From an uncultured Pelagibacteraceae bacterium (lineage in GTDB: Bacteria; Pseudomonadota; Alphaproteobacteria; Pelagibacterales; Pelagibacteraceae): a stretch of DNA of 64,000 nt. Positions 1-64,000 of this stretch are shown here, piece after piece. Positions within the stretch are counted from its first letter, which is position 1. Each line of letters starts with the position of its first letter. The notes under the pieces were generated by a model. The model was not told where the DNA came from, searched no databases, and saw nothing but the letters and a program-made list of their open reading frames with translations. The stretch spans positions 18,339-82,338 of the forward strand of contig CABYZT010000006.1 of assembly GCA_902523515.1 (NCBI GenBank), given 5' to 3'. Made by a program: the position numbers and the translations under genes.

Positions 1-83
1 ATCATTTTAAAAGAATTTTTTTTAAAAATTTCTTTTGCCCAATCTTTTAAATCGTTATCGCTTACAATTTTTAAATTTTTCAT
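1..83 (-). CDS. partial CDS of unknown function (5' end only, runs off window)
   Basis: Reverse-strand ATG at 83 gives MKNLKIVSDNDLKDWAKEIFKKNSFKM..., open to the window edge, 1 nt after the moaA stop (TAATATG). Confidence 0.5.
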   Translation of the reverse strand, partial: MKNLKIVSDNDLKDWAKEIFKKNSFKM

Positions 84-84
84 A

Positions 85-1077
85 TTATCCACCAGTAGTT
101 GATAAATTTTTAGTTAAACCCGTTTCGCCTAATTCTAAATGATGAGTCTCTTTTTTGTAATTAAGTTGTTTTAATATTAGATCTTTAAGTTCATCTATTT
201 GATTATCTTTTTGCATTAAATGTCTAATGTTTATTCCTGTATTTCCAAACAAACATAATCTTAAATCCCCTTTGGCAGTTATTCTTAATCTATTACAACT
301 TTTACAAAAATCTTTGGAGTAGGGAGCTATCGCACCAAATTTACCTTTATATTCAGGATTCATATAATTTTTTGCAGGGCCCGAGTCTTTTCCAAAAGTT
401 TGTATTACCCAATTGTTTTTATTTAAATATTCAACAAATTTATTTGCTGATACATGATATTTCTTAAAATAATCAATATTATCTCCTGTTTGCATCAATT
501 CTATATACCTAAAATCAATTTTATTTTTCCTTATAAAATTAGCCCAATCTTGAAAATCTTTTTCAGAATCATTTACGCCTTTAAGAAGAACTGCGTTAAT
601 TTTTATATTTTTAAAGTTTAATTTTTGTAACTTTTTAATACCACTTAGAATTTCTTGCAATCTATCATGACCTGTTATTTGTTCAAAAATTTTAGGATTT
701 AAACTATCTATACTAATATTAATTCCATCTAGGCCACTATCATTTATTTGATCTGCAATTTTATCTAATCTATAGCCATTTGTTGTTATAACTGTTTTTT
801 TTATACCTGAATTTTTTTTAATAATTTTAATAATATCCAAAAAATCTTTTCTAACTGTAGGTTCTCCACCAGTTAATCTTATCTTAGAAACCCCAAGTTC
901 GGACAAAGCTTTGGCAAGCCTTCCAATTTCTTCTGTGTTTATAAAAGTTCTATTATCACTTTTGTCAGTCTTATAACCATCTGGTAAACAGTAGCCACAT
1001 TTAAAGTTGCATACGTCAGAGATTGATAATCTAATGTATGGAAATTTTCTCCCAAAACTATCTTTAAGAATATTCAT
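85..1077 (-). CDS. moaA: GTP 3',8-cyclase, radical SAM (molybdenum cofactor biosynthesis protein A)
   Basis: CNFKCGYC radical-SAM motif, RLTGGEPTVR, C-terminal cluster CKSCNRLRITAKGDLRLCLF, C-terminal GG. Confidence 0.95.
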   Translation of the reverse strand: MNILKDSFGRKFPYIRLSISDVCNFKCGYCLPDGYKTDKSDNRTFINTEEIGRLAKALSELGVSKIRLTGGEPTVRKDFLDIIKIIKKNSGIKKTVITTNGYRLDKIADQINDSGLDGINISIDSLNPKIFEQITGHDRLQEILSGIKKLQKLNFKNIKINAVLLKGVNDSEKDFQDWANFIRKNKIDFRYIELMQTGDNIDYFKKYHVSANKFVEYLNKNNWVIQTFGKDSGPAKNYMNPEYKGKFGAIAPYSKDFCKSCNRLRITAKGDLRLCLFGNTGINIRHLMQKDNQIDELKDLILKQLNYKKETHHLELGETGLTKNLSTTGG

Positions 1078-1120
1078 AAATATAAGTCATTATATTATAC
1101 TCTAATGTTAACAATAAGAA

Positions 1121-2134
1121 TTAAAACTTAATTTTTATTTGTTTTTTTAGTTTTAATGAGGTTGTTGCAGCATTAGCTATAATTAAAGCTCTTCTTCCAT
1201 CTTCAAAACTTGATATTGGCGACTTTTTTGTTCTTGAATAAAGAGCTAATTCGTCAAGTTGAAGTTTGTAAGCATCAACATATCTATCTATAAAAAAATT
1301 TAAAAGTAGTTTTCTTTGTGATGTATTATTTTTTGTAAAAATTTCTGTTTCATTTTTTCTTTTATTTCCAGATATTAACATTCCTTTTGAGCCAAACAAT
1401 TCAACTCTTTGATCATATCCAAAGCTACAGTGTCTTGAATTTGTAATTATACACTGCACGCCTTTTTTTGATTTTAAAAGACATGAGGCTAATTCATAAT
1501 CTTTAATTTTATCAAATCTTTTATCTGAAATATTACTAGCTGTAGTAAAAATATTTTCTATCTCATCTTTTTCTAAATAAAATCTTAGTAAGTCAAAATC
1601 ATGAATCATCATATCTTTAAATATACCTCCAGATACTTTTAGATAATTTAATGAGGGTGGCGCAGGATCTCTGCTAGTGATAATTATTTTTTCAAGTCTT
1701 CCAATCTTTCCTCTAATAAGTTCTTGTTTAATTGAATTATGTCCTGGATCATACCTTCTATTAAAACCTAATTGTATTTTAGGTTGATACTTTTTAATTT
1801 CTCTTAAACATTTATTAACTTTATCAATGTTTAAATCTAAAGGTTTTTCACAAAAAACTATTTTTTTGAATTTTACAGCTTCTTTTATAAATTTAATATG
1901 AGTAGAGGTACTAGATGCAATAAATATTAAATCTATATTTTTGTCTCTAAAAGCTTTTTCAGTATTATTAATATTAATTGTATCAAATTTTTTTGAAAAT
2001 TTTTTGGCTAACTCTTTATTGATATCAAAAGTATATCTTAAATAAAAACTTTTATGGTTAGTTAAGTTTTCAGCATGCATTTGACCTATTCTACCCAGAC
2101 CAAATAGTGCTACGTTTATTTGATTTTTACCCAT
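1121..2134 (-). CDS. Gfo/Idh/MocA family oxidoreductase (inositol 2-dehydrogenase-like)
   Basis: N-terminal Rossmann GLGRIGQMHAENL, FCEKPLD, GFNRRYDPGH typical of IolG-type proteins. Confidence 0.88.
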   Translation of the reverse strand: MGKNQINVALFGLGRIGQMHAENLTNHKSFYLRYTFDINKELAKKFSKKFDTININNTEKAFRDKNIDLIFIASSTSTHIKFIKEAVKFKKIVFCEKPLDLNIDKVNKCLREIKKYQPKIQLGFNRRYDPGHNSIKQELIRGKIGRLEKIIITSRDPAPPSLNYLKVSGGIFKDMMIHDFDLLRFYLEKDEIENIFTTASNISDKRFDKIKDYELASCLLKSKKGVQCIITNSRHCSFGYDQRVELFGSKGMLISGNKRKNETEIFTKNNTSQRKLLLNFFIDRYVDAYKLQLDELALYSRTKKSPISSFEDGRRALIIANAATTSLKLKKQIKIKF

Positions 2135-3264
2135 TTTTTACTTTTTGATGAAACCTTACATGCACTAATAAATTTTGCTGTCTCTAAACCCTCATCTTCA
2201 TTTGGATAAAAGTATCTTTTTTTTGTTTTGTTTTTCAAGGAGTCTGCAAACTCTTTATAAATATTTGCAAACGCATCAAGGTACCCCTCTGGATGACCAA
2301 ATTTTATTCTAGAGAATTGCTTTGAAAATTCTGAATTATGAAATCCTCTTTCTAATAATTTTACAGCACCTTTTTCAGGATTTAATTTAAGATAATTTGG
2401 ATCATTTTGAACCCACTCTAAACTACCTTTAGAACCAAATACTCTAATTCTTAAACCATAAACACCACCTTTGGCCATTACACTTGTCCAAAACATTCCT
2501 TTAGCACCATTGTTAAAATTGATCATAACCTGTGCATTATCATCCATTTTAATTTTTTTTGATATTTGCTTTATATCTGCAAAAACTTTTTGTCCTTTCA
2601 AGCCTGAAATGTAAGAGGCTAGATGGTACGCATGAGTTCCAATTTCATTTAAAACAGCAGATGCTCCAACTATTTTATTATCAATTTTCCATTTAAGTTT
2701 TCTTTTTGCATTTTTTGAATTAATTTTTGTTCCACCAGACCAATCTTGAATATATTCAACATTAATATACTCAACTTTACCAATTTTACCCTTTTCAACT
2801 AATTTTTTTGCTTCTCTCACCATTGGATAAGCAGAATAATTATGAGTTAGTGCATATTTTATTTTTTTATTTTTTTTAATTGCTTTGAAAAGTTTTTTTG
2901 CCTGATCTAAATTTCCTGCAAAAGGTTTATCAGAAATTATATTTATGTTTTTCGAAATAAACTTTTCAGCAATAATTTGATGACTTGATGGTGGTGTCAT
3001 TATAGCAACTACATTAATTCCATCTTTTCTCTTAGCTTCTTTGTCAGCCATATCTTTATAATTTGAGTAACATCTATCAGATGAAATCCCTATACTTTTT
3101 CCAAACTTAGTAGAAATTTTTACATTTCTTGAAAAAACTCCTGCTACTATTTCATATTGATTATCAAATCTAGATGAGATTCTATGAACATGACCTATCC
3201 ATGACCCAGGACCACCCCCAACAATTCCTAAACTTAATTTTTTAGTTTTATTTGATTTAAACAT
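2116..3264 (-). CDS. Gfo/Idh/MocA family oxidoreductase
   Basis: GIVGGGPGSWIGHVHR, SDKPFAG, THNYSAYPMVREA. The track ORF extends to 3342, but the ATG at 3264 (MFKSNKTKK) is the likelier start because the longer one overlaps the divergent iolE-like gene. Confidence 0.87.
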   Translation of the reverse strand: MFKSNKTKKLSLGIVGGGPGSWIGHVHRISSRFDNQYEIVAGVFSRNVKISTKFGKSIGISSDRCYSNYKDMADKEAKRKDGINVVAIMTPPSSHQIIAEKFISKNINIISDKPFAGNLDQAKKLFKAIKKNKKIKYALTHNYSAYPMVREAKKLVEKGKIGKVEYINVEYIQDWSGGTKINSKNAKRKLKWKIDNKIVGASAVLNEIGTHAYHLASYISGLKGQKVFADIKQISKKIKMDDNAQVMINFNNGAKGMFWTSVMAKGGVYGLRIRVFGSKGSLEWVQNDPNYLKLNPEKGAVKLLERGFHNSEFSKQFSRIKFGHPEGYLDAFANIYKEFADSLKNKTKKRYFYPNEDEGLETAKFISACKVSSKSKKWVKIK

Positions 3265-3292
3265 TGAATATATCTTAGCAAAAAAAATATTT

Positions 3293-4195
3293 ATGTCAGT
3301 AAAATTAGGAATAGCACCAATAGCATGGAGTAATGATGACATGCCAGAACTGGGTGGTGATACACCATTGGAACAATGCTTGTTAGAAGCAAGTCAGGCA
3401 GGATTTATAGGTATAGAGTCTGGCGGAAAGTTTCCAAAGAAATCAGAGGAATTAATTCCAAAATTAACTGAGTTTAAACTAAACCTTTGTTCTGGTTGGT
3501 ATGGTGCAAATTTAAGAAAAAATACAGTAGAAGAGGAAAAAAAAGTTATACAAGATCAATTGAAATTATTTAAAGATTGTAACGCACCTTGCATTGTTTT
3601 TGCAGAAGTTGCTGGATCAATTCAAGGAGATCCAGACAAAAAACTTTCGACTAGACCAAAAATGGATTTAGAAGAATCTAAAGATTACTATAAAAAAATT
3701 TCTGAGATGGGCAAATATTTACAAGATGAAGGCATGCCACTTGCTTACCATCATCACATGGGGACTGTTATAGAAACCGAAGAAGATACTATAAGATTGC
3801 TAGAGAATACTGATGATAGTGTAAAACTTACTTTAGACACTGGTCATATGCTTTTTGCTCAAGGTAACTCTCTTAAAATATTAAAAAATTTTAGTGATAG
3901 AGTTATTCATATGCATTGCAAAGATATTAGAAAAAATGTTTTAGATAAATCATTAAAAGAAGATTTAAGCTTTAGAGGTGCATTTTTAGAGGGTGCTTTT
4001 ACAGTACCTGGAGATGGCTGTATTGATTACAAACCTTTATTTGATGTGTTAAAAGAAAAAAATTATTCTGGTTGGCTAGTTGTTGAAGCAGAGCAAGACC
4101 CAGCAAAAGCAAATCCTTTTGAATATGCAAAGATTGGCTATAAATATTTAACTGAGACCTTAAATAAAAGTAATATTGAGATCTATAAAAATTAA
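3293..4195 (+). CDS. iolE: myo-inosose-2 dehydratase-like, TIM-barrel (IolE/xylose isomerase-like)
   Basis: MSVKLGIAPIAWSNDDMPELGGDTPLEQCL N-terminus characteristic of IolE; AYHHHMGTVIET and LTLDTGH motifs. Confidence 0.88.
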   Translation: MSVKLGIAPIAWSNDDMPELGGDTPLEQCLLEASQAGFIGIESGGKFPKKSEELIPKLTEFKLNLCSGWYGANLRKNTVEEEKKVIQDQLKLFKDCNAPCIVFAEVAGSIQGDPDKKLSTRPKMDLEESKDYYKKISEMGKYLQDEGMPLAYHHHMGTVIETEEDTIRLLENTDDSVKLTLDTGHMLFAQGNSLKILKNFSDRVIHMHCKDIRKNVLDKSLKEDLSFRGAFLEGAFTVPGDGCIDYKPLFDVLKEKNYSGWLVVEAEQDPAKANPFEYAKIGYKYLTETLNKSNIEIYKN

Positions 4196-4234
4196 CTATT
4201 TGAAAATATTAGGAAGTTTATTATTTTCGGATAT

Positions 4235-5227
4235 TTATAATTTTACAATTTTAGATTTTTCTAATTTTTCCTCAAAAAAATCAATAATGTTTTGAATTGT
4301 TTCTTTTCCCATTCTTGTCATACACTCATCAGTAAAAGCTGCAGTATGAGGACTTAAATAAACTTTTTCATTTTTAAGAAGTGGATTATTGTCATCAGGT
4401 GGTTCTTTTTTAAAAACATCAATACCAGCTCCAAAAATCAAATTTTCATTTAGTGCTTTATCAAGATCTTCTTCATGAATAATTCCACCTCTTGCTGCAT
4501 TAATAATTATGCAGTTTTTTTTCATTGTTTTTAATAAATCATAATTAATTAAATTTTCGGTTTTGTCTGTCAGAGGCATATGAAGCGAAATAACATCCAT
4601 AGTTTTTACTACCTCAGCTAGATCTTCTACTTTTTTTCCACCTAATTCCTCAATTTTATCCTTGTCTACAAATGGATCATAAACAAAAACATTCATTTCA
4701 AAGCCCAGACATCTTTTGATTAACGCTCTTCCTATTCTTCCAAAACCCATTATCAAAAAATTTTTTTTCCAAACTTCAATTGTTTTTGGTAATTTATTTC
4801 TTTCTTTAAAATTTCCCTCTCTTACTGTTTTATCAAATAAGTCTTTTCTTTTTGCAATATTTAACAAAACAAACATTACATGTTCTGCAACTGTAACAGC
4901 ATTAGCGTTAGCTGTTATTGTTATTTTTATATCTTTTTCTTTAGCTTTTTTTAAATCGATATTGTCATAACCAACACCATGTCTTGAAATAATTTTTAAT
5001 TTTTTTGCTTCCTCAAATGTTTCTCCAGGAAGTTTTGCAGTTCTTATAGATGCGCCATCACAATCTTTTAATTTTGATTTTAAATTTTCTAATGAAGTGT
5101 CATCAGTTACTTCAACATCAAAATTAGGATGATTATTAATTAATTCCATTCCTTTTTCATGGACTTTTTGGATAATTAATATCTTTTTTTTATTACTCAT
5201 AATTGTATATAAGTTTTTAGAGAGCAA
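4235..5227 (-). CDS. D-isomer-specific 2-hydroxyacid dehydrogenase (SerA-like)
   Basis: ISRHGVGYDNIDLKKAKE, GFGRIGRALIKR, INAARGGIIHEEDL, LSPHTAAFT. ATG at 5200 (MSNKKK) is a possible alternative start. Confidence 0.9.
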   Translation of the reverse strand: MLSKNLYTIMSNKKKILIIQKVHEKGMELINNHPNFDVEVTDDTSLENLKSKLKDCDGASIRTAKLPGETFEEAKKLKIISRHGVGYDNIDLKKAKEKDIKITITANANAVTVAEHVMFVLLNIAKRKDLFDKTVREGNFKERNKLPKTIEVWKKNFLIMGFGRIGRALIKRCLGFEMNVFVYDPFVDKDKIEELGGKKVEDLAEVVKTMDVISLHMPLTDKTENLINYDLLKTMKKNCIIINAARGGIIHEEDLDKALNENLIFGAGIDVFKKEPPDDNNPLLKNEKVYLSPHTAAFTDECMTRMGKETIQNIIDFFEEKLEKSKIVKL

Positions 5228-5291
5228 TTTTAATACGAGAATTATTCTTTAAAGTAAATTAGTTTTTTGATTAAATTTATGTTTATTAATA

Positions 5292-6272
5292 TTAAACTAA
5301 ATTAGACAAGTCCCTTTTATTATTCTTGTACGTTGGCAGAGGATACTTAAATGCATGTTTTCCAATACGTCTTTCTTTAGCGTTCTCCCACAGAGATAAC
5401 CATTGTTTAAAATTTTGAACTTTAAGATTTTTTTTATTTTTACTTCTAACATAAAAGTTTGGAAGTGGTTCTCTTCCTGAAGGTTGTCCGGCAACATTAT
5501 ATCTTAAATCAGCACTAATTCTAAAATCATTTGATCTATTCGGTAATGAGCAGTGAATAGAATGCTTGTGCAATAATATTATATCACCCACATTTGCCTC
5601 TAAATAAATGTGTTCCATATCATCAAGCAATTCACTATTTTTTAATTCCACCTGTCCTCTATATCCTGATACGTGGTTTAATAATCCCATTTTATTAATT
5701 TTTTTTACTGTAATCATACATCCATTTTTTTTAGTAGTTTTGGTGAAAGGAATCCACACTGTAACCATGTCAGTTAATTTTTGTCCTTTAGAATTTAAAA
5801 CGGCAGCGTCTTGATGCCATGGTGTTCTACCACTTAAGCCGTCATGAATTGATCCTTTTGGTAATTTGTTTTCAGGTTGTTTGATTCTAGTATTTTGAAC
5901 AGGGTTAGACATTATTTCTTTACCTAAAATTTTTTCTACAACATCTAAAATTCTTTTATTTGTAATTAAATTCCACAATGATTGAGTAGCGAAATAATCA
6001 CTATCTCTTTTAACATGGTCTCTAGGTAATCTTGTATTAAAATATTGATCTAGATCATAAATATTAAGTTTTGATATATATGAATATTTTCTTTTAAAAT
6101 TTAGATTAAGAACTTTTTTAACCTCAGTTTTTTTTGCATACTTTTGAATGAGACAATCCATGACAAATTCCATATCATTAAGAACTGGTTTTAAGTCTCT
6201 TCTATAGTTAAGTATATTTTTAACAATTAAGTACCCATTCTCATATAATTTTTTTTGAAAAGTATTTGTCAT
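5292..6272 (-). CDS. phytanoyl-CoA dioxygenase (PhyH) family protein
   Basis: TPWHQDAAVL HxD motif, GDIILLHKHSIHCSLPNRSNDFRISADLRYN distal His/Arg region. Confidence 0.85.
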   Translation of the reverse strand: MTNTFQKKLYENGYLIVKNILNYRRDLKPVLNDMEFVMDCLIQKYAKKTEVKKVLNLNFKRKYSYISKLNIYDLDQYFNTRLPRDHVKRDSDYFATQSLWNLITNKRILDVVEKILGKEIMSNPVQNTRIKQPENKLPKGSIHDGLSGRTPWHQDAAVLNSKGQKLTDMVTVWIPFTKTTKKNGCMITVKKINKMGLLNHVSGYRGQVELKNSELLDDMEHIYLEANVGDIILLHKHSIHCSLPNRSNDFRISADLRYNVAGQPSGREPLPNFYVRSKNKKNLKVQNFKQWLSLWENAKERRIGKHAFKYPLPTYKNNKRDLSNLV

Positions 6273-6303
6273 TGTTAAAATTTATTTTATCATTGAAATA
6301 ATT

Positions 6304-7173
6304 TCAATGGTTTGGTGCTGTGGTTAAATAGTTCGCGTCATGAAAAGAGGTCAACATTCTTTTTTTGTTACTAACTATATGAGGATAATACGAGTTTCCT
6401 TTATAATTCCATATAACTGGTTTGTTTAAAGCATAACTTCCATAAATAAAAAAACGTTTTGGACAATTTTTCTCTATAAAGCGCTTTACTCCATGATAGG
6501 AATTTGGAGTAGATTGAAAAAAAACAACAGTTCCTTTTTTGGGTGTAAAAGACTTAACTATTTCTAGTTCGTTTATTTTTGGAAATCTTCTAAAACTCTT
6601 TCTTAAATTTTTTTTAGCCTTTTTCCTATAGATAGTTAGAGAGCCGCCATTTTTTTTTGGTATATCTGTTAGATAAATTAAGAAATTATATAACCTAGTT
6701 ATATCATCCCTATGAGGCCTTAATCTATATCCTCCTTTTGATACCGAAAAATCTATATCTAAATTTACTTTAGGATTAGTATAATTATTACCCAATATTT
6801 TTTTTAATTCATTAGAATTTAATTTTTTTTTAATAGTGAACTTTTTAGGATTAAAGGATTTTGGTTTATATAAATTAACCCAAGATCTATCTTTAAAATT
6901 TTTTGTAAAAAGATTTTCAATTTTTTTATAAAAAGTCTTGCTATTAAAAAGCTTAAAAAGTTTTGCAGAGTTAACTGAGTTTTTGATATATGAGTTAAAA
7001 TTTTTCGAACCTTTATTTATTCTACTTCTACCACCCATAATCATATCATCAAATGATTTAGAGTTACTGATTTCTTTAATTAATAAATTACAAATACTTT
7101 TAGAAACAACATTGTCACCAACTAAAACTGGAAAGTTACTTTTGATTTTTTTTAATTTATTTGTACTAAGCAT
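6304..7173 (-). CDS. 2OG-Fe(II) oxygenase family protein
   Basis: RPHRDDITRLYNFLIYLTD (HxD), GGSLTIYR, GTVVFFQSTPNSYHGVKRF (distal His). Confidence 0.75.
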   Translation of the reverse strand: MLSTNKLKKIKSNFPVLVGDNVVSKSICNLLIKEISNSKSFDDMIMGGRSRINKGSKNFNSYIKNSVNSAKLFKLFNSKTFYKKIENLFTKNFKDRSWVNLYKPKSFNPKKFTIKKKLNSNELKKILGNNYTNPKVNLDIDFSVSKGGYRLRPHRDDITRLYNFLIYLTDIPKKNGGSLTIYRKKAKKNLRKSFRRFPKINELEIVKSFTPKKGTVVFFQSTPNSYHGVKRFIEKNCPKRFFIYGSYALNKPVIWNYKGNSYYPHIVSNKKRMLTSFHDANYLTTAPNH

Positions 7174-8118
7174 TTAGCTGTACATACCTTCTTTCACTTT
7201 AATCATTTTATACATAAGGTCATTTAATGGTGTCTTAACACCATGTTTTTTACCTATTTTTGAAACTGCACCACTAATAAAGTCTATTTCAGTTTTTCTC
7301 TTGTATTGAACGTCAAAAGCCATTGATGACTTGTTAGTTTGCATTGAATCTACAATTTTATTAAACATAAATAAGCATTCATCTTCAGAAACATTTACAC
7401 CATCAGCAAGTGCAACGTCTCTAGTTTCTAAAATTATTTCTTTACCTAAACCACGAGATACTTCATTTGCTTTGTTGTTTATATACAAGTCCGTATGATG
7501 AAGATCAAAAATTGCAGACAAAGGTCCAATTGCTGTTAGAGCAAAAAGCTTCATCCATTTTCTTTTTTTTACATCTTCAGCCGCAATCATTTCCAAATTA
7601 TGTGCAGTAAAAGTGTCAGCTATTTCTGTAATTCTTTCTGTTATTCCTCCTTCATATTCACCAATCCAAGATGGTAACGAACCATGATTCATTATATGAC
7701 CTGGTCCTAAAATATTTGAAGCTTGAGTAGTTGTCCCACCAATTACTTTTTCATTACCCACAATACTCTGAATAATTGCTTCATGACCAATACCATTTTG
7801 AAAAGACATAAAGACTGTTTTTTCACCAATAATATTTTTAATACTATTTAGAGCTGGTTCTAATGCAGTTGCTTTACACATAACTATTACAGCATCTATT
7901 TTATCTAACGAAGATGGATCTGAAGTGGCTTTAACTTTTATTACTCGATCTCCGCCATGTCCATCCATCTTTAAACCATCTTTATTAATTGCATCAACAT
8001 GCTCTTTCCAAACATCAATTAAAATTACATTTAATCCTTTTTCTGCAAGCAAACCACCAAACAAGCAGCCCATCGCTCCTGCACCAAGGACAGCTACTTT
8101 CAAATCTTTGTTAATCAT
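7174..8118 (-). CDS. ketopantoate reductase-like (ApbA/PanE family) dehydrogenase
   Basis: VAVLGAGAMGCLFGGLLAEKG, MSFQNGIGHE, KRKWMKLFALTAIGPLSAI typical of the ApbA/PanE fold. Confidence 0.87.
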   Translation of the reverse strand: MINKDLKVAVLGAGAMGCLFGGLLAEKGLNVILIDVWKEHVDAINKDGLKMDGHGGDRVIKVKATSDPSSLDKIDAVIVMCKATALEPALNSIKNIIGEKTVFMSFQNGIGHEAIIQSIVGNEKVIGGTTTQASNILGPGHIMNHGSLPSWIGEYEGGITERITEIADTFTAHNLEMIAAEDVKKRKWMKLFALTAIGPLSAIFDLHHTDLYINNKANEVSRGLGKEIILETRDVALADGVNVSEDECLFMFNKIVDSMQTNKSSMAFDVQYKRKTEIDFISGAVSKIGKKHGVKTPLNDLMYKMIKVKEGMYS

Positions 8119-8160
8119 CGTTACCTTATTTAAAATTATTTATGTATAGAAATTATATAT

Positions 8161-8176
8161 ATTATCTATAGACAAT
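8161..8176. promoter_or_regulatory. candidate operator: 16-bp near-perfect dyad ATTATCTATAGACAAT
   Basis: Reverse complement is ATTGTCTATAGATAAT (one mismatched pair); lies in the divergent intergenic region of the PanE-like and PTD012-like genes. Confidence 0.4.
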
Positions 8177-8206
8177 ATGCAAAATAAATTATAGCTTATT
8201 ATCATC

Positions 8207-9184
8207 ATGCAATTAAAAATAGAAAAAGGAACTTTTAAAAATTATCTACTAGAAGATATTTCAGATGCGTTAAGAAAAGGGTTGTCTGAAAATTTCAAAA
8301 ACGTTGAGGTAGAGGTAGTAGATTGCCCAAATCTAAGAGATTGGGATTGTCCATCAGAAGGAATTAGTGGAAATCAAAAAATAATAGATGTTGGCGGAGA
8401 GCCTTATATGCATGATCCAAAATTTATTGGTGCAGAGTTTGACTATAAGGAAATATCCAAAATGATTGATTCTGAAAAATCTTATGCTTTAGGAGCTGGA
8501 TCAGGTGCAATGTCATGTTTAGATGGTCATTGTGGAGAATTAGTTATTAATGAAAATTTGATAACTGATGAGTCTAAATCAATAATAGCAAGAGTGAGTC
8601 CAGACAAAAAATGTATTGTTGAAAAGTATTCTGCAAAAAAACACGGCGGACTTGGAAACATTTATTATACAGACGGCAAAAAAGGAAAAGTAATCAAAAT
8701 TAAAATTAAAGGTAGAAATGGAGAACAAGGTTCTTTGCCTCAAGCAATGAGGTCTTCTTTATCAAAAAATTTAAAAATTAAAGATAATGAACATTTGTCT
8801 CTTGCTGGCGTATTTAGAGTATTAAATGGAAAAATAAGATCGCATGTGCAACCTGATTATAAAGATATCAAACACGAGTATTATGATCCAAAACAAATGA
8901 AATGTGTGAAAGATTTTCTTCAATTTTATGAACCGGTTGGACCAAAATTACAATGTTATTCTATTCTTTGGACTGGTGATCCTACTGGAGGAGAATTAAA
9001 TCTAAGAGAGTCTGGTGAGCATACACACTTTCATTCTTATGAGCACGATAAAGATGCTGGTCATTATCATTTTGATGTATCACCTGAAGAAATAGAATAT
9101 GAAGGTTATTTTAATACCGCAACAGAAGTACATAGAGTTAATAACATTTATAAAGACCTATTAAGTAAAAATAGTATTGAATAG
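8207..9184 (+). CDS. DUF1907 / C11orf54 (PTD012) family ester hydrolase-like protein
   Basis: VEVVDCPNLRDW, IIDVGGEPYMHDP, ALGAGSGAMSCLDG, GEHTHFHSYEHDKDAGHYHFDVSPEEIEYEGYF match PTD012 family landmarks, including the His-rich metal site. Confidence 0.82.
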   Translation: MQLKIEKGTFKNYLLEDISDALRKGLSENFKNVEVEVVDCPNLRDWDCPSEGISGNQKIIDVGGEPYMHDPKFIGAEFDYKEISKMIDSEKSYALGAGSGAMSCLDGHCGELVINENLITDESKSIIARVSPDKKCIVEKYSAKKHGGLGNIYYTDGKKGKVIKIKIKGRNGEQGSLPQAMRSSLSKNLKIKDNEHLSLAGVFRVLNGKIRSHVQPDYKDIKHEYYDPKQMKCVKDFLQFYEPVGPKLQCYSILWTGDPTGGELNLRESGEHTHFHSYEHDKDAGHYHFDVSPEEIEYEGYFNTATEVHRVNNIYKDLLSKNSIE

Positions 9185-9212
9185 AAAACTCAATGAGTTT
9201 AAATTTATTTAA

Positions 9213-9629
9213 ATGAAAAGACAGTTCAAGTATCCTAAGCACTTCGAAGAACAAAAAAAAATCCCAAAACTTACTCAAAAAAGAATTCAATTAGCAGAAA
9301 TATCACTTGGAGATTTTGAAGGAAGATTAGCTAATGAATTATTGAATTGGTTTTCTTTAACCCCACAACATTGGATAATGTTACATATGGTTATGCTTGC
9401 TTATTACAAAAATAAATCAATAACTAAAAATCAATTACTTAAAGTAATTGAAAAATCATATTTAACTTCAAATGTTTATATCGATACTGCAATTAAAAAA
9501 GGTTATTTTAGAATTATAAGAAATGAGAGGGACAAGAGATCTATATTTATTTTACCCTCAGTAATTACCATTAAAACCTTTGAGGAATTTATTGATAGGA
9601 GAGATATTCTATATAAAGGAATTAAATGA
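9213..9629 (+). CDS. winged-helix (MarR-like) transcriptional regulator
   Basis: 138 aa; LTPQHWIMLHMVMLAYY...SNVYIDTAIKKGYFRIIRNERDKRSIFI resembles recognition helix plus wing (DKRS). Confidence 0.6.
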   Translation: MKRQFKYPKHFEEQKKIPKLTQKRIQLAEISLGDFEGRLANELLNWFSLTPQHWIMLHMVMLAYYKNKSITKNQLLKVIEKSYLTSNVYIDTAIKKGYFRIIRNERDKRSIFILPSVITIKTFEEFIDRRDILYKGIK

Positions 9630-10441
9630 AGAATATCTATACTTGGGCTGCTAAACCGGCAAAACGAACTTTGACTGTTGGGGATTTAAAAGCAGCAAAA
9701 GGAAAAAGAAAATTTACACAAGTTACAGCGAATAGTGTTGAAGAAGCCGAAGCAGCCGAAAAAGCAGGCTTTGATATGATTATATCAAATGCAAAAAATG
9801 TACTTCCTGTAAGAGAAGGTTCAAAAAATTTATTTTTAACAGCTGCTTTGGTGTTGAATGAGTTTGTAACTGCAGAAGATATTATGCGTGGAGCTTTTAA
9901 AGCATTAGAGAATGGTGCGGATGCAGTTATGACACCAAGAAGTATGGATATAGTTGAAATGCTGGCTAAGGAAGATGTTCCAGTAATGGGGCATTTAGGT
10001 TTAGTTCCAAGAAAATCTACTTGGATTGGTGGCTTAAGAGCAGTTGGCAAAACTGCTGATGAAGCTTACGAACTTTTTCAAAAATTCAAAAGATTAGAAG
10101 ATGCAGGCGCTTTTTCTGCAGAGTGTGAAGTAATACCTGAAAACGTAATGGGTGAAATTTCAAAGCGTACAGATATTGTTACTGTTTCATTAGGTTCAGG
10201 GAAAAATGCTGATGTAATGTATTTATTTATGGAAGATATCTGTGGTGATACTAAAAATCCTCCAAGACATTCAAAAGCATATGGAAATTTATTGAAACTT
10301 AGAAATGAAATAAAACTAGAAAGAGTAAAGGCTCTAAAGGCTTTTAAAAAAGATTCAATGAATGGAAAATTTCCTGGAAAAAAACAATCTTCTAATTTAG
10401 AAGAAAAACAATTCGAGGAATTTTTAGAACAACTTGATTAG
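9626..10441 (+). CDS. divergent 3-methyl-2-oxobutanoate hydroxymethyltransferase (PanB)-family protein
   Basis: VPVMGHLGLVPRKSTWIGGLRAVGKTADEAYELFQKFKRLEDAGAFSAECEVIPENV and C-terminal FKKDSMNGKFP parallel PanB; canonical TAYD/VGDS segments are altered. Confidence 0.72.
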   Translation: MKNIYTWAAKPAKRTLTVGDLKAAKGKRKFTQVTANSVEEAEAAEKAGFDMIISNAKNVLPVREGSKNLFLTAALVLNEFVTAEDIMRGAFKALENGADAVMTPRSMDIVEMLAKEDVPVMGHLGLVPRKSTWIGGLRAVGKTADEAYELFQKFKRLEDAGAFSAECEVIPENVMGEISKRTDIVTVSLGSGKNADVMYLFMEDICGDTKNPPRHSKAYGNLLKLRNEIKLERVKALKAFKKDSMNGKFPGKKQSSNLEEKQFEEFLEQLD

Positions 10442-11232
10442 TAAGTTGAGTTATCGTCTTTTTTTGATAAAGAACCCTTCATTTTATCTACTGTGGCTTT
10501 AGCACCAGCACTTAAAGCTCTTAAATCAGATGCTATAGTCACAAAATCAAAACCTTTTTCAATCATCTTGGTAGCATATTCTGTAGTACCATTATGAATT
10601 CCTGCAAAAATATTATTTTTTTTAGCATGTTCTAAAATTCTTAAAATTTCAGAATAAGCTTTTGTAGTCTCTGACCTATCAAAACCAGGTTTTTCACCTA
10701 TTGCTAAACTTAAATCTGCTGGGCCAATATAAATACCATCGACACCTGGTGTAGACATTATCTCATTAAGATTTTCTAAAGATTCTTTTGTTTCGATCAT
10801 TGCTAATTTCAGTATTTCTTCATTAGCGTGATCAGCATAATCAGCTCCACCATAAATTAGACCTCGTATAGGGCCAAAACTTCTGTAGCCATCAGGTGGA
10901 TACATGCATGCTTGAACAAAATTTTCTGCCTCTTTTTTATTGCTTACCATTGGACAAATAATTCCATAACAACCAGCATCTAAAATTTTCATAATTTGAC
11001 CTGGTTCATTCCAGTTAACTCTAGCTAAAGGAGTTACATCTGTTGTTGATATTGTTTGCATCATTGGAAGTGCATTACTGTAATCAACTAAACCATGTTG
11101 CATATCTACTGTAAGAGAATCCCATCCTTGATGAGCCATTGCTTCAGCAGATGCTGTGCTTGGGATGGCACACCAACCATTGATTACAGGTTTACCTTCC
11201 TTCATCATTTGTTTGATTTTATTTTTTCTCAT
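10438..11232 (-). CDS. HpcH/HpaI aldolase family protein (2-dehydro-3-deoxyglucarate aldolase-like)
   Basis: GWDSLTVDMQHGLVDY, LARVNWNEPGQIMKILDAGCYGIICPMV, GVDGIYIGPADLSLAIG. Confidence 0.92.
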   Translation of the reverse strand: MRKNKIKQMMKEGKPVINGWCAIPSTASAEAMAHQGWDSLTVDMQHGLVDYSNALPMMQTISTTDVTPLARVNWNEPGQIMKILDAGCYGIICPMVSNKKEAENFVQACMYPPDGYRSFGPIRGLIYGGADYADHANEEILKLAMIETKESLENLNEIMSTPGVDGIYIGPADLSLAIGEKPGFDRSETTKAYSEILRILEHAKKNNIFAGIHNGTTEYATKMIEKGFDFVTIASDLRALSAGAKATVDKMKGSLSKKDDNSTY

Positions 11233-11235
11233 TTT

Positions 11236-12678
11236 CTAGATTTTTAAACCCATGTGAGTGTATTTCACATTTAGATAATCTTTTATCGCGCCTGAACCAC
11301 CTTCACGTCCATAACCAGTTTGTTTTATTCCTCCAAAAGGTGCCTCAGCAATAGCAACAACTCCAGTATTTACTGCAACACAACCTGACTCTAATTTCTC
11401 AGATCCAATGTGAGCTTTGTCCATAGAGTTAGTGTATAAATAACTACATAATCCTAAGTCATTATCATTTGCTCTTTCAATTACTTCGTCGAAAGTTTTA
11501 AAAGTTAAAATTGGAACTAGTGGACCGAAAGGCTCTTCTTTCATGATTGTAAAATTATCTTTAACGTCATCAAAGACTGTTGGTTCATAATAATATCCCT
11601 TATTGAAACCAGAGGGTTTTTGTCCACCCATTAACACTTTAGCTCCTTCCTTTTTAGTAGTTTCAACTAGTTTTTCTATTTCTTCTAATCTCTTAGCAGT
11701 AGTTAAAGGGCCCAGATCCACACCTTCATCCATACCGTTTCCAATTTTTAATTTTTTTGCTCTTTCAATGAAAGCATTAACAAAATCCTCTTTTCTGTTT
11801 TCTTGGATATAAAATCTATTAGGTGAAATACAGACCTGACCGTTATTTCTAAATTTACCAGTTATTGCTATATCAGCTACTTTGTTCATATCTACATCTT
11901 CACACACAATAAAAGGCGAGTGCCCACTAAGTTCCATAGTAACTCTTTGAACTTTATCAGCTGCTTTTTTTAAAATAATTTTACCAACTCTAGTTGATCC
12001 AGTAACTGAAACTTTTTTAATTATATCAGACTCCATTAATTCATTTGATATTTCAGCAGGATCGCCTGACAAAAGACTAACAACACCATCTGGTACACCT
12101 GCCTCTTTGCAAATATTTACTAATTCCATTACAGCGCCAGGAGTAATTACATCTGGTTTACAAATTACTGAACATCCTGCAGCTAGGGCAGTAGAAATTT
12201 TTCTAGATGCTAAAACTATTGGGAAATTCCAAGGAACTAAAGCTGCAACAACTCCAACGGGTTGATAATATACATGAACCCTTGTATCTGGAAATCTACT
12301 TTGTTGTGTTTGACCATAAATTCTTTTTGTTTCTTCAGCATTCCACTCAAAAATATCAGCTCCACCACCTACTTCACCAACAGCTTCTGCAAGAGGCTTT
12401 CCAACTTCAAGAGTTAACCATTTTGCTATAACATCTTTTTTCTCTCTCATCATGTCTGCAATTTTTCTAAGTACGTAAGCTCTTTGCCATGGCGCAGTAT
12501 TTTTCCAAACTTCCAAACCTTTTTCTGCAGACTTTAATGCTTTTTGTACTTCAATAGATGAAGCTTTTGATGCTTTTCCAATTACTTCTTCTGTTGCAGG
12601 GTTGATTACGTCGTAAGTTTCTTTTTTTTCTGCTTGTTGCCACTTACCATCAATGAATTGTCCAAATTTTTCGTACAT
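11236..12678 (-). CDS. NAD(P)-dependent aldehyde dehydrogenase (succinate-/ketoglutarate-semialdehyde dehydrogenase-like)
   Basis: VVAALVPWNFPIVL, VTGSTRVGK, VTMELSGHSPFIV, NNGQVCISPNRF catalytic Cys region, KEEPFGPLVPI. Confidence 0.93.
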   Translation of the reverse strand: MYEKFGQFIDGKWQQAEKKETYDVINPATEEVIGKASKASSIEVQKALKSAEKGLEVWKNTAPWQRAYVLRKIADMMREKKDVIAKWLTLEVGKPLAEAVGEVGGGADIFEWNAEETKRIYGQTQQSRFPDTRVHVYYQPVGVVAALVPWNFPIVLASRKISTALAAGCSVICKPDVITPGAVMELVNICKEAGVPDGVVSLLSGDPAEISNELMESDIIKKVSVTGSTRVGKIILKKAADKVQRVTMELSGHSPFIVCEDVDMNKVADIAITGKFRNNGQVCISPNRFYIQENRKEDFVNAFIERAKKLKIGNGMDEGVDLGPLTTAKRLEEIEKLVETTKKEGAKVLMGGQKPSGFNKGYYYEPTVFDDVKDNFTIMKEEPFGPLVPILTFKTFDEVIERANDNDLGLCSYLYTNSMDKAHIGSEKLESGCVAVNTGVVAIAEAPFGGIKQTGYGREGGSGAIKDYLNVKYTHMGLKI

Positions 12679-12770
12679 AGAATTTATTTTTAAGTTTACT
12701 TAGTTAGGTTTTTTATTTTATAAATAGAATTATATATAAACACTATACATATTAAAAGATAAACATATTA

Positions 12771-14615
12771 ATGAAAAAAATTACTCTCACATGTGCTCAC
12801 GCTATAGTAAAATATTTGATTGCTCAGAAAATATTAATTAATGGTAAAAAAGAACCATTATTTCCAGGTGTCTTTGGGATCTTTGGACATGGAAATGTAG
12901 CTTGCTTAGGTCAAGCACTAGAAGAAAATAAAAATGAACTTCCAACATATAGAGGACACCATGAACAGAATATGGCTCTAACTGGAATTGGTTATTCTAG
13001 GGCAAAAAGACGACAACAAATTTTTGTAGCAACATCCTCTGTTGGACCTGGTGCAACAAATATGGTTACAGCTGCAGCAGTTGCTTTGAGTAACAGATTA
13101 CCTATTTTGTTTTTACCAGGAGATACTTATGCAAACAGAATGCCAGATCCGGTGTTGCAACAAGTTGAGCATTTTAATAATCCTGGAATAACAGCTAATG
13201 ATGCGTTTAAACCAGTTACAAGATATTTTGATCGAATAACTAGACCAGAACAGATTATTCAATCATTCCCAGCAGCAGTTCATACAATGTTAGATCCTGC
13301 AGACTGTGGTCCAGCATGTATTGCTTTAAGCCAAGATGTACAAGGTCAAACCTTTGATTATCCAGAAGAGTTTTTTAAAGAAAGAGTACACGCAATTAGA
13401 AGACCAAGACCAGACGAATTTCAAATTAAAGAGGCAGCAGAAAAAATTAAGTCATCTAAAAATCCGATTATAATTTCAGGTGGTGGGGTTTTTTACTCAG
13501 ATGCAATGGAGGAGTTGAGTCAGTTCGCGATCAAACATAATATACCAGTTACGCAAACTGTAATGGGATATTCTACAATGAAAAGAGACCATTCTCATTT
13601 TGCAGGTCAAATTGGTGGTTTAGGTGGAAAAAATACAAATACTTTAGCAAAAGAAACAGATTTAGCAATTGCAGTTGGAACCAAACTTGCAGATTTTACA
13701 ACTGGATCATGGGCGAATTTTGAAAACAAAAATTTTAAACTAGTTTCAATAAATGTATCAAGATTTGATGCTAACAAACATTTAGCGCAAGCTGTCATTG
13801 GAGATGCTAAAGTTTCATTAACAGAGCTTTCACAAGTATTAGGTAGCTGGAAAGCCGGAGAAGAATGGAATAAAAAATCTCAAATTGAACTCAAATCATG
13901 GAATGATCATATAGATAAAGAGAGTGCGCCGACAAATCAAGAGGTTCCAAGCTATGTCCAGGTAATTGGTGCAATTTATAGAAACTCTGACCCAACAGAT
14001 ATAGCAGTTACCGCAGCAGGAGGCTTAGTTGGTGAAGTTGTTCAAGTTTGGAGACCTAGAGAATTAAATACTCATGAAACAGAGTGGGGTTTTAGTTGTA
14101 TGAGTTATGAAATTTCAGGAGCACTTGGAATAAAAATGGCAAATCCAGATAAAGAAGTAATTTCTTTTGTAGGAGATGGCTCTTATCTTTTAAATAACAC
14201 AGATATTTATTCATCAGTTATTACAAAAAATAAATTAATAATTATAGTTTGTGATAACGGAGGGTTTGCAGTTATCAATCGACTTCAATTATTTAAAGGT
14301 GGTAAAGAATATAATAACTTATTAAAGAGCTCTAATACTCCTGGATTAGTTGATGTTGATTTTGCAAAACACGCAGAAAGTATGGGAGCTAAATCAGAAC
14401 ATGTTAATTCAATTTCAGATCTTGAAGCTGCATTTAAAAGAGCAAAAGCATCTGATGTAACATACGTTATTTCAATTAAAACTCATGCCTATAAGTGGGT
14501 TGAGGGTTCTGCTTTTTGGGACAGTCCAACACTTGAAATTCCTAAAACTAAAGAAAATGAAGAGGCTTTAAAACTTTATAAAGAGGGAAAAGATAAACAA
14601 AGACAAGGCGTATAA
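12771..14615 (+). CDS. iolD: 3D-(3,5/4)-trihydroxycyclohexane-1,2-dione acylhydrolase, ThDP-dependent
   Basis: FGIFGHGNVACLGQAL, TYRGHHEQNMALTGIGYS, GPGATNMVTAAAVA, C-terminal GDGSYLLNNTDIYSSV ThDP motif and NNGG-like CDNGGFAVINRLQ; typical IolD. Confidence 0.93.
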   Translation: MKKITLTCAHAIVKYLIAQKILINGKKEPLFPGVFGIFGHGNVACLGQALEENKNELPTYRGHHEQNMALTGIGYSRAKRRQQIFVATSSVGPGATNMVTAAAVALSNRLPILFLPGDTYANRMPDPVLQQVEHFNNPGITANDAFKPVTRYFDRITRPEQIIQSFPAAVHTMLDPADCGPACIALSQDVQGQTFDYPEEFFKERVHAIRRPRPDEFQIKEAAEKIKSSKNPIIISGGGVFYSDAMEELSQFAIKHNIPVTQTVMGYSTMKRDHSHFAGQIGGLGGKNTNTLAKETDLAIAVGTKLADFTTGSWANFENKNFKLVSINVSRFDANKHLAQAVIGDAKVSLTELSQVLGSWKAGEEWNKKSQIELKSWNDHIDKESAPTNQEVPSYVQVIGAIYRNSDPTDIAVTAAGGLVGEVVQVWRPRELNTHETEWGFSCMSYEISGALGIKMANPDKEVISFVGDGSYLLNNTDIYSSVITKNKLIIIVCDNGGFAVINRLQLFKGGKEYNNLLKSSNTPGLVDVDFAKHAESMGAKSEHVNSISDLEAAFKRAKASDVTYVISIKTHAYKWVEGSAFWDSPTLEIPKTKENEEALKLYKEGKDKQRQGV

Positions 14616-14621
14616 ATCTTT

Positions 14622-15776
14622 ATGAATAAAATTTTTAAGGTCGGTCTTATAGGCTGTGGTCACATCGCCGAGACATACTTTAGAGGGCAACAATATTTTA
14701 ATAATTTTAAAATAATTGCCTGTGCCGATATTGATCAAAAAGCAGCCGATAAATGTGCAAAATTATACAATATTAAATCTAAAACAGTTTCAGAAATTTT
14801 AAAAGATAATGAAATAGAAGTTATTTTAAATTTAACAATTCCACAATCTCATTATTCAGTATCAAAAAAAGTTTTGAACTCAGGTAAACATGTTTATTCA
14901 GAAAAACCACTAGCAACTTATTTTGCAAAAGGTAAAGAACTCGTCTTACTAGCAAAAAAAAATAAACTTTATCTTGGAAATGCTCCAGATACATTTTTAG
15001 GTGGAGGAATTCAAAAAGCTAGAGAATTAATTGACTCAGATTTGATTGGGGAGATTAAACTTGGTAATGCAATTTTTGCATTTCCTGGAGTAGAGTCTTT
15101 TCATCCAAAACCTGAGTCTTGGTATAAAAAAGAAGGAGGTCCAGTAATCGATATGGGACCATATTTTTTTACAACATTGGTAAATTTACTTGGACCTGCA
15201 AAACAAGTTCAAGGAAGAACATTAACTGCTTTTAAAAAGAGAATTTATGGAGTGGGACCTAAAAAAAACAAATCATTTAAAGTGGAAACACCTACAACAT
15301 ATTTAGCGACAATCCAATTTCACAGTGGTGCTATAATTCAGGTAACACTCTCATTTGATGTAATTAATCATCAAAGAAACCATATGGAGCTTTATGGCAC
15401 AAAAGGATCAATTATTGTTCCAGATCCTAATATGTTTGGGGGCTCTGTTTTTATTTCTGTTACAGAAGGTGGAAAATGGGGTGAACATAAAACAGACAAG
15501 ATGCATTTAGGAAAAATAAACATAACTTCATCTAGTGGAAGATCAAATGAAGCTGCTACAAATGCAAACTATCGGAGTGTTGGCTTATCTGAAATGTTAT
15601 ATTCTATTCAAAAAAACAAAAAACATAGGTGTTCAGGTGATTTATCTTTACATGTATTAGATATAATCGAGTCAACCATGAGGGCAGCTAACACAGGAAC
15701 TCCTCAAAAAATAGAAACAATGTGTGATAGACCAAAAAAATTTACTGAAGAAGAAGTAAAAAAAATTTTAATTTAG
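14622..15776 (+). CDS. Gfo/Idh/MocA family oxidoreductase
   Basis: VGLIGCGHIAETYFRG, VYSEKPLAT, APDTFLGGGIQKAR. Confidence 0.9.
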   Translation: MNKIFKVGLIGCGHIAETYFRGQQYFNNFKIIACADIDQKAADKCAKLYNIKSKTVSEILKDNEIEVILNLTIPQSHYSVSKKVLNSGKHVYSEKPLATYFAKGKELVLLAKKNKLYLGNAPDTFLGGGIQKARELIDSDLIGEIKLGNAIFAFPGVESFHPKPESWYKKEGGPVIDMGPYFFTTLVNLLGPAKQVQGRTLTAFKKRIYGVGPKKNKSFKVETPTTYLATIQFHSGAIIQVTLSFDVINHQRNHMELYGTKGSIIVPDPNMFGGSVFISVTEGGKWGEHKTDKMHLGKINITSSSGRSNEAATNANYRSVGLSEMLYSIQKNKKHRCSGDLSLHVLDIIESTMRAANTGTPQKIETMCDRPKKFTEEEVKKILI

Positions 15777-16799
15777 ATGTCAAAACCAATTGTTATATCT
15801 GATCCTTTTCCAAGAACATTGGATCTGATTTTTACAAAAAAAAAATTAAAAGAATTAAAAACAAAATATAAAGTTTTAATAGCACCTAATGAAAAAAAAA
15901 GACAATTTTATGAAAACTATATTAATAAAGCTACTTTCATTATGGGTCAGCCAGACTTAGATAAAAAAATTTTGTCAAAAGCAAAAAAATTAAAAGCAAT
16001 AATAAATGTTGAAAGTAATTTTATGAACAATGTTGATTATACTTATTGTTCTCAAAAAGGAATCCATGTAATTGCAACCTCTCCAGTATTTTCAAAGCCT
16101 GTAGCAGAAATTGCATTAGGAATGACACTTTCTTTGTTAAGAAATATTCATAATGCTCATTTTGATTTTGTAAAAGGTAAAGAGAAATATGGATTAGAAA
16201 GTAATTTAAAAGCATCACTTTTATCAGGAAAAAAAATTGGATTATTAGGATTTGGCGACCTAGCAAAATCTTTATATCCACTGTTGCTGCCTTTTACTAA
16301 AGATATAAATGTTTATGACCCTTGGTTGTCTAAGAACAAAATTAAAAGCTTTGGATTTAATCCAGTTAGCTTAAATAATATGTTTAAAACGTGCGAAATT
16401 ATTTACGTATTAGCAGCAGTAACTACTAAAAATAAAAATTTAGTAAATAAACGTTTAATTAATAAAATGAAAACAAACTCATTATTTATATTGATGAGTC
16501 GAGCAGCAGTTGTAAATTTTAAAGACTTGATCACGAGAGTTAAAAAGGGAGATATTTATGTAGCTACAGATGTATTTCCTGAGGAGCCAGTGAGAAAAAA
16601 TGACCCAATCAGAAAAGTTAAAAATATTTTGTTTTCAGCACACAGAGCTGGAGCTTTGACAGAGGCTTTTTTTGCTATGGGGGACATAGTTTTAAAGGAC
16701 ATGCATTTAATATCAAAAAATTTAAAACCTAAATTTTGTAAAAAGGCTGAATTAAAGACAGTAGGATTATTAGCTTCAAAACCAGTTGCAATTAATTGA
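15777..16799 (+). CDS. D-isomer-specific 2-hydroxyacid dehydrogenase, NAD-binding
   Basis: PVFSKPVAEIALGMTLSLLR, KIGLLGFGDLAKSLYPLL, MSRAAVVNFKDL, FSAHRAGALTEAF. Confidence 0.87.
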   Translation: MSKPIVISDPFPRTLDLIFTKKKLKELKTKYKVLIAPNEKKRQFYENYINKATFIMGQPDLDKKILSKAKKLKAIINVESNFMNNVDYTYCSQKGIHVIATSPVFSKPVAEIALGMTLSLLRNIHNAHFDFVKGKEKYGLESNLKASLLSGKKIGLLGFGDLAKSLYPLLLPFTKDINVYDPWLSKNKIKSFGFNPVSLNNMFKTCEIIYVLAAVTTKNKNLVNKRLINKMKTNSLFILMSRAAVVNFKDLITRVKKGDIYVATDVFPEEPVRKNDPIRKVKNILFSAHRAGALTEAFFAMGDIVLKDMHLISKNLKPKFCKKAELKTVGLLASKPVAIN

Positions 16800-16821
16800 T
16801 ATTTTAATAATTTTATAATTT

Positions 16822-17571
16822 ATGTCATCAACTACCAATCCACTACTAGAAGCAAAAGGAATAACAAAATATTTTGGAACCATAACAGCATTGGAGAACG
16901 TAAACTTAAAAGTTCACGCAGGAGAATGCTTAGGTGTTGTCGGAGATAATGGAGCTGGCAAATCAACTTTGATGAAAGTATTATCTGGTCTTTATAAACC
17001 TAGTGCAGGCTCATTATTCTTTCAAGGTAAAGAGGAAATTTTAGAAAGTCCAAGAGACTCTCAAAACTTAGGATTAGAAATGGTTTATCAAGATCTTGCG
17101 CTAGCAGGTAACTTACCAATAGGAGAAAATATATTTCTTGGAAGAGAACCCACTAAAAATTTAGGATTTATAAAATTATTAGACTTTAATAAAATAAAAG
17201 AATTAACAAATGCTCATCTAGATAAATTAAAAATAAATGTAAAAAGTGCAGATCAGAAAGTAGAGGAACTTTCAGGAGGTCAAAGACAAGCAGTTGCAAT
17301 TGCAAGATCTACAGCTTTTAATGCAAAAGTAGTAATTATGGATGAACCAACTGCTGCATTAGCAATCAAAGAAGTGGGCAAAGTATTAGATCTGATTAAT
17401 AGTTTAAAAAAAACAGGTGTTGGAGTGATTGTAATAAGTCATAGAATGGATGATATATTTACAGTATGTGACAGGGTGATGGCTTTGTTTCAGGGAACAA
17501 ATTTTGCGGAAGCTAGCCTATCAAATACCTCTAGAGATGAAGTGATTGGTTGGATTATGGGAAAAAAATAA
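16822..17571 (+). CDS. sugar ABC transporter ATP-binding protein (single-domain, FrcA-like)
   Basis: Walker A GDNGAGKST, signature LSGGQRQAVAIARS, Walker B VVIMDEPTAAL. Confidence 0.93.
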   Translation: MSSTTNPLLEAKGITKYFGTITALENVNLKVHAGECLGVVGDNGAGKSTLMKVLSGLYKPSAGSLFFQGKEEILESPRDSQNLGLEMVYQDLALAGNLPIGENIFLGREPTKNLGFIKLLDFNKIKELTNAHLDKLKINVKSADQKVEELSGGQRQAVAIARSTAFNAKVVIMDEPTAALAIKEVGKVLDLINSLKKTGVGVIVISHRMDDIFTVCDRVMALFQGTNFAEASLSNTSRDEVIGWIMGKK

Positions 17572-18587
17572 ATATGGACGATAAAGATAAAAAAATTGCA
17601 AGTCTTCATTTGAAACTAATGCCATATTTGGAAAAATATGGAATTCTTCTTTTATTAGTAATTATGATTTTGGTTATGCACATTTTACAACCAGATGTTT
17701 TTTTATCTTGGAGAAATGTAACTAACGTTTTTAAACAAATATCTTGGCAATCAATGTTAGCTTTAGGGGTATTTATGGTGATTGTGACTGCTGGAATAGA
17801 TCTGTCGGTTGGTTCAATCATGATGTTATCATTAATGATTTTAGCTGTTGTTGCTAAAGCTGGAGCGCCTTGGTATATTGTGGTTATAACACCTTTGATT
17901 GCAGGTTTTTTATGTGGTCTATTTAACGGCCTAGGTATCACCTTACTTCGCATGCCACATCCTTTTATAATGACTTTAGGTACACTTTATATATTTAGAG
18001 GAACTGGAAACCTAATCTCTGGTGGAACTCCTATAAGTGGTTTTACAGACGAAGTCAGGTACCTTGGTCATGGAAGAATTGATCTTCAATGGTTAGGATT
18101 AGAAAAATCGCAATACCTTCCTGTTAGTTTAGTATTAATTGCAATTGTATATATAATTTTTTGGATTTTCTTAAATCATAGCAAAACTGGAAAATGGATT
18201 TATGCAATTGGAGGAAACCCTAATGCTGCTAGAGCATCTGGCATTAATGTTAACAAAATTTTAGTTATAGTTTATTCATTATGTGGATTTCTATCTGGTA
18301 TTGGTGCTTTAATTTTAGCAGGAAGAACAGACTCAGGCTATCCTAACGCTGGACTTCAATCTGAACTTGATGCGATCGCTGCATGTATAATTGGAGGAGC
18401 AAGTTTTTTTGGTGGAAGAGGTACAGTCCTAGGGGTATTTGCAGGTGTAATGATTATGGGAATTCTAAGAAATGGTCTCAATTTGATGGATGTTAGTTCT
18501 TTTTGGCAGCAAGTATTAATAGGTTCGATAATAGTTCTTGCAGTCTATATAGATGTATTAAGAAGAGATTTGGGAACTAGAAAGTAA
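17550..18587 (+). CDS. sugar ABC transporter permease (RbsC/FrcC-like)
   Basis: Multi-TM; GVFMVIVTAGIDLSVGSIMML and AIGGNPNAARASGINV, typical of the BPD_transp_2 family. An internal ATG at 17574 (MDDKDKK) is a plausible start. Confidence 0.93.
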   Translation: MDYGKKINMDDKDKKIASLHLKLMPYLEKYGILLLLVIMILVMHILQPDVFLSWRNVTNVFKQISWQSMLALGVFMVIVTAGIDLSVGSIMMLSLMILAVVAKAGAPWYIVVITPLIAGFLCGLFNGLGITLLRMPHPFIMTLGTLYIFRGTGNLISGGTPISGFTDEVRYLGHGRIDLQWLGLEKSQYLPVSLVLIAIVYIIFWIFLNHSKTGKWIYAIGGNPNAARASGINVNKILVIVYSLCGFLSGIGALILAGRTDSGYPNAGLQSELDAIAACIIGGASFFGGRGTVLGVFAGVMIMGILRNGLNLMDVSSFWQQVLIGSIIVLAVYIDVLRRDLGTRK

Positions 18588-18706
18588 ATTATACGGACTT
18601 ACTCGTCCTAGTTGTATTCAAAATTGTCTTATCACCTTTATAAACAGTTGAACTCTTCTAATTTTTTTTATTTAATTTAGTTTTTAAATAACAATAGGGG
18701 AAATAA

Positions 18707-19639
18707 ATGAAGAACTTAACAAGAAAAATTGTTGTTTTTTTTACAGCAATTTTTTTATCAATCAGTATAGGTTCAGTTTCTTTTGCTGATGGACATGGTA
18801 AAAAAATTCTATTCAGTATTAAAGGTCCTGGATCAGGAAACCCTTTTTGGGCATCTGTAACAAAAGGTGCTGAAGAGGAAGCTAAAAAACTTGGTGTTAA
18901 ATTAATTTTAATTGCACCTCCTCAAGAAGGAGATGTACAGGCACAGATAAACCAAGTAGAGGACCAACTAGCAAAAGGCGTTGACGCTTTAGCACTTGCA
19001 CCAGGAGATCCAAATGCATTTGCTCCAATCGTTGATGATGCTATCAAAAGTGGAGTTCCTGTAGTATTCGTTGACACAAAAGGAATAAACGAAGGAGTAA
19101 CTTTTATAGGAACAAACAACATGAATGGTGCAGAGTTAGCTGCAAAATTTATTTGTGATAAAACTCCTAAAGGTTCAGATGTTGCAATTTTAACTGGTAT
19201 AGAGTCACAATCTACAGCATTGTTAAGAAGAGATGGTGCAATAAAAGGTTTTAAAAATTGTGGATTAAACATTGTTGCAACTCAAACTGCTGAGTGGGAC
19301 ACTGCAAAAGGTAGATCTGTAACTGAGTCGATTATTTTAAAAAATCCAAACATTAAAGCAATATTTGCTTCAAATGATAATATGGGCTTAGGTGCTATGC
19401 AGGCTCTTAAAGATGCAGACATGAATGATGTAGTTGTGGTAGGATTTGATGCTACACCAGATGCAGCTACAAGCATCTTAAAAGGAGAGATGACAGCAAC
19501 AATTGCTCAGTTTTCTTATAACATGGGTGCATATGGAGTTAAATATGCTCTTGAATTAGCTAATGGTGGAAGTATTGATCCAAATATCGATACAGGAACA
19601 CAACTAGTAACAAAAGAAAACGCTAACGATTTTAAATAA
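18707..19639 (+). CDS. periplasmic sugar-binding protein (RbsB-like)
   Basis: Signal peptide; GSGNPFWASVTKGAEEEAKKLGV, EDQLAKGVDALALAPGDP, VVVGFDATPDA. Confidence 0.93.
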   Translation: MKNLTRKIVVFFTAIFLSISIGSVSFADGHGKKILFSIKGPGSGNPFWASVTKGAEEEAKKLGVKLILIAPPQEGDVQAQINQVEDQLAKGVDALALAPGDPNAFAPIVDDAIKSGVPVVFVDTKGINEGVTFIGTNNMNGAELAAKFICDKTPKGSDVAILTGIESQSTALLRRDGAIKGFKNCGLNIVATQTAEWDTAKGRSVTESIILKNPNIKAIFASNDNMGLGAMQALKDADMNDVVVVGFDATPDAATSILKGEMTATIAQFSYNMGAYGVKYALELANGGSIDPNIDTGTQLVTKENANDFK

Positions 19640-19658
19640 TCATTAGATAATAAAATAT

Positions 19659-19694
19659 TAAAAAGGGTGGAATTTAATTCCACCCTTTTTTTTT
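19659..19694 (+). terminator. intrinsic terminator after RbsB-like gene
   Basis: AAAAGGGTGGAATT-t-AATTCCACCCTTTT followed by a T-tract. Confidence 0.9.
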
Positions 19695-19712
19695 ATGTAA
19701 TATAATATTTGA

Positions 19713-20174
19713 ATGTTAATAAATATTAATCCAGTTTTAAGCCCTGAATTATTATTTCATCTAAGATCTATGGGTCATGGAGAAAAATTAATTTTAGCTG
19801 ATGCGAATTTTCCTGCTAATACTTCAAATGATAAGGTAATTAGATTAGATGGAGTTGGTATTAAAGAAGCAGCCTCAGCAATCCTCTCAGTTTTTCCTCT
19901 TGATAGTTTTATTGTTACACAAGGTGGATCTCCAGCTTTGAGAATGGAAGTGGATGATCAACCAGATGAATTAACAGAGACGCATAAGGAATTTATTGAT
20001 GTAGTTAAAAATGTTTCTGGAGAAAATTGGAAAGTTGGTTCAATATCTAGACAAAATTTTTATGAAGAAGCAAAAAAAGCATACTGCATAGTTACAACTA
20101 CAGATGCTAGACCTTTTGGATGTTTTGTTTTAACCAAAGGTGTAATTTTACCAGATGGCAAGGTTTGGTCATAA
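19713..20174 (+). CDS. RbsD/FucU family sugar mutarotase
   Basis: INPVLSPELLFHLRSMGHGEKLILADANFPA is the family N-terminus; TTDARPFGCFVLTKGV. Confidence 0.92.
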   Translation: MLININPVLSPELLFHLRSMGHGEKLILADANFPANTSNDKVIRLDGVGIKEAASAILSVFPLDSFIVTQGGSPALRMEVDDQPDELTETHKEFIDVVKNVSGENWKVGSISRQNFYEEAKKAYCIVTTTDARPFGCFVLTKGVILPDGKVWS

Positions 20175-20184
20175 AATTTAACAA

Positions 20185-21096
20185 ATGAAACCTATTTCTA
20201 TATTAGGAGTTTTTGTAGCAGATTTATGTTTTATTGGAGATAGAATTCCCAGCAAAGGTCAAACAATTTTAGGAAAAAAACATGTAGTAGGTCCAGGTGG
20301 AAAAGGATCAAATCAAGCGATTGCAGCTGCTAGATTAAATGGAGATGTAAGTTTTATTACCAAAGTTGGTAAAGATAGTCATTCTGAAATGGCATTTAAT
20401 CTTTATAGGGAAGCTGGAGTAAAAACTCATTCAATTATTAAGGATGAAAAACTTTTTACAGGAGTTGCTGGTATCATGATCGATAAAGATGGAAACAATG
20501 CAATCAATGTTGTTTCTGGAGCGGCTGAACATCTATTTGCTGAAGATATAGATAATAAAGTTGAAACAATTAAAAATTCAGAAATATTTTTGACACAAAT
20601 GGAAACTCCTGATGAAATTACTATTTACGCATTAAAAAAAGCAAAAGAACATAATTGTATAACTATTTTAAATCCTGCCCCAGCACGTAAAATTGATAAG
20701 GATATTTTTAAAATAATAGATTTTTTTACACCCAATGAAACAGAAGCTGAATTTTATTTAAATAAAAAAATTGAAACAAGTGAAGATATAAAAAACGCAG
20801 CTAATGAGTTGTTAAAAAAGGGTATAAAAAATGTGATTATTACTTTAGGTGAAAAAGGTATTTATTTCGCAAACGGAAAAAAAAACTTTTTCCTGGAAGC
20901 TTATAAACTAAAACAACCTGTAATAGATACTACAGGAGCAGGAGACGCATTTAATGGAGCTTTTGCTGTCGGTTTAGCAAATGATCTAGATATAAAAGAA
21001 GCCTTATCATTCGCAAATAAAGTTGCAGGTATTTCAACGACAAGATTAGGTGCTGCTTCATCTATGCCTTTTGCTAAAGAACTATCAGATAATTAA
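20185..21096 (+). CDS. ribokinase-like PfkB family carbohydrate kinase
   Basis: VGPGGKGSNQAIAAARL and DTTGAGDAFNGAFAVGLA PfkB signatures. Confidence 0.93.
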   Translation: MKPISILGVFVADLCFIGDRIPSKGQTILGKKHVVGPGGKGSNQAIAAARLNGDVSFITKVGKDSHSEMAFNLYREAGVKTHSIIKDEKLFTGVAGIMIDKDGNNAINVVSGAAEHLFAEDIDNKVETIKNSEIFLTQMETPDEITIYALKKAKEHNCITILNPAPARKIDKDIFKIIDFFTPNETEAEFYLNKKIETSEDIKNAANELLKKGIKNVIITLGEKGIYFANGKKNFFLEAYKLKQPVIDTTGAGDAFNGAFAVGLANDLDIKEALSFANKVAGISTTRLGAASSMPFAKELSDN

Positions 21097-21098
21097 AT

Positions 21099-22094
21099 CT
21101 AATTCTTTTTATTTTCAGCCATTGATAATGCAATTTTAAATGAGTTTAAAATCGGAGCTAGATTAGCCTCATTTTTTCCAGCGATAGCAAATGCTGATCC
21201 ATGTGCAGTGGTAGTTACTGGTACGGTCAATCCACCTTGAACTGTAACTCCTCTATCGAAACCAAATGCTTTAAGACCAGATTGTAACGCGTCATGATAC
21301 ATACCAACCATACAATCATGGTTTTTATTTTTATAAGCTACTACAAAAGAGGTATCGCATGGCAATGGACCATCAACATTGTAGCCAAGTTTTTTTGCCT
21401 CTTCAATCGCAGGAATTATTTCATCTTTTTCCTCTGTCCCAAATTCTGCGTGTGGATTTAGAGCTTGGATGGCAATTCTAGGATTTTTAACACCATTTAA
21501 CTCCATAACCTCATTTATTAATTTTATAGGCTTCATGATATTGTCTTTAGTAATATGTTGAGCAACTTCTTTAATTGGAATGTGAGATGTTACTCTTGCT
21601 GTCCAAAAATTATCTATTACATTAAACTCACAACAAAAACTATTTACTTCAAGTTTTTCAGCCATTAACTGCAATTCATCTGAATGTTTATTGCCTCCAA
21701 GTTTTAAACTTGTCTTATTCATTGGCGCAAAATTAATTGCATCTATTTTTTTTTCTTTAGCAAGATTTAAAGCTAAATCTAAAGCTTGTAATACACTTTC
21801 CCCAGATTCTTTTGATGGTTCCGCTAATTTATATTTATGATTTTTTCCTTTAGAAATATCTAATAAAAATCTATTTGATTTATCAAAATTTACCTCATCA
21901 AAATTTTCAACAACTTCTATATTATGTGAAATTCCTGTAATACTATTTCCACTTTCAAAAACTTGTTTTTCACCGATGATGACTATATTTGCTTTTTTTG
22001 TCATCTCATCATTTAAAAGCTTTGAAATTAATTCTGGTCCGATCCCAGCTGGATCACCAAGCAGAAGAGCAATGTTAGATTTATTTTCAGTCAT
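21099..22094 (-). CDS. PdxA family dehydrogenase (4-hydroxythreonine-4-phosphate dehydrogenase-like)
   Basis: LLLGDPAGIGPELISKLL, NPHAEFGTEEKDEI, GPLPCDTSF, GMYHDALQSGLKAFGFDRGVTVQGGL. Confidence 0.92.
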   Translation of the reverse strand: MTENKSNIALLLGDPAGIGPELISKLLNDEMTKKANIVIIGEKQVFESGNSITGISHNIEVVENFDEVNFDKSNRFLLDISKGKNHKYKLAEPSKESGESVLQALDLALNLAKEKKIDAINFAPMNKTSLKLGGNKHSDELQLMAEKLEVNSFCCEFNVIDNFWTARVTSHIPIKEVAQHITKDNIMKPIKLINEVMELNGVKNPRIAIQALNPHAEFGTEEKDEIIPAIEEAKKLGYNVDGPLPCDTSFVVAYKNKNHDCMVGMYHDALQSGLKAFGFDRGVTVQGGLTVPVTTTAHGSAFAIAGKNEANLAPILNSFKIALSMAENKKN

Positions 22095-22163
22095 TTTTTT
22101 CTTTACGTCTTGTAGCAGATTATGTTTAAATTATTAAATATAAATTAACTTAAGAGGGAAATA

Positions 22164-23138
22164 ATGAAAAAAAGCTTTAAACTATTTTTAGCAGCTGCTT
22201 TTCTAGTAACAGAATTTTTTGTTGTAGCTCTTCCATTAATGATCACATCAGCTAAAGCTGATGGTCATCCAATACAAGCAATTACACACGCTGGTTTTGG
22301 TGGTGGAACTGACGTTACTACTAGAATGATGTTATTAAGAGCAAGAAGAGTCCTTAAGCAAGACATGCAATTAGTAAACAAAAAAGGTGGTGGTGGAGCA
22401 GCATCTATGGACTACATGATGTCATTACCAGCTGATGGAAATCACACTTTAACTTGGACAACAGGTCATGCTGTATCAATGGCTTTAGGTAAAACTAAAG
22501 TTAAGTTAAGTGATATGCAACCACTTGCTAGAGGAACTGATGATCCTCAATTATTTGTTGTTAATTGTAAAAATGATATCAAGGATGCTAAAAAATTCAT
22601 TAGCACACAAAAATCAAAATCACTAAAATATGGAACTACTCATACCGGTGGTATTGATGATGTTAGTGCAATCGCATTTACAAAAAAAGGTGGATTAAAA
22701 GATCCAACTATAGTTGCTTACAAAGGTGTTGCGCCAATTAAAACTAACCTTATCAAAGGAGATATTGACGTAGGTGTTTTAAACTTAGGTGAAGCACTAA
22801 CTGAAATTAATGAAGGTAAACTTTGTGTTTCAGTTGTATTGGCAAATAATAGAATGGCTAAAATTGGGGACTCTCCAACAGCAAAAGAATTAGGTATACC
22901 TGTTTCTTTATCTACTGTTAGAGGTTTCGTAACTAAAAAAGGTGCTCCAGCAGACAGAGTAAAACAACTAGAGGCTGGAATGATGAAAGCTATGAGCCAC
23001 AACTACTACAAAAATTTCTTAACAGAAATTGGTCTTGATGAGACAAGTGTTGTAGGTGCAGATGAATGGGGCAAGCAAATGGAAGAAATGCTTGCTGAGA
23101 TGACTGCGCAGCTTAAAGCTTTAGGTTACATTAACTAA
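22164..23138 (+). CDS. tripartite tricarboxylate transporter substrate-binding protein (TctC)
   Basis: Signal peptide; ITHAGFGGGTDVTTRMM, YGTTHTGGIDDVSAIAF, followed by TctB and TctA. Confidence 0.88.
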   Translation: MKKSFKLFLAAAFLVTEFFVVALPLMITSAKADGHPIQAITHAGFGGGTDVTTRMMLLRARRVLKQDMQLVNKKGGGGAASMDYMMSLPADGNHTLTWTTGHAVSMALGKTKVKLSDMQPLARGTDDPQLFVVNCKNDIKDAKKFISTQKSKSLKYGTTHTGGIDDVSAIAFTKKGGLKDPTIVAYKGVAPIKTNLIKGDIDVGVLNLGEALTEINEGKLCVSVVLANNRMAKIGDSPTAKELGIPVSLSTVRGFVTKKGAPADRVKQLEAGMMKAMSHNYYKNFLTEIGLDETSVVGADEWGKQMEEMLAEMTAQLKALGYIN

Positions 23139-23155
23139 TCAAATTAAAAGTACAT

Positions 23156-23668
23156 TTGAATATGAAAAATGTACAAATACAAAAAAGGGCAAACAAAAGT
23201 TTGCCCTTTTTTTTTAGAGATGAGTTTAGAGTTTCTCTTGTAATTATTTTAATATCTGTAGCATTATTAATCACAACTTTTACTTTTGATGTTGTTCCTC
23301 CAATTTTAAATAGAGGAATACAACCAGCAACATTCCCAAAAGCGCTCTTGGTCTTAATAATAGTAATGACATTGTTAATCTATTATTTGGCAACTAAAAA
23401 TCCCTGGAAAGTTGAAAAAAAATTACCAAGATCATTCTTTCTAACTTTATCAAGTTTTGTTATTTTTGTAGTAGTTTCTAAAACACTTGATTTCTTTTTA
23501 GCAATCTCAGCTTTATCTATCTTTGTTTCATATTGTTGGGGAGAAAAAAGATTATTTTATTTATTACTAGTTGGGATTATTTTCCCAATTATTGTTTTTA
23601 TATTTTTTGAAACCATTTTAGGTTTAAGATTTCCCCCAGGAATAATTACTAACATTTACTATAGTTAA
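23156..23668 (+). CDS. tripartite tricarboxylate transporter small membrane subunit (TctB)
   Basis: Small 4-TM protein between tctC and tctA; RGIQPATFPKALLVLI. Start uncertain: TTG 23156 or ATG 23162, both upstream of an internal terminator-like hairpin. Confidence 0.85.
   Translation: MNMKNVQIQKRANKSLPFFFRDEFRVSLVIILISVALLITTFTFDVVPPILNRGIQPATFPKALLVLIIVMTLLIYYLATKNPWKVEKKLPRSFFLTLSSFVIFVVVSKTLDFFLAISALSIFVSYCWGEKRLFYLLLVGIIFPIIVFIFFETILGLRFPPGIITNIYYS
23181..23215 (+). terminator. intrinsic terminator/attenuator-like hairpin inside the 5' coding end of tctB
   Basis: AAAAAAGGGCAAAC-aaaa-GTTTGCCCTTTTTT, 14-bp perfect stem running into a 9-T tract; coding frame reads RANKSLPFFF. Confidence 0.85.
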
Positions 23669-25150
23669 ATGGATAATTTATTATTAATGCTGGCACCACT
23701 TTTCAGTTCTAAACTATTATTAGTTTTATTTTTTGGAACTTTATTTGGTTTGATATTGGGTGTGTTGCCAGGGTTAGGACCAACAACAGGTGGAGCATTG
23801 ATTTTACCTTTCACAATGACTCTAGATCCATTATCTGCAATTGTTTTATTAACTTCTATTTATTGTGCAGGAACCTATGGTGGTGCAATAACTGCTGTAC
23901 TTATTAATACACCAGGGACCCCAGCAGCTGCAGCTACTTGTTTAGATGGCTATCCTTTAGCACAAAAAGGTGAAGCTGGAAGAGCTTTAGGTATGGCAAC
24001 AGTCTCAAGTACTGCTGGAGGTATTTTTAGTGTCGTTATATTAGTTTTCTTTGCTCCTATACTAGCACAACTTGCTTATGAGTTTGGTCAGCCAGAATAT
24101 TTTGCATTAGCAATATTTGGTTTAACGATGCTTGCTTCAATAGGTGAAGGTAGTCCAATTAAAAATTTAATCGCAGGTGCATTTGGAATATTGATTTCTA
24201 CAGTTGGAAAAGATTTTATGACTTCAATCGACCGTTTTACTTTTGGGATCAATGAGTTAACTGAAGGGATAGGATTTATACCAGTAGTGGTTGGACTTTT
24301 CGCAATGAGTGAAATGTTAACTCAATCGACTTTAATCAATCAAGTGTTTAACAGAATAGCTTTAAAAGCAATTAAGCTTCCTAGCAAAGATGATTATAAG
24401 AAAACTTGGAAAACAATACTACGATCAAGTGGGATTGGATCATTTATTGGAGTTCTTCCTGCAGAAGGTGGAACAGTTGCGTCTTTAATTGGTTATTCTG
24501 AAGCAAAGAGATTTTCAAAAAATCCAGAAGAATTTGGAAAAGGATCTATTGAAGGCATTGCTGGTGCTGAGGCTGCAAATAACGCAGCCACAGGTGGTGC
24601 GATGGTTCCAACATTAGCGCTAGGTATTCCTGGTAGCGCAACAACAGCGGTTATACTTACGGGATTGATTATTCATGGTGTTAGACCTGGACCAGATTTG
24701 TTTAGAGAGCAGCCAGATTTCTTATATGGAATTTTTGGCGCCATGCTAATAGCTAATATCCTTTTTTTTATTTTTGGATTTTTTGGAGCAAAAATATTTG
24801 CAAGAATTACTTTAGTACCTAATAAAATCTTATGGCCAATGATATTTGCAGTTTCAGTATGTGGAACTTATTCTCTAAATCAATCCATAATAGATGTTTG
24901 GATAATGTTATTTTTTGGAGTGCTAGGTTTCTTTATGAGAAGATATGGTTTTTCAGTAGTACCAGTAATTATTGGATTAATTTTGGGTGAGTTAGTTGAA
25001 GGAACTTTAAGACAATCTCTAGTTATATTTGATGGTAATTGGCTAATGTTTTTCACAAGACCGATTGCTTTAACATTCTTTATTTTGTCTTTAATTGCTT
25101 TGGCTTTTCCTTTAATAAGATCGAGAAAATTAAAAAAAAATTATGATTAA
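23669..25150 (+). CDS. tripartite tricarboxylate transporter large membrane subunit (TctA)
   Basis: GTLFGLILGVLPGLGPTTGGALILPFT and YGGAITAVLINTPGTPAAAAT TctA signatures. Confidence 0.95.
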   Translation: MDNLLLMLAPLFSSKLLLVLFFGTLFGLILGVLPGLGPTTGGALILPFTMTLDPLSAIVLLTSIYCAGTYGGAITAVLINTPGTPAAAATCLDGYPLAQKGEAGRALGMATVSSTAGGIFSVVILVFFAPILAQLAYEFGQPEYFALAIFGLTMLASIGEGSPIKNLIAGAFGILISTVGKDFMTSIDRFTFGINELTEGIGFIPVVVGLFAMSEMLTQSTLINQVFNRIALKAIKLPSKDDYKKTWKTILRSSGIGSFIGVLPAEGGTVASLIGYSEAKRFSKNPEEFGKGSIEGIAGAEAANNAATGGAMVPTLALGIPGSATTAVILTGLIIHGVRPGPDLFREQPDFLYGIFGAMLIANILFFIFGFFGAKIFARITLVPNKILWPMIFAVSVCGTYSLNQSIIDVWIMLFFGVLGFFMRRYGFSVVPVIIGLILGELVEGTLRQSLVIFDGNWLMFFTRPIALTFFILSLIALAFPLIRSRKLKKNYD

Positions 25151-25892
25151 GTACGATTTAAATAATCGAGTGGCAGTTGTTACTGGTGGAGCCCAGGGTT
25201 TTGGTTTAGCAATAACTGAAAGATTTATTAAAGCAGGAGCTAAAGTTGTAATCTGGGATATTGATGAAAATGCTGCTAAACAAGCGATTGATAAAGTTAA
25301 ATCAGAAAACCTAAGTCATCAGGTCGTAGACGTAACTAATTTTGAAATAGTAAATAAAAATTTAGAAGAAGTAGAGAAAAATTATGGAAAAATAGATATT
25401 TTTGTAAATAACGCAGGTATCGCAGGTATGAATACCACTGTCGCTGAATATCCTTTAGATGAATGGAAAAAAGTAATGAACTTAAATTTAAATTCAGTTT
25501 TTTATTGTTGTAAAGCAGTCGTTCCATTTATGTTAAAAAATGATTATGGAAGAATAGTAAATATTGCATCTATTGCGGGAAAAGAAGGCAATCCTAACGC
25601 AAGTGCATATAGCACCTCAAAGGCTGGCGTTATAGGTTTAACAAAATCTCTAGGTAAAGAGCTAGCGCAAAAAAATATAGCTGTGAATTGCGTAACCCCA
25701 GCAGCAGCTAAAACAAGAATTTTTGATCAAATGACTGAAGAACATATAAATTATATGTTATCAAAAATTCCTAGAAACAAATTTGCTAAAGTTGAGGAAT
25801 TAGCATCATTAGTTACTTGGTTAGCTAGTGAAGAAAATTCATTTTCGACAGCTGCAGTTTTTGATTTAAGTGGTGGAAGAGCAACATATTAG
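25143..25892 (+). CDS. short-chain dehydrogenase/reductase
   Basis: VVTGGAQGFGLAI, NNAGIAG, YSTSKAGVIGLTKSLGKEL. Confidence 0.93.
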   Translation: MIKYDLNNRVAVVTGGAQGFGLAITERFIKAGAKVVIWDIDENAAKQAIDKVKSENLSHQVVDVTNFEIVNKNLEEVEKNYGKIDIFVNNAGIAGMNTTVAEYPLDEWKKVMNLNLNSVFYCCKAVVPFMLKNDYGRIVNIASIAGKEGNPNASAYSTSKAGVIGLTKSLGKELAQKNIAVNCVTPAAAKTRIFDQMTEEHINYMLSKIPRNKFAKVEELASLVTWLASEENSFSTAAVFDLSGGRATY

Positions 25893-25894
25893 TT

Positions 25895-26797
25895 ATGCAA
25901 GTAGGTATTGATGTAGGAGCAACAAAAATTGAGAGTGTTGTACTTGAAGAGAATGGGAACGAAAAACATAGATCAAGAATATCGTGTCCAAAGGAATATA
26001 CTCAAATTGTTACTGCGATAAGAGATATACATAGAAAATTAGAGCAAGATTTTAAACAAGAACTACCAATTGGTGTGTGTCATCCAGGAGTTCATTCTCC
26101 TCAAACAGGATTAGTAAAAAATGCTCCAAATATAACTTGGTTAGAAAAAAAACCATTTCAAAGTGATCTACGTAAAGCTCTTGGAAAAGAAGTGTTTTGT
26201 GAAAATGATGCAAATTGTTTTGCTTTATCTGAAGCTATAGATGGAGCTGGTACACATTATAAAATCGTATATGGAATTATATTAGGCTCAGGAGTTGGAG
26301 GTGGTTTGGTGATAGACAAAAAAATTATTACTGGCTCTAATGGAGTAGCAGGGGAATGGGGACACAACCAAATTCCATATTTTGCAGCTAAGAAAGAAAA
26401 TTTTGATTCAAGTAATGCTAGAGAAGCAGAAATTGAAAGTTTTTTATCTGGTTTAAGTTTAGCAAAAAGATTTAAGAAACTTTATGGAAAAAATTTAAAA
26501 ACAAATGAAATTTTTGAATTAAATAGAAAACATGATCTAGATGCTGAAAGATTTATTGATGATTTTAAAGTAAATTTAGCAATGTCTCTTTCAAGCATCA
26601 TAAATATTTTAGATCCTGATGCTTTTATATTTGGAGGAGGAGTTTCAAACGAAATTGATTTTTTGCATGAAATAGATTCATTGGTTAGAAAATTTGTTAT
26701 TGGAAGAGAGTATGAGGGTGTTTTTTTAAAACCCAGATACGGAGACGCTAGTGGAGTTAGAGGCGCTGCTAGATTAGGTAGAAGCGCGACATATTAG
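25895..26797 (+). CDS. ROK family protein (sugar kinase)
   Basis: GIDVGATKIESVVL, CENDANCFALSEA, GSGVGGGLVID, GVAGEWGHNQIP. Confidence 0.92.
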   Translation: MQVGIDVGATKIESVVLEENGNEKHRSRISCPKEYTQIVTAIRDIHRKLEQDFKQELPIGVCHPGVHSPQTGLVKNAPNITWLEKKPFQSDLRKALGKEVFCENDANCFALSEAIDGAGTHYKIVYGIILGSGVGGGLVIDKKIITGSNGVAGEWGHNQIPYFAAKKENFDSSNAREAEIESFLSGLSLAKRFKKLYGKNLKTNEIFELNRKHDLDAERFIDDFKVNLAMSLSSIINILDPDAFIFGGGVSNEIDFLHEIDSLVRKFVIGREYEGVFLKPRYGDASGVRGAARLGRSATY

Positions 26798-26988
26798 AAC
26801 TTCAACTTAAAGTAGAAATAAAAAAAATAAATTTTTTTTTTATTTAAAAAAATATTGATAAATAAGGAAAAAAATCAATTACAACTTTTAGTAGTATAAC
26901 GTTTTTTTAGTTATCAATTGGGATTTATTCTACTTATAGTTTCGTTTTTATAAAAATAGTTAACTAAATAAAAAGAGGAAGAGAAGAT

Positions 26989-28245
26989 ATGAAAAAACTA
27001 ATGATCGCTTTAATTACATTAGCGTTCACATCTACTTCATCAATTGCAGGACCTAAGATAGAGGTATTGCACTGGTGGACGTCTGGTGGTGAAGCTGCTG
27101 CACTTAAAGTTTTAAAAGATGATTTCGCTGCAAACGGTGGTGAATGGATGGACATGCCTGTAACAGGTGGTGGTGGAGACGCTGCTAACGTTGCATTAAA
27201 AGCAAGAATCGTTGCTGGAGATCCTCCATCTGCATCTCAAATTAAAGGACCTACAATTCAAGAGTATGACCAAGAAGGTGTTGTAGCTCCATATAACATT
27301 GATGAAGTTGCTAAAGCAGAAGGTTGGGACAATTTATTAGACCCAATGATTGCAGCAATTCATAAGTGTGAAAATAATAGCGGACCTTATTGTGCTGCTC
27401 CAGTAAACATTCACAGAATTGACTGGATGTGGGCAAACAAAGCTGTATTTGATGCAAACGGTATTTCAGTTCCAACTACTTGGGATGAGTTAAATGCTGC
27501 TGCTGAAAAATTACAAGCTGCTGGAATAATTCCGTTTGCACATGGTGGCCAAGCTTGGCAAGATGCTACAGTATTTGAAGCAGTTGCTATGGGTATTGGA
27601 GGAAATAACTATTACAAAAATTGTTATGTAGATCTTAAAGAAAGCTGTTTAAGAAGTGAAACAACAGTTAAAGTTTTTGATCAAATGAGAAAACTACAAG
27701 GGTTTACTGACGAAGGTAGTCCAGGAAGAGACTGGAACGTTGCTACTGGTATGGTTATTGAAGGAAAAGCTGGTTTCCAAATTATGGGTGACTGGGCAAA
27801 AGGTGAATTTACAGCTGCTGGAAAAGTTCCAGGTGTAGATTACTACTGTGCTGCTACCCCTTCAAACAATGGATACTTATATAACGTAGATAGTTTTATC
27901 TTTTACAAATCTAGCGATCCAGATAAACAAGCTGGCCAAAAGTTATTAGCTAAGCTTATGATGGGTAAAAACTTCCAAAAAGTTTTCAACCTATACAAAG
28001 GTTCTATCCCGGCACGTTTAGATGTATCAATGGATGAATTTGACAAATGTGCAAAAACATCTAATGCAGATATCAAAACTGCAGGTGAGAGCGGTGGATT
28101 AGTTCCAAGCTTTGCTCATGGTATGGCTCAAGGAAATACTATGAAAGCTGCCCTACAAGATATCATTACAGAGCACTTTAACTCTGATATGTCATCTGTA
28201 GATGCTGCTAACGCTTTAGCTGACTCAGTTTTAGCTAATATGTAG
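26989..28245 (+). CDS. extracellular sugar-binding protein of ABC transporter (SBP family 1)
   Basis: Signal peptide; IEVLHWWTSGGEAAALKVL, PVNIHRIDWMWANKAVFDANGI, GKAGFQIMGDWAKGEF. Confidence 0.94.
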   Translation: MKKLMIALITLAFTSTSSIAGPKIEVLHWWTSGGEAAALKVLKDDFAANGGEWMDMPVTGGGGDAANVALKARIVAGDPPSASQIKGPTIQEYDQEGVVAPYNIDEVAKAEGWDNLLDPMIAAIHKCENNSGPYCAAPVNIHRIDWMWANKAVFDANGISVPTTWDELNAAAEKLQAAGIIPFAHGGQAWQDATVFEAVAMGIGGNNYYKNCYVDLKESCLRSETTVKVFDQMRKLQGFTDEGSPGRDWNVATGMVIEGKAGFQIMGDWAKGEFTAAGKVPGVDYYCAATPSNNGYLYNVDSFIFYKSSDPDKQAGQKLLAKLMMGKNFQKVFNLYKGSIPARLDVSMDEFDKCAKTSNADIKTAGESGGLVPSFAHGMAQGNTMKAALQDIITEHFNSDMSSVDAANALADSVLANM

Positions 28246-28257
28246 TACACCAAAATT

Positions 28258-28292
28258 AAAAGGCCACTTTTGATTAAGTGGCCTTTTTTTTA
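28258..28292 (+). terminator. intrinsic terminator after SBP gene
   Basis: AGGCCACTT-ttgatt-AAGTGGCCT followed by T-tract. Confidence 0.9.
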
Positions 28293-28317
28293 AATCTAAA
28301 AATAAAAAATATTTATA

Positions 28318-29193
28318 ATGTTCAAGTGGTTAGAAAAAAATTTACCTAAAATTGTAATGGCCCCAGCTGTTGGTTTGATTGGCTGGTTTGTTTATGGATT
28401 TGTACTTTGGACTTTATATATATCTTTTACCAATTCTAAAATTCTACCAAAGTATGAACTTTGGGGATTTGGACAGTATGAAAAACTTTGGGCATCAAGA
28501 AAATGGCTTATTGCAGTAGATAATTTGCTTATTTTTACAGCACTATTCTTGATCTTCTGCGTTGTTATAGGAATAATTCTTGCAATTTTTTTAGATCAAA
28601 AAATCAGAGCAGAGGGTTTGCTAAGAACGATTTATTTATATCCAATGGCGCTATCTTTTATCGTTACAGGAACCGCATGGAAATGGATATTAAATCCAAC
28701 TTTAGGTATCCAAAAAATGTTTAGAGACTGGGGTTTCGAGAACTTCACCTTTGATTGGTTAGTAGATAGGGAGATGGCCATTTACACCATAGTTATTGCA
28801 GGTGTTTGGCAATCTGCAGGTTTTGTGATGGCGCTATTTTTAGCTGGATTAAGATCAGTAGAAGATGAAATTGTTAAGGCAGCAAAAATAGATGGCGCAA
28901 GTTTATTTACCGTTTACTGGAAGATTTTACTTCCAATGATGAGACCTGTATTTTTTACAAGTTTTGTAATTTTAGTTCATATATCTATCAAAAGTTACGA
29001 TCTTATTGTAGCACTGACACAAGGTGGACCAGGTATATCAACAACTATGCCTGCTTTATATATGACACAAACTGCATTTCATAAAAGCCAGGTTGGTTTA
29101 TCTGCAGCGAGTGCGATGATGATGTTTATGGCTGTAGCTGCTGTAATTATCCCATATTTATATTCAGAGTTAAGGAGAGAGAATGCAAGATAG
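28318..29193 (+). CDS. sugar ABC transporter permease 1
   Basis: Multi-TM with EAA-like loop VEDEIVKAAKIDGASLFTVYWKILLPMMRPVF. Confidence 0.93.
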   Translation: MFKWLEKNLPKIVMAPAVGLIGWFVYGFVLWTLYISFTNSKILPKYELWGFGQYEKLWASRKWLIAVDNLLIFTALFLIFCVVIGIILAIFLDQKIRAEGLLRTIYLYPMALSFIVTGTAWKWILNPTLGIQKMFRDWGFENFTFDWLVDREMAIYTIVIAGVWQSAGFVMALFLAGLRSVEDEIVKAAKIDGASLFTVYWKILLPMMRPVFFTSFVILVHISIKSYDLIVALTQGGPGISTTMPALYMTQTAFHKSQVGLSAASAMMMFMAVAAVIIPYLYSELRRENAR

Positions 29194-30088
29194 TTTAAAA
29201 TCCTCTTCGTATCAGCAATTAGAACAAAAATCTAAATATACAAACATGTTTTTGAGATGGTTTTTATATTTTATTTTAATTCTTTTTGCTTCTTATTTTA
29301 TTTTTCCACTTTACGTGATGGTTGTTACTTCATTAAAGACAATGGAAGAGATCCGTCAAGGAACACTTCTAAGTTGGCCAAGCGGATTAAATATAGAATC
29401 TTGGGCTGTAGCGTGGGGTGGTCGAGGATATGGAGCTGGTGATACTTTTTTAAGACCATATTTTTGGAATTCAATCAAGATGGTTGTACCAGCAGTATTT
29501 TTTTCAACATTTATTGGAGCGATGACAGGTTATGTTTTAACTAAATGGAGATTTAAAGGAGATCAGTGGGTTTTCCTTTTTTTATTATTTGGATGTTTCA
29601 TACCTTTTCAAGCAATATTGCTACCAATGGCCAGAACTCTCGGAGTATTAGGAATTTCAAATTCTGTAATTGGATTAGTTTTAGTTCATACAGTTTATGG
29701 AATACCTTTTACTACATTATTTTTTAGAAATTATTATATTTCTGTTCCAACAGAATTAGTTAAAGCTGCCAGAATAGATGGAGCTGGGTTTTTTAAAATA
29801 TTTTTCAAAATTTTACTGCCAATATCAGCACCAATTATTGTAGTAACTGTAATTTGGCAGTTCACTCAAATATGGAATGATTTTTTATTTGGATCAACCT
29901 TCTCATTTGGAGAAGCAGCACCAATACAAGTAGCATTAAATAATATGGTTTTATCAAGCACAAGTGTGAAAGAGTATAATGTAGATATGGCTTCAGCTAT
30001 TATAGCCGGTATTCCAACACTTATAGTCTATGTATTAGCAGGTAAATATTTTATTAGAGGATTAACTTCAGGAGCAGTGAAAGGATAA
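29183..30088 (+). CDS. sugar ABC transporter permease 2
   Basis: Multi-TM; PTELVKAARIDGAGFFKIFFKILLPISAP EAA loop. Confidence 0.93.
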   Translation: MQDSLKSSSYQQLEQKSKYTNMFLRWFLYFILILFASYFIFPLYVMVVTSLKTMEEIRQGTLLSWPSGLNIESWAVAWGGRGYGAGDTFLRPYFWNSIKMVVPAVFFSTFIGAMTGYVLTKWRFKGDQWVFLFLLFGCFIPFQAILLPMARTLGVLGISNSVIGLVLVHTVYGIPFTTLFFRNYYISVPTELVKAARIDGAGFFKIFFKILLPISAPIIVVTVIWQFTQIWNDFLFGSTFSFGEAAPIQVALNNMVLSSTSVKEYNVDMASAIIAGIPTLIVYVLAGKYFIRGLTSGAVKG

Positions 30089-30090
30089 CA

Positions 30091-31185
30091 ATGAAAACGT
30101 TAAAAATTGAAGAACTATCAAAAAACTTTGGATCGACTGAGGTTTTAAAAAAAATTAATTTAGACATAGATGAGGGAAATTTCCTAGTTCTTTTAGGACC
30201 ATCTGGATGTGGAAAATCAACTTTATTAAATATTATTGCAGGATTAGAAACTATTAATGAGGGTGATGTTTTTATTGATGATTATAATGTCAGCAAGGTA
30301 GAGCCAAAAGACCGTAATATTGCTATGGTTTTTCAATCTTACGCTCTATATCCGTCTATGAATGTTAAGGAGAATATGATTTTTGGTCTTAAACAGGCAA
30401 AAACATCAAAGGAAAAAATACAAGAACAGCTAGAAAAAGTCTCAAAATTTCTACAGGTAGATCAATTGTTAGAAAGAAAACCTTCTCAATTATCTGGAGG
30501 ACAACGACAACGTGTTGCTATTGGTAGAGCTCTCGTAAGGGAGCCAAGGATATTTTTGTTTGACGAACCATTATCTAACTTAGATGCAAAACTACGGGTT
30601 GAAATGAGGAGGGAAATAAAAAAACTTCATCAACAGCTAAAAACAACAGTTGTTTATGTGACCCATGATCAAACAGAGGCAATGAGTTTGGGTACTAACA
30701 TTGCAATTATGAATCATGGAGTAATTCAACAAAATGATACTCCTGAAATGATTTATAATAAGCCAAGCAATACTTTTGTTGCAGACTTTATTGGATCTCC
30801 ATCAATGAACCTTATTAAGGGAATCTTAAAAGAAAATTCAGGAGACTTATTATTTACAGTGAGTGGATCAAATTTAGAAATTCCAATAAAAGATTATGAT
30901 TTTAAAGATAAATCATATTTAAATAATAAAGAGGTTTTCTTTGGTATTAGACCAGAACATATTTTCTTTAAAAAATTTAATGAAAGTGATTTTGAAATTA
31001 ATTTAAGAGCAGATCTTAGTGAGTACATAGGTCATGAGCAAATAATGACATTTGATTATGCAAATCAAGAAGTTTTAGCTAAATTTCCATCTACAATTAA
31101 AATAGATCTTGGCAAAGAAACAAAATTATACTTTGATTTAACTCAAGCATCTTTATTTGACGCTCAAACAGAGGAAAGAATATAA
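30091..31185 (+). CDS. sugar ABC transporter ATP-binding protein (UgpC/MsmK-type)
   Basis: GPSGCGKSTLLNIIAGLE, LSGGQRQRVAIGRALVREP, DEPLSNLDAKLR, C-terminal TOBE-like region. Confidence 0.95.
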   Translation: MKTLKIEELSKNFGSTEVLKKINLDIDEGNFLVLLGPSGCGKSTLLNIIAGLETINEGDVFIDDYNVSKVEPKDRNIAMVFQSYALYPSMNVKENMIFGLKQAKTSKEKIQEQLEKVSKFLQVDQLLERKPSQLSGGQRQRVAIGRALVREPRIFLFDEPLSNLDAKLRVEMRREIKKLHQQLKTTVVYVTHDQTEAMSLGTNIAIMNHGVIQQNDTPEMIYNKPSNTFVADFIGSPSMNLIKGILKENSGDLLFTVSGSNLEIPIKDYDFKDKSYLNNKEVFFGIRPEHIFFKKFNESDFEINLRADLSEYIGHEQIMTFDYANQEVLAKFPSTIKIDLGKETKLYFDLTQASLFDAQTEERI

Positions 31186-31186
31186 T

Positions 31187-31948
31187 ATGAAAGTAAAATA
31201 TTCAGATTTAAAAAATAAAAGAATATTTATAACTGGTGGAGCTTCAGGAATTGGGGCATCAATCGTTGAGCATTTTTGTGAGCAAGGGAGTGAGGTTCAT
31301 TTTGTTGATATTGATTTAAAAGAGACAAAAAAATTATTAAACAAAATAAAAAAGAATAAATTTAGATTACCGAAATTTATAGAGTGTAATTTATTAGATA
31401 TTAATAAATTAGAAAAAATAATTAAAAAAATTATTTCTAGCAACGGACCTATACATGCTTTAATCAACAATGCAGCAAATGATGATAGACATTCTACGGA
31501 TCAAGTTGATGAAAAATACTGGCAAAACAGAATGGATGTAAATTTAAAACATTATTTCTTTGCTGCTAAGGCAGTTATAACGGGAATGAAAAAAATTAAA
31601 TCAGGATCCATTGTAAATTTGAGTTCAGTCTCATGGATGTTAGGAGAAGGAGATAAAGTAGTTTATGAAACTGCCAAGTCTGCTGTTGTAGGTTTAACTC
31701 GATCTTTTGCGCAAGAGTATGGAAAATATAATATAAGAACAAATTCAGTTGTACCTGGTTCAATTGCAACTGAAAGACAAATTAAACATTGGTTAACACC
31801 AAAATATAAAAAGCTTATTTTGGACAGCCAAGCTTTAAAAAGACAGTTAAAACCAAACGATGTAGCTCAGTTAGTAATGTTTTTAGCATCAGATCAATCA
31901 TCAGGATGTACAAAACAAAGCTTTATTGTTGATGGTGGCATAACTTGA
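31187..31948 (+). CDS. short-chain dehydrogenase/reductase
   Basis: FITGGASGIGASIVEHF, NNAANDDRH, YETAKSAVVGLTRSFAQEY. Start placed at ATG 31187 rather than the track start 31157, which lies in the upstream gene. Confidence 0.9.
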   Translation: MKVKYSDLKNKRIFITGGASGIGASIVEHFCEQGSEVHFVDIDLKETKKLLNKIKKNKFRLPKFIECNLLDINKLEKIIKKIISSNGPIHALINNAANDDRHSTDQVDEKYWQNRMDVNLKHYFFAAKAVITGMKKIKSGSIVNLSSVSWMLGEGDKVVYETAKSAVVGLTRSFAQEYGKYNIRTNSVVPGSIATERQIKHWLTPKYKKLILDSQALKRQLKPNDVAQLVMFLASDQSSGCTKQSFIVDGGIT

Positions 31949-31953
31949 TCTAG

Positions 31954-32922
31954 GTGAAAGTTGAAAGTTCTACAATTCAAAATAAATTTCTAAGAGTTCA
32001 AACTCTTAATTACGGCGCCAGTCTTTTTGAAGTTTATCACAAGAAAAAGAAAGTAAATTTAATTTTAAATTTGGGAACAAAAGAAAACTATCGGTATAAA
32101 CACCCAAGTGTTGGATCTACTTGTGGAAGGTATGCAGGTAGAATTTCCAATGCAAAATTTAAGATTGGGAAAAAAAAATTTAATTTAAATGCAAATGAAG
32201 GAAAAAACTTACTTCATGGCGGTAAAGTTAGTTTTTCTATTCTCCCATGGAAAAAATTAAATCAAACAAAAGATAAAATAGTATATCAAATTCATTCAAA
32301 AGATAACGATCAAGGCTTTCCAGGAAATCTAGTTGTTAATTGCACTTATCAATTAAGAAATAAATTTCTGATAATAAAATATGAATACAAATCCAATAAA
32401 AGTACCCATGTTAATTTAACTAATCATAGTTATTGGAATTTAGAAAAAAATAAAAAAAAGATGATTTATAATCATGAACTAAAATTAAACTCAGCTAAAT
32501 ATCTTCAAATAAATAAAAATTTAATCCCAACTGGTAGATTTAAAGATGTTAAAAAATCTATTTACGATTTTTTGAATTTTGAAAACATTGGAAAAAAATT
32601 AGATTATTTTAAAAATAAAAAGCTAAATATTAAATTTAAAGGTTTTGACACAACTTTCGTTGTTAAAAAAAATAATAGAAATTATGTTGGAACTTTAAAA
32701 AATAATAATATTAATATTCAAATTGATTTTTTTTCAAATTTACCTGGTGTTCAACTTTACTCAGCACAAAATCTAAATTATAAAAAAAAATTATTTCCTT
32801 ACCAAGGTATTTGTTTAGAAACTCAATACTTTCCTGATGCACCTAATAAAAAAAATTTTCCAAGTACTTTAATTGAACCTAATAAAAGGTATACATGCTT
32901 TACAAAAATTAAAATTAATTAA
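31954..32922 (+). CDS. aldose 1-epimerase (GalM-like mutarotase)
   Basis: GTG start; VGSTCGRYAGRISNAKF, LLHGG, VNLTNHSYWNL, LPGVQLYSAQN, CLETQYFPDAPN. Confidence 0.92.
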   Translation: MKVESSTIQNKFLRVQTLNYGASLFEVYHKKKKVNLILNLGTKENYRYKHPSVGSTCGRYAGRISNAKFKIGKKKFNLNANEGKNLLHGGKVSFSILPWKKLNQTKDKIVYQIHSKDNDQGFPGNLVVNCTYQLRNKFLIIKYEYKSNKSTHVNLTNHSYWNLEKNKKKMIYNHELKLNSAKYLQINKNLIPTGRFKDVKKSIYDFLNFENIGKKLDYFKNKKLNIKFKGFDTTFVVKKNNRNYVGTLKNNNINIQIDFFSNLPGVQLYSAQNLNYKKKLFPYQGICLETQYFPDAPNKKNFPSTLIEPNKRYTCFTKIKIN

Positions 32923-32925
32923 TTT

Positions 32926-33963
32926 ATGGGTAAAAAAATTAATATTTCAATAGTTGGAACTGGTTTAATGGGCTTACAACACATTAAAGCTATTCAAAAA
33001 TCGAAGAAAGCAAATCTTCATTCAATAGTAGACATTAGTAATAATGCTAAAAATTTATCAAAAAAATATAAAATCCCATTGTATTCAAATGTGTCAGAGC
33101 TTTTAAATTCAAAAAAACTTGATGCTGTAATAGTTGCTACCCCTAATCAATTACATGAAAAACATACTGTAAGTTTTTTGAAAAATAAAATACCTGTTCT
33201 ATTAGAAAAACCTATTTCAGATAATATCCAATCTGCAAAAAAAATTATAAATAGTGCCAACAAGAACAAAACACCATTATTGATTGGATATCATCGTCGA
33301 CACAATTCAATAGTCTCTAAGGTAAAAGACATTATTAACAAAGGTAGATTGGGAAATATTGTTTCCGCAAACGTCTTATGCTGGTTATATAAACACAAAG
33401 CATATTACAAAGAAAAATGGAGAGTTAGTAAAGGTGGTGGGCCTTTAGGTATCAATTTAGTGCACGATATTGATATGATTTGTTATTTGTTAGGTTCAAT
33501 AAAATATGTTCAAGCATTTACAACTAATAAAACAAGAAAATTTCGAGTAGAGGATACAGCTACAATAAGCTTGATCTTTAATTCAGGAGCGCTTTGTACA
33601 CTTAATTTGTCTGATACAATTGTTGCACCGTGGAGTTATGAATTAACTGCTGGAGAAAACCCTGCATATCCAATCACTAATCAATCAGCATATATGATTG
33701 GGGGTACCAAAGGTTCTTTACAGTTTCCTAATCTTAAATATTGGTTCTATAAAAAAGAACGAAGCTGGTGGAATAAGATATTTGTTAATGAAGATAAAAA
33801 CAAAAAAGATGACAACACATTAGTAAACCAAATTGACCATTTTGCTGATGTAGTGACTAAAAAAGTTAAACCAAAAGTGAATGGTAATGATGGTTTAATT
33901 TCTCTCAAAATTTTTGCAGCAATAACTAAAAGTGCAAAAACTGGTAAAAAAGTAAGAATATAA
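32926..33963 (+). CDS. Gfo/Idh/MocA family oxidoreductase
   Basis: SIVGTGLMGLQHIKAI, VLLEKPISDN, GYHRRHNSIV. Confidence 0.92.
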   Translation: MGKKINISIVGTGLMGLQHIKAIQKSKKANLHSIVDISNNAKNLSKKYKIPLYSNVSELLNSKKLDAVIVATPNQLHEKHTVSFLKNKIPVLLEKPISDNIQSAKKIINSANKNKTPLLIGYHRRHNSIVSKVKDIINKGRLGNIVSANVLCWLYKHKAYYKEKWRVSKGGGPLGINLVHDIDMICYLLGSIKYVQAFTTNKTRKFRVEDTATISLIFNSGALCTLNLSDTIVAPWSYELTAGENPAYPITNQSAYMIGGTKGSLQFPNLKYWFYKKERSWWNKIFVNEDKNKKDDNTLVNQIDHFADVVTKKVKPKVNGNDGLISLKIFAAITKSAKTGKKVRI

Positions 33964-34009
33964 AATTTTTATTAAAATTTAAATCATTCATTGTTTTGAC
34001 ATATTTTAT

Positions 34010-34534
34010 TTGTTAACTTTTTATATGAAAAAAATTATCTTACTTGCTTTATTAAGTTTGTTATTTTTCACAAATTCAAATGCTGCATGTGATGATCCTT
34101 TAACAGAAGGTGTAGATTATTCTAATTGTAGATTTTCAGACTCTCAAGATTTACAAGGCAGCTATCTTCCAAATTCAAATCTTTCTTTTGCAAGTTTTAT
34201 TCAAGTAAATTTTGATAAAAGTATTATGATGACATCAAATTTATCATTTGGAACTTTCCCAGAGTCTACATTTGTAAGAGCTAATCTTTATGAATCGGTT
34301 TCTATAGGTGCAAATTTTGAAAAAACTAATTTTACTGGAGCTAACTTAACTAGAGTTGATTTTATGGGTGCAACATTGATTGAAGCCAATTTTCAAAACT
34401 CTAACTTAATGGAAGCTAACTTTACATCATCTAATATTACCAATGCTAATTTCGATGGAGCTAATTTAACTGGAGCTACTTGGACTAATGGTCAAACTTG
34501 TGGTCCAGAGTCTATAGGTATCTGTAAACAATAA
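34010..34534 (+). CDS. secreted pentapeptide-repeat protein
   Basis: Signal-peptide-like N-terminus (MKKIILLALLSLLFFTNSNAA from 34025); repeated A(N/D)(F/L)xx units such as GANFEKTNFTGANLTRVDFMGATL. Confidence 0.85.
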   Translation: MLTFYMKKIILLALLSLLFFTNSNAACDDPLTEGVDYSNCRFSDSQDLQGSYLPNSNLSFASFIQVNFDKSIMMTSNLSFGTFPESTFVRANLYESVSIGANFEKTNFTGANLTRVDFMGATLIEANFQNSNLMEANFTSSNITNANFDGANLTGATWTNGQTCGPESIGICKQ

Positions 34535-34537
34535 TTA

Positions 34538-34831
34538 ATGAATAATTCAGTTAATACTGATGATGTTATCTTTAATTTTTTCAAACAAATTTGTGATGAA
34601 AAAGATGATCAAAAATGTGTTGAGCTTGGAAAAGAATGGATAAAAGCAATGGAATCAAACTTGTCTAGCATGGAAGCAAATTTAAATGGTGCTGATTATA
34701 TTAAACATAAAGATGATATACAAAGTAACAGAAATCACCTTGATAGCTTAAAGAATAAAACCTCAAATGAATGGAGAGAGTATGCTACACAATGCATGAT
34801 AGAAATAATGAACCACAAAAACCAGAAATAA
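34538..34831 (+). CDS. hypothetical protein
   Basis: 97-aa ORF 3 nt after the pentapeptide gene, same strand. Confidence 0.6.
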   Translation: MNNSVNTDDVIFNFFKQICDEKDDQKCVELGKEWIKAMESNLSSMEANLNGADYIKHKDDIQSNRNHLDSLKNKTSNEWREYATQCMIEIMNHKNQK

Positions 34832-34884
34832 CAAAATTTTAAAAAGACTTTCCATAATAAAAAAAATATACTAAATATACACAC

Positions 34885-34946
34885 AAGGGGTGTCTTAACA
34901 GACTGAGATCATACCCAAAGAACCTGTCCGGTAATTCAGAAAGGGA
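34885..34946 (+). ncRNA. TPP riboswitch (THI element)
   Basis: AGGGGTGTC...GACTGAGATCATACCC...GAACCTG...CAGAAAGGGA matches the THI-box core (CUGAGA, ACCC, GAACCUG); followed by the symporter ATG at 34950. Confidence 0.9.
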
Positions 34947-34949
34947 TAA

Positions 34950-36389
34950 ATGGATAAAACATATTTTTTAACTCAATCAACGTCATTAATATTAGTTATC
35001 ACAATTAGTATAATATTTGCTTTATTGGGAATTTTTCACTCTAATAAATATAAGGGCATAAATAATTATTTAACTGCAAATAGAAACATTGGTTTATTTT
35101 CGCTCACTACAAGTCTTGTAGCATCAGCTTTAGGGGCTTGGATTTTATTTGGTCCAGTTGCGGCTGCAACATGGGGTGGCGTAGGTGCTGTTATTGGTTA
35201 TGCATTAGGTACAGCTTTTCCAATGATTTTCTTAATTTATTTTGGAAATAAAATTAGAAATGAGTTTCCAAAAGGTTCTTCGTTAGTTGAGTTTATGAGA
35301 AAGAAATTTGGCAAAAGTCTATTTAAGTTAATTTTGTTAATGACAACCTTTTATATGTTCATTTTTCTTTGTGCAGAAGTAACGGCGGTTGCTGTATTAA
35401 TTAATTATATATCTGGAACAGAATTGTGGATCACAGCGTTAATAGTTTTAGTAGCTACCTTAAGCTATACTCTTTATGGGGGTTTAAGAGCATCAATATT
35501 TACTGACAATATTCAAATGATTGTAATTGGTGTTTTATTATTAATTTTAATTTCAATTATTAGTTCCTCTTCAGGAAATAATTTTTCTTTTTCTTTAATT
35601 CATGAGAAAAATCCTCAATTATTAAGTTCAAAATATATTCCAGGATACACTGCTGGATTAACTTTTTTTATTGCAGTTGCGGCAACCAATTTGTTTCATC
35701 AAGGAAATTGGCAAAGAGTATATGCAGCAAAAGATTATCAAACATTAAAAACTGGTTTGATAATTTCTTTCTTTATTATTGTTCCAATAGTTTTTTTAAT
35801 GGGATTTATTGGAATGGTTTCATTTTCAATTGACTCGTCTCTTAGACCTGATTTAGGATTTTTTAATTTATTATTAAAAGATCAGAAAGAAATTTTATCT
35901 TTATTGATTGTTATTCTTGGTCTTGCATTAACAATTTCTACTGTTGATACTTTAGTTAATGCTATTTCAAGCTTGTTTGTAGTTGATGGTAAAGCAACTT
36001 TTAACTTAGGAAAAAAAACTGATTACTTAAAAATATCTAAATATTTTATTTTAATCTTATCTGTAATTGCTTTTGGAGTTGCTTCAAAAGGATTTGATAT
36101 TTTATATTTATTCTTACTTGCAGATTTATTTTGTTGTGCGTTTGTAGTGACTGTTTTTTATAGTTTCTATAAAAAGGTGGATGAAAAAAATGCTTATGTT
36201 TCAATTATAATAGGTCTAGTTGCTGGATTTTTAATGTTTCCATTTCCAGATTTTTCTAAAAGTTTGTTAGTGGGAGTATTTTTGTCTAAAGACTTGTTTT
36301 CACCTTTTATAGCTCAATCTTTATTATTTTTATCTTTTTTAATTGCAACATTTTTGCCTGCAATAATTTTAAAAATTAAATTCAGATAG
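34950..36389 (+). CDS. thiV: sodium:solute symporter family protein, likely ThiV-like thiamin-precursor (HMP) transporter
   Basis: SSS-family multi-TM protein directly under a TPP riboswitch; this arrangement is known in Pelagibacter. Confidence 0.82.
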   Translation: MDKTYFLTQSTSLILVITISIIFALLGIFHSNKYKGINNYLTANRNIGLFSLTTSLVASALGAWILFGPVAAATWGGVGAVIGYALGTAFPMIFLIYFGNKIRNEFPKGSSLVEFMRKKFGKSLFKLILLMTTFYMFIFLCAEVTAVAVLINYISGTELWITALIVLVATLSYTLYGGLRASIFTDNIQMIVIGVLLLILISIISSSSGNNFSFSLIHEKNPQLLSSKYIPGYTAGLTFFIAVAATNLFHQGNWQRVYAAKDYQTLKTGLIISFFIIVPIVFLMGFIGMVSFSIDSSLRPDLGFFNLLLKDQKEILSLLIVILGLALTISTVDTLVNAISSLFVVDGKATFNLGKKTDYLKISKYFILILSVIAFGVASKGFDILYLFLLADLFCCAFVVTVFYSFYKKVDEKNAYVSIIIGLVAGFLMFPFPDFSKSLLVGVFLSKDLFSPFIAQSLLFLSFLIATFLPAIILKIKFR

Positions 36390-36750
36390 AGGATTTTAAA
36401 GCATCATAAATAAGTTCTTTGGTAGTCTCGCCAATACTTCTGTAAACTTCTTTATTATCTCTGAAAATTAAAAGCGTTGTTTGATATTGAACGTTAAAAA
36501 ATTGAGCAATTTCTTTATTTGTTACATCAAAAGCAAAGTATTCCATATTTTCAAAATCTTTTTTTGCTTTTTTTAACACTTCCATTTGACCTGCACATGA
36601 TGAGCAATATTTAATCCAAGAACTTACTACAACAACTTTTCCCTCTGATAGAGCTTTATTGAACAATTCTTTACTGTAAGTAGTTTCTTTTCCAATTGCT
36701 TTGGTACTAAATGTTAATACTAAACAGATAAATACTAAAAATCTTTTCAT
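36382..36750 (-). CDS. thioredoxin-like secreted protein
   Basis: Signal peptide; VVVVSSWIKYCSSCAGQMEVLKKAKKDFENMEYFAFDVT thioredoxin fold with CSSC. Confidence 0.8.
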   Translation of the reverse strand: MKRFLVFICLVLTFSTKAIGKETTYSKELFNKALSEGKVVVVSSWIKYCSSCAGQMEVLKKAKKDFENMEYFAFDVTNKEIAQFFNVQYQTTLLIFRDNKEVYRSIGETTKELIYDALKSSI

Positions 36751-36818
36751 TGGATTTAATTTAGGAAAATTAAAATTTATTGTAATACCATAAATTGTCT
36801 CTATATATGCTTATCTAC

Positions 36819-37754
36819 ATGCCAAACGATCAAATAAGCATAAATAACCTGTCAAAAGTATACGACAATGGTTTTGAAGCATTAAAAAACATAAATCTTA
36901 ATATTAAAAAAGGTGAAATTTTTGCAATGCTTGGACCAAATGGAGCAGGAAAAACAACTCTCATAAGTATTATCTGTGGGATAGTAAGACCATCTTCTGG
37001 AAAGGTTACAGTAGACGAATTTGATATAATAGATGATTATAGAGAAACGAGGTCAAAAATTGGTTTAGTTCCACAAGAGCTTACTCTGGAACAATTTGAA
37101 ACCGTTTTTAATAACGTTTCCTATTCTAGAGGTTTGTACGGAAAGAAACCTGACGCAAAACATATTGAGAAAGTTTTAAAAGATTTAAGTTTATGGGATA
37201 AAAAAGATTTAAGACTTAGACAATTGTCTGGAGGAATGAAAAGAAGAGTTTTGATTGCAAAAGCATTATCTCATGAACCAACTATTTTGTTTTTAGATGA
37301 ACCAACTGCTGGAGTAGATGTTGAGTTAAGACAAGACATGTGGAAAGTTGTTGAGAGTTTAAGAAAAACTGGCGTTACAATAATCTTAACTACACACTAC
37401 ATAGAAGAAGCAGAGGCTATTGCGGATAGAGTTGGAGTAATCAATCAAGGAGAAATCATAGTTGTTGATGAAACAAAAGAATTATTAAAGAAAATGGGTC
37501 ATAAAAAACTTACAGTAGACTTACAAGAAGAGGTCAAAGAGATACCAAGTAGTTTAGAAAAATATAATCTTGAAATTGGAAAAGATAAAATATCCATTGA
37601 TTATACTTATAACGTTCAAGCAAAACAAACTGGTATTACAAATTTGCTTCAAGATTTAAAAGATGCAGGATTTAAATTAAAAGATTTAAAAACAGAACAA
37701 AGCACTTTAGAAAAAATTTTTGTAAGTTTAGTAAAGGAAAATAAAAATGTTTAA
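36819..37754 (+). CDS. ABC-2 type transporter ATP-binding protein (YadG-like)
   Basis: [47 protein letters not shown]. Start taken at MPNDQ (track start 36795). Confidence 0.93.
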
Positions 37755-38511
37755 TTATTATGCTTTTAAAGCAATTTATCTTCATGAGATGGATAGATTT
37801 AGACGAACATTGATGCAATCTTTATTGTCACCAGTATTATCTACTTCTCTATATTTTATTGTTTTTGGTTCAGTAATCGGAGGTTATGTTGAAAATATTG
37901 ATGGCATTAGTTATGGATCATATATTGTACCTGGTTTGTTGATGCTTACATTATTAACTCAATCAATAAGCAACACATCTTTTGGTATTTTTTTTCCTAA
38001 ATTTAATGGAACAATTTATGAAATTTTAGCAGCACCAATATCAACATTAGAAATAGTTCTTGCATTTGTTGGCGCAGGAGCAACTAAAACTTTAATTGTA
38101 GGTTGTATGATATTTATTACCTCAACTTTTTTTGTTGAAGTTGAAGTAAAATTCCCAATATTAATGATTTTTCTTTTAGTGTTAGTTTCATTTACTTTTG
38201 CATTGTTCGGTTTTTTAATTGGATTGATGAGTTCTAATTTCGAACAAATGTCAATCATACCCACTCTTGTTATAACTCCAATGGTTTTTTTAGGTGGAAG
38301 CTTATATTCTTTAGATATGCTTCCTGAATTTTGGCAAATAGTTACATATTTTAATCCAGTAGTATATCTGATAAATGGATTAAGATTTTCATTTTATGGA
38401 GTATCAGATTTTAATATATGGATAAGTGTTGGTTTAATGTTAAGTTTTTTGGTTATTTGTATAGTTATAGTAACAAGTCTCCTTAAAAAAGGTTATAATA
38501 TAAAAGCATAA
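37747..38511 (+). CDS. ABC-2 type transporter permease (YadH-like)
   Basis: Multi-[37 protein letters not shown]. Confidence 0.9.
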
Positions 38512-38514
38512 ATA

Positions 38515-38679
38515 ATGATTAAATATATTCTTCCAGCAATTATTATTTTTTTGATTGTTTTGTTCTGGGAGAAAATAACTGATTTTGTTGAGAAAAAGTT
38601 CAACATTAAGCTTAATTATGTTGTTGTTAGCTCCATTATTGCTGCAATAGCGGTTATCCTTTTACTCCTAAATTACTAG
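38515..38679 (+). CDS. small two-TM membrane protein (54 aa)
   Basis: Not in track: MIKYILPAIIIFLIVLFWEKITDFVEKKFNIKLNYVVVSSIIAAIAVILLLLNY, fits tightly between flanking genes. Confidence 0.6.
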   Translation: MIKYILPAIIIFLIVLFWEKITDFVEKKFNIKLNYVVVSSIIAAIAVILLLLNY

Positions 38680-38684
38680 GATTC

Positions 38685-38954
38685 ATGAACAGTCTGGATG
38701 TTACAAATTTTAAAATTGAGGAAACTGAGGGAGTTTTTACCTTTAAAAATGAAAATACAACAATAGGCTTTGTTAGATTTAATGAAAAAGGTGAGGTAGA
38801 GTATATTTTTGTTAATCCAATTTTTAGAAAACAAGGGTTAGCAACTAAACTATTACAATTAGTAAAGCAAAAAACTGGAAAAGAAATAATACTTCAGGAA
38901 CCAATTAGCCCTTTAGGATCTAGATTATTAAAATCATTATATAAATGGAAATAA
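38685..38954 (+). CDS. GNAT family N-acetyltransferase (small)
   Basis: EVEYIFVNPIFRKQGLATKLLQLV resembles GNAT motif A. Confidence 0.75.
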   Translation: MNSLDVTNFKIEETEGVFTFKNENTTIGFVRFNEKGEVEYIFVNPIFRKQGLATKLLQLVKQKTGKEIILQEPISPLGSRLLKSLYKWK

Positions 38955-39691
38955 ACTTATTATTTTTTTTTACAGTTGTTCCAGCCATAATTTTATACGG
39001 AATTGCGAAATCAGGCCTAGGTGGATCCATGACTTTAATTTCTGTTCCATTAATGACAATAGTAATGCCGCTAAATCAAGCTTTAGGAATTATTTTACCT
39101 ATTTTAATATTCTCAGATTTCATTGCTGTTTATAAATATAGAAAGGAATTTGACTTAGGAACTTTAAAATTAATGGTTCCATTTGCAGCTATTGGGATAT
39201 TTATTGGATCATTAACTTTTTCATATTTTTCAGAAGAATTACTAAAATTCATAATTGGAGTTATGGGCTTCTTGTTTGCTGGTCATTACTTTTTTTTTAA
39301 AAAAAATAAAGAAAAAAAATCAGAAAAAAACTTTTTTAAAGGTGGTACTTGTTCGGTAGTTGCAGGATTTACAAGTTTTTGTGTTCATGCAGGAGGAACT
39401 CCAACTAGCCTTTATTTACTTCCACTTAGAATGAAAAAAGAAATTTATGTAGGTACAAGAATATTTTTTTTCACTTTCGTAAACTTAATTAAACTTCCTT
39501 TGTATATTAGTTTATCTATGACAAACTTTGAGTCTTTTAAACAGTCAGCAATATTATTTCCAGTTGCATTGCTTGGAATATTAATTGGATATCAATTACT
39601 TAAAATTATAGAGGAAAAATTATTTTACAATATTTTATATGCTTTAATTTTTGTTACTAGTGCAAAGCTTTTGTATGATTACCTGGTATGA
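38945..39691 (+). CDS. TauE/SafE family (TSUP) membrane transporter
   Basis: Multi-TM; GGSMTLISVPLM and FTSFCVHAGGTPTSLYLLP. Confidence 0.88.
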   Translation: MEINLLFFFTVVPAIILYGIAKSGLGGSMTLISVPLMTIVMPLNQALGIILPILIFSDFIAVYKYRKEFDLGTLKLMVPFAAIGIFIGSLTFSYFSEELLKFIIGVMGFLFAGHYFFFKKNKEKKSEKNFFKGGTCSVVAGFTSFCVHAGGTPTSLYLLPLRMKKEIYVGTRIFFFTFVNLIKLPLYISLSMTNFESFKQSAILFPVALLGILIGYQLLKIIEEKLFYNILYALIFVTSAKLLYDYLV

Positions 39692-39745
39692 TTTAATAAC
39701 GTATTAAAATTTTAAAATAAGTGTTAGATAATAATTATTACAGAA

Positions 39746-40300
39746 ATGAAAAAAAAATTTAAACCAAGAATTAAAGCAAGATTAAGAAAAAATAGACAAG
39801 CTTTAAGTAAAAATATTGATAATTTTTTTGGATGGGTTAAAGGTGCAAAACTTGTTGAGCTTAAAGAATGTAATCCTGAAGAGGATCCTGTTAGACCAGA
39901 ATTAGATAACAAGTTTAGAACAGGATATGGAAGAAAGATTTTTGGTGTCAAATATCAAGGAGAAATTCATGCTGTAATGTGTTTTGCTTATACAAATGAA
40001 ATTCCAAAAAGTGTTGAAGAGTTAGAAAAATTAAGCACTGATGCATTTCTTCAAACAGCAATGAGAGATCAATCAGGTGGTCAAATAGCAATTGCTTATA
40101 CTGTCTGGTCCAAAAAAAAGGGTGGAGGAAAATTAATTGTAAAGGAAGTATTTAAAAATATAAAAAAATCAAATCATTTAAATAGATTGGTAACCCTTTC
40201 ACCTCTAACAGAAATGGCAACAAATTTTCATGAGAGAAATGGCGCTAAATTAATTCAAATTAATGAAACTACACAAAATTTTGAATATAAAGTTATGTAA
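39746..40300 (+). CDS. conserved hypothetical protein, possibly GNAT-like
   Basis: 184-aa ORF, no strong motif; C-terminal FHERNGAKLIQ is weakly GNAT-like. Confidence 0.6.
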   Translation: MKKKFKPRIKARLRKNRQALSKNIDNFFGWVKGAKLVELKECNPEEDPVRPELDNKFRTGYGRKIFGVKYQGEIHAVMCFAYTNEIPKSVEELEKLSTDAFLQTAMRDQSGGQIAIAYTVWSKKKGGGKLIVKEVFKNIKKSNHLNRLVTLSPLTEMATNFHERNGAKLIQINETTQNFEYKVM

Positions 40301-40302
40301 TA

Positions 40303-40869
40303 ATGAAAATTATTAAACTTTATTTTATAGTATTTTGTACTTTATTTATTTTACCTTATTCTGCAGTTATGGCTTATGAGGAAGCAAATTATGAAGTTGT
40401 CTCTAAAAATGAAGTTTATGAGATTAGAAAATATTCTGATCGTTTAGCGGTGGAAACAATGAAATCTGGAATAGATAGTAATTTTAGAAAGTTATTTAAT
40501 TACATTTCAGGCAGAAACGATACCCAAGAAAAAATTAAAATGACTACCCCAGTTACTCAGGTTGAAAAAAATGGAAGTATGAGTATGCAATTTTACTTGC
40601 CCTCTAAATTTAATTCAGAAAATGCACCAAATCCAAGCAGGAAAGATGTTAAAATAGTTAACATTGAAGGAGGATACTACGCAGTACTGAGGTATTCTGG
40701 ACGAGCATCAGATGGAAATTTTATTAAACATAAAGAAATTTTAGAAAAAGAGTTACAAAAAAACAATATATCAATTATAAGCCCACCAATTAGAGCAACT
40801 TATGACAGTCCATTTACCCTTCCAATCAACAGAAGAAATGAGGCTATGTTTAAAGTGGAATTAAATTGA
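40303..40869 (+). CDS. SOUL family heme-binding protein
   Basis: Signal peptide; YEEANYEVVSKNEVYEIRKYSDRLAVET, KIKMTTPVTQ, VLRYSGRAS. Confidence 0.92.
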   Translation: MKIIKLYFIVFCTLFILPYSAVMAYEEANYEVVSKNEVYEIRKYSDRLAVETMKSGIDSNFRKLFNYISGRNDTQEKIKMTTPVTQVEKNGSMSMQFYLPSKFNSENAPNPSRKDVKIVNIEGGYYAVLRYSGRASDGNFIKHKEILEKELQKNNISIISPPIRATYDSPFTLPINRRNEAMFKVELN

Positions 40870-41282
40870 AGAAATCAAAATTTAAAGCAATGGTGTTATC
40901 TTGTATAGATCCAAGATTTCAACATTTAGTTCATAATCACTTAAAGAAAAAAAAATTAATAGGAAAATACAGTGCTTTTACAATTGCAGGTTCAGCAGTT
41001 GGGGTTACACATAATAAATTTAAAAAATGGCATAAAACGTTTTATGATAATTTAGAAACCTCTATTCAATTACATAAAATAGAAAAATTAATTGTCATTA
41101 ATCATAAAGATTGTGGTGCAGCTAAAATTGCAAATGGAAAAAAAGAATTTGGTCCAGTAAATGAAAAAAAAATTCATAAGGAGTCTTTCTCTAAAATTAA
41201 AAAACAAATAAAAAAAAGATTTCCAAAATTGATAGTAGAATTAAATCTAATTTCTTTAGATAGTAAAATTACTAAATTCTAA
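40866..41282 (+). CDS. short beta-carbonic-anhydrase-like protein
   Basis: VLSCIDPRF (CxDxR) and VINHKDCGAAKI (HxxC) zinc-ligand motifs; 138 aa, TTG start. Confidence 0.7.
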   Translation: MKKSKFKAMVLSCIDPRFQHLVHNHLKKKKLIGKYSAFTIAGSAVGVTHNKFKKWHKTFYDNLETSIQLHKIEKLIVINHKDCGAAKIANGKKEFGPVNEKKIHKESFSKIKKQIKKRFPKLIVELNLISLDSKITKF

Positions 41283-43817
41283 TTATTGATTTCTTATTAG
41301 AGGATAAACTTTAGGATTTAGATATTTCAAGTTTGTTAGCAATATTAAAATTAAAGTAACAAAACCAATTGAAAATCCTAAATAAATTAAAACTTTAAAG
41401 TCAAATATCCACACTAGCTCAAAAATATTTTCCATAATAAATTTTGAACCAATCACCGCAAAGAGTATTGCAATTAAAATTACAGATTTAAAAATAATAA
41501 TGAATTCAATTAACGAAGAAAAAACAATTTGTTTTTTTGAAAAACCTAAAATTTTAAAGACTAAATTTTGATATTCCTTTACTTTTCCTTGAACCATAAT
41601 TGCACTTGAAATTACAATTAAACCAATAACAATAGTAACTGCTGAAATTAAAGTAACTGCAATAAATACTTTATTTAAAACAGCTGTAACTTTAGATAAA
41701 TAATCTGCAATTTTTATTATTGATAAACTTGGCATAATTTCAAGCATTTCAGTTTCATCAAATTTATTTGAATTAAATTTTGCAGTAGCCAAATATTCGT
41801 GTGGAATATTTTTTGCAAATTGAGGATTAAATAACATTGCAAAGTTGATGCTTAAATCTCGATAATCTACCTCTCTGAAATTAATTATTTTTCCTTCAAT
41901 TTCACGCCCATAAATATTTAAAGTAAAAATATCTCCTAACTGGATATTTAAATCTTTAGCAACTTTTGCATCTAAAGATATTTGAAGTTGATTAGGGTTT
42001 GATAAATCCCACCATTCACCTTGTAAAATTGGATTGTCTTCAGGTACATTTTCTACCCAAGAAGATCTTCGTTCACTACCAATTACCCAGTAACTATCAT
42101 TATCTGGTTTAATATAAGTGTTAGGATCTATACCATTAATTTTAACAATTCCAGAGGATACCATTGGCACAATTTCAATAGATGCATTTGGATCCATATT
42201 TAAAATTCCTTGTTCAAATTTCTCTCTTTCTCCCTTTTGAATACCTACGAAGAAATAATCAGGCGCAATACCAGGAATTGATTTAGCAATTTCTCTTTGA
42301 AAATTTGTACCAACTAAAGCTAGGGTTAATAGTAAAGTAACCCCTAAGCCAAGAGACATAACTGTAATAGGAGTAATACTTTTTGTTTGGGTAATATTTT
42401 TAATTGAAACTTTTAAAGAAATTATTGAACTAGATTTGAATTTTTTTAGAAAAAAAATGATTAATTTTGAAAGCAAGAAAAATATAATTAAACACACAAA
42501 AAAAGCAGCAAAGTAACCCAAGCTATAAGAAGGTTGTTCAGATCCAATCGTGAATAATAAAATTAAGATAGATAGTAAAACAAAGCTTAGAAAAATTGAT
42601 CTCTTAGAATAATAAAATTGAAGGTTTTGAAATACGTTTCTAAATAAATTAGATGCTTTTACTTGATCAATAGAACTGACTGTTGGAATAGAAAAAATTA
42701 CAAGAACCAACAAACCTACTAAAAATATTTTTAAAAAATTAAGTAATGAAAATACTGGATAAACATTCAATCCTAATCCATCAGATAAATATTTATCTGC
42801 TATTGGAACAATTAAAAAACTGGATTCATAAGCTACAACAGTAATGATAAATAAAAGTATAAATAACTGTAGATAATATAGTGTTTTAATATTACCCGAA
42901 TAAAAGCCAACTGCCTTTCTAACAGCTATCGACATATTGTTTTGATTAATAAAAGAAAGCAAAGTATTTGCTATTCCAATACCTGCTATCAACATTGCAC
43001 TGATAGATACAAGAGATAAAAATTGAGAAAAATTATTAATAATTCTCTTTATACCACTCGCAGAATTTTCAGGATATCTAAGTTTAACTTTTTGATCGTC
43101 TTTAAAGATTTCTTCAATTCGTTGTTCAATTTCCTCTGGCTTATCATTTTCATTAAACTTTACTTTATATTCATAGTTTAAAAAACTTCCAATACCGTTT
43201 AGTTTTAAAATTTCTAAAGTTTGTTTTCCTGCTAAAGCCCAATCGCCAAATGCAACAAATCCACTTACATCTGGCACTGATTTAATAATTCCAATTACTT
43301 TAAAATTTTGATTTTGAACTTTTACTATTTCATTAATTTTAATATTTAGGGTTTTTGATAAACTTTCATTGATCAGGATAGTATTGGGCTCTTTTTGCAT
43401 TCTTTCATAAGCACCAATTGGTTCATAAACAACATTTCCATATAAAGGATATTTTTCATCCACAGTTTTAATTCTAGTAAATAATGATTTATTTTTTTCT
43501 CTGCTAGTAGTTGAAAGCATAGTGCTGAACTCAACCATTTGAGAAACAGTTGCAAATTCTTTTACTTTGTTAACTATATCTAAATTTCCTTGATTACGAT
43601 TGTAATCAATCTCTAAATCTCCACCTAAAAGCGCTTTGGCATTATCATTTAGTTCTTTTTTAAGGCTATCTTCAATTGTGAAAATAGCGCTTAAAATAAA
43701 TAAACTTATAAAGAGTGTAACAATGATACTGGAAATTCTATGATAATTTCTGCTTAAGTCCTTTAAAGCGTATTTAAAGATCAAACTAAATTCTGAAGGA
43801 TTATTTAATTTTTCCAT
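41283..43817 (-). CDS. ybbP: ABC transporter permease, FtsX/YbbP-like
   Basis: 844-aa FtsX-domain protein, coupled to a YbbA-like ATPase and next to tesA. Confidence 0.88.
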   Translation of the reverse strand: MEKLNNPSEFSLIFKYALKDLSRNYHRISSIIVTLFISLFILSAIFTIEDSLKKELNDNAKALLGGDLEIDYNRNQGNLDIVNKVKEFATVSQMVEFSTMLSTTSREKNKSLFTRIKTVDEKYPLYGNVVYEPIGAYERMQKEPNTILINESLSKTLNIKINEIVKVQNQNFKVIGIIKSVPDVSGFVAFGDWALAGKQTLEILKLNGIGSFLNYEYKVKFNENDKPEEIEQRIEEIFKDDQKVKLRYPENSASGIKRIINNFSQFLSLVSISAMLIAGIGIANTLLSFINQNNMSIAVRKAVGFYSGNIKTLYYLQLFILLFIITVVAYESSFLIVPIADKYLSDGLGLNVYPVFSLLNFLKIFLVGLLVLVIFSIPTVSSIDQVKASNLFRNVFQNLQFYYSKRSIFLSFVLLSILILLFTIGSEQPSYSLGYFAAFFVCLIIFFLLSKLIIFFLKKFKSSSIISLKVSIKNITQTKSITPITVMSLGLGVTLLLTLALVGTNFQREIAKSIPGIAPDYFFVGIQKGEREKFEQGILNMDPNASIEIVPMVSSGIVKINGIDPNTYIKPDNDSYWVIGSERRSSWVENVPEDNPILQGEWWDLSNPNQLQISLDAKVAKDLNIQLGDIFTLNIYGREIEGKIINFREVDYRDLSINFAMLFNPQFAKNIPHEYLATAKFNSNKFDETEMLEIMPSLSIIKIADYLSKVTAVLNKVFIAVTLISAVTIVIGLIVISSAIMVQGKVKEYQNLVFKILGFSKKQIVFSSLIEFIIIFKSVILIAILFAVIGSKFIMENIFELVWIFDFKVLIYLGFSIGFVTLILILLTNLKYLNPKVYPLIRNQ

Positions 43818-44466
43818 CTTTTATTTTTATTTTCCTTTTTGCTTTGTCAGCAAGTTTAGGATCATGAGTTACCATGATTAGAGACGAACCTTCTTCTTTG
43901 ACGTACTTAAATAAAATATTTGCAATCATTATAGAATTTTCAGTATCTAAGTTACCAGTTGGTTCATCTGCTAAGATTAATTCTGGTTTCATCGCAATTG
44001 CTCTAGCGATAGCAACTCTTTGTTGTTCACCGCCTGATAATTGACTTGGAAGATTATTAAAACGATGATTCAAACCAAAACGATCTAATAAAATTTTTGC
44101 TTCTTTTTCTGTATTTTTAAAATTATTAAGTTCAAGAGTTAAAGCAACATTTTCAACTGCTGTGTAATTAGGAATTAAATAAAAAGACTGAAATATTATT
44201 CCAATATTTTTCTTTCTTATCTCAGATACTTCGTCTTCACTAAGGCCTGTTATGTCTCGATCATTAAAAATTATTTTACCAGAGGTCGGTTTTTCTAAGC
44301 CTCCAATTAACATTATTAAACTTGTTTTACCTGAGCCACTTTCACCAACTACTGAAACAGTTTCTTTTTTCTTAATATTTAAATTAATATTTTTTAAAAC
44401 ACTGATAGTATCTTTCCCAGTTTGGTATTTGAGATTTATTTTTTTTAATTTAAGAAGAGTACTCAT
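43801..44466 (-). CDS. ybbA: ABC transporter ATP-binding protein (YbbA/LolD-like)
   Basis: GESGSGKTSLIMLIGGLE, LSGGEQQRVAIARAIAMKP, ADEPTGNLD. Start taken at MSTLLKLKKINLKYQ (44466); track start 44514. Confidence 0.93.
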   Translation of the reverse strand: MSTLLKLKKINLKYQTGKDTISVLKNINLNIKKKETVSVVGESGSGKTSLIMLIGGLEKPTSGKIIFNDRDITGLSEDEVSEIRKKNIGIIFQSFYLIPNYTAVENVALTLELNNFKNTEKEAKILLDRFGLNHRFNNLPSQLSGGEQQRVAIARAIAMKPELILADEPTGNLDTENSIMIANILFKYVKEEGSSLIMVTHDPKLADKAKRKIKIKDGKIK

Positions 44467-45076
44467 GAACAAAAGTTTATTTACAAAAATTTTCATAATC
44501 TTTCTAGTGCACATAAACGCAAGTGCAATAGAAAAAGTAGTTTTATTTGGTGATAGTTTGATGGCTGGTTATGGATTACCTAAAGAACAGCATTTATCTA
44601 TAGTTTTAGAAAACAATCTTAAGCAAGCTGGTTTAAATATTAAAGTCATTAATGGAAGTGTCTCTGGTAGCACGTCATCAGGTGGATTAAATAGAGCTGA
44701 TTGGAGTTTATCAGAGCCAGGTATTGATTTAATTATTTTAGGGTTAGGTGCTAATGATATGCTTAGAGGAATCCAACCAGAGGAAACGGAAAAAAATTTA
44801 GAACAAATAATAAAAGTTGCTCAGAATAAAAAAATTAAAATTATTTTAGCTGGAATGGTAGCACCAGATACTCATGGGGAAAAATATAAAAAAGAGTTTG
44901 ATGCTATTTATCCAAATTTATCAAAAAAATATAATTTAGCATTAATCCCATTTCTTCTTGAAGGAGTAGCATTAAACCCAAGCTTAAATCAGCAAGATGG
45001 GATTCATCCAAATAAAGAAGGAACAATTAAAGTAAGTGAAACTATTAAAAAAAGTATTATTAGTATTTTAAATTAA
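44465..45076 (+). CDS. tesA: arylesterase / thioesterase I (SGNH hydrolase, TesA-like)
   Basis: Signal peptide from MNKSLFTKIFIIFLVHINASA, VVLFGDSLMAGYGLP, LGANDMLRGI, DGIHPNKEG. Track start 44252 lies within ybbA antisense. Confidence 0.93.
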   Translation: MNKSLFTKIFIIFLVHINASAIEKVVLFGDSLMAGYGLPKEQHLSIVLENNLKQAGLNIKVINGSVSGSTSSGGLNRADWSLSEPGIDLIILGLGANDMLRGIQPEETEKNLEQIIKVAQNKKIKIILAGMVAPDTHGEKYKKEFDAIYPNLSKKYNLALIPFLLEGVALNPSLNQQDGIHPNKEGTIKVSETIKKSIISILN

Positions 45077-45114
45077 CCGAAGACTCTAATTCTAATATTT
45101 GATAATATTAAAAT

Positions 45115-45663
45115 ATGAAGAAGTTATTCTTAATAATTTTGGTTTATTTATTTTCACAGGTTAGCTCTTTAGCAAATGAAAGAGATACTAGACTGAACCA
45201 ATTGTTTAATGAGTTAAAAGCAAATAAATCGAAAGTAGCTTTTATAATTGAACAAGAAATTTGGGCTTTATGGAGTACACATCCAACAGATGAAAAACTT
45301 ACTGCGAGATTAGAAGAGGGCTCTCAATTTGTGAGAGATCAAAACTATATAAAAGCAAAAGATATTTTTACTGAAGTGATTAATCTTGATCAAAATTGGG
45401 CTGAGGCTTGGAATAAAAGGGCAACTGTACTTTATATGCTAGGAGAATTTCAAAAGTCACAAGATGATATAGATCAAGTATTAGCCTTAGAACAAAGACA
45501 CTTTGGAGCTTTAGCAGGGCAGGGTTTAGTAAATATTCAGCTAAAGAATTATGAAAAAGCAATAAGAAGTTATGAGCAAGCACAAGAAATTTATCCTGCC
45601 ATGAGATCACCAAAAATAATGATTAAGCAAATAGAAGAATTAATGAAACAGCAAACAATATAA
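45115..45663 (+). CDS. secreted TPR-repeat protein
   Basis: Signal peptide; tandem TPR-like units (AWNKRATVLYMLGEFQKSQDDIDQVLALEQRH). Confidence 0.85.
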   Translation: MKKLFLIILVYLFSQVSSLANERDTRLNQLFNELKANKSKVAFIIEQEIWALWSTHPTDEKLTARLEEGSQFVRDQNYIKAKDIFTEVINLDQNWAEAWNKRATVLYMLGEFQKSQDDIDQVLALEQRHFGALAGQGLVNIQLKNYEKAIRSYEQAQEIYPAMRSPKIMIKQIEELMKQQTI

Positions 45664-46283
45664 TGTGTGGAAGATACGTAGTAAAAAACCCAGTAACAAA
45701 AACAAATAAATTAGTGAAATCAGCAATTCAGGTTGAAGATACTGAAAACTATAATGCTCATCCTTATCAAAAACTGCCTGTAATAAAAAAATATAAAAAT
45801 GGAAATACTTTAGAAAATCTACAATGGGGCTTAGTACCTAGTTGGGCTAAAGATAAAGATTTTAAAGCTTTAATTAACGCAAGACTTGAGACTATTGATG
45901 AAAAAGTTTCCTTTAAAAAACTAATAAAAAACAACCGATGTATTGCTGTAGCAGATGGTTTTTATGAATGGAAAAGAGAAGAAAAAGAAAAAACTCCCCA
46001 TTATTTTACTCGTGAAGATACAAACCCCATTTTTTTTGCTGGGATCTTTGAAAATGATCAGTTTTGTTTAATTACAGAGGAAGCAAAAGAAAATATAAAT
46101 GAAATTCACCACAGACAACCAGTTATTTTAAATCAAGCTGATATTAATCGTTATTTAAATTTAGAATTACAAGGTTCAGCGTTTTTAAAAGAACGTAAAA
46201 TTCCAAATTTAATTTTTCATGAAGTGCCAAAAGACGTTAATAAACCTACAAACAACAGCGCTTCTTTAATTCAAAAGGTTTAA
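45663..46283 (+). CDS. SOS response-associated peptidase (SRAP/YedK/HMCES family)
   Basis: MCGRYVV with catalytic Cys2, WGLVPSWAKD, INARLETI, ADGFYEWKR, EIHHRQPVIL. Confidence 0.95.
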   Translation: MCGRYVVKNPVTKTNKLVKSAIQVEDTENYNAHPYQKLPVIKKYKNGNTLENLQWGLVPSWAKDKDFKALINARLETIDEKVSFKKLIKNNRCIAVADGFYEWKREEKEKTPHYFTREDTNPIFFAGIFENDQFCLITEEAKENINEIHHRQPVILNQADINRYLNLELQGSAFLKERKIPNLIFHEVPKDVNKPTNNSASLIQKV

Positions 46284-46769
46284 TTAGTCTCTAAAATTAA
46301 TAAAATCAATTGGAAGACCTATATCAATTGCTTTGATTGCAGCGATAGCTTCTTGAAGGTCATCTTTCTTTTTGCCATCTACTCTTAATTCATCGCCTTG
46401 AATTTTAATCTGAATTTTAAGTTTAAGTTTTTTAATGTCAGCAATAACTTTTTTAGCATTTTCTTGGCTAATACCTTCTTTTAATTCACTGACTTGTCTA
46501 ATGGATCCTCCCGAAGCTCCTTCTGAGCTTTTAACTTCTAATACTCTTGGATCCACTTTTCTTCTAACTAAATGGGTTTGCAATAATTCATTTACTTGCT
46601 TTAATTTCAATTCATCAGGGGCATTTGTAGTGACCGTTTTATCTTTTCGTTCAATTGAAATATGAAGTCCTTTAAAATCATATCGATTACTAATTTCTCT
46701 TAGACAATTAGCTAAAGCATTATCAAATTCTTGATAATTAATTTTGCTTATTACATCAAATGAAGGCAT
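46284..46769 (-). CDS. yajQ: YajQ family cyclic-di-GMP/nucleotide-binding protein
   Basis: MPSFDVISKINYQEFDNAL, EISNRYDFKG, ELRVDGKKKDDLQ. Confidence 0.95.
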   Translation of the reverse strand: MPSFDVISKINYQEFDNALANCLREISNRYDFKGLHISIERKDKTVTTNAPDELKLKQVNELLQTHLVRRKVDPRVLEVKSSEGASGGSIRQVSELKEGISQENAKKVIADIKKLKLKIQIKIQGDELRVDGKKKDDLQEAIAAIKAIDIGLPIDFINFRD

Positions 46770-46879
46770 ATTATATTATACAGTATTAATGATTAAAATT
46801 TAAACTAAATTATAAATTCTAGCAATAATAAGGCATTTTAGCTTATTGAGTTAATTGCAAATAATAATATATTTAACAC

Positions 46880-47992
46880 ATGCTTAGTTATATCATTCCA
46901 TTTTTAATACTTATCTTAGTAGTCGTTTTTATACATGAATATGGACACTACTATTTTGCAAAAAAATATGGAGTAGGTGTTACAGATTTTTCAATTGGTT
47001 TTGGTAAAGAGTTATTTGGTTGGAACGATAAATCTGGAACAAGATGGAAAATTTGTGCAATTCCTCTGGGTGGATATGTAAAATTTTTTGGAGATAGAAA
47101 TGTTTATTCACAAGCTGATCATCAAGAAATCTTAGAAAAATATAACGAAGAGGAACGGGAAAAATTATTTATTTTAAAACCTTTATATCAGAGAGTTTTA
47201 ATCGTATTTGGTGGACCTTTAGCTAATTTTTTATTAGCTTTAGTAATATTTTTTTCAATCTATACCTTTGTAGGTAAAGATTTTACTCCTGCAGTCATTA
47301 ATGAAGTTCAGAAAGATAGTCCCGCAATGGTCGGAGGATTAAAAGCTGAGGATATAATCTTAGAAATAGACGGTAATGAAGTTAAAAGCATTATGGAAGT
47401 CTCTAAATTTATCACAATGTCTACTGGTGATTTTATAGATTTCAAAGTTAAGCGTTCCTATGATGAATTAATACTAAAAGTAAAACCTAATATTGTTGAA
47501 GGTGATGATGGATTAGGAAATAAAATAAATAAAAGAATGGTAGGTATTAAGCTTGGCGCCTATAATAATAAAGTTAACCATGTAAAATTAGGACCTGCTC
47601 AGGCTTTATATCATGCAGGTTATGAAGTTTATTTTGTGAGTGTTTCCTCACTTAAATACATAGGAGGAATGATTTTAGGTAAAGCTGATACTTCTCAATT
47701 GGGAGGCCCAATTAGAATTGCAAAAATTTCTGGACAAGTTGCAACCTTTGGAGTTTTGGCATTTATTAGTATGATGGCCTATATATCAATAAGTTTAGGG
47801 CTTATTAATCTATTTCCAATACCAATGTTAGATGGAGGACATTTAATGTTTTATGCATTTGAGAAAGTTTTAGGCCGACCTTTGTCTCAAAAAACTCAAG
47901 AAGGTTTTTTTCGAATCGGATTGTTTTTGTTGTTATCATTGATGTTTTTCACCACATTTAATGATCTGAAAGACCTAGGTTTATTTAGATAA
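46880..47992 (+). CDS. rseP: site-2 protease RseP (M50 family)
   Basis: VFIHEYGHYYFAKKYGV (HExxH), PDZ domain, NLFPIPMLDGGHLMFY. Confidence 0.95.
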   Translation: MLSYIIPFLILILVVVFIHEYGHYYFAKKYGVGVTDFSIGFGKELFGWNDKSGTRWKICAIPLGGYVKFFGDRNVYSQADHQEILEKYNEEEREKLFILKPLYQRVLIVFGGPLANFLLALVIFFSIYTFVGKDFTPAVINEVQKDSPAMVGGLKAEDIILEIDGNEVKSIMEVSKFITMSTGDFIDFKVKRSYDELILKVKPNIVEGDDGLGNKINKRMVGIKLGAYNNKVNHVKLGPAQALYHAGYEVYFVSVSSLKYIGGMILGKADTSQLGGPIRIAKISGQVATFGVLAFISMMAYISISLGLINLFPIPMLDGGHLMFYAFEKVLGRPLSQKTQEGFFRIGLFLLLSLMFFTTFNDLKDLGLFR

Positions 47993-48149
47993 TTCACATT
48001 CTAAAACGTTTAAAAAAGTCAATAAATCCAACGTTAATTTAAGTTTTTACAATATATTGTGTGTTTTAAAAAACTATACACTAAAAAAAAGCTTGATTTA
48101 TCAACGTTTATGACAAGTATAAATATTAACCAACAAAACCGGAGCTAAA

Positions 48150-48425
48150 ATGAACAAAAAACAACTAATTGCTAAGCTTTCTGGCTCATTAAATTTGAGC
48201 AAAGCAGATGCTGAGCGAACTTTTGATACAATTACCAACACTATTTTAGATGCTCTAAAAGGTGATGATTCAGTAAAAATTGCTGGATTTGGTACGTACA
48301 AAGTAGCTAAGAGAAAAGCAAGAGTTGGAAGAAACCCAAGAACTGGTGAGCAGATTCAAATTGCTGCTTCTCAAAAAGTAAAATTCTTACCAGCTAAAGC
48401 TTTAAAAGAAGTATTCAACAGATAA
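48150..48425 (+). CDS. hup: HU family DNA-binding protein
   Basis: MNKKQLIAKLSGSLNLSKADAERTFD, GFGTYKVAKRKARVGRNPRTGEQIQIAASQKVKF. Confidence 0.96.
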   Translation: MNKKQLIAKLSGSLNLSKADAERTFDTITNTILDALKGDDSVKIAGFGTYKVAKRKARVGRNPRTGEQIQIAASQKVKFLPAKALKEVFNR

Positions 48426-48436
48426 TATTTTTTTTT

Positions 48437-48475
48437 AACAGCCCTAAACGTTTTTTTAATACGTTAGGGCTGTTA
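48437..48475 (+). terminator. strong stem-loop in the hup 3' UTR (no T-tract after it)
   Basis: AACAGCCCTAAACGT ... ACGTTAGGGCTGTT, one-base bulge; followed by ACTATA. Confidence 0.55.
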
Positions 48476-48569
48476 CTATATGCAAAAAATGCATAGCCAC
48501 TTTTCCTAATCAGCGTTACTTATAAATTTTATTAAAACTATAAGACAACACTTAACAAGTGGAGGTCTT

Positions 48570-49871
48570 ATGACTAAATTTATAAAAAAAATATCCGCAC
48601 CAGTTCTTAGTTTAATATTTTTATTAAACATGAGTAGTGCGGGTATGGCAGAGACAACAGTTTCTGCTGAGGTACAAGCTATATTCAACTCACTATTATT
48701 TTTAATGTGTGGTTTCATGGTCATGTTCATGGCAGCGGGTTTTGCGATGCTAGAATCTGGCATGGTAACTTCTAAAAGTGTTTCTGTAATCTGTGCAAAG
48801 AACATTGGTCTTTACTCAATTGCCGGAATTATGTTTTGGTTATTTGGATATAACTTAGCGTACGGAATACCAGAAGGTGGATATATTGGAACATTCACAC
48901 CTTGGTCTGATGCAAGTTCAGTCGATACTGGATATGCTGATGGGTCTGATTGGTATTTTCAAATGGTTTTTTGTGCAACAACAGTTTCAATTTGTTCAGG
49001 TGCAATGGCTGAAAGAGTAAAACTTTGGCCTTTCTTTCTTTTTGCAGCTATCTTATCTGGAATTATTTATCCAATCGTTATGGGTTGGCAATGGGGTGGA
49101 GGCTGGTTAGCAGAACTAGGCTTCTCTGATTTTGCTGGTTCGACATTGGTACACTCAACAGGTGGTGCAGCTGCTTTAGCAGGTATCATGTTATTAGGTG
49201 CTAGATATGGAAGATTTGGAAGTAAAGGTGAGGCGAAAGCTATAAAACCTTTTGCTGCTTCTTCTATTCCATTAGTAACAGTTGGAGTATTTATTTTATG
49301 GCTAGGTTGGTTTGGATTTAATGGTGGATCTCAATTAGCTATTGGAACATTCGATGATGCTGTAGCTGTATCAAGTATTTTTATTAATACTAATCTTGCT
49401 GCTGCTGGTGGTGTAATGGCCGCTGCAATAATCACAAGATTAATGTTTGGTAAAACAGATGTAATTCAAATGTTAAACGGAGCAATTGGTGGTCTTGTAG
49501 CTGTAACAGCTGAACCATTAGCACCATCGCCATTAGCGGCTATTTTCATAGGTGCTGTAGGTGGTTTAATCGTTGTATTTGGAACGAAATTACTTTTTAG
49601 TTTCAAACTTGACGATGTTGTAGGTGCAATCCCTGCCCACATGTTTGCAGGAATATGGGGAACATTGGCAGTGCCATTAACAAACACTGACGCTTCGTTC
49701 AGCGCACAATTAATTGGTGTGTTGTCGATTAACATCTTTGTATTTGTGGTGTCATATATTGTGTTCTCAATTATGAAGGCTACTTTTGGAATTAGGTTAA
49801 GTAAAGAGGCCGAAGCTAAAGGTACTGACGTAACTGAAACAGGTGTAATAGCATACGCAATACGAGACTAA
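48570..49871 (+). CDS. amt: ammonium transporter
   Basis: FNSLLFLMCGFMVMFMAAGFAMLESGMVTSKSV, DFAGSTLVHSTGGAAALAG, GWFGFNGGSQLAI. Confidence 0.96.
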   Translation: MTKFIKKISAPVLSLIFLLNMSSAGMAETTVSAEVQAIFNSLLFLMCGFMVMFMAAGFAMLESGMVTSKSVSVICAKNIGLYSIAGIMFWLFGYNLAYGIPEGGYIGTFTPWSDASSVDTGYADGSDWYFQMVFCATTVSICSGAMAERVKLWPFFLFAAILSGIIYPIVMGWQWGGGWLAELGFSDFAGSTLVHSTGGAAALAGIMLLGARYGRFGSKGEAKAIKPFAASSIPLVTVGVFILWLGWFGFNGGSQLAIGTFDDAVAVSSIFINTNLAAAGGVMAAAIITRLMFGKTDVIQMLNGAIGGLVAVTAEPLAPSPLAAIFIGAVGGLIVVFGTKLLFSFKLDDVVGAIPAHMFAGIWGTLAVPLTNTDASFSAQLIGVLSINIFVFVVSYIVFSIMKATFGIRLSKEAEAKGTDVTETGVIAYAIRD

Positions 49872-49883
49872 TTGTATGCAATA

Positions 49884-49930
49884 TAGAGGCTCTTCGATCT
49901 CCATGTCGTTATCTCATTGAAGAGCCTCTA
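49884..49930 (+). other. long-loop hairpin downstream of amt
   Basis: TAGAGGCTCTTC ... GAAGAGCCTCTA, perfect 12-bp stem with 23-nt loop. Confidence 0.75.
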
Positions 49931-49973
49931 ATAAAAAGAATTAACTATAATCTCTCTCTCTAGTTAGTTAACT

Positions 49974-50004
49974 AAAGGCCCCTTAGAAATAAGGGGTCTT
50001 TTTT
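49974..50004 (+). terminator. intrinsic terminator between convergent amt and bcp
   Basis: AGGCCCCTTA-gaaa-TAAGGGGTCT followed by T-tract. Confidence 0.85.
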
Positions 50005-50475
50005 TTATTTTTTTATAATATTTTGGAGAGTTTTTAATACTTCCTTAGCATGGTCTTTTACTTTAACGTTATCCCAAACTTTAAGTATTTTGCCTTTTTT
50101 ATCGATTAAATAAGTCGATCTGATTATTCCCATAAATTCACGACCCATAAATTTTTTCTTACCCCAAACTTTATACTTTTTAAGAACTTTTAATTCTTCG
50201 TCAGCTAATAGATCAAATTTTATTTTGTATTTATCTCTAAATTTATTATGACTTTTTAAATTATCTTTAGAAATACCCAATATTTGACAGTTCAATTTTT
50301 TAAATTTTGGAAGTAGTTTATTAAAATCATTAGTTTCAATTGTACACCCTGGAGTATCATCTTTAGGGTAAAAATAAATAATTACATAATTTCCTATTGA
50401 ATCTTTAAGAGAGTATTCTTTTTTATTTGTAGATGGTAATTTAAAAATTGGTGCTTTTGTATTTTCTTTAATCAT
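50005..50475 (-). CDS. bcp: thioredoxin-dependent peroxiredoxin (Bcp/PrxQ)
   Basis: YFYPKDDTPGCTIETNDFN peroxidatic Cys motif. Confidence 0.94.
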   Translation of the reverse strand: MIKENTKAPIFKLPSTNKKEYSLKDSIGNYVIIYFYPKDDTPGCTIETNDFNKLLPKFKKLNCQILGISKDNLKSHNKFRDKYKIKFDLLADEELKVLKKYKVWGKKKFMGREFMGIIRSTYLIDKKGKILKVWDNVKVKDHAKEVLKTLQNIIKK

Positions 50476-51445
50476 TTATTTCGTTTTCCTCCCAAAGTTT
50501 TTTGTAATCAATAAAAGGCGATAAGCCGTAACTTGAATTAATATTTGTTAGATGTAGTGATAAACTTTTTAAGGGAGAAATACAAATTTCTTTTGAATAT
50601 ATCTCATTTAAATATTTTTCAAATGGATCGTGCCTGTCTAAACAATTCTTATAAAAGTTATCCCAATATTTATCTAATAAATTTTTAGTTGTCAGGAAGG
50701 TACATAGTGTTTTATCTACAGTTCTCCAATGACGTTTATTTCCAATCAAAACATTTGTTTTTTCATTATTCATGTAAAGATAAGGATAATCAGATGGACA
50801 CATAAAAATATCCTTATTTAGTTGTGATGCGATTCTTTCATAAGAGGCCACCATTTCTTCCAACATTGGTTCAAAATGTAAATAATCATCCTCAACAAAG
50901 TAAATTAAATCTTCACCAGTATCTTTTCCAATTTCAAAACTTTTAAGTAAACTTGATAGATTTGCAAAAGTTTCTTTATTTTTTTGTTCTGATATTTTCT
51001 TTTCATATTTTGAGTAATCTAAATTGATTATCTCTATATTATATCCATCAATTACTTTTTTAACTATATTAAGGTTTTCAGTGCTTGAATTATCATCAAC
51101 AATTATTGTTTTAACATTTATGGTGGGGTGTTTATTTTTTAAAAAATTAATTGATCTAATAAGCGAGTTTAATGATCTTTTAGTATATTCAATTTTTGGA
51201 TACTCAAATAACCTTCTTCTATTTTGATCCCAAATTTCAATGTCTGTATTCATCCTTAGAATAATTAGTATTGAATTTACTTTTTTTGTAATTTTAACTT
51301 CACCCAAAGGTAAAACTATAGATTTTTCATTCAAAATCGACAGTTCTTCATTTAATTCCTTTCCTAATGTTGGTGATGAAAAATGATTTTGATCTAAAAT
51401 TTCATAACCTAAAAATTTACAGATTTTGATAAAAAATTTTTTCAT
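50468..51445 (-). CDS. glycosyltransferase-like (GT-A fold) protein
   Basis: RSLNSLIRSINFLKNKHPTINVKTIIVDDNSSTENL and IYFVEDDYLHFEPML nucleotide-sugar/DxD-like segments. Confidence 0.65.
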   Translation of the reverse strand: MKKFFIKICKFLGYEILDQNHFSSPTLGKELNEELSILNEKSIVLPLGEVKITKKVNSILIILRMNTDIEIWDQNRRRLFEYPKIEYTKRSLNSLIRSINFLKNKHPTINVKTIIVDDNSSTENLNIVKKVIDGYNIEIINLDYSKYEKKISEQKNKETFANLSSLLKSFEIGKDTGEDLIYFVEDDYLHFEPMLEEMVASYERIASQLNKDIFMCPSDYPYLYMNNEKTNVLIGNKRHWRTVDKTLCTFLTTKNLLDKYWDNFYKNCLDRHDPFEKYLNEIYSKEICISPLKSLSLHLTNINSSYGLSPFIDYKKLWEENEIND

Positions 51446-51469
51446 AATGTGTTATACGTTTATAATATT

Positions 51470-51853
51470 ATGGTCATTAAATCATTACAAACTCTAGTTA
51501 GTGAAACTTTAAAAGAGATTAAAACAATTAATACAGATCAAGCTTATCAAATGGTCCAAGATAAAAATTGTAATCTAATCGACATTAGAGAAAGTAATGA
51601 ACTGGAGAATACAGGAAGTGTTGAAGGAGCAAGTCATATCCCAAGAGGAATGCTTGAGGTATATCTAGATCCTAATAGCCCGATATTTCAAAATGGACAA
51701 ATAGACAAAAATAAAGAATTCGTTTTATTTTGTGCAGGAGGTGTAAGATCAGCTTTAGCTGTTAAATCCTTAAAAGATATGGGATATCAAAATGTATCAC
51801 ATATTGATGGTGGGTTTGGCTCTATAGCTAGTAGCAAATTTAAAATAATTTAA
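51470..51853 (+). CDS. rhodanese-like domain protein
   Basis: NLIDIRESNELENTGSVEGASHIPRG, VLFCAGGVRSALAVKSL catalytic Cys loop. Start at MVIKS (51470) or the track start 51449. Confidence 0.92.
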   Translation: MVIKSLQTLVSETLKEIKTINTDQAYQMVQDKNCNLIDIRESNELENTGSVEGASHIPRGMLEVYLDPNSPIFQNGQIDKNKEFVLFCAGGVRSALAVKSLKDMGYQNVSHIDGGFGSIASSKFKII

Positions 51854-52428
51854 TTAGTATTAAATTCTTCTAAAGCATATTCAAGTCTATCTTGTCCCCA
51901 AAAAATTTTATCATTGACTATAAAGGTTGGAGTTCCAAAAACTTCTTTTTGAAAAGCTTCAGTAGTTAATTTAATTAATCTATCTTTAACTGATTGTTCT
52001 TTTATAGATTGAAAAAATTTTTCACTATCAATATTTAAATCCCTTATTAATTTTGACATATTCTCAACATTTGATAAGTCATGATTATCTTTCCAATAAG
52101 CATCAAAAAAACAATTTAAGTAATCGTTTTGCTTATCCTTACTAACACTAATATATCCTCTCATTATATTTAAAGAATTTATTGGAAAATTAGAATTCCA
52201 TTTGAATTCAATCTTATTTTTTTCAGATACCAAGTTACAATCATTTATATTATTTCTTAATTTATATTTGTTAAATGCAGGAGAATCAATTCCAGCTAGC
52301 TTATGAAGACCTCCTAAATAAATTGGTTTGTAATTAAATGTTATATTTTTATGTTTAAGAATTTTTTTATGCGCGATGTATGCATAGGGGCTAATTATAT
52401 CGAAATAAAAATCTATATGATTACTCAT
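51850..52428 (-). CDS. 2-hydroxychromene-2-carboxylate isomerase / DsbA-family oxidoreductase
   Basis: IDFYFDIISPYAYIAHKKI, VFGTPTFIVNDKIFWGQDRLEYALEE. Confidence 0.9.
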   Translation of the reverse strand: MSNHIDFYFDIISPYAYIAHKKILKHKNITFNYKPIYLGGLHKLAGIDSPAFNKYKLRNNINDCNLVSEKNKIEFKWNSNFPINSLNIMRGYISVSKDKQNDYLNCFFDAYWKDNHDLSNVENMSKLIRDLNIDSEKFFQSIKEQSVKDRLIKLTTEAFQKEVFGTPTFIVNDKIFWGQDRLEYALEEFNTN

Positions 52429-52894
52429 ATAAATTAATTCTTTTTGCGTAAAAAATTCTTATTATCCAGTATAAAAACAAACCTATTGGACCAATTAAAT
52501 AAGTCACAATTAATGGCACCCCCATCAAAACTTTGTTTATAGAAAACTTTTGAGAATCTTTAACAATCCAACCACCAATAAATAAATTAATTGCTATGAA
52601 ATGAGTCCAAAAAACCATTATGTACAAATGGTCTTCAAACAACCTAGATAGCTCACTTAGACCGAGGTAAAGAGAGAAATTTCCATCAAAATCGTAACCA
52701 ATTAAATAAGATTTATATAAAATGAAGATATAAACACCACTTAATATAAAAAAAGGAAAAATTGATGTTACAAAAATTCTACTTAAATGTGATTGAGGAA
52801 ACACTATCAAGATAAACCAAAAAGGTAGAACTCCAAGGTTGATCCACATGTAAAGTGTCTCAATTGTGAAATAAGTATAAATTTGTTCAATCAT
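52421..52894 (-). CDS. ABA4-like (DUF4281) membrane protein
   Basis: 4-TM; FWTHFIAINLFIGGWIVKDS ... LIGPIGLFLYWIIR resembles the ABA4-like family. Confidence 0.65.
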   Translation of the reverse strand: MIEQIYTYFTIETLYMWINLGVLPFWFILIVFPQSHLSRIFVTSIFPFFILSGVYIFILYKSYLIGYDFDGNFSLYLGLSELSRLFEDHLYIMVFWTHFIAINLFIGGWIVKDSQKFSINKVLMGVPLIVTYLIGPIGLFLYWIIRIFYAKRINLYE

Positions 52895-52920
52895 TTAGAT
52901 ATATTATATTAAATCTAACA

Positions 52921-53484
52921 ATGATTCCTATAAGAAATAGAAAAAAAACTCTTCAAGTAACTGTCGATGAGATGCGTAATTTTGCCTTTGCTTATGTTGA
53001 AAAGTATGCACCTTCAAAACAACAACTCAAAACTTATTTATTAAAAAAATACATGAAACTATCAGCATCTGATGTAAGAAAAAAAGATGTAAATAAATTG
53101 ATTGATATTGTTTTGTCTGACCTAGAAAAAAACAGATTTATAAATGATCAATTTTATTCTGAAAGTAAAGCTAAAAGTATGATTCAAAGAGGAAACTCAA
53201 TTAATAAGATTAGAAATTATTTAATTGGAAAAGGGATTAACGAAACATTTATCAAAGATACAGTTGAAAAAATAAAGGAAGATAATTCTGATCAGGATTT
53301 TTTTTCAGCAATAAAATTATGTAAAAAAAAAAGAATTGGTCCAGCAAGAGCAGAGGATAATAGATCTTTATTTTACAAAAAAGATATATCTCTACTTGCA
53401 AGAAATGGATTTGATTTTGAAACATCTAGAAAGGTAATGGATATAGAAAAAAATGAATATCTAAAAATAATAAATCTACTTTGA
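52921..53484 (+). CDS. recX: regulatory protein RecX
   Basis: FAYVEKYAPSKQQLKTYLLKK, DLEKNRFINDQFYSESKAKSMIQRGNSINKIRNYLIGKGI. Confidence 0.88.
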   Translation: MIPIRNRKKTLQVTVDEMRNFAFAYVEKYAPSKQQLKTYLLKKYMKLSASDVRKKDVNKLIDIVLSDLEKNRFINDQFYSESKAKSMIQRGNSINKIRNYLIGKGINETFIKDTVEKIKEDNSDQDFFSAIKLCKKKRIGPARAEDNRSLFYKKDISLLARNGFDFETSRKVMDIEKNEYLKIINLL

Positions 53485-53619
53485 ATTTTTATCTTTTTCT
53501 TCTTTAACAAGATGATTTATTTTGTTTCTTATGTAATTTTTTACGAAAACAAATACTAACAATCCAAAAATTGATACTGAAACAATAATAATCAATATTA
53601 TTCTTAATTGTTCATCCAT
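53476..53619 (-). CDS. small single-TM protein (47 aa)
   Basis: Not in track: MDEQLRIILIIIVSVSIFGLLVFVFVKNYIRNKINHLVKEEKDKNSK; start overlaps the cysQ stop (TAATG). Confidence 0.6.
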   Translation of the reverse strand: MDEQLRIILIIIVSVSIFGLLVFVFVKNYIRNKINHLVKEEKDKNSK

Positions 53620-54389
53620 TATAAAATATTTTTATTTTTCAAAATTATACTTGGATTTTTTAAATCTTTTTTACCGTACAAAATTTCATTTCCTTTAAAA
53701 TCAGTTACAGTTCCACCTGAATGTTCTAAAATTGCATGACCAGCTGCTATATCCCACTCATATGCTCTGGGTTCAGCAACATAACCATCGTATTCACCAG
53801 CAGCAACTACACAAAATTTTAAAGAACTTTTCATTTTAGTATTTTCTTTTACTCCTAAATCATCATAAATTTTTTGAATTTCAGGCTTTATTTTAGTTGA
53901 GTACGAAATAAATTTTAAATTTTCTGTTTTTTTAGGTGGTAAATTATTTAAGTTTATTTTTTTACCATTACTAAACTCAAAAGCATTACCTTTTTCAAAT
54001 GAATAAAACATTCTTTTTTTTGCTGGAGCATTTATTAATCCAGCAACAGGTCTATTATTAATAATCAAACCAGCATTAATTGTAAATTCTTCTAAATAAT
54101 TAATATAATCATATGTTCCATCAATAGGATCAACCAGCCAGAAATCTTTTAAATTTAGGTTATCTTTATTTTCAGAGGTCTCTTCTGAAATGATAGGTAA
54201 ATTTGGAGTAACCTCAGAAATTTTTTTTGATATAAATTTATTTACTTCTAAATCACCATTACTTACCGGTGTATTGTCTGATTTTATTTTTTTTATCAAA
54301 CCCTTATTTCTTAACTCTATGGCTAAATCTCCAGCTTCTAAAAAATTATCAATTAAATTTTCAACAATCTCTTTTAAGTTCACCTTCAT
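53619..54389 (-). CDS. cysQ: 3'(2'),5'-bisphosphate nucleotidase (CysQ, inositol monophosphatase fold)
   Basis: PIISEETSENKD, DFWLVDPIDGTYDYI, YEWDIAAGHAILEHSGG. Confidence 0.93.
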   Translation of the reverse strand: MKVNLKEIVENLIDNFLEAGDLAIELRNKGLIKKIKSDNTPVSNGDLEVNKFISKKISEVTPNLPIISEETSENKDNLNLKDFWLVDPIDGTYDYINYLEEFTINAGLIINNRPVAGLINAPAKKRMFYSFEKGNAFEFSNGKKINLNNLPPKKTENLKFISYSTKIKPEIQKIYDDLGVKENTKMKSSLKFCVVAAGEYDGYVAEPRAYEWDIAAGHAILEHSGGTVTDFKGNEILYGKKDLKNPSIILKNKNIL

Positions 54390-54556
54390 TTTCCTAATTT
54401 TTTTAATTCAACGTTTTTTGCATTAATCACTTTTTTTCCAGCATTTTCAAAATTAACTGTCACTTTATCGTTAATTATAGATTGCACTTGCCCAATTCCC
54501 CATTCTTTTTTTTGAGGATTAGTGACTTTGTCACCTGGTTCATAATCTAAAATCAT
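54386..54556 (-). CDS. DUF3553-like small protein (56 aa)
   Basis: Not in track: [56 protein letters not shown]; stop overlaps the cysQ start (ATGA). Confidence 0.7.
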
Positions 54557-54597
54557 TTAATTTAACTTATATTGTAAATAAGTATAAATACCACCTT

Positions 54598-55716
54598 ATG
54601 AATAAAGATTTGAATTCTATTGGTTTAGATAAAAAACCTTCAGATACCACCGTAGTTGTTGCAATGTCGGGTGGAGTAGATTCTTCTACTGTTGCAGGAA
54701 TTATGAAAAATGAAGGTTATACTGTAATTGGTATAACTCTAAAACTTTATGATGATGGTAAAGAAGTAGCTGCATCTAAACAGTGTTGTTCTGGTCAAGA
54801 TATAATGGATGCTAAACGTGTTGCACATAAGTTAGGTATAGAACATAAAATTTTATATTATCAAGATAAGTTTAAACAAGGTGTTATAGATAATTTTGTT
54901 GAGAGTTATTTAAAAGGTGAAACCCCAATTCCATGTGTTCAGTGTAATCAAACTGTAAAATTTAAAGATTTATTTGAAGTTTCAAAAGAACTCAAAGCGG
55001 ATGCGTTAGTTACAGGCCATTATGTGAAAAGTATTACAGAAAATAAAACTACAAACATGTATAGAGCAATAGATGAAAATAGAGACCAAAGTTATTTTTT
55101 ATTCAACACAACTAGAGAACAATTAGATTATTTAAGATTTCCCTTAGGTGGAATGTTAAAAGACAAAACTAGAGAAATTGCAAAAAATCTTGATTTAAAT
55201 GTTGCAGATAAACCTGATAGTCAAGATATCTGTTTTGTTCCAAATGGTGATTATGCTTCAGTAATACAAAAGTTCAGACCAGACTCCTTTCAGAAAGGAA
55301 ATATAAAAAATTTAAATGGTGAGGTAATTGGTGTTCATGATGGAATTATTAATTTCACGATTGGTCAAAGAAAAGGAATTAAAGTTTCAGATAAAGAAGC
55401 CCTTTATGTGTTAAAGATAAATTCGGATAAAAATGAAATAATAGTTGGACCTAAAGAAAAACTTGGAAAAAAAACAATTTCTTTAAAGGAAATAAATTTA
55501 TTAACTAACAAAGAGGATTTAGATCAAAATTTACTTGTTAAAGTTAGATCTACTGGAAGTCTTCTAGAAGCAAAAGTAAATCTTATAGATAATAATAATG
55601 CTAAAGTTAATTTAGCAATTCCTGAGGATGGCATTTCACCTGGTCAGGCATGTGTTTTTTATCGTAAAGACCAGTTTGGCCACAAAGTACTTGGTGGTGG
55701 TTGGATTAAAGAATAG
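54598..55716 (+). CDS. mnmA: tRNA-specific 2-thiouridylase MnmA
   Basis: [54 protein letters not shown]. Confidence 0.97.
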
Positions 55717-55724
55717 CAGAAAAA

Positions 55725-55808
55725 TTATTTCTTCTTATTTTTTCTTTTAGCTCTTCTTTTTTTAGACCCTTGTTTTCTTCGGCCTCTATGTTTCTTTGGG
55801 TAACTCAT
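55725..55808 (-). CDS. 27-aa highly basic small protein
   Basis: Not in track: MSYPKKHRGRRKQGSKKRRAKRKNKKK; 16 of 27 residues K/R; preceded by an SD-like AGGA and a promoter-like sequence. Confidence 0.6.
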   Translation of the reverse strand: MSYPKKHRGRRKQGSKKRRAKRKNKKK

Positions 55809-55844
55809 TTAGTCCTATTTTAATTTTATTGACGTTTTTCATGG

Positions 55845-55873
55845 GATATAGCATTGTCTTAATAACTTATCAA
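55845..55873 (-). promoter_or_regulatory. sigma70-type promoter for the 27-aa basic ORF
   Basis: On the minus strand: TTGATA-N17-TATATC, about 37 nt before the ATG. Confidence 0.55.
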
Positions 55874-55880
55874 ATTTATT

Positions 55881-57059
55881 ATGGGTAATTCCTTCAAGAC
55901 TTTTCTCAAACATACAGCTAAAGATTTTCATAATCAGTCTGTAAATCCTCCTGTAGTTAGAGCTTCTACTATTATTTTTAAATCCATGCAGGATATTAAA
56001 AAAACTCAGAATAAATATTTGAAAGATCCAGTAAGTGGAAATTTTGATTACGGTCGACAGGGAACATCCACAACATATGCTTTACAACAAATTTTAAGAA
56101 AAATTGAAGAATGTTATAAGGTTTATTTAACCCCTACTGGTTTTGGTGCAATATTTCTTGGTGTGTTAAGTGTTGTAAAACCAGATGACGAAATACTTGT
56201 TACAGATTCAGTTTACTCGCCATCAAGACTTTTAACAGAAACATACCTTAAAAAATTTAATATCAGAGCAATATTTTATAATCCAAATGACTTGAATGAT
56301 CTAAAAAGTAAGATTACAAAAAAAACAAAGCTTATTCTTGTTGAAAATCCTGGAAGCAACACTTTTGAATTTCAAGATTTATCTAAAATAGTTGCATTGG
56401 CAAAAAAAAATAAAATTTATACAGCCATAGATAACACTTGGGGAACACCTTATTTTCTGAAACCAATAAAGCTAGGTTTTGATATGTCGATTGTCTCTGC
56501 AACAAAATATTATTCTGGTCACTCAGATGTAATGGGTGGCAGTTTAGCTATAAGTAAACGAGTTTTTAAATTAGTAGAAGCAACAAATAAAGTTTCAGGA
56601 TTAAGATTAGGTCCAGATGATGCATATTTAATCCTAAGAGGTATTCGAACTTTAGATGTAAGATTGGAAAAACATCAGGAAAATGCATTTAAAGTCTCCA
56701 AGTTTTTATCAAAACAGAAAAAAATAATTAAAGTTTTTTATCCATATAAAAAAGGTAGTCAAAATTATAAATTATGGAAAAAATATTATTCTGGAGCATC
56801 GGGTTTATTAGGATTTAAAATAAAATCAAAAAATAAAAACTCAGTGTTAAAATTTGTTAATTCTTTAAAACTTTTTGGGTATGGATTTAGTTGGGGAGGC
56901 TTCGAAAGCTTAGCACTTTATCAAACACACCAAGCACTAGGTAAGAGACAATTTACACATATAAATAAACATGAACATATAATAAGGATGCATATTGGAC
57001 TTGAAGATCCTAAAGACATAATAAATGATATAAAACAAGCATTAAAATTTATTAAATGA
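55881..57059 (+). CDS. metC: cystathionine beta-lyase (Cys/Met metabolism PLP enzyme)
   Basis: FDYGRQGTSTTYALQQIL, SATKYYSGHSDVMGGSLA PLP-Lys motif, SWGGFESLAL. Confidence 0.92.
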   Translation: MGNSFKTFLKHTAKDFHNQSVNPPVVRASTIIFKSMQDIKKTQNKYLKDPVSGNFDYGRQGTSTTYALQQILRKIEECYKVYLTPTGFGAIFLGVLSVVKPDDEILVTDSVYSPSRLLTETYLKKFNIRAIFYNPNDLNDLKSKITKKTKLILVENPGSNTFEFQDLSKIVALAKKNKIYTAIDNTWGTPYFLKPIKLGFDMSIVSATKYYSGHSDVMGGSLAISKRVFKLVEATNKVSGLRLGPDDAYLILRGIRTLDVRLEKHQENAFKVSKFLSKQKKIIKVFYPYKKGSQNYKLWKKYYSGASGLLGFKIKSKNKNSVLKFVNSLKLFGYGFSWGGFESLALYQTHQALGKRQFTHINKHEHIIRMHIGLEDPKDIINDIKQALKFIK

Positions 57060-58276
57060 GTTCAGAAAGTTTTACTATTAGCAAAAAAGCACTAATCACT
57101 TTAGTTGCTGCTTCTATTGTTGTAATTATTTCTTTAGGAATAAGACAGACCTTTGGGTTGTTTTATTTTGATTTTAATACTGACTTAGATATTTCCATTT
57201 CTCATTTTGGTTTTGTTATGGGATTGCAGTTATTACTTTGGGGAGTATTCAGTCCGTTGTTTGGTGTAATTACTGATAAATATGGAGGAGCGGTTGCAAT
57301 ATTTATTGGTTTTGTTTTTTATTTAGTTGGGGTTTTGCTTTTTTATTCTGGTTATAATACCGGAGGTTATTTTACTTTAACTATAGGAGTGATGATTGGA
57401 ATAGGCTTGGGCTCCACTGCAATAGGTATCCCGGTATCAGTAGTAGCTAAACATTTTCCTGCATCTAATAGAACTATTGCAACAGGAATTGTTACATGTG
57501 CAGGTTCATTTGGATATTTTGTATCACCTTTACTTGTAAGATATTCCTTAGTTGAAACAGGCTGGGAGAATACTCTTTTATATTTTTCTCTTCTTTTAGG
57601 ATTAGGATTAGTGGTAGCATTGTTTGTTAGTACTCCAAAAATACCTGTAGGAGTTAATCAAGATAATAATCAAACAGCAAGAGAGGCACTAAAAGAGGCA
57701 TTTGCAAACAAAAGTTTTATTTATCTCACTTTAGGTTTTTTTGTTTGTGGTTGGCATATTGCTCTAGTAGCAACACACATTCCTACCTATATGGCAGACA
57801 AAGGTTTGCCTGATTGGACACCTGCAATGGTTTTAGCTTTGATAGGAGTGTTTAATATGGCAGGCACTATTACAAGTGGTTATTTAGCAACAAGGTATAG
57901 TAAGAAAAAAATATTAAGTGCAATATATCTTTTAAGAGGCGTTTCAATTATCTATTTTATTTTCTTACCACCAAGTATATTTAATTCTGTAGTTTTTGGA
58001 GTTACTTTTGGTTTTTTATGGCTATCCACAGTTCCTCCAACGAATGGAATTGTTGCACATATATTTGGTACAAAATATGTTGGACTTTTATATGGAATAG
58101 TTTTTGTAAGCCATCAAATTGGTTCTTTCCTAGGAGCATATCTAGGTGGTGTATTTTATGAATTAAATGGAAATTTTGACTATGCATGGTACGGATCTAT
58201 CGCATTATCAATTTTTGCAGGTCTGATACATTTACCTATAGTAGAGAAAGCAATTGAAAGAACTCAGCCAGCATAA
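57056..58276 (+). CDS. MFS transporter
   Basis: 12-TM-type hydropathy; FGVITDKYGGAVAIFIG, GYLATRYSKKKIL. Confidence 0.9.
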   Translation: MSSESFTISKKALITLVAASIVVIISLGIRQTFGLFYFDFNTDLDISISHFGFVMGLQLLLWGVFSPLFGVITDKYGGAVAIFIGFVFYLVGVLLFYSGYNTGGYFTLTIGVMIGIGLGSTAIGIPVSVVAKHFPASNRTIATGIVTCAGSFGYFVSPLLVRYSLVETGWENTLLYFSLLLGLGLVVALFVSTPKIPVGVNQDNNQTAREALKEAFANKSFIYLTLGFFVCGWHIALVATHIPTYMADKGLPDWTPAMVLALIGVFNMAGTITSGYLATRYSKKKILSAIYLLRGVSIIYFIFLPPSIFNSVVFGVTFGFLWLSTVPPTNGIVAHIFGTKYVGLLYGIVFVSHQIGSFLGAYLGGVFYELNGNFDYAWYGSIALSIFAGLIHLPIVEKAIERTQPA

Positions 58277-59468
58277 GTTTAAATTCAACCCTTATTTAGA
58301 GGATCTGTATCAATCAGATAAACCTTTAATTATTTATAAAGTAGAAGATGGCTACAATATTTATACAGATTTTTCAAAAAAGATCATTTTAACAAAAAAA
58401 AATATACATAAATTTCTTAATTCGTTAGAGAAAAAAAAATATAACAAAGAAACAGATTTATATCTTGGTTTTTTTGGTTATGAAATTTTATGTAATTTGA
58501 TTGGTATTAATTTAAAAAATAAAAAAAGGATAAACTTTTATAAAGGAATTTTTTATAAACCTGAGACTATAATTAAAATTAGAAAAGATATCAAAGTTAT
58601 ATCTAATATAAAAAAACATACATTTAACTATCAATTCAACAAAACTCAAATTTTAAGTCCTTTTAAGATTAATATTTCATATGCAAAATATAAAAAAATA
58701 TTTGAATTATTTTCAAAAAAAATAAGAGAGGGTGAGACTTATCAAATTAAAATTTGTACAAAATATAAGAATAAATCATTAATTAATCCTATTAATTTTT
58801 TTTGGAAATTGATGCGTGTTAATGCTTCTCCTGAGTCATTTATGATAAAAGACAAAGATTATTCTATAGTAAGTTGTTCACCAGAAACATTAATTGATAA
58901 GAAAAAAAACAAAATTATAACAAAACCAATAGCTGGAACTTTTAAGAAAAAATTATTATCCAATAAAAATATAGCTCTTAAATATTTCAAAAATAATGAG
59001 AAAGAAACAAAAGAACACAACATGATAGTTGATATGGAAAGAAGTGATTTATCAAAAATTTGTAAGCCTGGAAGTGTTAAAATACTTAAAAAAAAATACG
59101 TTGAAGAATACAAGCATCTTTTTCATTATGTGACTTCAATAGGTGGGAAAATAAATAAAAATACAAAATTGATTGATATCATCAAAGCTATGATGCCTGG
59201 AGGATCTGTAATTGGTTGTCCTAAGATAAGAACGTTAGAACTTCTAAATAATCAAGAAAAAGAAAGTAGAAATATTTTTACAGGAAGTTTTGGATTTATT
59301 AAATTTAATCAAGATATGAAGTTTAATATTATAATTAGATCTATATTAAATTACAAAAATCAATCAGAGATCTCTGCTGCATCTGGAGTAGTATTAGATA
59401 GTTCACCTAAGAAAGAGTTCAATGAAAATTATATTAAAGCAAAATCTTTACTGGAGTTGTTTAAATGA
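58254..59468 (+). CDS. pabB: aminodeoxychorismate synthase component I / anthranilate synthase I family
   Basis: GETYQIKICTKYKNK, TKPIAGTFKKK, EHNMIVDMERSDLSKIC, MMPGGSVIGCPKIRTLELL; next to PabA and PabC. Confidence 0.9.
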   Translation: MKELSQHKFKFNPYLEDLYQSDKPLIIYKVEDGYNIYTDFSKKIILTKKNIHKFLNSLEKKKYNKETDLYLGFFGYEILCNLIGINLKNKKRINFYKGIFYKPETIIKIRKDIKVISNIKKHTFNYQFNKTQILSPFKINISYAKYKKIFELFSKKIREGETYQIKICTKYKNKSLINPINFFWKLMRVNASPESFMIKDKDYSIVSCSPETLIDKKKNKIITKPIAGTFKKKLLSNKNIALKYFKNNEKETKEHNMIVDMERSDLSKICKPGSVKILKKKYVEEYKHLFHYVTSIGGKINKNTKLIDIIKAMMPGGSVIGCPKIRTLELLNNQEKESRNIFTGSFGFIKFNQDMKFNIIIRSILNYKNQSEISAASGVVLDSSPKKEFNENYIKAKSLLELFK

Positions 59469-60022
59469 TTTACATAATCGATCATCAAGACTCTTTTACT
59501 TGGAATGTTGTTCATCAATTTGCAAAATTTGATAAAGTTTTTTGCTCAAATTATTACGAGGTAAATAACAAATTACTTGATAAAAGTGATGTGATCGTTT
59601 TATCACCAGGACCTGGATCACCAAAGGATTACCCTAATACTTCAAAAATTTATAAAAAATACAAAGGAAGGAAAAAAATTATTGGTATTTGTCTTGGTTA
59701 TCAAATGATTTTGCATAATGAAGGAGGCAAAATAATACAACAAAAAAAAATTTATCATGGATTTCAATCTAAAATAAAAACAAATAATCAAAGTAAAATC
59801 TTTAAAAATAATCAACAGTTTAAAGTTGGAAGATATCATTCATTAAAATTAATGGAGCCATTTAAATCAAATTCTATTAAAATAACTATGAGATGTAGTA
59901 AAACAAAAATACCAATGGGTCTTGAGGATAATCAAAACAAAATATATGGATTTCAATTTCATCCAGAATCTTTTTTAACAGAAAATGGCAACACTCTTAT
60001 TAAAAAAATCTTATCAGCTTAG
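59465..60022 (+). CDS. pabA: aminodeoxychorismate/anthranilate synthase glutamine amidotransferase
   Basis: IIDHQDSFTWNVVHQF, LSPGPGSPKDYPNT, IGICLGYQMIL, GFQFHPES. Confidence 0.93.
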   Translation: MIYIIDHQDSFTWNVVHQFAKFDKVFCSNYYEVNNKLLDKSDVIVLSPGPGSPKDYPNTSKIYKKYKGRKKIIGICLGYQMILHNEGGKIIQQKKIYHGFQSKIKTNNQSKIFKNNQQFKVGRYHSLKLMEPFKSNSIKITMRCSKTKIPMGLEDNQNKIYGFQFHPESFLTENGNTLIKKILSA

Positions 60023-60728
60023 TAATCTTAAAGAAGTGAATTTCAATGATCTTTGGGGGTCTAGGGGTGTATTCACCACAATGCGAATGGTTGGAAAACC
60101 TCCTAAGTTAATACTTTTAAAAGCGCATTTAGAGAACTTAATAAAATCTACAAAAAAATATGGAATAAAAAAAAACAATTTAAAAAACATTATTAAAGAT
60201 TTAATTAACAAAAATACCCTATACATAGGTTCTGATAATTTATTTCGTATAGCGTTAAATAAAAAACTGATATCAGTCTCAATTAGAAAAAGACCAAAAC
60301 CAAAAAGTAATTTTCATCTTTTATTATTTAAATATAAACGAGTAGAGCCAACTTACAAAAATCTCTATTATAAAAAAATATTAGCAAAATTAAGCAAAGT
60401 TGATTCAACTAAATTTGATATTGCTCTAGTAGCAAAGGATAAAATTTTAGAAACTGGTACTTCAAATTTAGTTTTTGTGAAAAATGGGAAGATTTTTTCA
60501 CCTAAAAAAAATTGTTATTTTGGAAACACACTTAAATTTATAAGCAAGAGAATTAAAATTAATTTTAAAGATATTTTTATTAAATCAATCGATGATTACG
60601 ATGAAATAATTCTTATTGGATCCGGTAAAGGAATAACATCAGTTTCAAAAATAAACGAACTTAAATGGAAGAGAAGAAAGACTGGTTGCTACACAAAGTT
60701 AAATAAAATATATAACTCTCTTGTTTAA
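59985..60728 (+). CDS. pabC: class IV aminotransferase / aminodeoxychorismate lyase-like
   Basis: SRGVFTTMRMVG, ILETGTSNLVFVKNGKIFSP; downstream of pabBA. Start overlaps pabA by 38 nt, so a later start is possible. Confidence 0.82.
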   Translation: MATLLLKKSYQLSNLKEVNFNDLWGSRGVFTTMRMVGKPPKLILLKAHLENLIKSTKKYGIKKNNLKNIIKDLINKNTLYIGSDNLFRIALNKKLISVSIRKRPKPKSNFHLLLFKYKRVEPTYKNLYYKKILAKLSKVDSTKFDIALVAKDKILETGTSNLVFVKNGKIFSPKKNCYFGNTLKFISKRIKINFKDIFIKSIDDYDEIILIGSGKGITSVSKINELKWKRRKTGCYTKLNKIYNSLV

Positions 60729-60730
60729 AT

Positions 60731-61129
60731 ATGAAAGATCCAAACAATCCTTGTATATTTTGTAAAATTAGAAAAGAAGAGCTTCAGTTTGAAAACCAAT
60801 TGGCTTATTCATCTACAGATAGCTATCCTGTCTCAGAATTTCATAGTCTTATCGTTCCTAAAAGACATGTTGAAACATATTTTGAGCTTACTAAAGATGA
60901 AATTCAAGCATGTAATGATTTAATCTTCAAAACTAAAGAAAAAATTTTAAAACAAGATACTAGTGTTAAAGGTTTTAATATAGGCACAAATGCAGGAAAA
61001 TCTGCAGGCCAATCAATTATGCATTGTCATATTCATCTAATTCCCAGAAGAGAAGGGGATGTTGAGAATCCTCAGGGCGGTGTTAGGTCAGTGATTCCCA
61101 ACAAACAACACTACAAACGTAAACTCTAA
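60731..61129 (+). CDS. HIT family protein
   Basis: NPCIFCKI, VPKRHVETYFELT, GQSIMHCHIHLIPR (HxHxH-like). Confidence 0.95.
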   Translation: MKDPNNPCIFCKIRKEELQFENQLAYSSTDSYPVSEFHSLIVPKRHVETYFELTKDEIQACNDLIFKTKEKILKQDTSVKGFNIGTNAGKSAGQSIMHCHIHLIPRREGDVENPQGGVRSVIPNKQHYKRKL

Positions 61130-61234
61130 GTTGTTATTAAAGACAAATTGACCAATACTTTTGGTTGAACTCTATAAGTTTCTAGAATAGAAAACCTTAA
61201 ATTAATTCAATTTTATTTTACAAGGGTATTAAAA

Positions 61235-62035
61235 ATGTTTGCAACAAATCCATTTTCAATTCTAGCTGAAACAGTTCCATCTATAGTCATGCAAGGTTTT
61301 GTGGTGTTAATGGTTTTATTAATCGTTGCAGGCACTCTTTTAGACATAATTCATAAAAAGAATGTAAAATACTTTTTTGAAAACGCCAAGAAAGCAAAAA
61401 AAAATGCTACCAAAGAACTATCGACTGGTGAAAGAATTGCAGTTGTTTCAAAAACAATTGCATACGACATCGGAACTACATCAGAACTAGGGGCGGGCAA
61501 AAGAAGAGTAGCACATGTTCTTGGTATGTATGGTACTATATTGTTTTGGGTTGGCTCTGTTGTGATGATATTTTGTTATTCATCAGCAAATGCAGAAACT
61601 CCGACTATTTGGCCAATGATCTGGCATATTGGAGCTTTGATGACGATATTGGGTGGATCATGGTTTTGGTTCTTTTTAAGAGTTGATGTTTATTCTGAAG
61701 CGCAACCTTGGTACAGAATTATTAAAGCAGATTTATTCGTATTAGCTCTGATTGCAACTTCCTTAACTGGATTTATTTGGTCATACCTTCAAGGTTTAAA
61801 TTTAGAGGGAAGATGGGATGCAAATTTATTTTTAGTCTTATTTGTAGTTTCAAACCTAGTTTTATTTGGAGGAGTTTATTGGTCTAAGTTTGCACATATG
61901 TTTTATAAACCTGGCGCAGCAATACAAAAGAATTTAGCTGAAGCAGATGGTTCAAGAGATAATTTACCACCACCTGCAGATGCACCTGAACAATTTGGTT
62001 TAGGTATTAAAAGAGAACAACCTAAACATTATTAA
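61235..62035 (+). CDS. aprM: adenylylsulfate reductase membrane anchor-like protein (AprM)
   Basis: 5-6 TM protein directly upstream of aprB and aprA; arrangement known in the SAR11 lineage. Confidence 0.75.
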   Translation: MFATNPFSILAETVPSIVMQGFVVLMVLLIVAGTLLDIIHKKNVKYFFENAKKAKKNATKELSTGERIAVVSKTIAYDIGTTSELGAGKRRVAHVLGMYGTILFWVGSVVMIFCYSSANAETPTIWPMIWHIGALMTILGGSWFWFFLRVDVYSEAQPWYRIIKADLFVLALIATSLTGFIWSYLQGLNLEGRWDANLFLVLFVVSNLVLFGGVYWSKFAHMFYKPGAAIQKNLAEADGSRDNLPPPADAPEQFGLGIKREQPKHY

Positions 62036-62068
62036 TTATGATAAAATTTAAAAAGGAGAGAGAATAAT

Positions 62069-62539
62069 ATGTCAACATTTGTATATATGACAAGATGTGA
62101 TGGCTGTGGTCATTGCGTAGATATTTGCCCATCAGATATAATGCACATTGATGAAAACATTAGACGTGCAAAAAATATAGAACCTAACTTTTGTTGGGAA
62201 TGTTATTCTTGTGTCAAAGCTTGTCCTAATCACGCTATTGATGTTAGAGGATATGCAGACTTTGCTCCAATGGGACATAGCGTTAGAGTAAGAAGGGAAG
62301 AAGAAAAAGGAACAATCTCTTGGAAAATTAAATTCAGAAATGGAACTGAAAAAAATTTCGTATCTCCAATAACAACTAAGCCTTGGGGAAAATTTATTCC
62401 TAAATTAGCTGATGGGGACAAACCTAATCAAGGTGAGATAAATTCACAAAGATTATACACTGAACCAGAAGGATTAAATATAGATGGAGAGCTTCCGAGT
62501 GTTCCCAAAGAGTCGTTCAAAAAAGGAGTTTACTATTAA
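62069..62539 (+). CDS. aprB: adenylylsulfate reductase beta subunit (ferredoxin-type 2x[4Fe-4S])
   Basis: CDGCGHCVDICPSDIMHID and CWECYSCVKACPNHAIDVRGYADFAPMG. Confidence 0.95.
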   Translation: MSTFVYMTRCDGCGHCVDICPSDIMHIDENIRRAKNIEPNFCWECYSCVKACPNHAIDVRGYADFAPMGHSVRVRREEEKGTISWKIKFRNGTEKNFVSPITTKPWGKFIPKLADGDKPNQGEINSQRLYTEPEGLNIDGELPSVPKESFKKGVYY

Positions 62540-64000
62540 TGGCTAGTCATAAAACTCATTACGAAGATTGTGATATATTAGTTGTTGGTGGAGGTATGGC
62601 TGGTACTGGTGCTACCTTTGAAGCAAGACACTGGGGTAGAGACATGAAAATTGTTTGTGTTGAAAAAGCTAACATTGATAGAAGTGGTGCTGTTGCCCAA
62701 GGACTATATGCCATTAACTGCTATATGGGAATGCAGTGGGGTGAAAACCAACCAGAAGATCACGTAAGATATGCAAGAAATGATTTAATGGGAATGGTAA
62801 GAGAAGATTTAGGTTATGACATGGCTCGTCACGTAGACTCTACAGTTCATATGTTTGATGAATGGGGTTTGCCTATGATGAAGAATGAAGAAACTGGTAG
62901 ATACCTAAGAGAAGGTAAATGGCAAATAATGATCCATGGAGAAAGTTATAAACCGATTGTTGCAGAAGCTGCAAAAAAATCAGCAGATAAAATTTATAAC
63001 AGAATAATGATTACTCATCTTTTAATGGACGAGTCTCAAGATAACAGAATTGGTGGAGCAGTTGGATTTAATATGAGAACGGGTGATTTCCATGTATTTA
63101 GAGCAAAAGCAGTAATTGTTGCTGCTGGAGGAGCTTCACACATCTTTAAACCAAGAGCTGTTGGAGAAGGAATGGGTAGAACTTGGTATGCTCCATGGAG
63201 TAATGGATCTGCATATGCATTACCTATTGCAGCAGGTGCTAAGATGACTCAAATGGAAAATAGAATTGTATTATGTAGATTTAAAGATGGGTATGGGCCA
63301 GTTGGAGCATATTTCCTTCATTTAAAAACATACACTCAAAATGCTAATGGCGAAAACTATGAGAAAAAATGGTATGATCAAACCAAAGAGTTAGTTGGAG
63401 AATATATTGATCATCATCCAACGCCAACTTGTTTGAGAAATCATGCATTTATCCAGGAAGTAGCTGCAGGCGGTGGACCAATCCACATGGTAACTACTGA
63501 GGCTTTCCAAGATCCACATTTAGAAACAGTAGGTTGGGAAAATTTCTTAGGAATGACTGTTGGTCAAGCTGTTGTTTGGGCATCTCAAAATATTGATCCA
63601 AAATATACAAATCCTGAGCTAACTACATCTGAGCCTTATGTAATGGGTTCTCATGCTACTTGTTCTGGCGCATGGGTTAGCGGTCCAGAGGATTTATCAC
63701 CACCAGAATATTTCTGGGGTTATAACAGAATGCTAACTATTGATGGATTATTTGGTGCAGGTGATACAGTTGGTGGAAGTGCTCACAAGTTTTCATCTGG
63801 ATCTTTTACAGAAGGTCGATTAGCTGCAAAAGCTGCTGTTAAATATATTGAAGACAAAAAAGCTGAGGGTGTTAAAGTTTCAGATAAACAGTGTGAGGAT
63901 TTCAAGACTGCTGTTTATAAACCACTAGAAAACTACACAGTTGCAAGAAATGAGATTACTGGTGGGACAGTCTCTCCTAGTTATATATCTCCAATTCAAG
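62539..64000 (+). CDS. aprA: adenylylsulfate reductase alpha subunit, 3' truncated by window end
   Basis: Not in track (runs off edge). ATG at 62539 overlaps the aprB stop (TAATG); ILVVGGGMAGTGATFEARHWG, DRSGAVAQGLYAINCYMG, FGAGDTVGGSAHKFSSGSFTEGRLAAKAAV. Confidence 0.95.
   Translation, partial: MASHKTHYEDCDILVVGGGMAGTGATFEARHWGRDMKIVCVEKANIDRSGAVAQGLYAINCYMGMQWGENQPEDHVRYARNDLMGMVREDLGYDMARHVDSTVHMFDEWGLPMMKNEETGRYLREGKWQIMIHGESYKPIVAEAAKKSADKIYNRIMITHLLMDESQDNRIGGAVGFNMRTGDFHVFRAKAVIVAAGGASHIFKPRAVGEGMGRTWYAPWSNGSAYALPIAAGAKMTQMENRIVLCRFKDGYGPVGAYFLHLKTYTQNANGENYEKKWYDQTKELVGEYIDHHPTPTCLRNHAFIQEVAAGGGPIHMVTTEAFQDPHLETVGWENFLGMTVGQAVVWASQNIDPKYTNPELTTSEPYVMGSHATCSGAWVSGPEDLSPPEYFWGYNRMLTIDGLFGAGDTVGGSAHKFSSGSFTEGRLAAKAAVKYIEDKKAEGVKVSDKQCEDFKTAVYKPLENYTVARNEITGGTVSPSYISPIQ

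Follow-up and report, generated by a model that had tools for sequence, protein, structure and literature searches.

The first codons of tctB, which encodes the small membrane subunit in a tctCBA operon of a Pelagibacter-like member of the abundant marine SAR11 bacteria, contain a terminator-like hairpin (H2) that has persisted over a long span of evolution and through which cells probably make far more binding protein than membrane channel. As the comparison of related loci shows, selection on this hairpin acts at the level of the RNA and not of the encoded peptide. The favoured reading, to which a probability of roughly 0.6 is assigned, is that H2 fixes the 3' end of an mRNA carrying tctC only, by leaky termination at this site combined with protection of the 3' end, and so raises TctC over TctB and TctA.

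The tctCBA operon and its two hairpins

The operon lies in a 64-kb window (the whole stretch of DNA that was analysed) and unites TctC, TctB and TctA domains, all scoring over the Pfam cut-off, which identifies its product as a tripartite tricarboxylate transporter (TTT). Its genes and the elements at the tctC-tctB junction are as follows.

22164-23138, forward strand: tctC, periplasmic binding protein of the TTT family (Pfam TctC PF03401, E 7e-19)
23150-23157, forward strand: 5' arm of hairpin H1, GTACATTT, between tctC and tctB (core GTACAT invariant in 72/72 relatives, in a spacer that otherwise varies)
23162-23164, forward strand: tctB start codon ATG, in the H1 loop (invariant in 100 distinct coding sequences)
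23162-23668, forward strand: tctB, small membrane subunit, 168 aa (Pfam TctB PF07331 from residue 24, E 9e-12)
23167-23174, forward strand: 3' arm of H1, AAATGTAC, tctB codons 2-5 (codons AAT and GTA without synonymous change; part of the minimum-energy fold)
23181-23194, forward strand: 5' arm of hairpin H2, AAAAAAGGGCAAAC, tctB codons 7-11 (from sequence and fold; compensatory changes in relatives)
23199-23212, forward strand: 3' arm of H2, GTTTGCCCTTTTTT, tctB codons 13-17 (from sequence and fold; compensatory changes in relatives)
23207-23215, forward strand: T9 tract, read as Phe-Phe-Phe codons, the predicted 3' end of a terminated transcript (T-run kept in relatives)
23669-25150, forward strand: tctA, large membrane subunit (Pfam TctA PF01970, E 1e-159)

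H2 is a perfect 14-bp stem, in which 23181-23194 pairs with 23199-23212 around an AAAA loop, and it begins 42 nt past the tctC stop codon (23136-23138) and 16 nt past the tctB AUG. Six residues of the T9 tract form the outer A-U pairs and three remain beyond the 14-bp stem; since those six are paired with a run of A, the most fitting description is an 8-bp GGGCAAAC/GTTTGCCC stem with U9 directly after it. Intrinsic (Rho-independent) terminators are recognised by a G+C-rich stem of approximately 5-14 bp with a short loop, followed directly by a U-rich tract, and H2 displays this anatomy in conserved form, with an 8-bp core inside a 14-bp stem, a 4-nt loop and U9. A first-pass annotation, made from the sequence alone, had described a 14-bp stem with a 9-T tract soon after the tctC stop codon and inside the tctB frame. 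Its sequence and coordinates are confirmed, and the case for the hairpin is stronger than was stated there; the frame is open throughout (MKNVQIQKRANKSLPFFFRDEF), and no in-frame ATG, GTG or TTG occurs between the hairpin and the first membrane segment.

The predicted folding energy of H2 is -18.2 kcal/mol (z -4.0), with 1 of 200 shuffled sequences being equally stable; when it is taken together with the upstream hairpin H1, over the stretch from the tctC stop codon into tctB, the z-score reaches -5.7 and none of 200 shuffles is as stable. Folding of 40-nt segments on both strands of the whole 64-kb window placed H2 among the most stable sites, and of the window's strong terminator-like hairpins in the forward direction, four in number, it alone lies within an ORF. 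Comparison of the whole window with Rfam returned no match at or above the gathering threshold, those below it being terminator-like chance matches. The most stable 40-nt structure of the window is found at 48436-48475 (TAACAGCCCTAAACG...CGTTAGGGCTGTTA), where the T-run precedes the stem on the forward strand; it is flanked by what we take, from their translations, to be a gene for a small HU-like DNA-binding protein (48150-48425) and an ammonium-transporter-like gene (48570-49871).

The tctB start codon at 23162 has been kept without exception, both in the 130 loci examined and in a set of 100 distinct coding sequences. The upstream TTG at 23156, chosen as the start by the ORF finder, reads TTA, CTC, TTT or TTC in relatives and has been rejected on account of this variation. 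Indels between the ATG and the TctB domain are all multiples of three, including the 3-nt loop insertions relative to the window sequence seen at three loci (L109, L122 and L124), and the distance from the tctC stop codon to the ATG is kept short, at 18-28 nt. The invariance of the ATG implies that H2 encodes part of an 18-residue tail (MKNVQIQKRANKSLPFFF) before the TctB domain, and since the Pfam domain begins only at residue 24, the hairpin-encoded tail lies ahead of it. The invariant ATG and the frame-keeping indels set H2 beside the terminators that lie within translated codons, such as those of pyrBI and the amino-acid leaders, and they bear out the earlier claim that the hairpin is translated within tctB. 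That claim had been correct in finding no start codon after the hairpin; the true start at 23162 had been overlooked, as had H1. At one locus (L131, G112:C10), the tctB frame is broken after 84 residues with both hairpins intact, which may reflect a recent pseudogene or a sequencing error.

In the minimum-energy structure, H1 is formed by the pairing of 23150-23157 with 23167-23174, which places the tctB start codon in its loop. Among 72 distinct relatives, the loop between the 6-bp arms ranges from 11 to 19 nt and the core arms are invariant; variable spacing of the arms together with an invariant non-coding 5' core is more readily explained by a stem in the RNA than by a DNA operator, whose spacing would be fixed. 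No covariation was found in H1 within the genus, because H1 is invariant there. In the two other genera considered below, the start codon falls within an unrelated 9-bp hairpin at one locus (L178) and the start-codon hairpin is weak at the other (L179). A role for H1 as a genome-wide operator or repeat has been rejected, the pattern GTACATT..AATGTAC being present once in its own genome and once in each of the other searched relatives that hold it; in those checked it stands at the tctB start, a match in G019 aside. As read from the sequence, tctC has AGAGGGA ahead of it and the tctB ATG has no evident Shine-Dalgarno-like sequence, which would fit a dependence of tctB on ribosomes arriving from tctC.

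Selection on H2 acts on the RNA

The core pairs of H2 are intact in all 72 distinct junctions, and the T-tract comprises nine T in 60 and eight T in 6 of these 72 relatives. When 100 distinct tctB genes were aligned by codon, the synonymous diversity over the hairpin came to 0.02-0.03 (16-codon windows), against a gene median of 0.32 and a lowest value elsewhere of 0.21. The frozen codons include the rare AGG, CCC and AAC; in the remainder of the gene, AGG is used 19 times against 360 for AGA, and CCC accounts for 66 of 900 Pro codons. The Phe codons of the T9 tract are never TTC, a codon that serves for about 14% of the Phe residues in the other parts of the gene.

Compensatory change has also been detected. 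In a MAFFT alignment of 46 sequences, four H2 pairs have changed on both sides, a count that stands for a few independent events plus two outgroup genera, the relatives being many but closely related, with one genome per species; shuffles gave 0.7 and none of 500 reached 4. The replacements seen in divergent members among the 72 junctions are C-G to A-U (in two instances), A-U to C-G and A-U to G-C, and pairing is lost when the partner is slid along the alignment. MAFFT misplaces the H1 5' arm and the divergent locus L130, and the pairs were therefore recounted from anchored motifs. An alignment of SAR11 junctions had been put forward in the first-pass annotation as a check on the hairpin, and its outcome is favourable on both counts, with covariation in the stem and FFF codons kept without TTC.

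An equivalent hairpin is present in two other genera of the same family (L178 and L179), whose TctB is approximately 45% identical to the one studied here. In these, the hairpin follows 26 nt of coding sequence from the ATG, compared with 25 nt here, and stands in a different codon phase; the encoded peptide is KKGGFLSALF or KKGRFNAALF, compared with KRANKSLPFFF here, and the AAAAAGGGC...GCCCTTTTT pairing is kept. The presence of the same structure in a different phase and with a different peptide argues that the RNA has been selected and not the peptide. Of all the comparisons, this shift in codon phase points most clearly to a peptide that follows the RNA. Divergent copies within the genus (L125-L130) likewise have an altered peptide with the pairing kept. 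The most divergent of the same-genus copies, L130 (G222), has a long H2 stem with just three T after it; termination may have been lost there and the hairpin kept.

Junction hairpins elsewhere and the possible mode of action

Hairpins have been found at other junctions between binding-protein and membrane-subunit genes, in loci taken from sequence searches. Sister SAR11 TctB families (L133-L137) carry a GGGGG/CCCCC-type hairpin in the intergenic tctC-tctB spacer, and in four further loci (L138, L139, L180 and L181) a hairpin of 10-14 bp without a U-tract lies within tctB codons 8-20. The stems of L180 and L181 are wholly different in sequence, and those of different genera are unrelated. In L140-L142 and in L001, which belongs to the same genome as the window, a T-run hairpin holds the likely GTG start of tctB in its 5' arm and the first tctB codons in its loop and 3' arm. 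At four TRAP dctP-dctQ junctions of the own genome (L173-L176), a strong hairpin stands just past the dctP stop codon, in most cases with a T-run, which suggests that the genome as a whole tends to place hairpins after binding-protein genes. No dctP-dctQ stem-loop was described in the papers searched. About a third of 29 alphaproteobacterial TctB loci have a strong junction hairpin, mostly intergenic and mostly without a U-tract, the proportion being approximate because the TctB starts in this sample are uncurated. Little of the U-tract is left in L130, and the TctB families represented by L133-L139 and L180-L181 have none. Since some of the homologous hairpins lack this tract, their common function may not need termination. 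What the tctC-tctB junction shares with the malE-malF type is a stable hairpin after the binding-protein gene, conserved across relatives.

According to the favoured reading, the element would set the ratio of binding protein to channel in the TTT operon. H2 with its U-tract would end most transcripts, or would constitute the protected 3' end once the distal part has decayed, giving a stable tctC-only mRNA, and a minority of transcripts would be read through to yield TctB and TctA. Because H2 sits in the first tctB codons, it is selected as RNA, and the TctB tail tolerates any peptide so encoded. Attenuation after the binding-protein gene, as first suggested from the sequence, is plausible on this comparative evidence, and fits the recurrence of junction hairpins in TTT and TRAP operons. 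In E. coli, terminators more than approximately 27-30 nt past a stop codon have been found to act at full strength, and translation starting 30 bp before a terminator took away just ~10% of its efficiency (PMC4824070). If SAR11 behaves like E. coli, the distances of 42 and 16 nt would predict termination at near-full strength. The further suggestion of the first-pass annotation, that translation of tctB promotes readthrough, is not favoured, as the same position data argue against a large effect (PMC4824070).

The weakest step of the mechanism concerns H1, which probably keeps the tctB start shut until a ribosome reaching the end of tctC frees it. With the start closed in this way, tctB would be coupled to tctC, and less translation would be wasted on terminated, stop-less transcripts. 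Transcripts ending within an ORF lack a stop codon, and upstream expression was halved in a construct of this type (PMC4824070); it is proposed that a start codon closed by H1 would reduce this cost. Pelagibacter also has a tmRNA for ribosome rescue (PMC2704228).

The main rival is protection from decay, since some homologous hairpins have no U-tract. H2 would in that case be purely an mRNA-stability element, as at malE/malF, blocking 3'-5' exonucleases after tctBA cleavage without stopping the polymerase. In keeping with this, hairpins without a U-tract occupy the corresponding junction in further SAR11 TctB families and elsewhere among the alphaproteobacteria, and E. coli offers precedents that often lie in coding regions (PMC5927463). 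However, protection alone would need neither the U9 kept in this clade nor Phe codons that are never TTC, and a terminator of such canonical form should affect the polymerase (PMC4824070), which leaves this explanation doubtful, if still the best of those set against leaky termination with 3'-end protection.

A broader proposal is somewhat less probable again. It holds that the start-codon hairpin and the translated terminator work jointly as a compact cis-regulatory RNA switch that no other operon of the genome has, that a ribosome on leaving tctC determines both whether tctB is opened and whether transcription goes on, that terminated transcripts are deliberately stop-less, and that the design arose more than once in SAR11 transporter operons. 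A ribosome-gated attenuator, in which a ribosome translating tctB, or one coming off tctC, blocks the folding of H2 as in the pyrBI leader, so that readthrough depends on translation, and in which H1 sets the rate of initiation and could answer a signal, is more unlikely still. The position of the start codon within H1, the short distance from the tctC stop codon to the ATG and the maintenance of the hairpin in frame would all suit such a device. Against it, terminators that lie within the initial 100 bp of a gene evade the ribosome in E. coli, with the loss of ~10% at 30 bp after the AUG given above (PMC4824070), and the sole antiterminator candidate, found by eye in tctC, is unconserved. This candidate (GGGGCAAGCA, codons WGKQ), complementary to the H2 3' arm, was rejected, with GGT in 92 and GGC in 28 of 121 sequences.

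An ordinary intergenic terminator, with TctB starting downstream at a non-canonical codon, would resemble the intergenic hairpins of the sister TctB families (L133-L137) and of the TRAP operons, but is very improbable given the invariant ATG at 23162, the indels in multiples of three up to the TctB domain and the lack of a conserved start codon after the hairpin. Least credible of all is that the RANKSLPFFF tail, near-identical in close relatives, is conserved for a function of its own with the hairpin as a by-product, as synonymous sites are frozen as well, the divergent same-genus copies alter the peptide yet keep the pairing, and the other genera shift the codon phase.

Relation to known systems

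A survey of Pelagibacter RNAs (PMC2704228) contains no tct motif, and no earlier description of the element was found in the literature searched. Together with its recurrence at TTT and TRAP junctions, the element offers a concrete, testable answer, in sequence, to the question of how the ratio of binding protein to channel is set. It also shows how the N-terminus of a membrane protein can have its sequence dictated by RNA structure, and advises caution both in calling start codons downstream of terminators and in reading frozen codons as protein conservation.

An internal terminator in the coding region of arfA gives rise to a stop-less mRNA. A Rho-independent terminator inside the coding region has the same consequence in brfA (PMC6881298). 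In both, the terminator is near the 3' end of the gene and the protein is a sensor for ribosome rescue, whereas here it lies at the 5' end and would leave an 18-residue stub. The pyrBI leader attenuator (Roland et al., discussed in PMC4824070) is likewise an intrinsic terminator in translated codons that a ribosome could in principle suppress; there, a short leader peptide is translated and pausing synchronises ribosome and polymerase, while the tctB element lies in mid-operon and encodes the N-terminus of a membrane protein. The synthetic construct W48 of Li et al. (PMC4824070) also has a terminator shortly past the start of a second ORF, with efficient termination and stop-less transcripts. 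That construct is artificial and lacks a start-codon hairpin, and its upstream expression was halved, a cost which H1 might reduce here.

The closest resemblance is to the operons in which the binding-protein segment of the message outlasts the remainder. In five ABC transporter operons of E. coli, the stabilised segment was always the binding-protein gene, and the protective structures were often in coding regions (PMC5927463). Likewise, in malE-malF of E. coli, with its intercistronic REP hairpins, and in other binding-protein operons with differential decay (PMC5927463), the gene for the binding protein is followed by a conserved hairpin, which is believed to favour expression of that gene over the membrane subunits. 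The tctB hairpin differs in being located in the first codons of the downstream gene, in having a U-tract and in being paired with a start-codon hairpin. Operon tuning of the malE/malF type is already known, and the tctB element is a variant of that kind.
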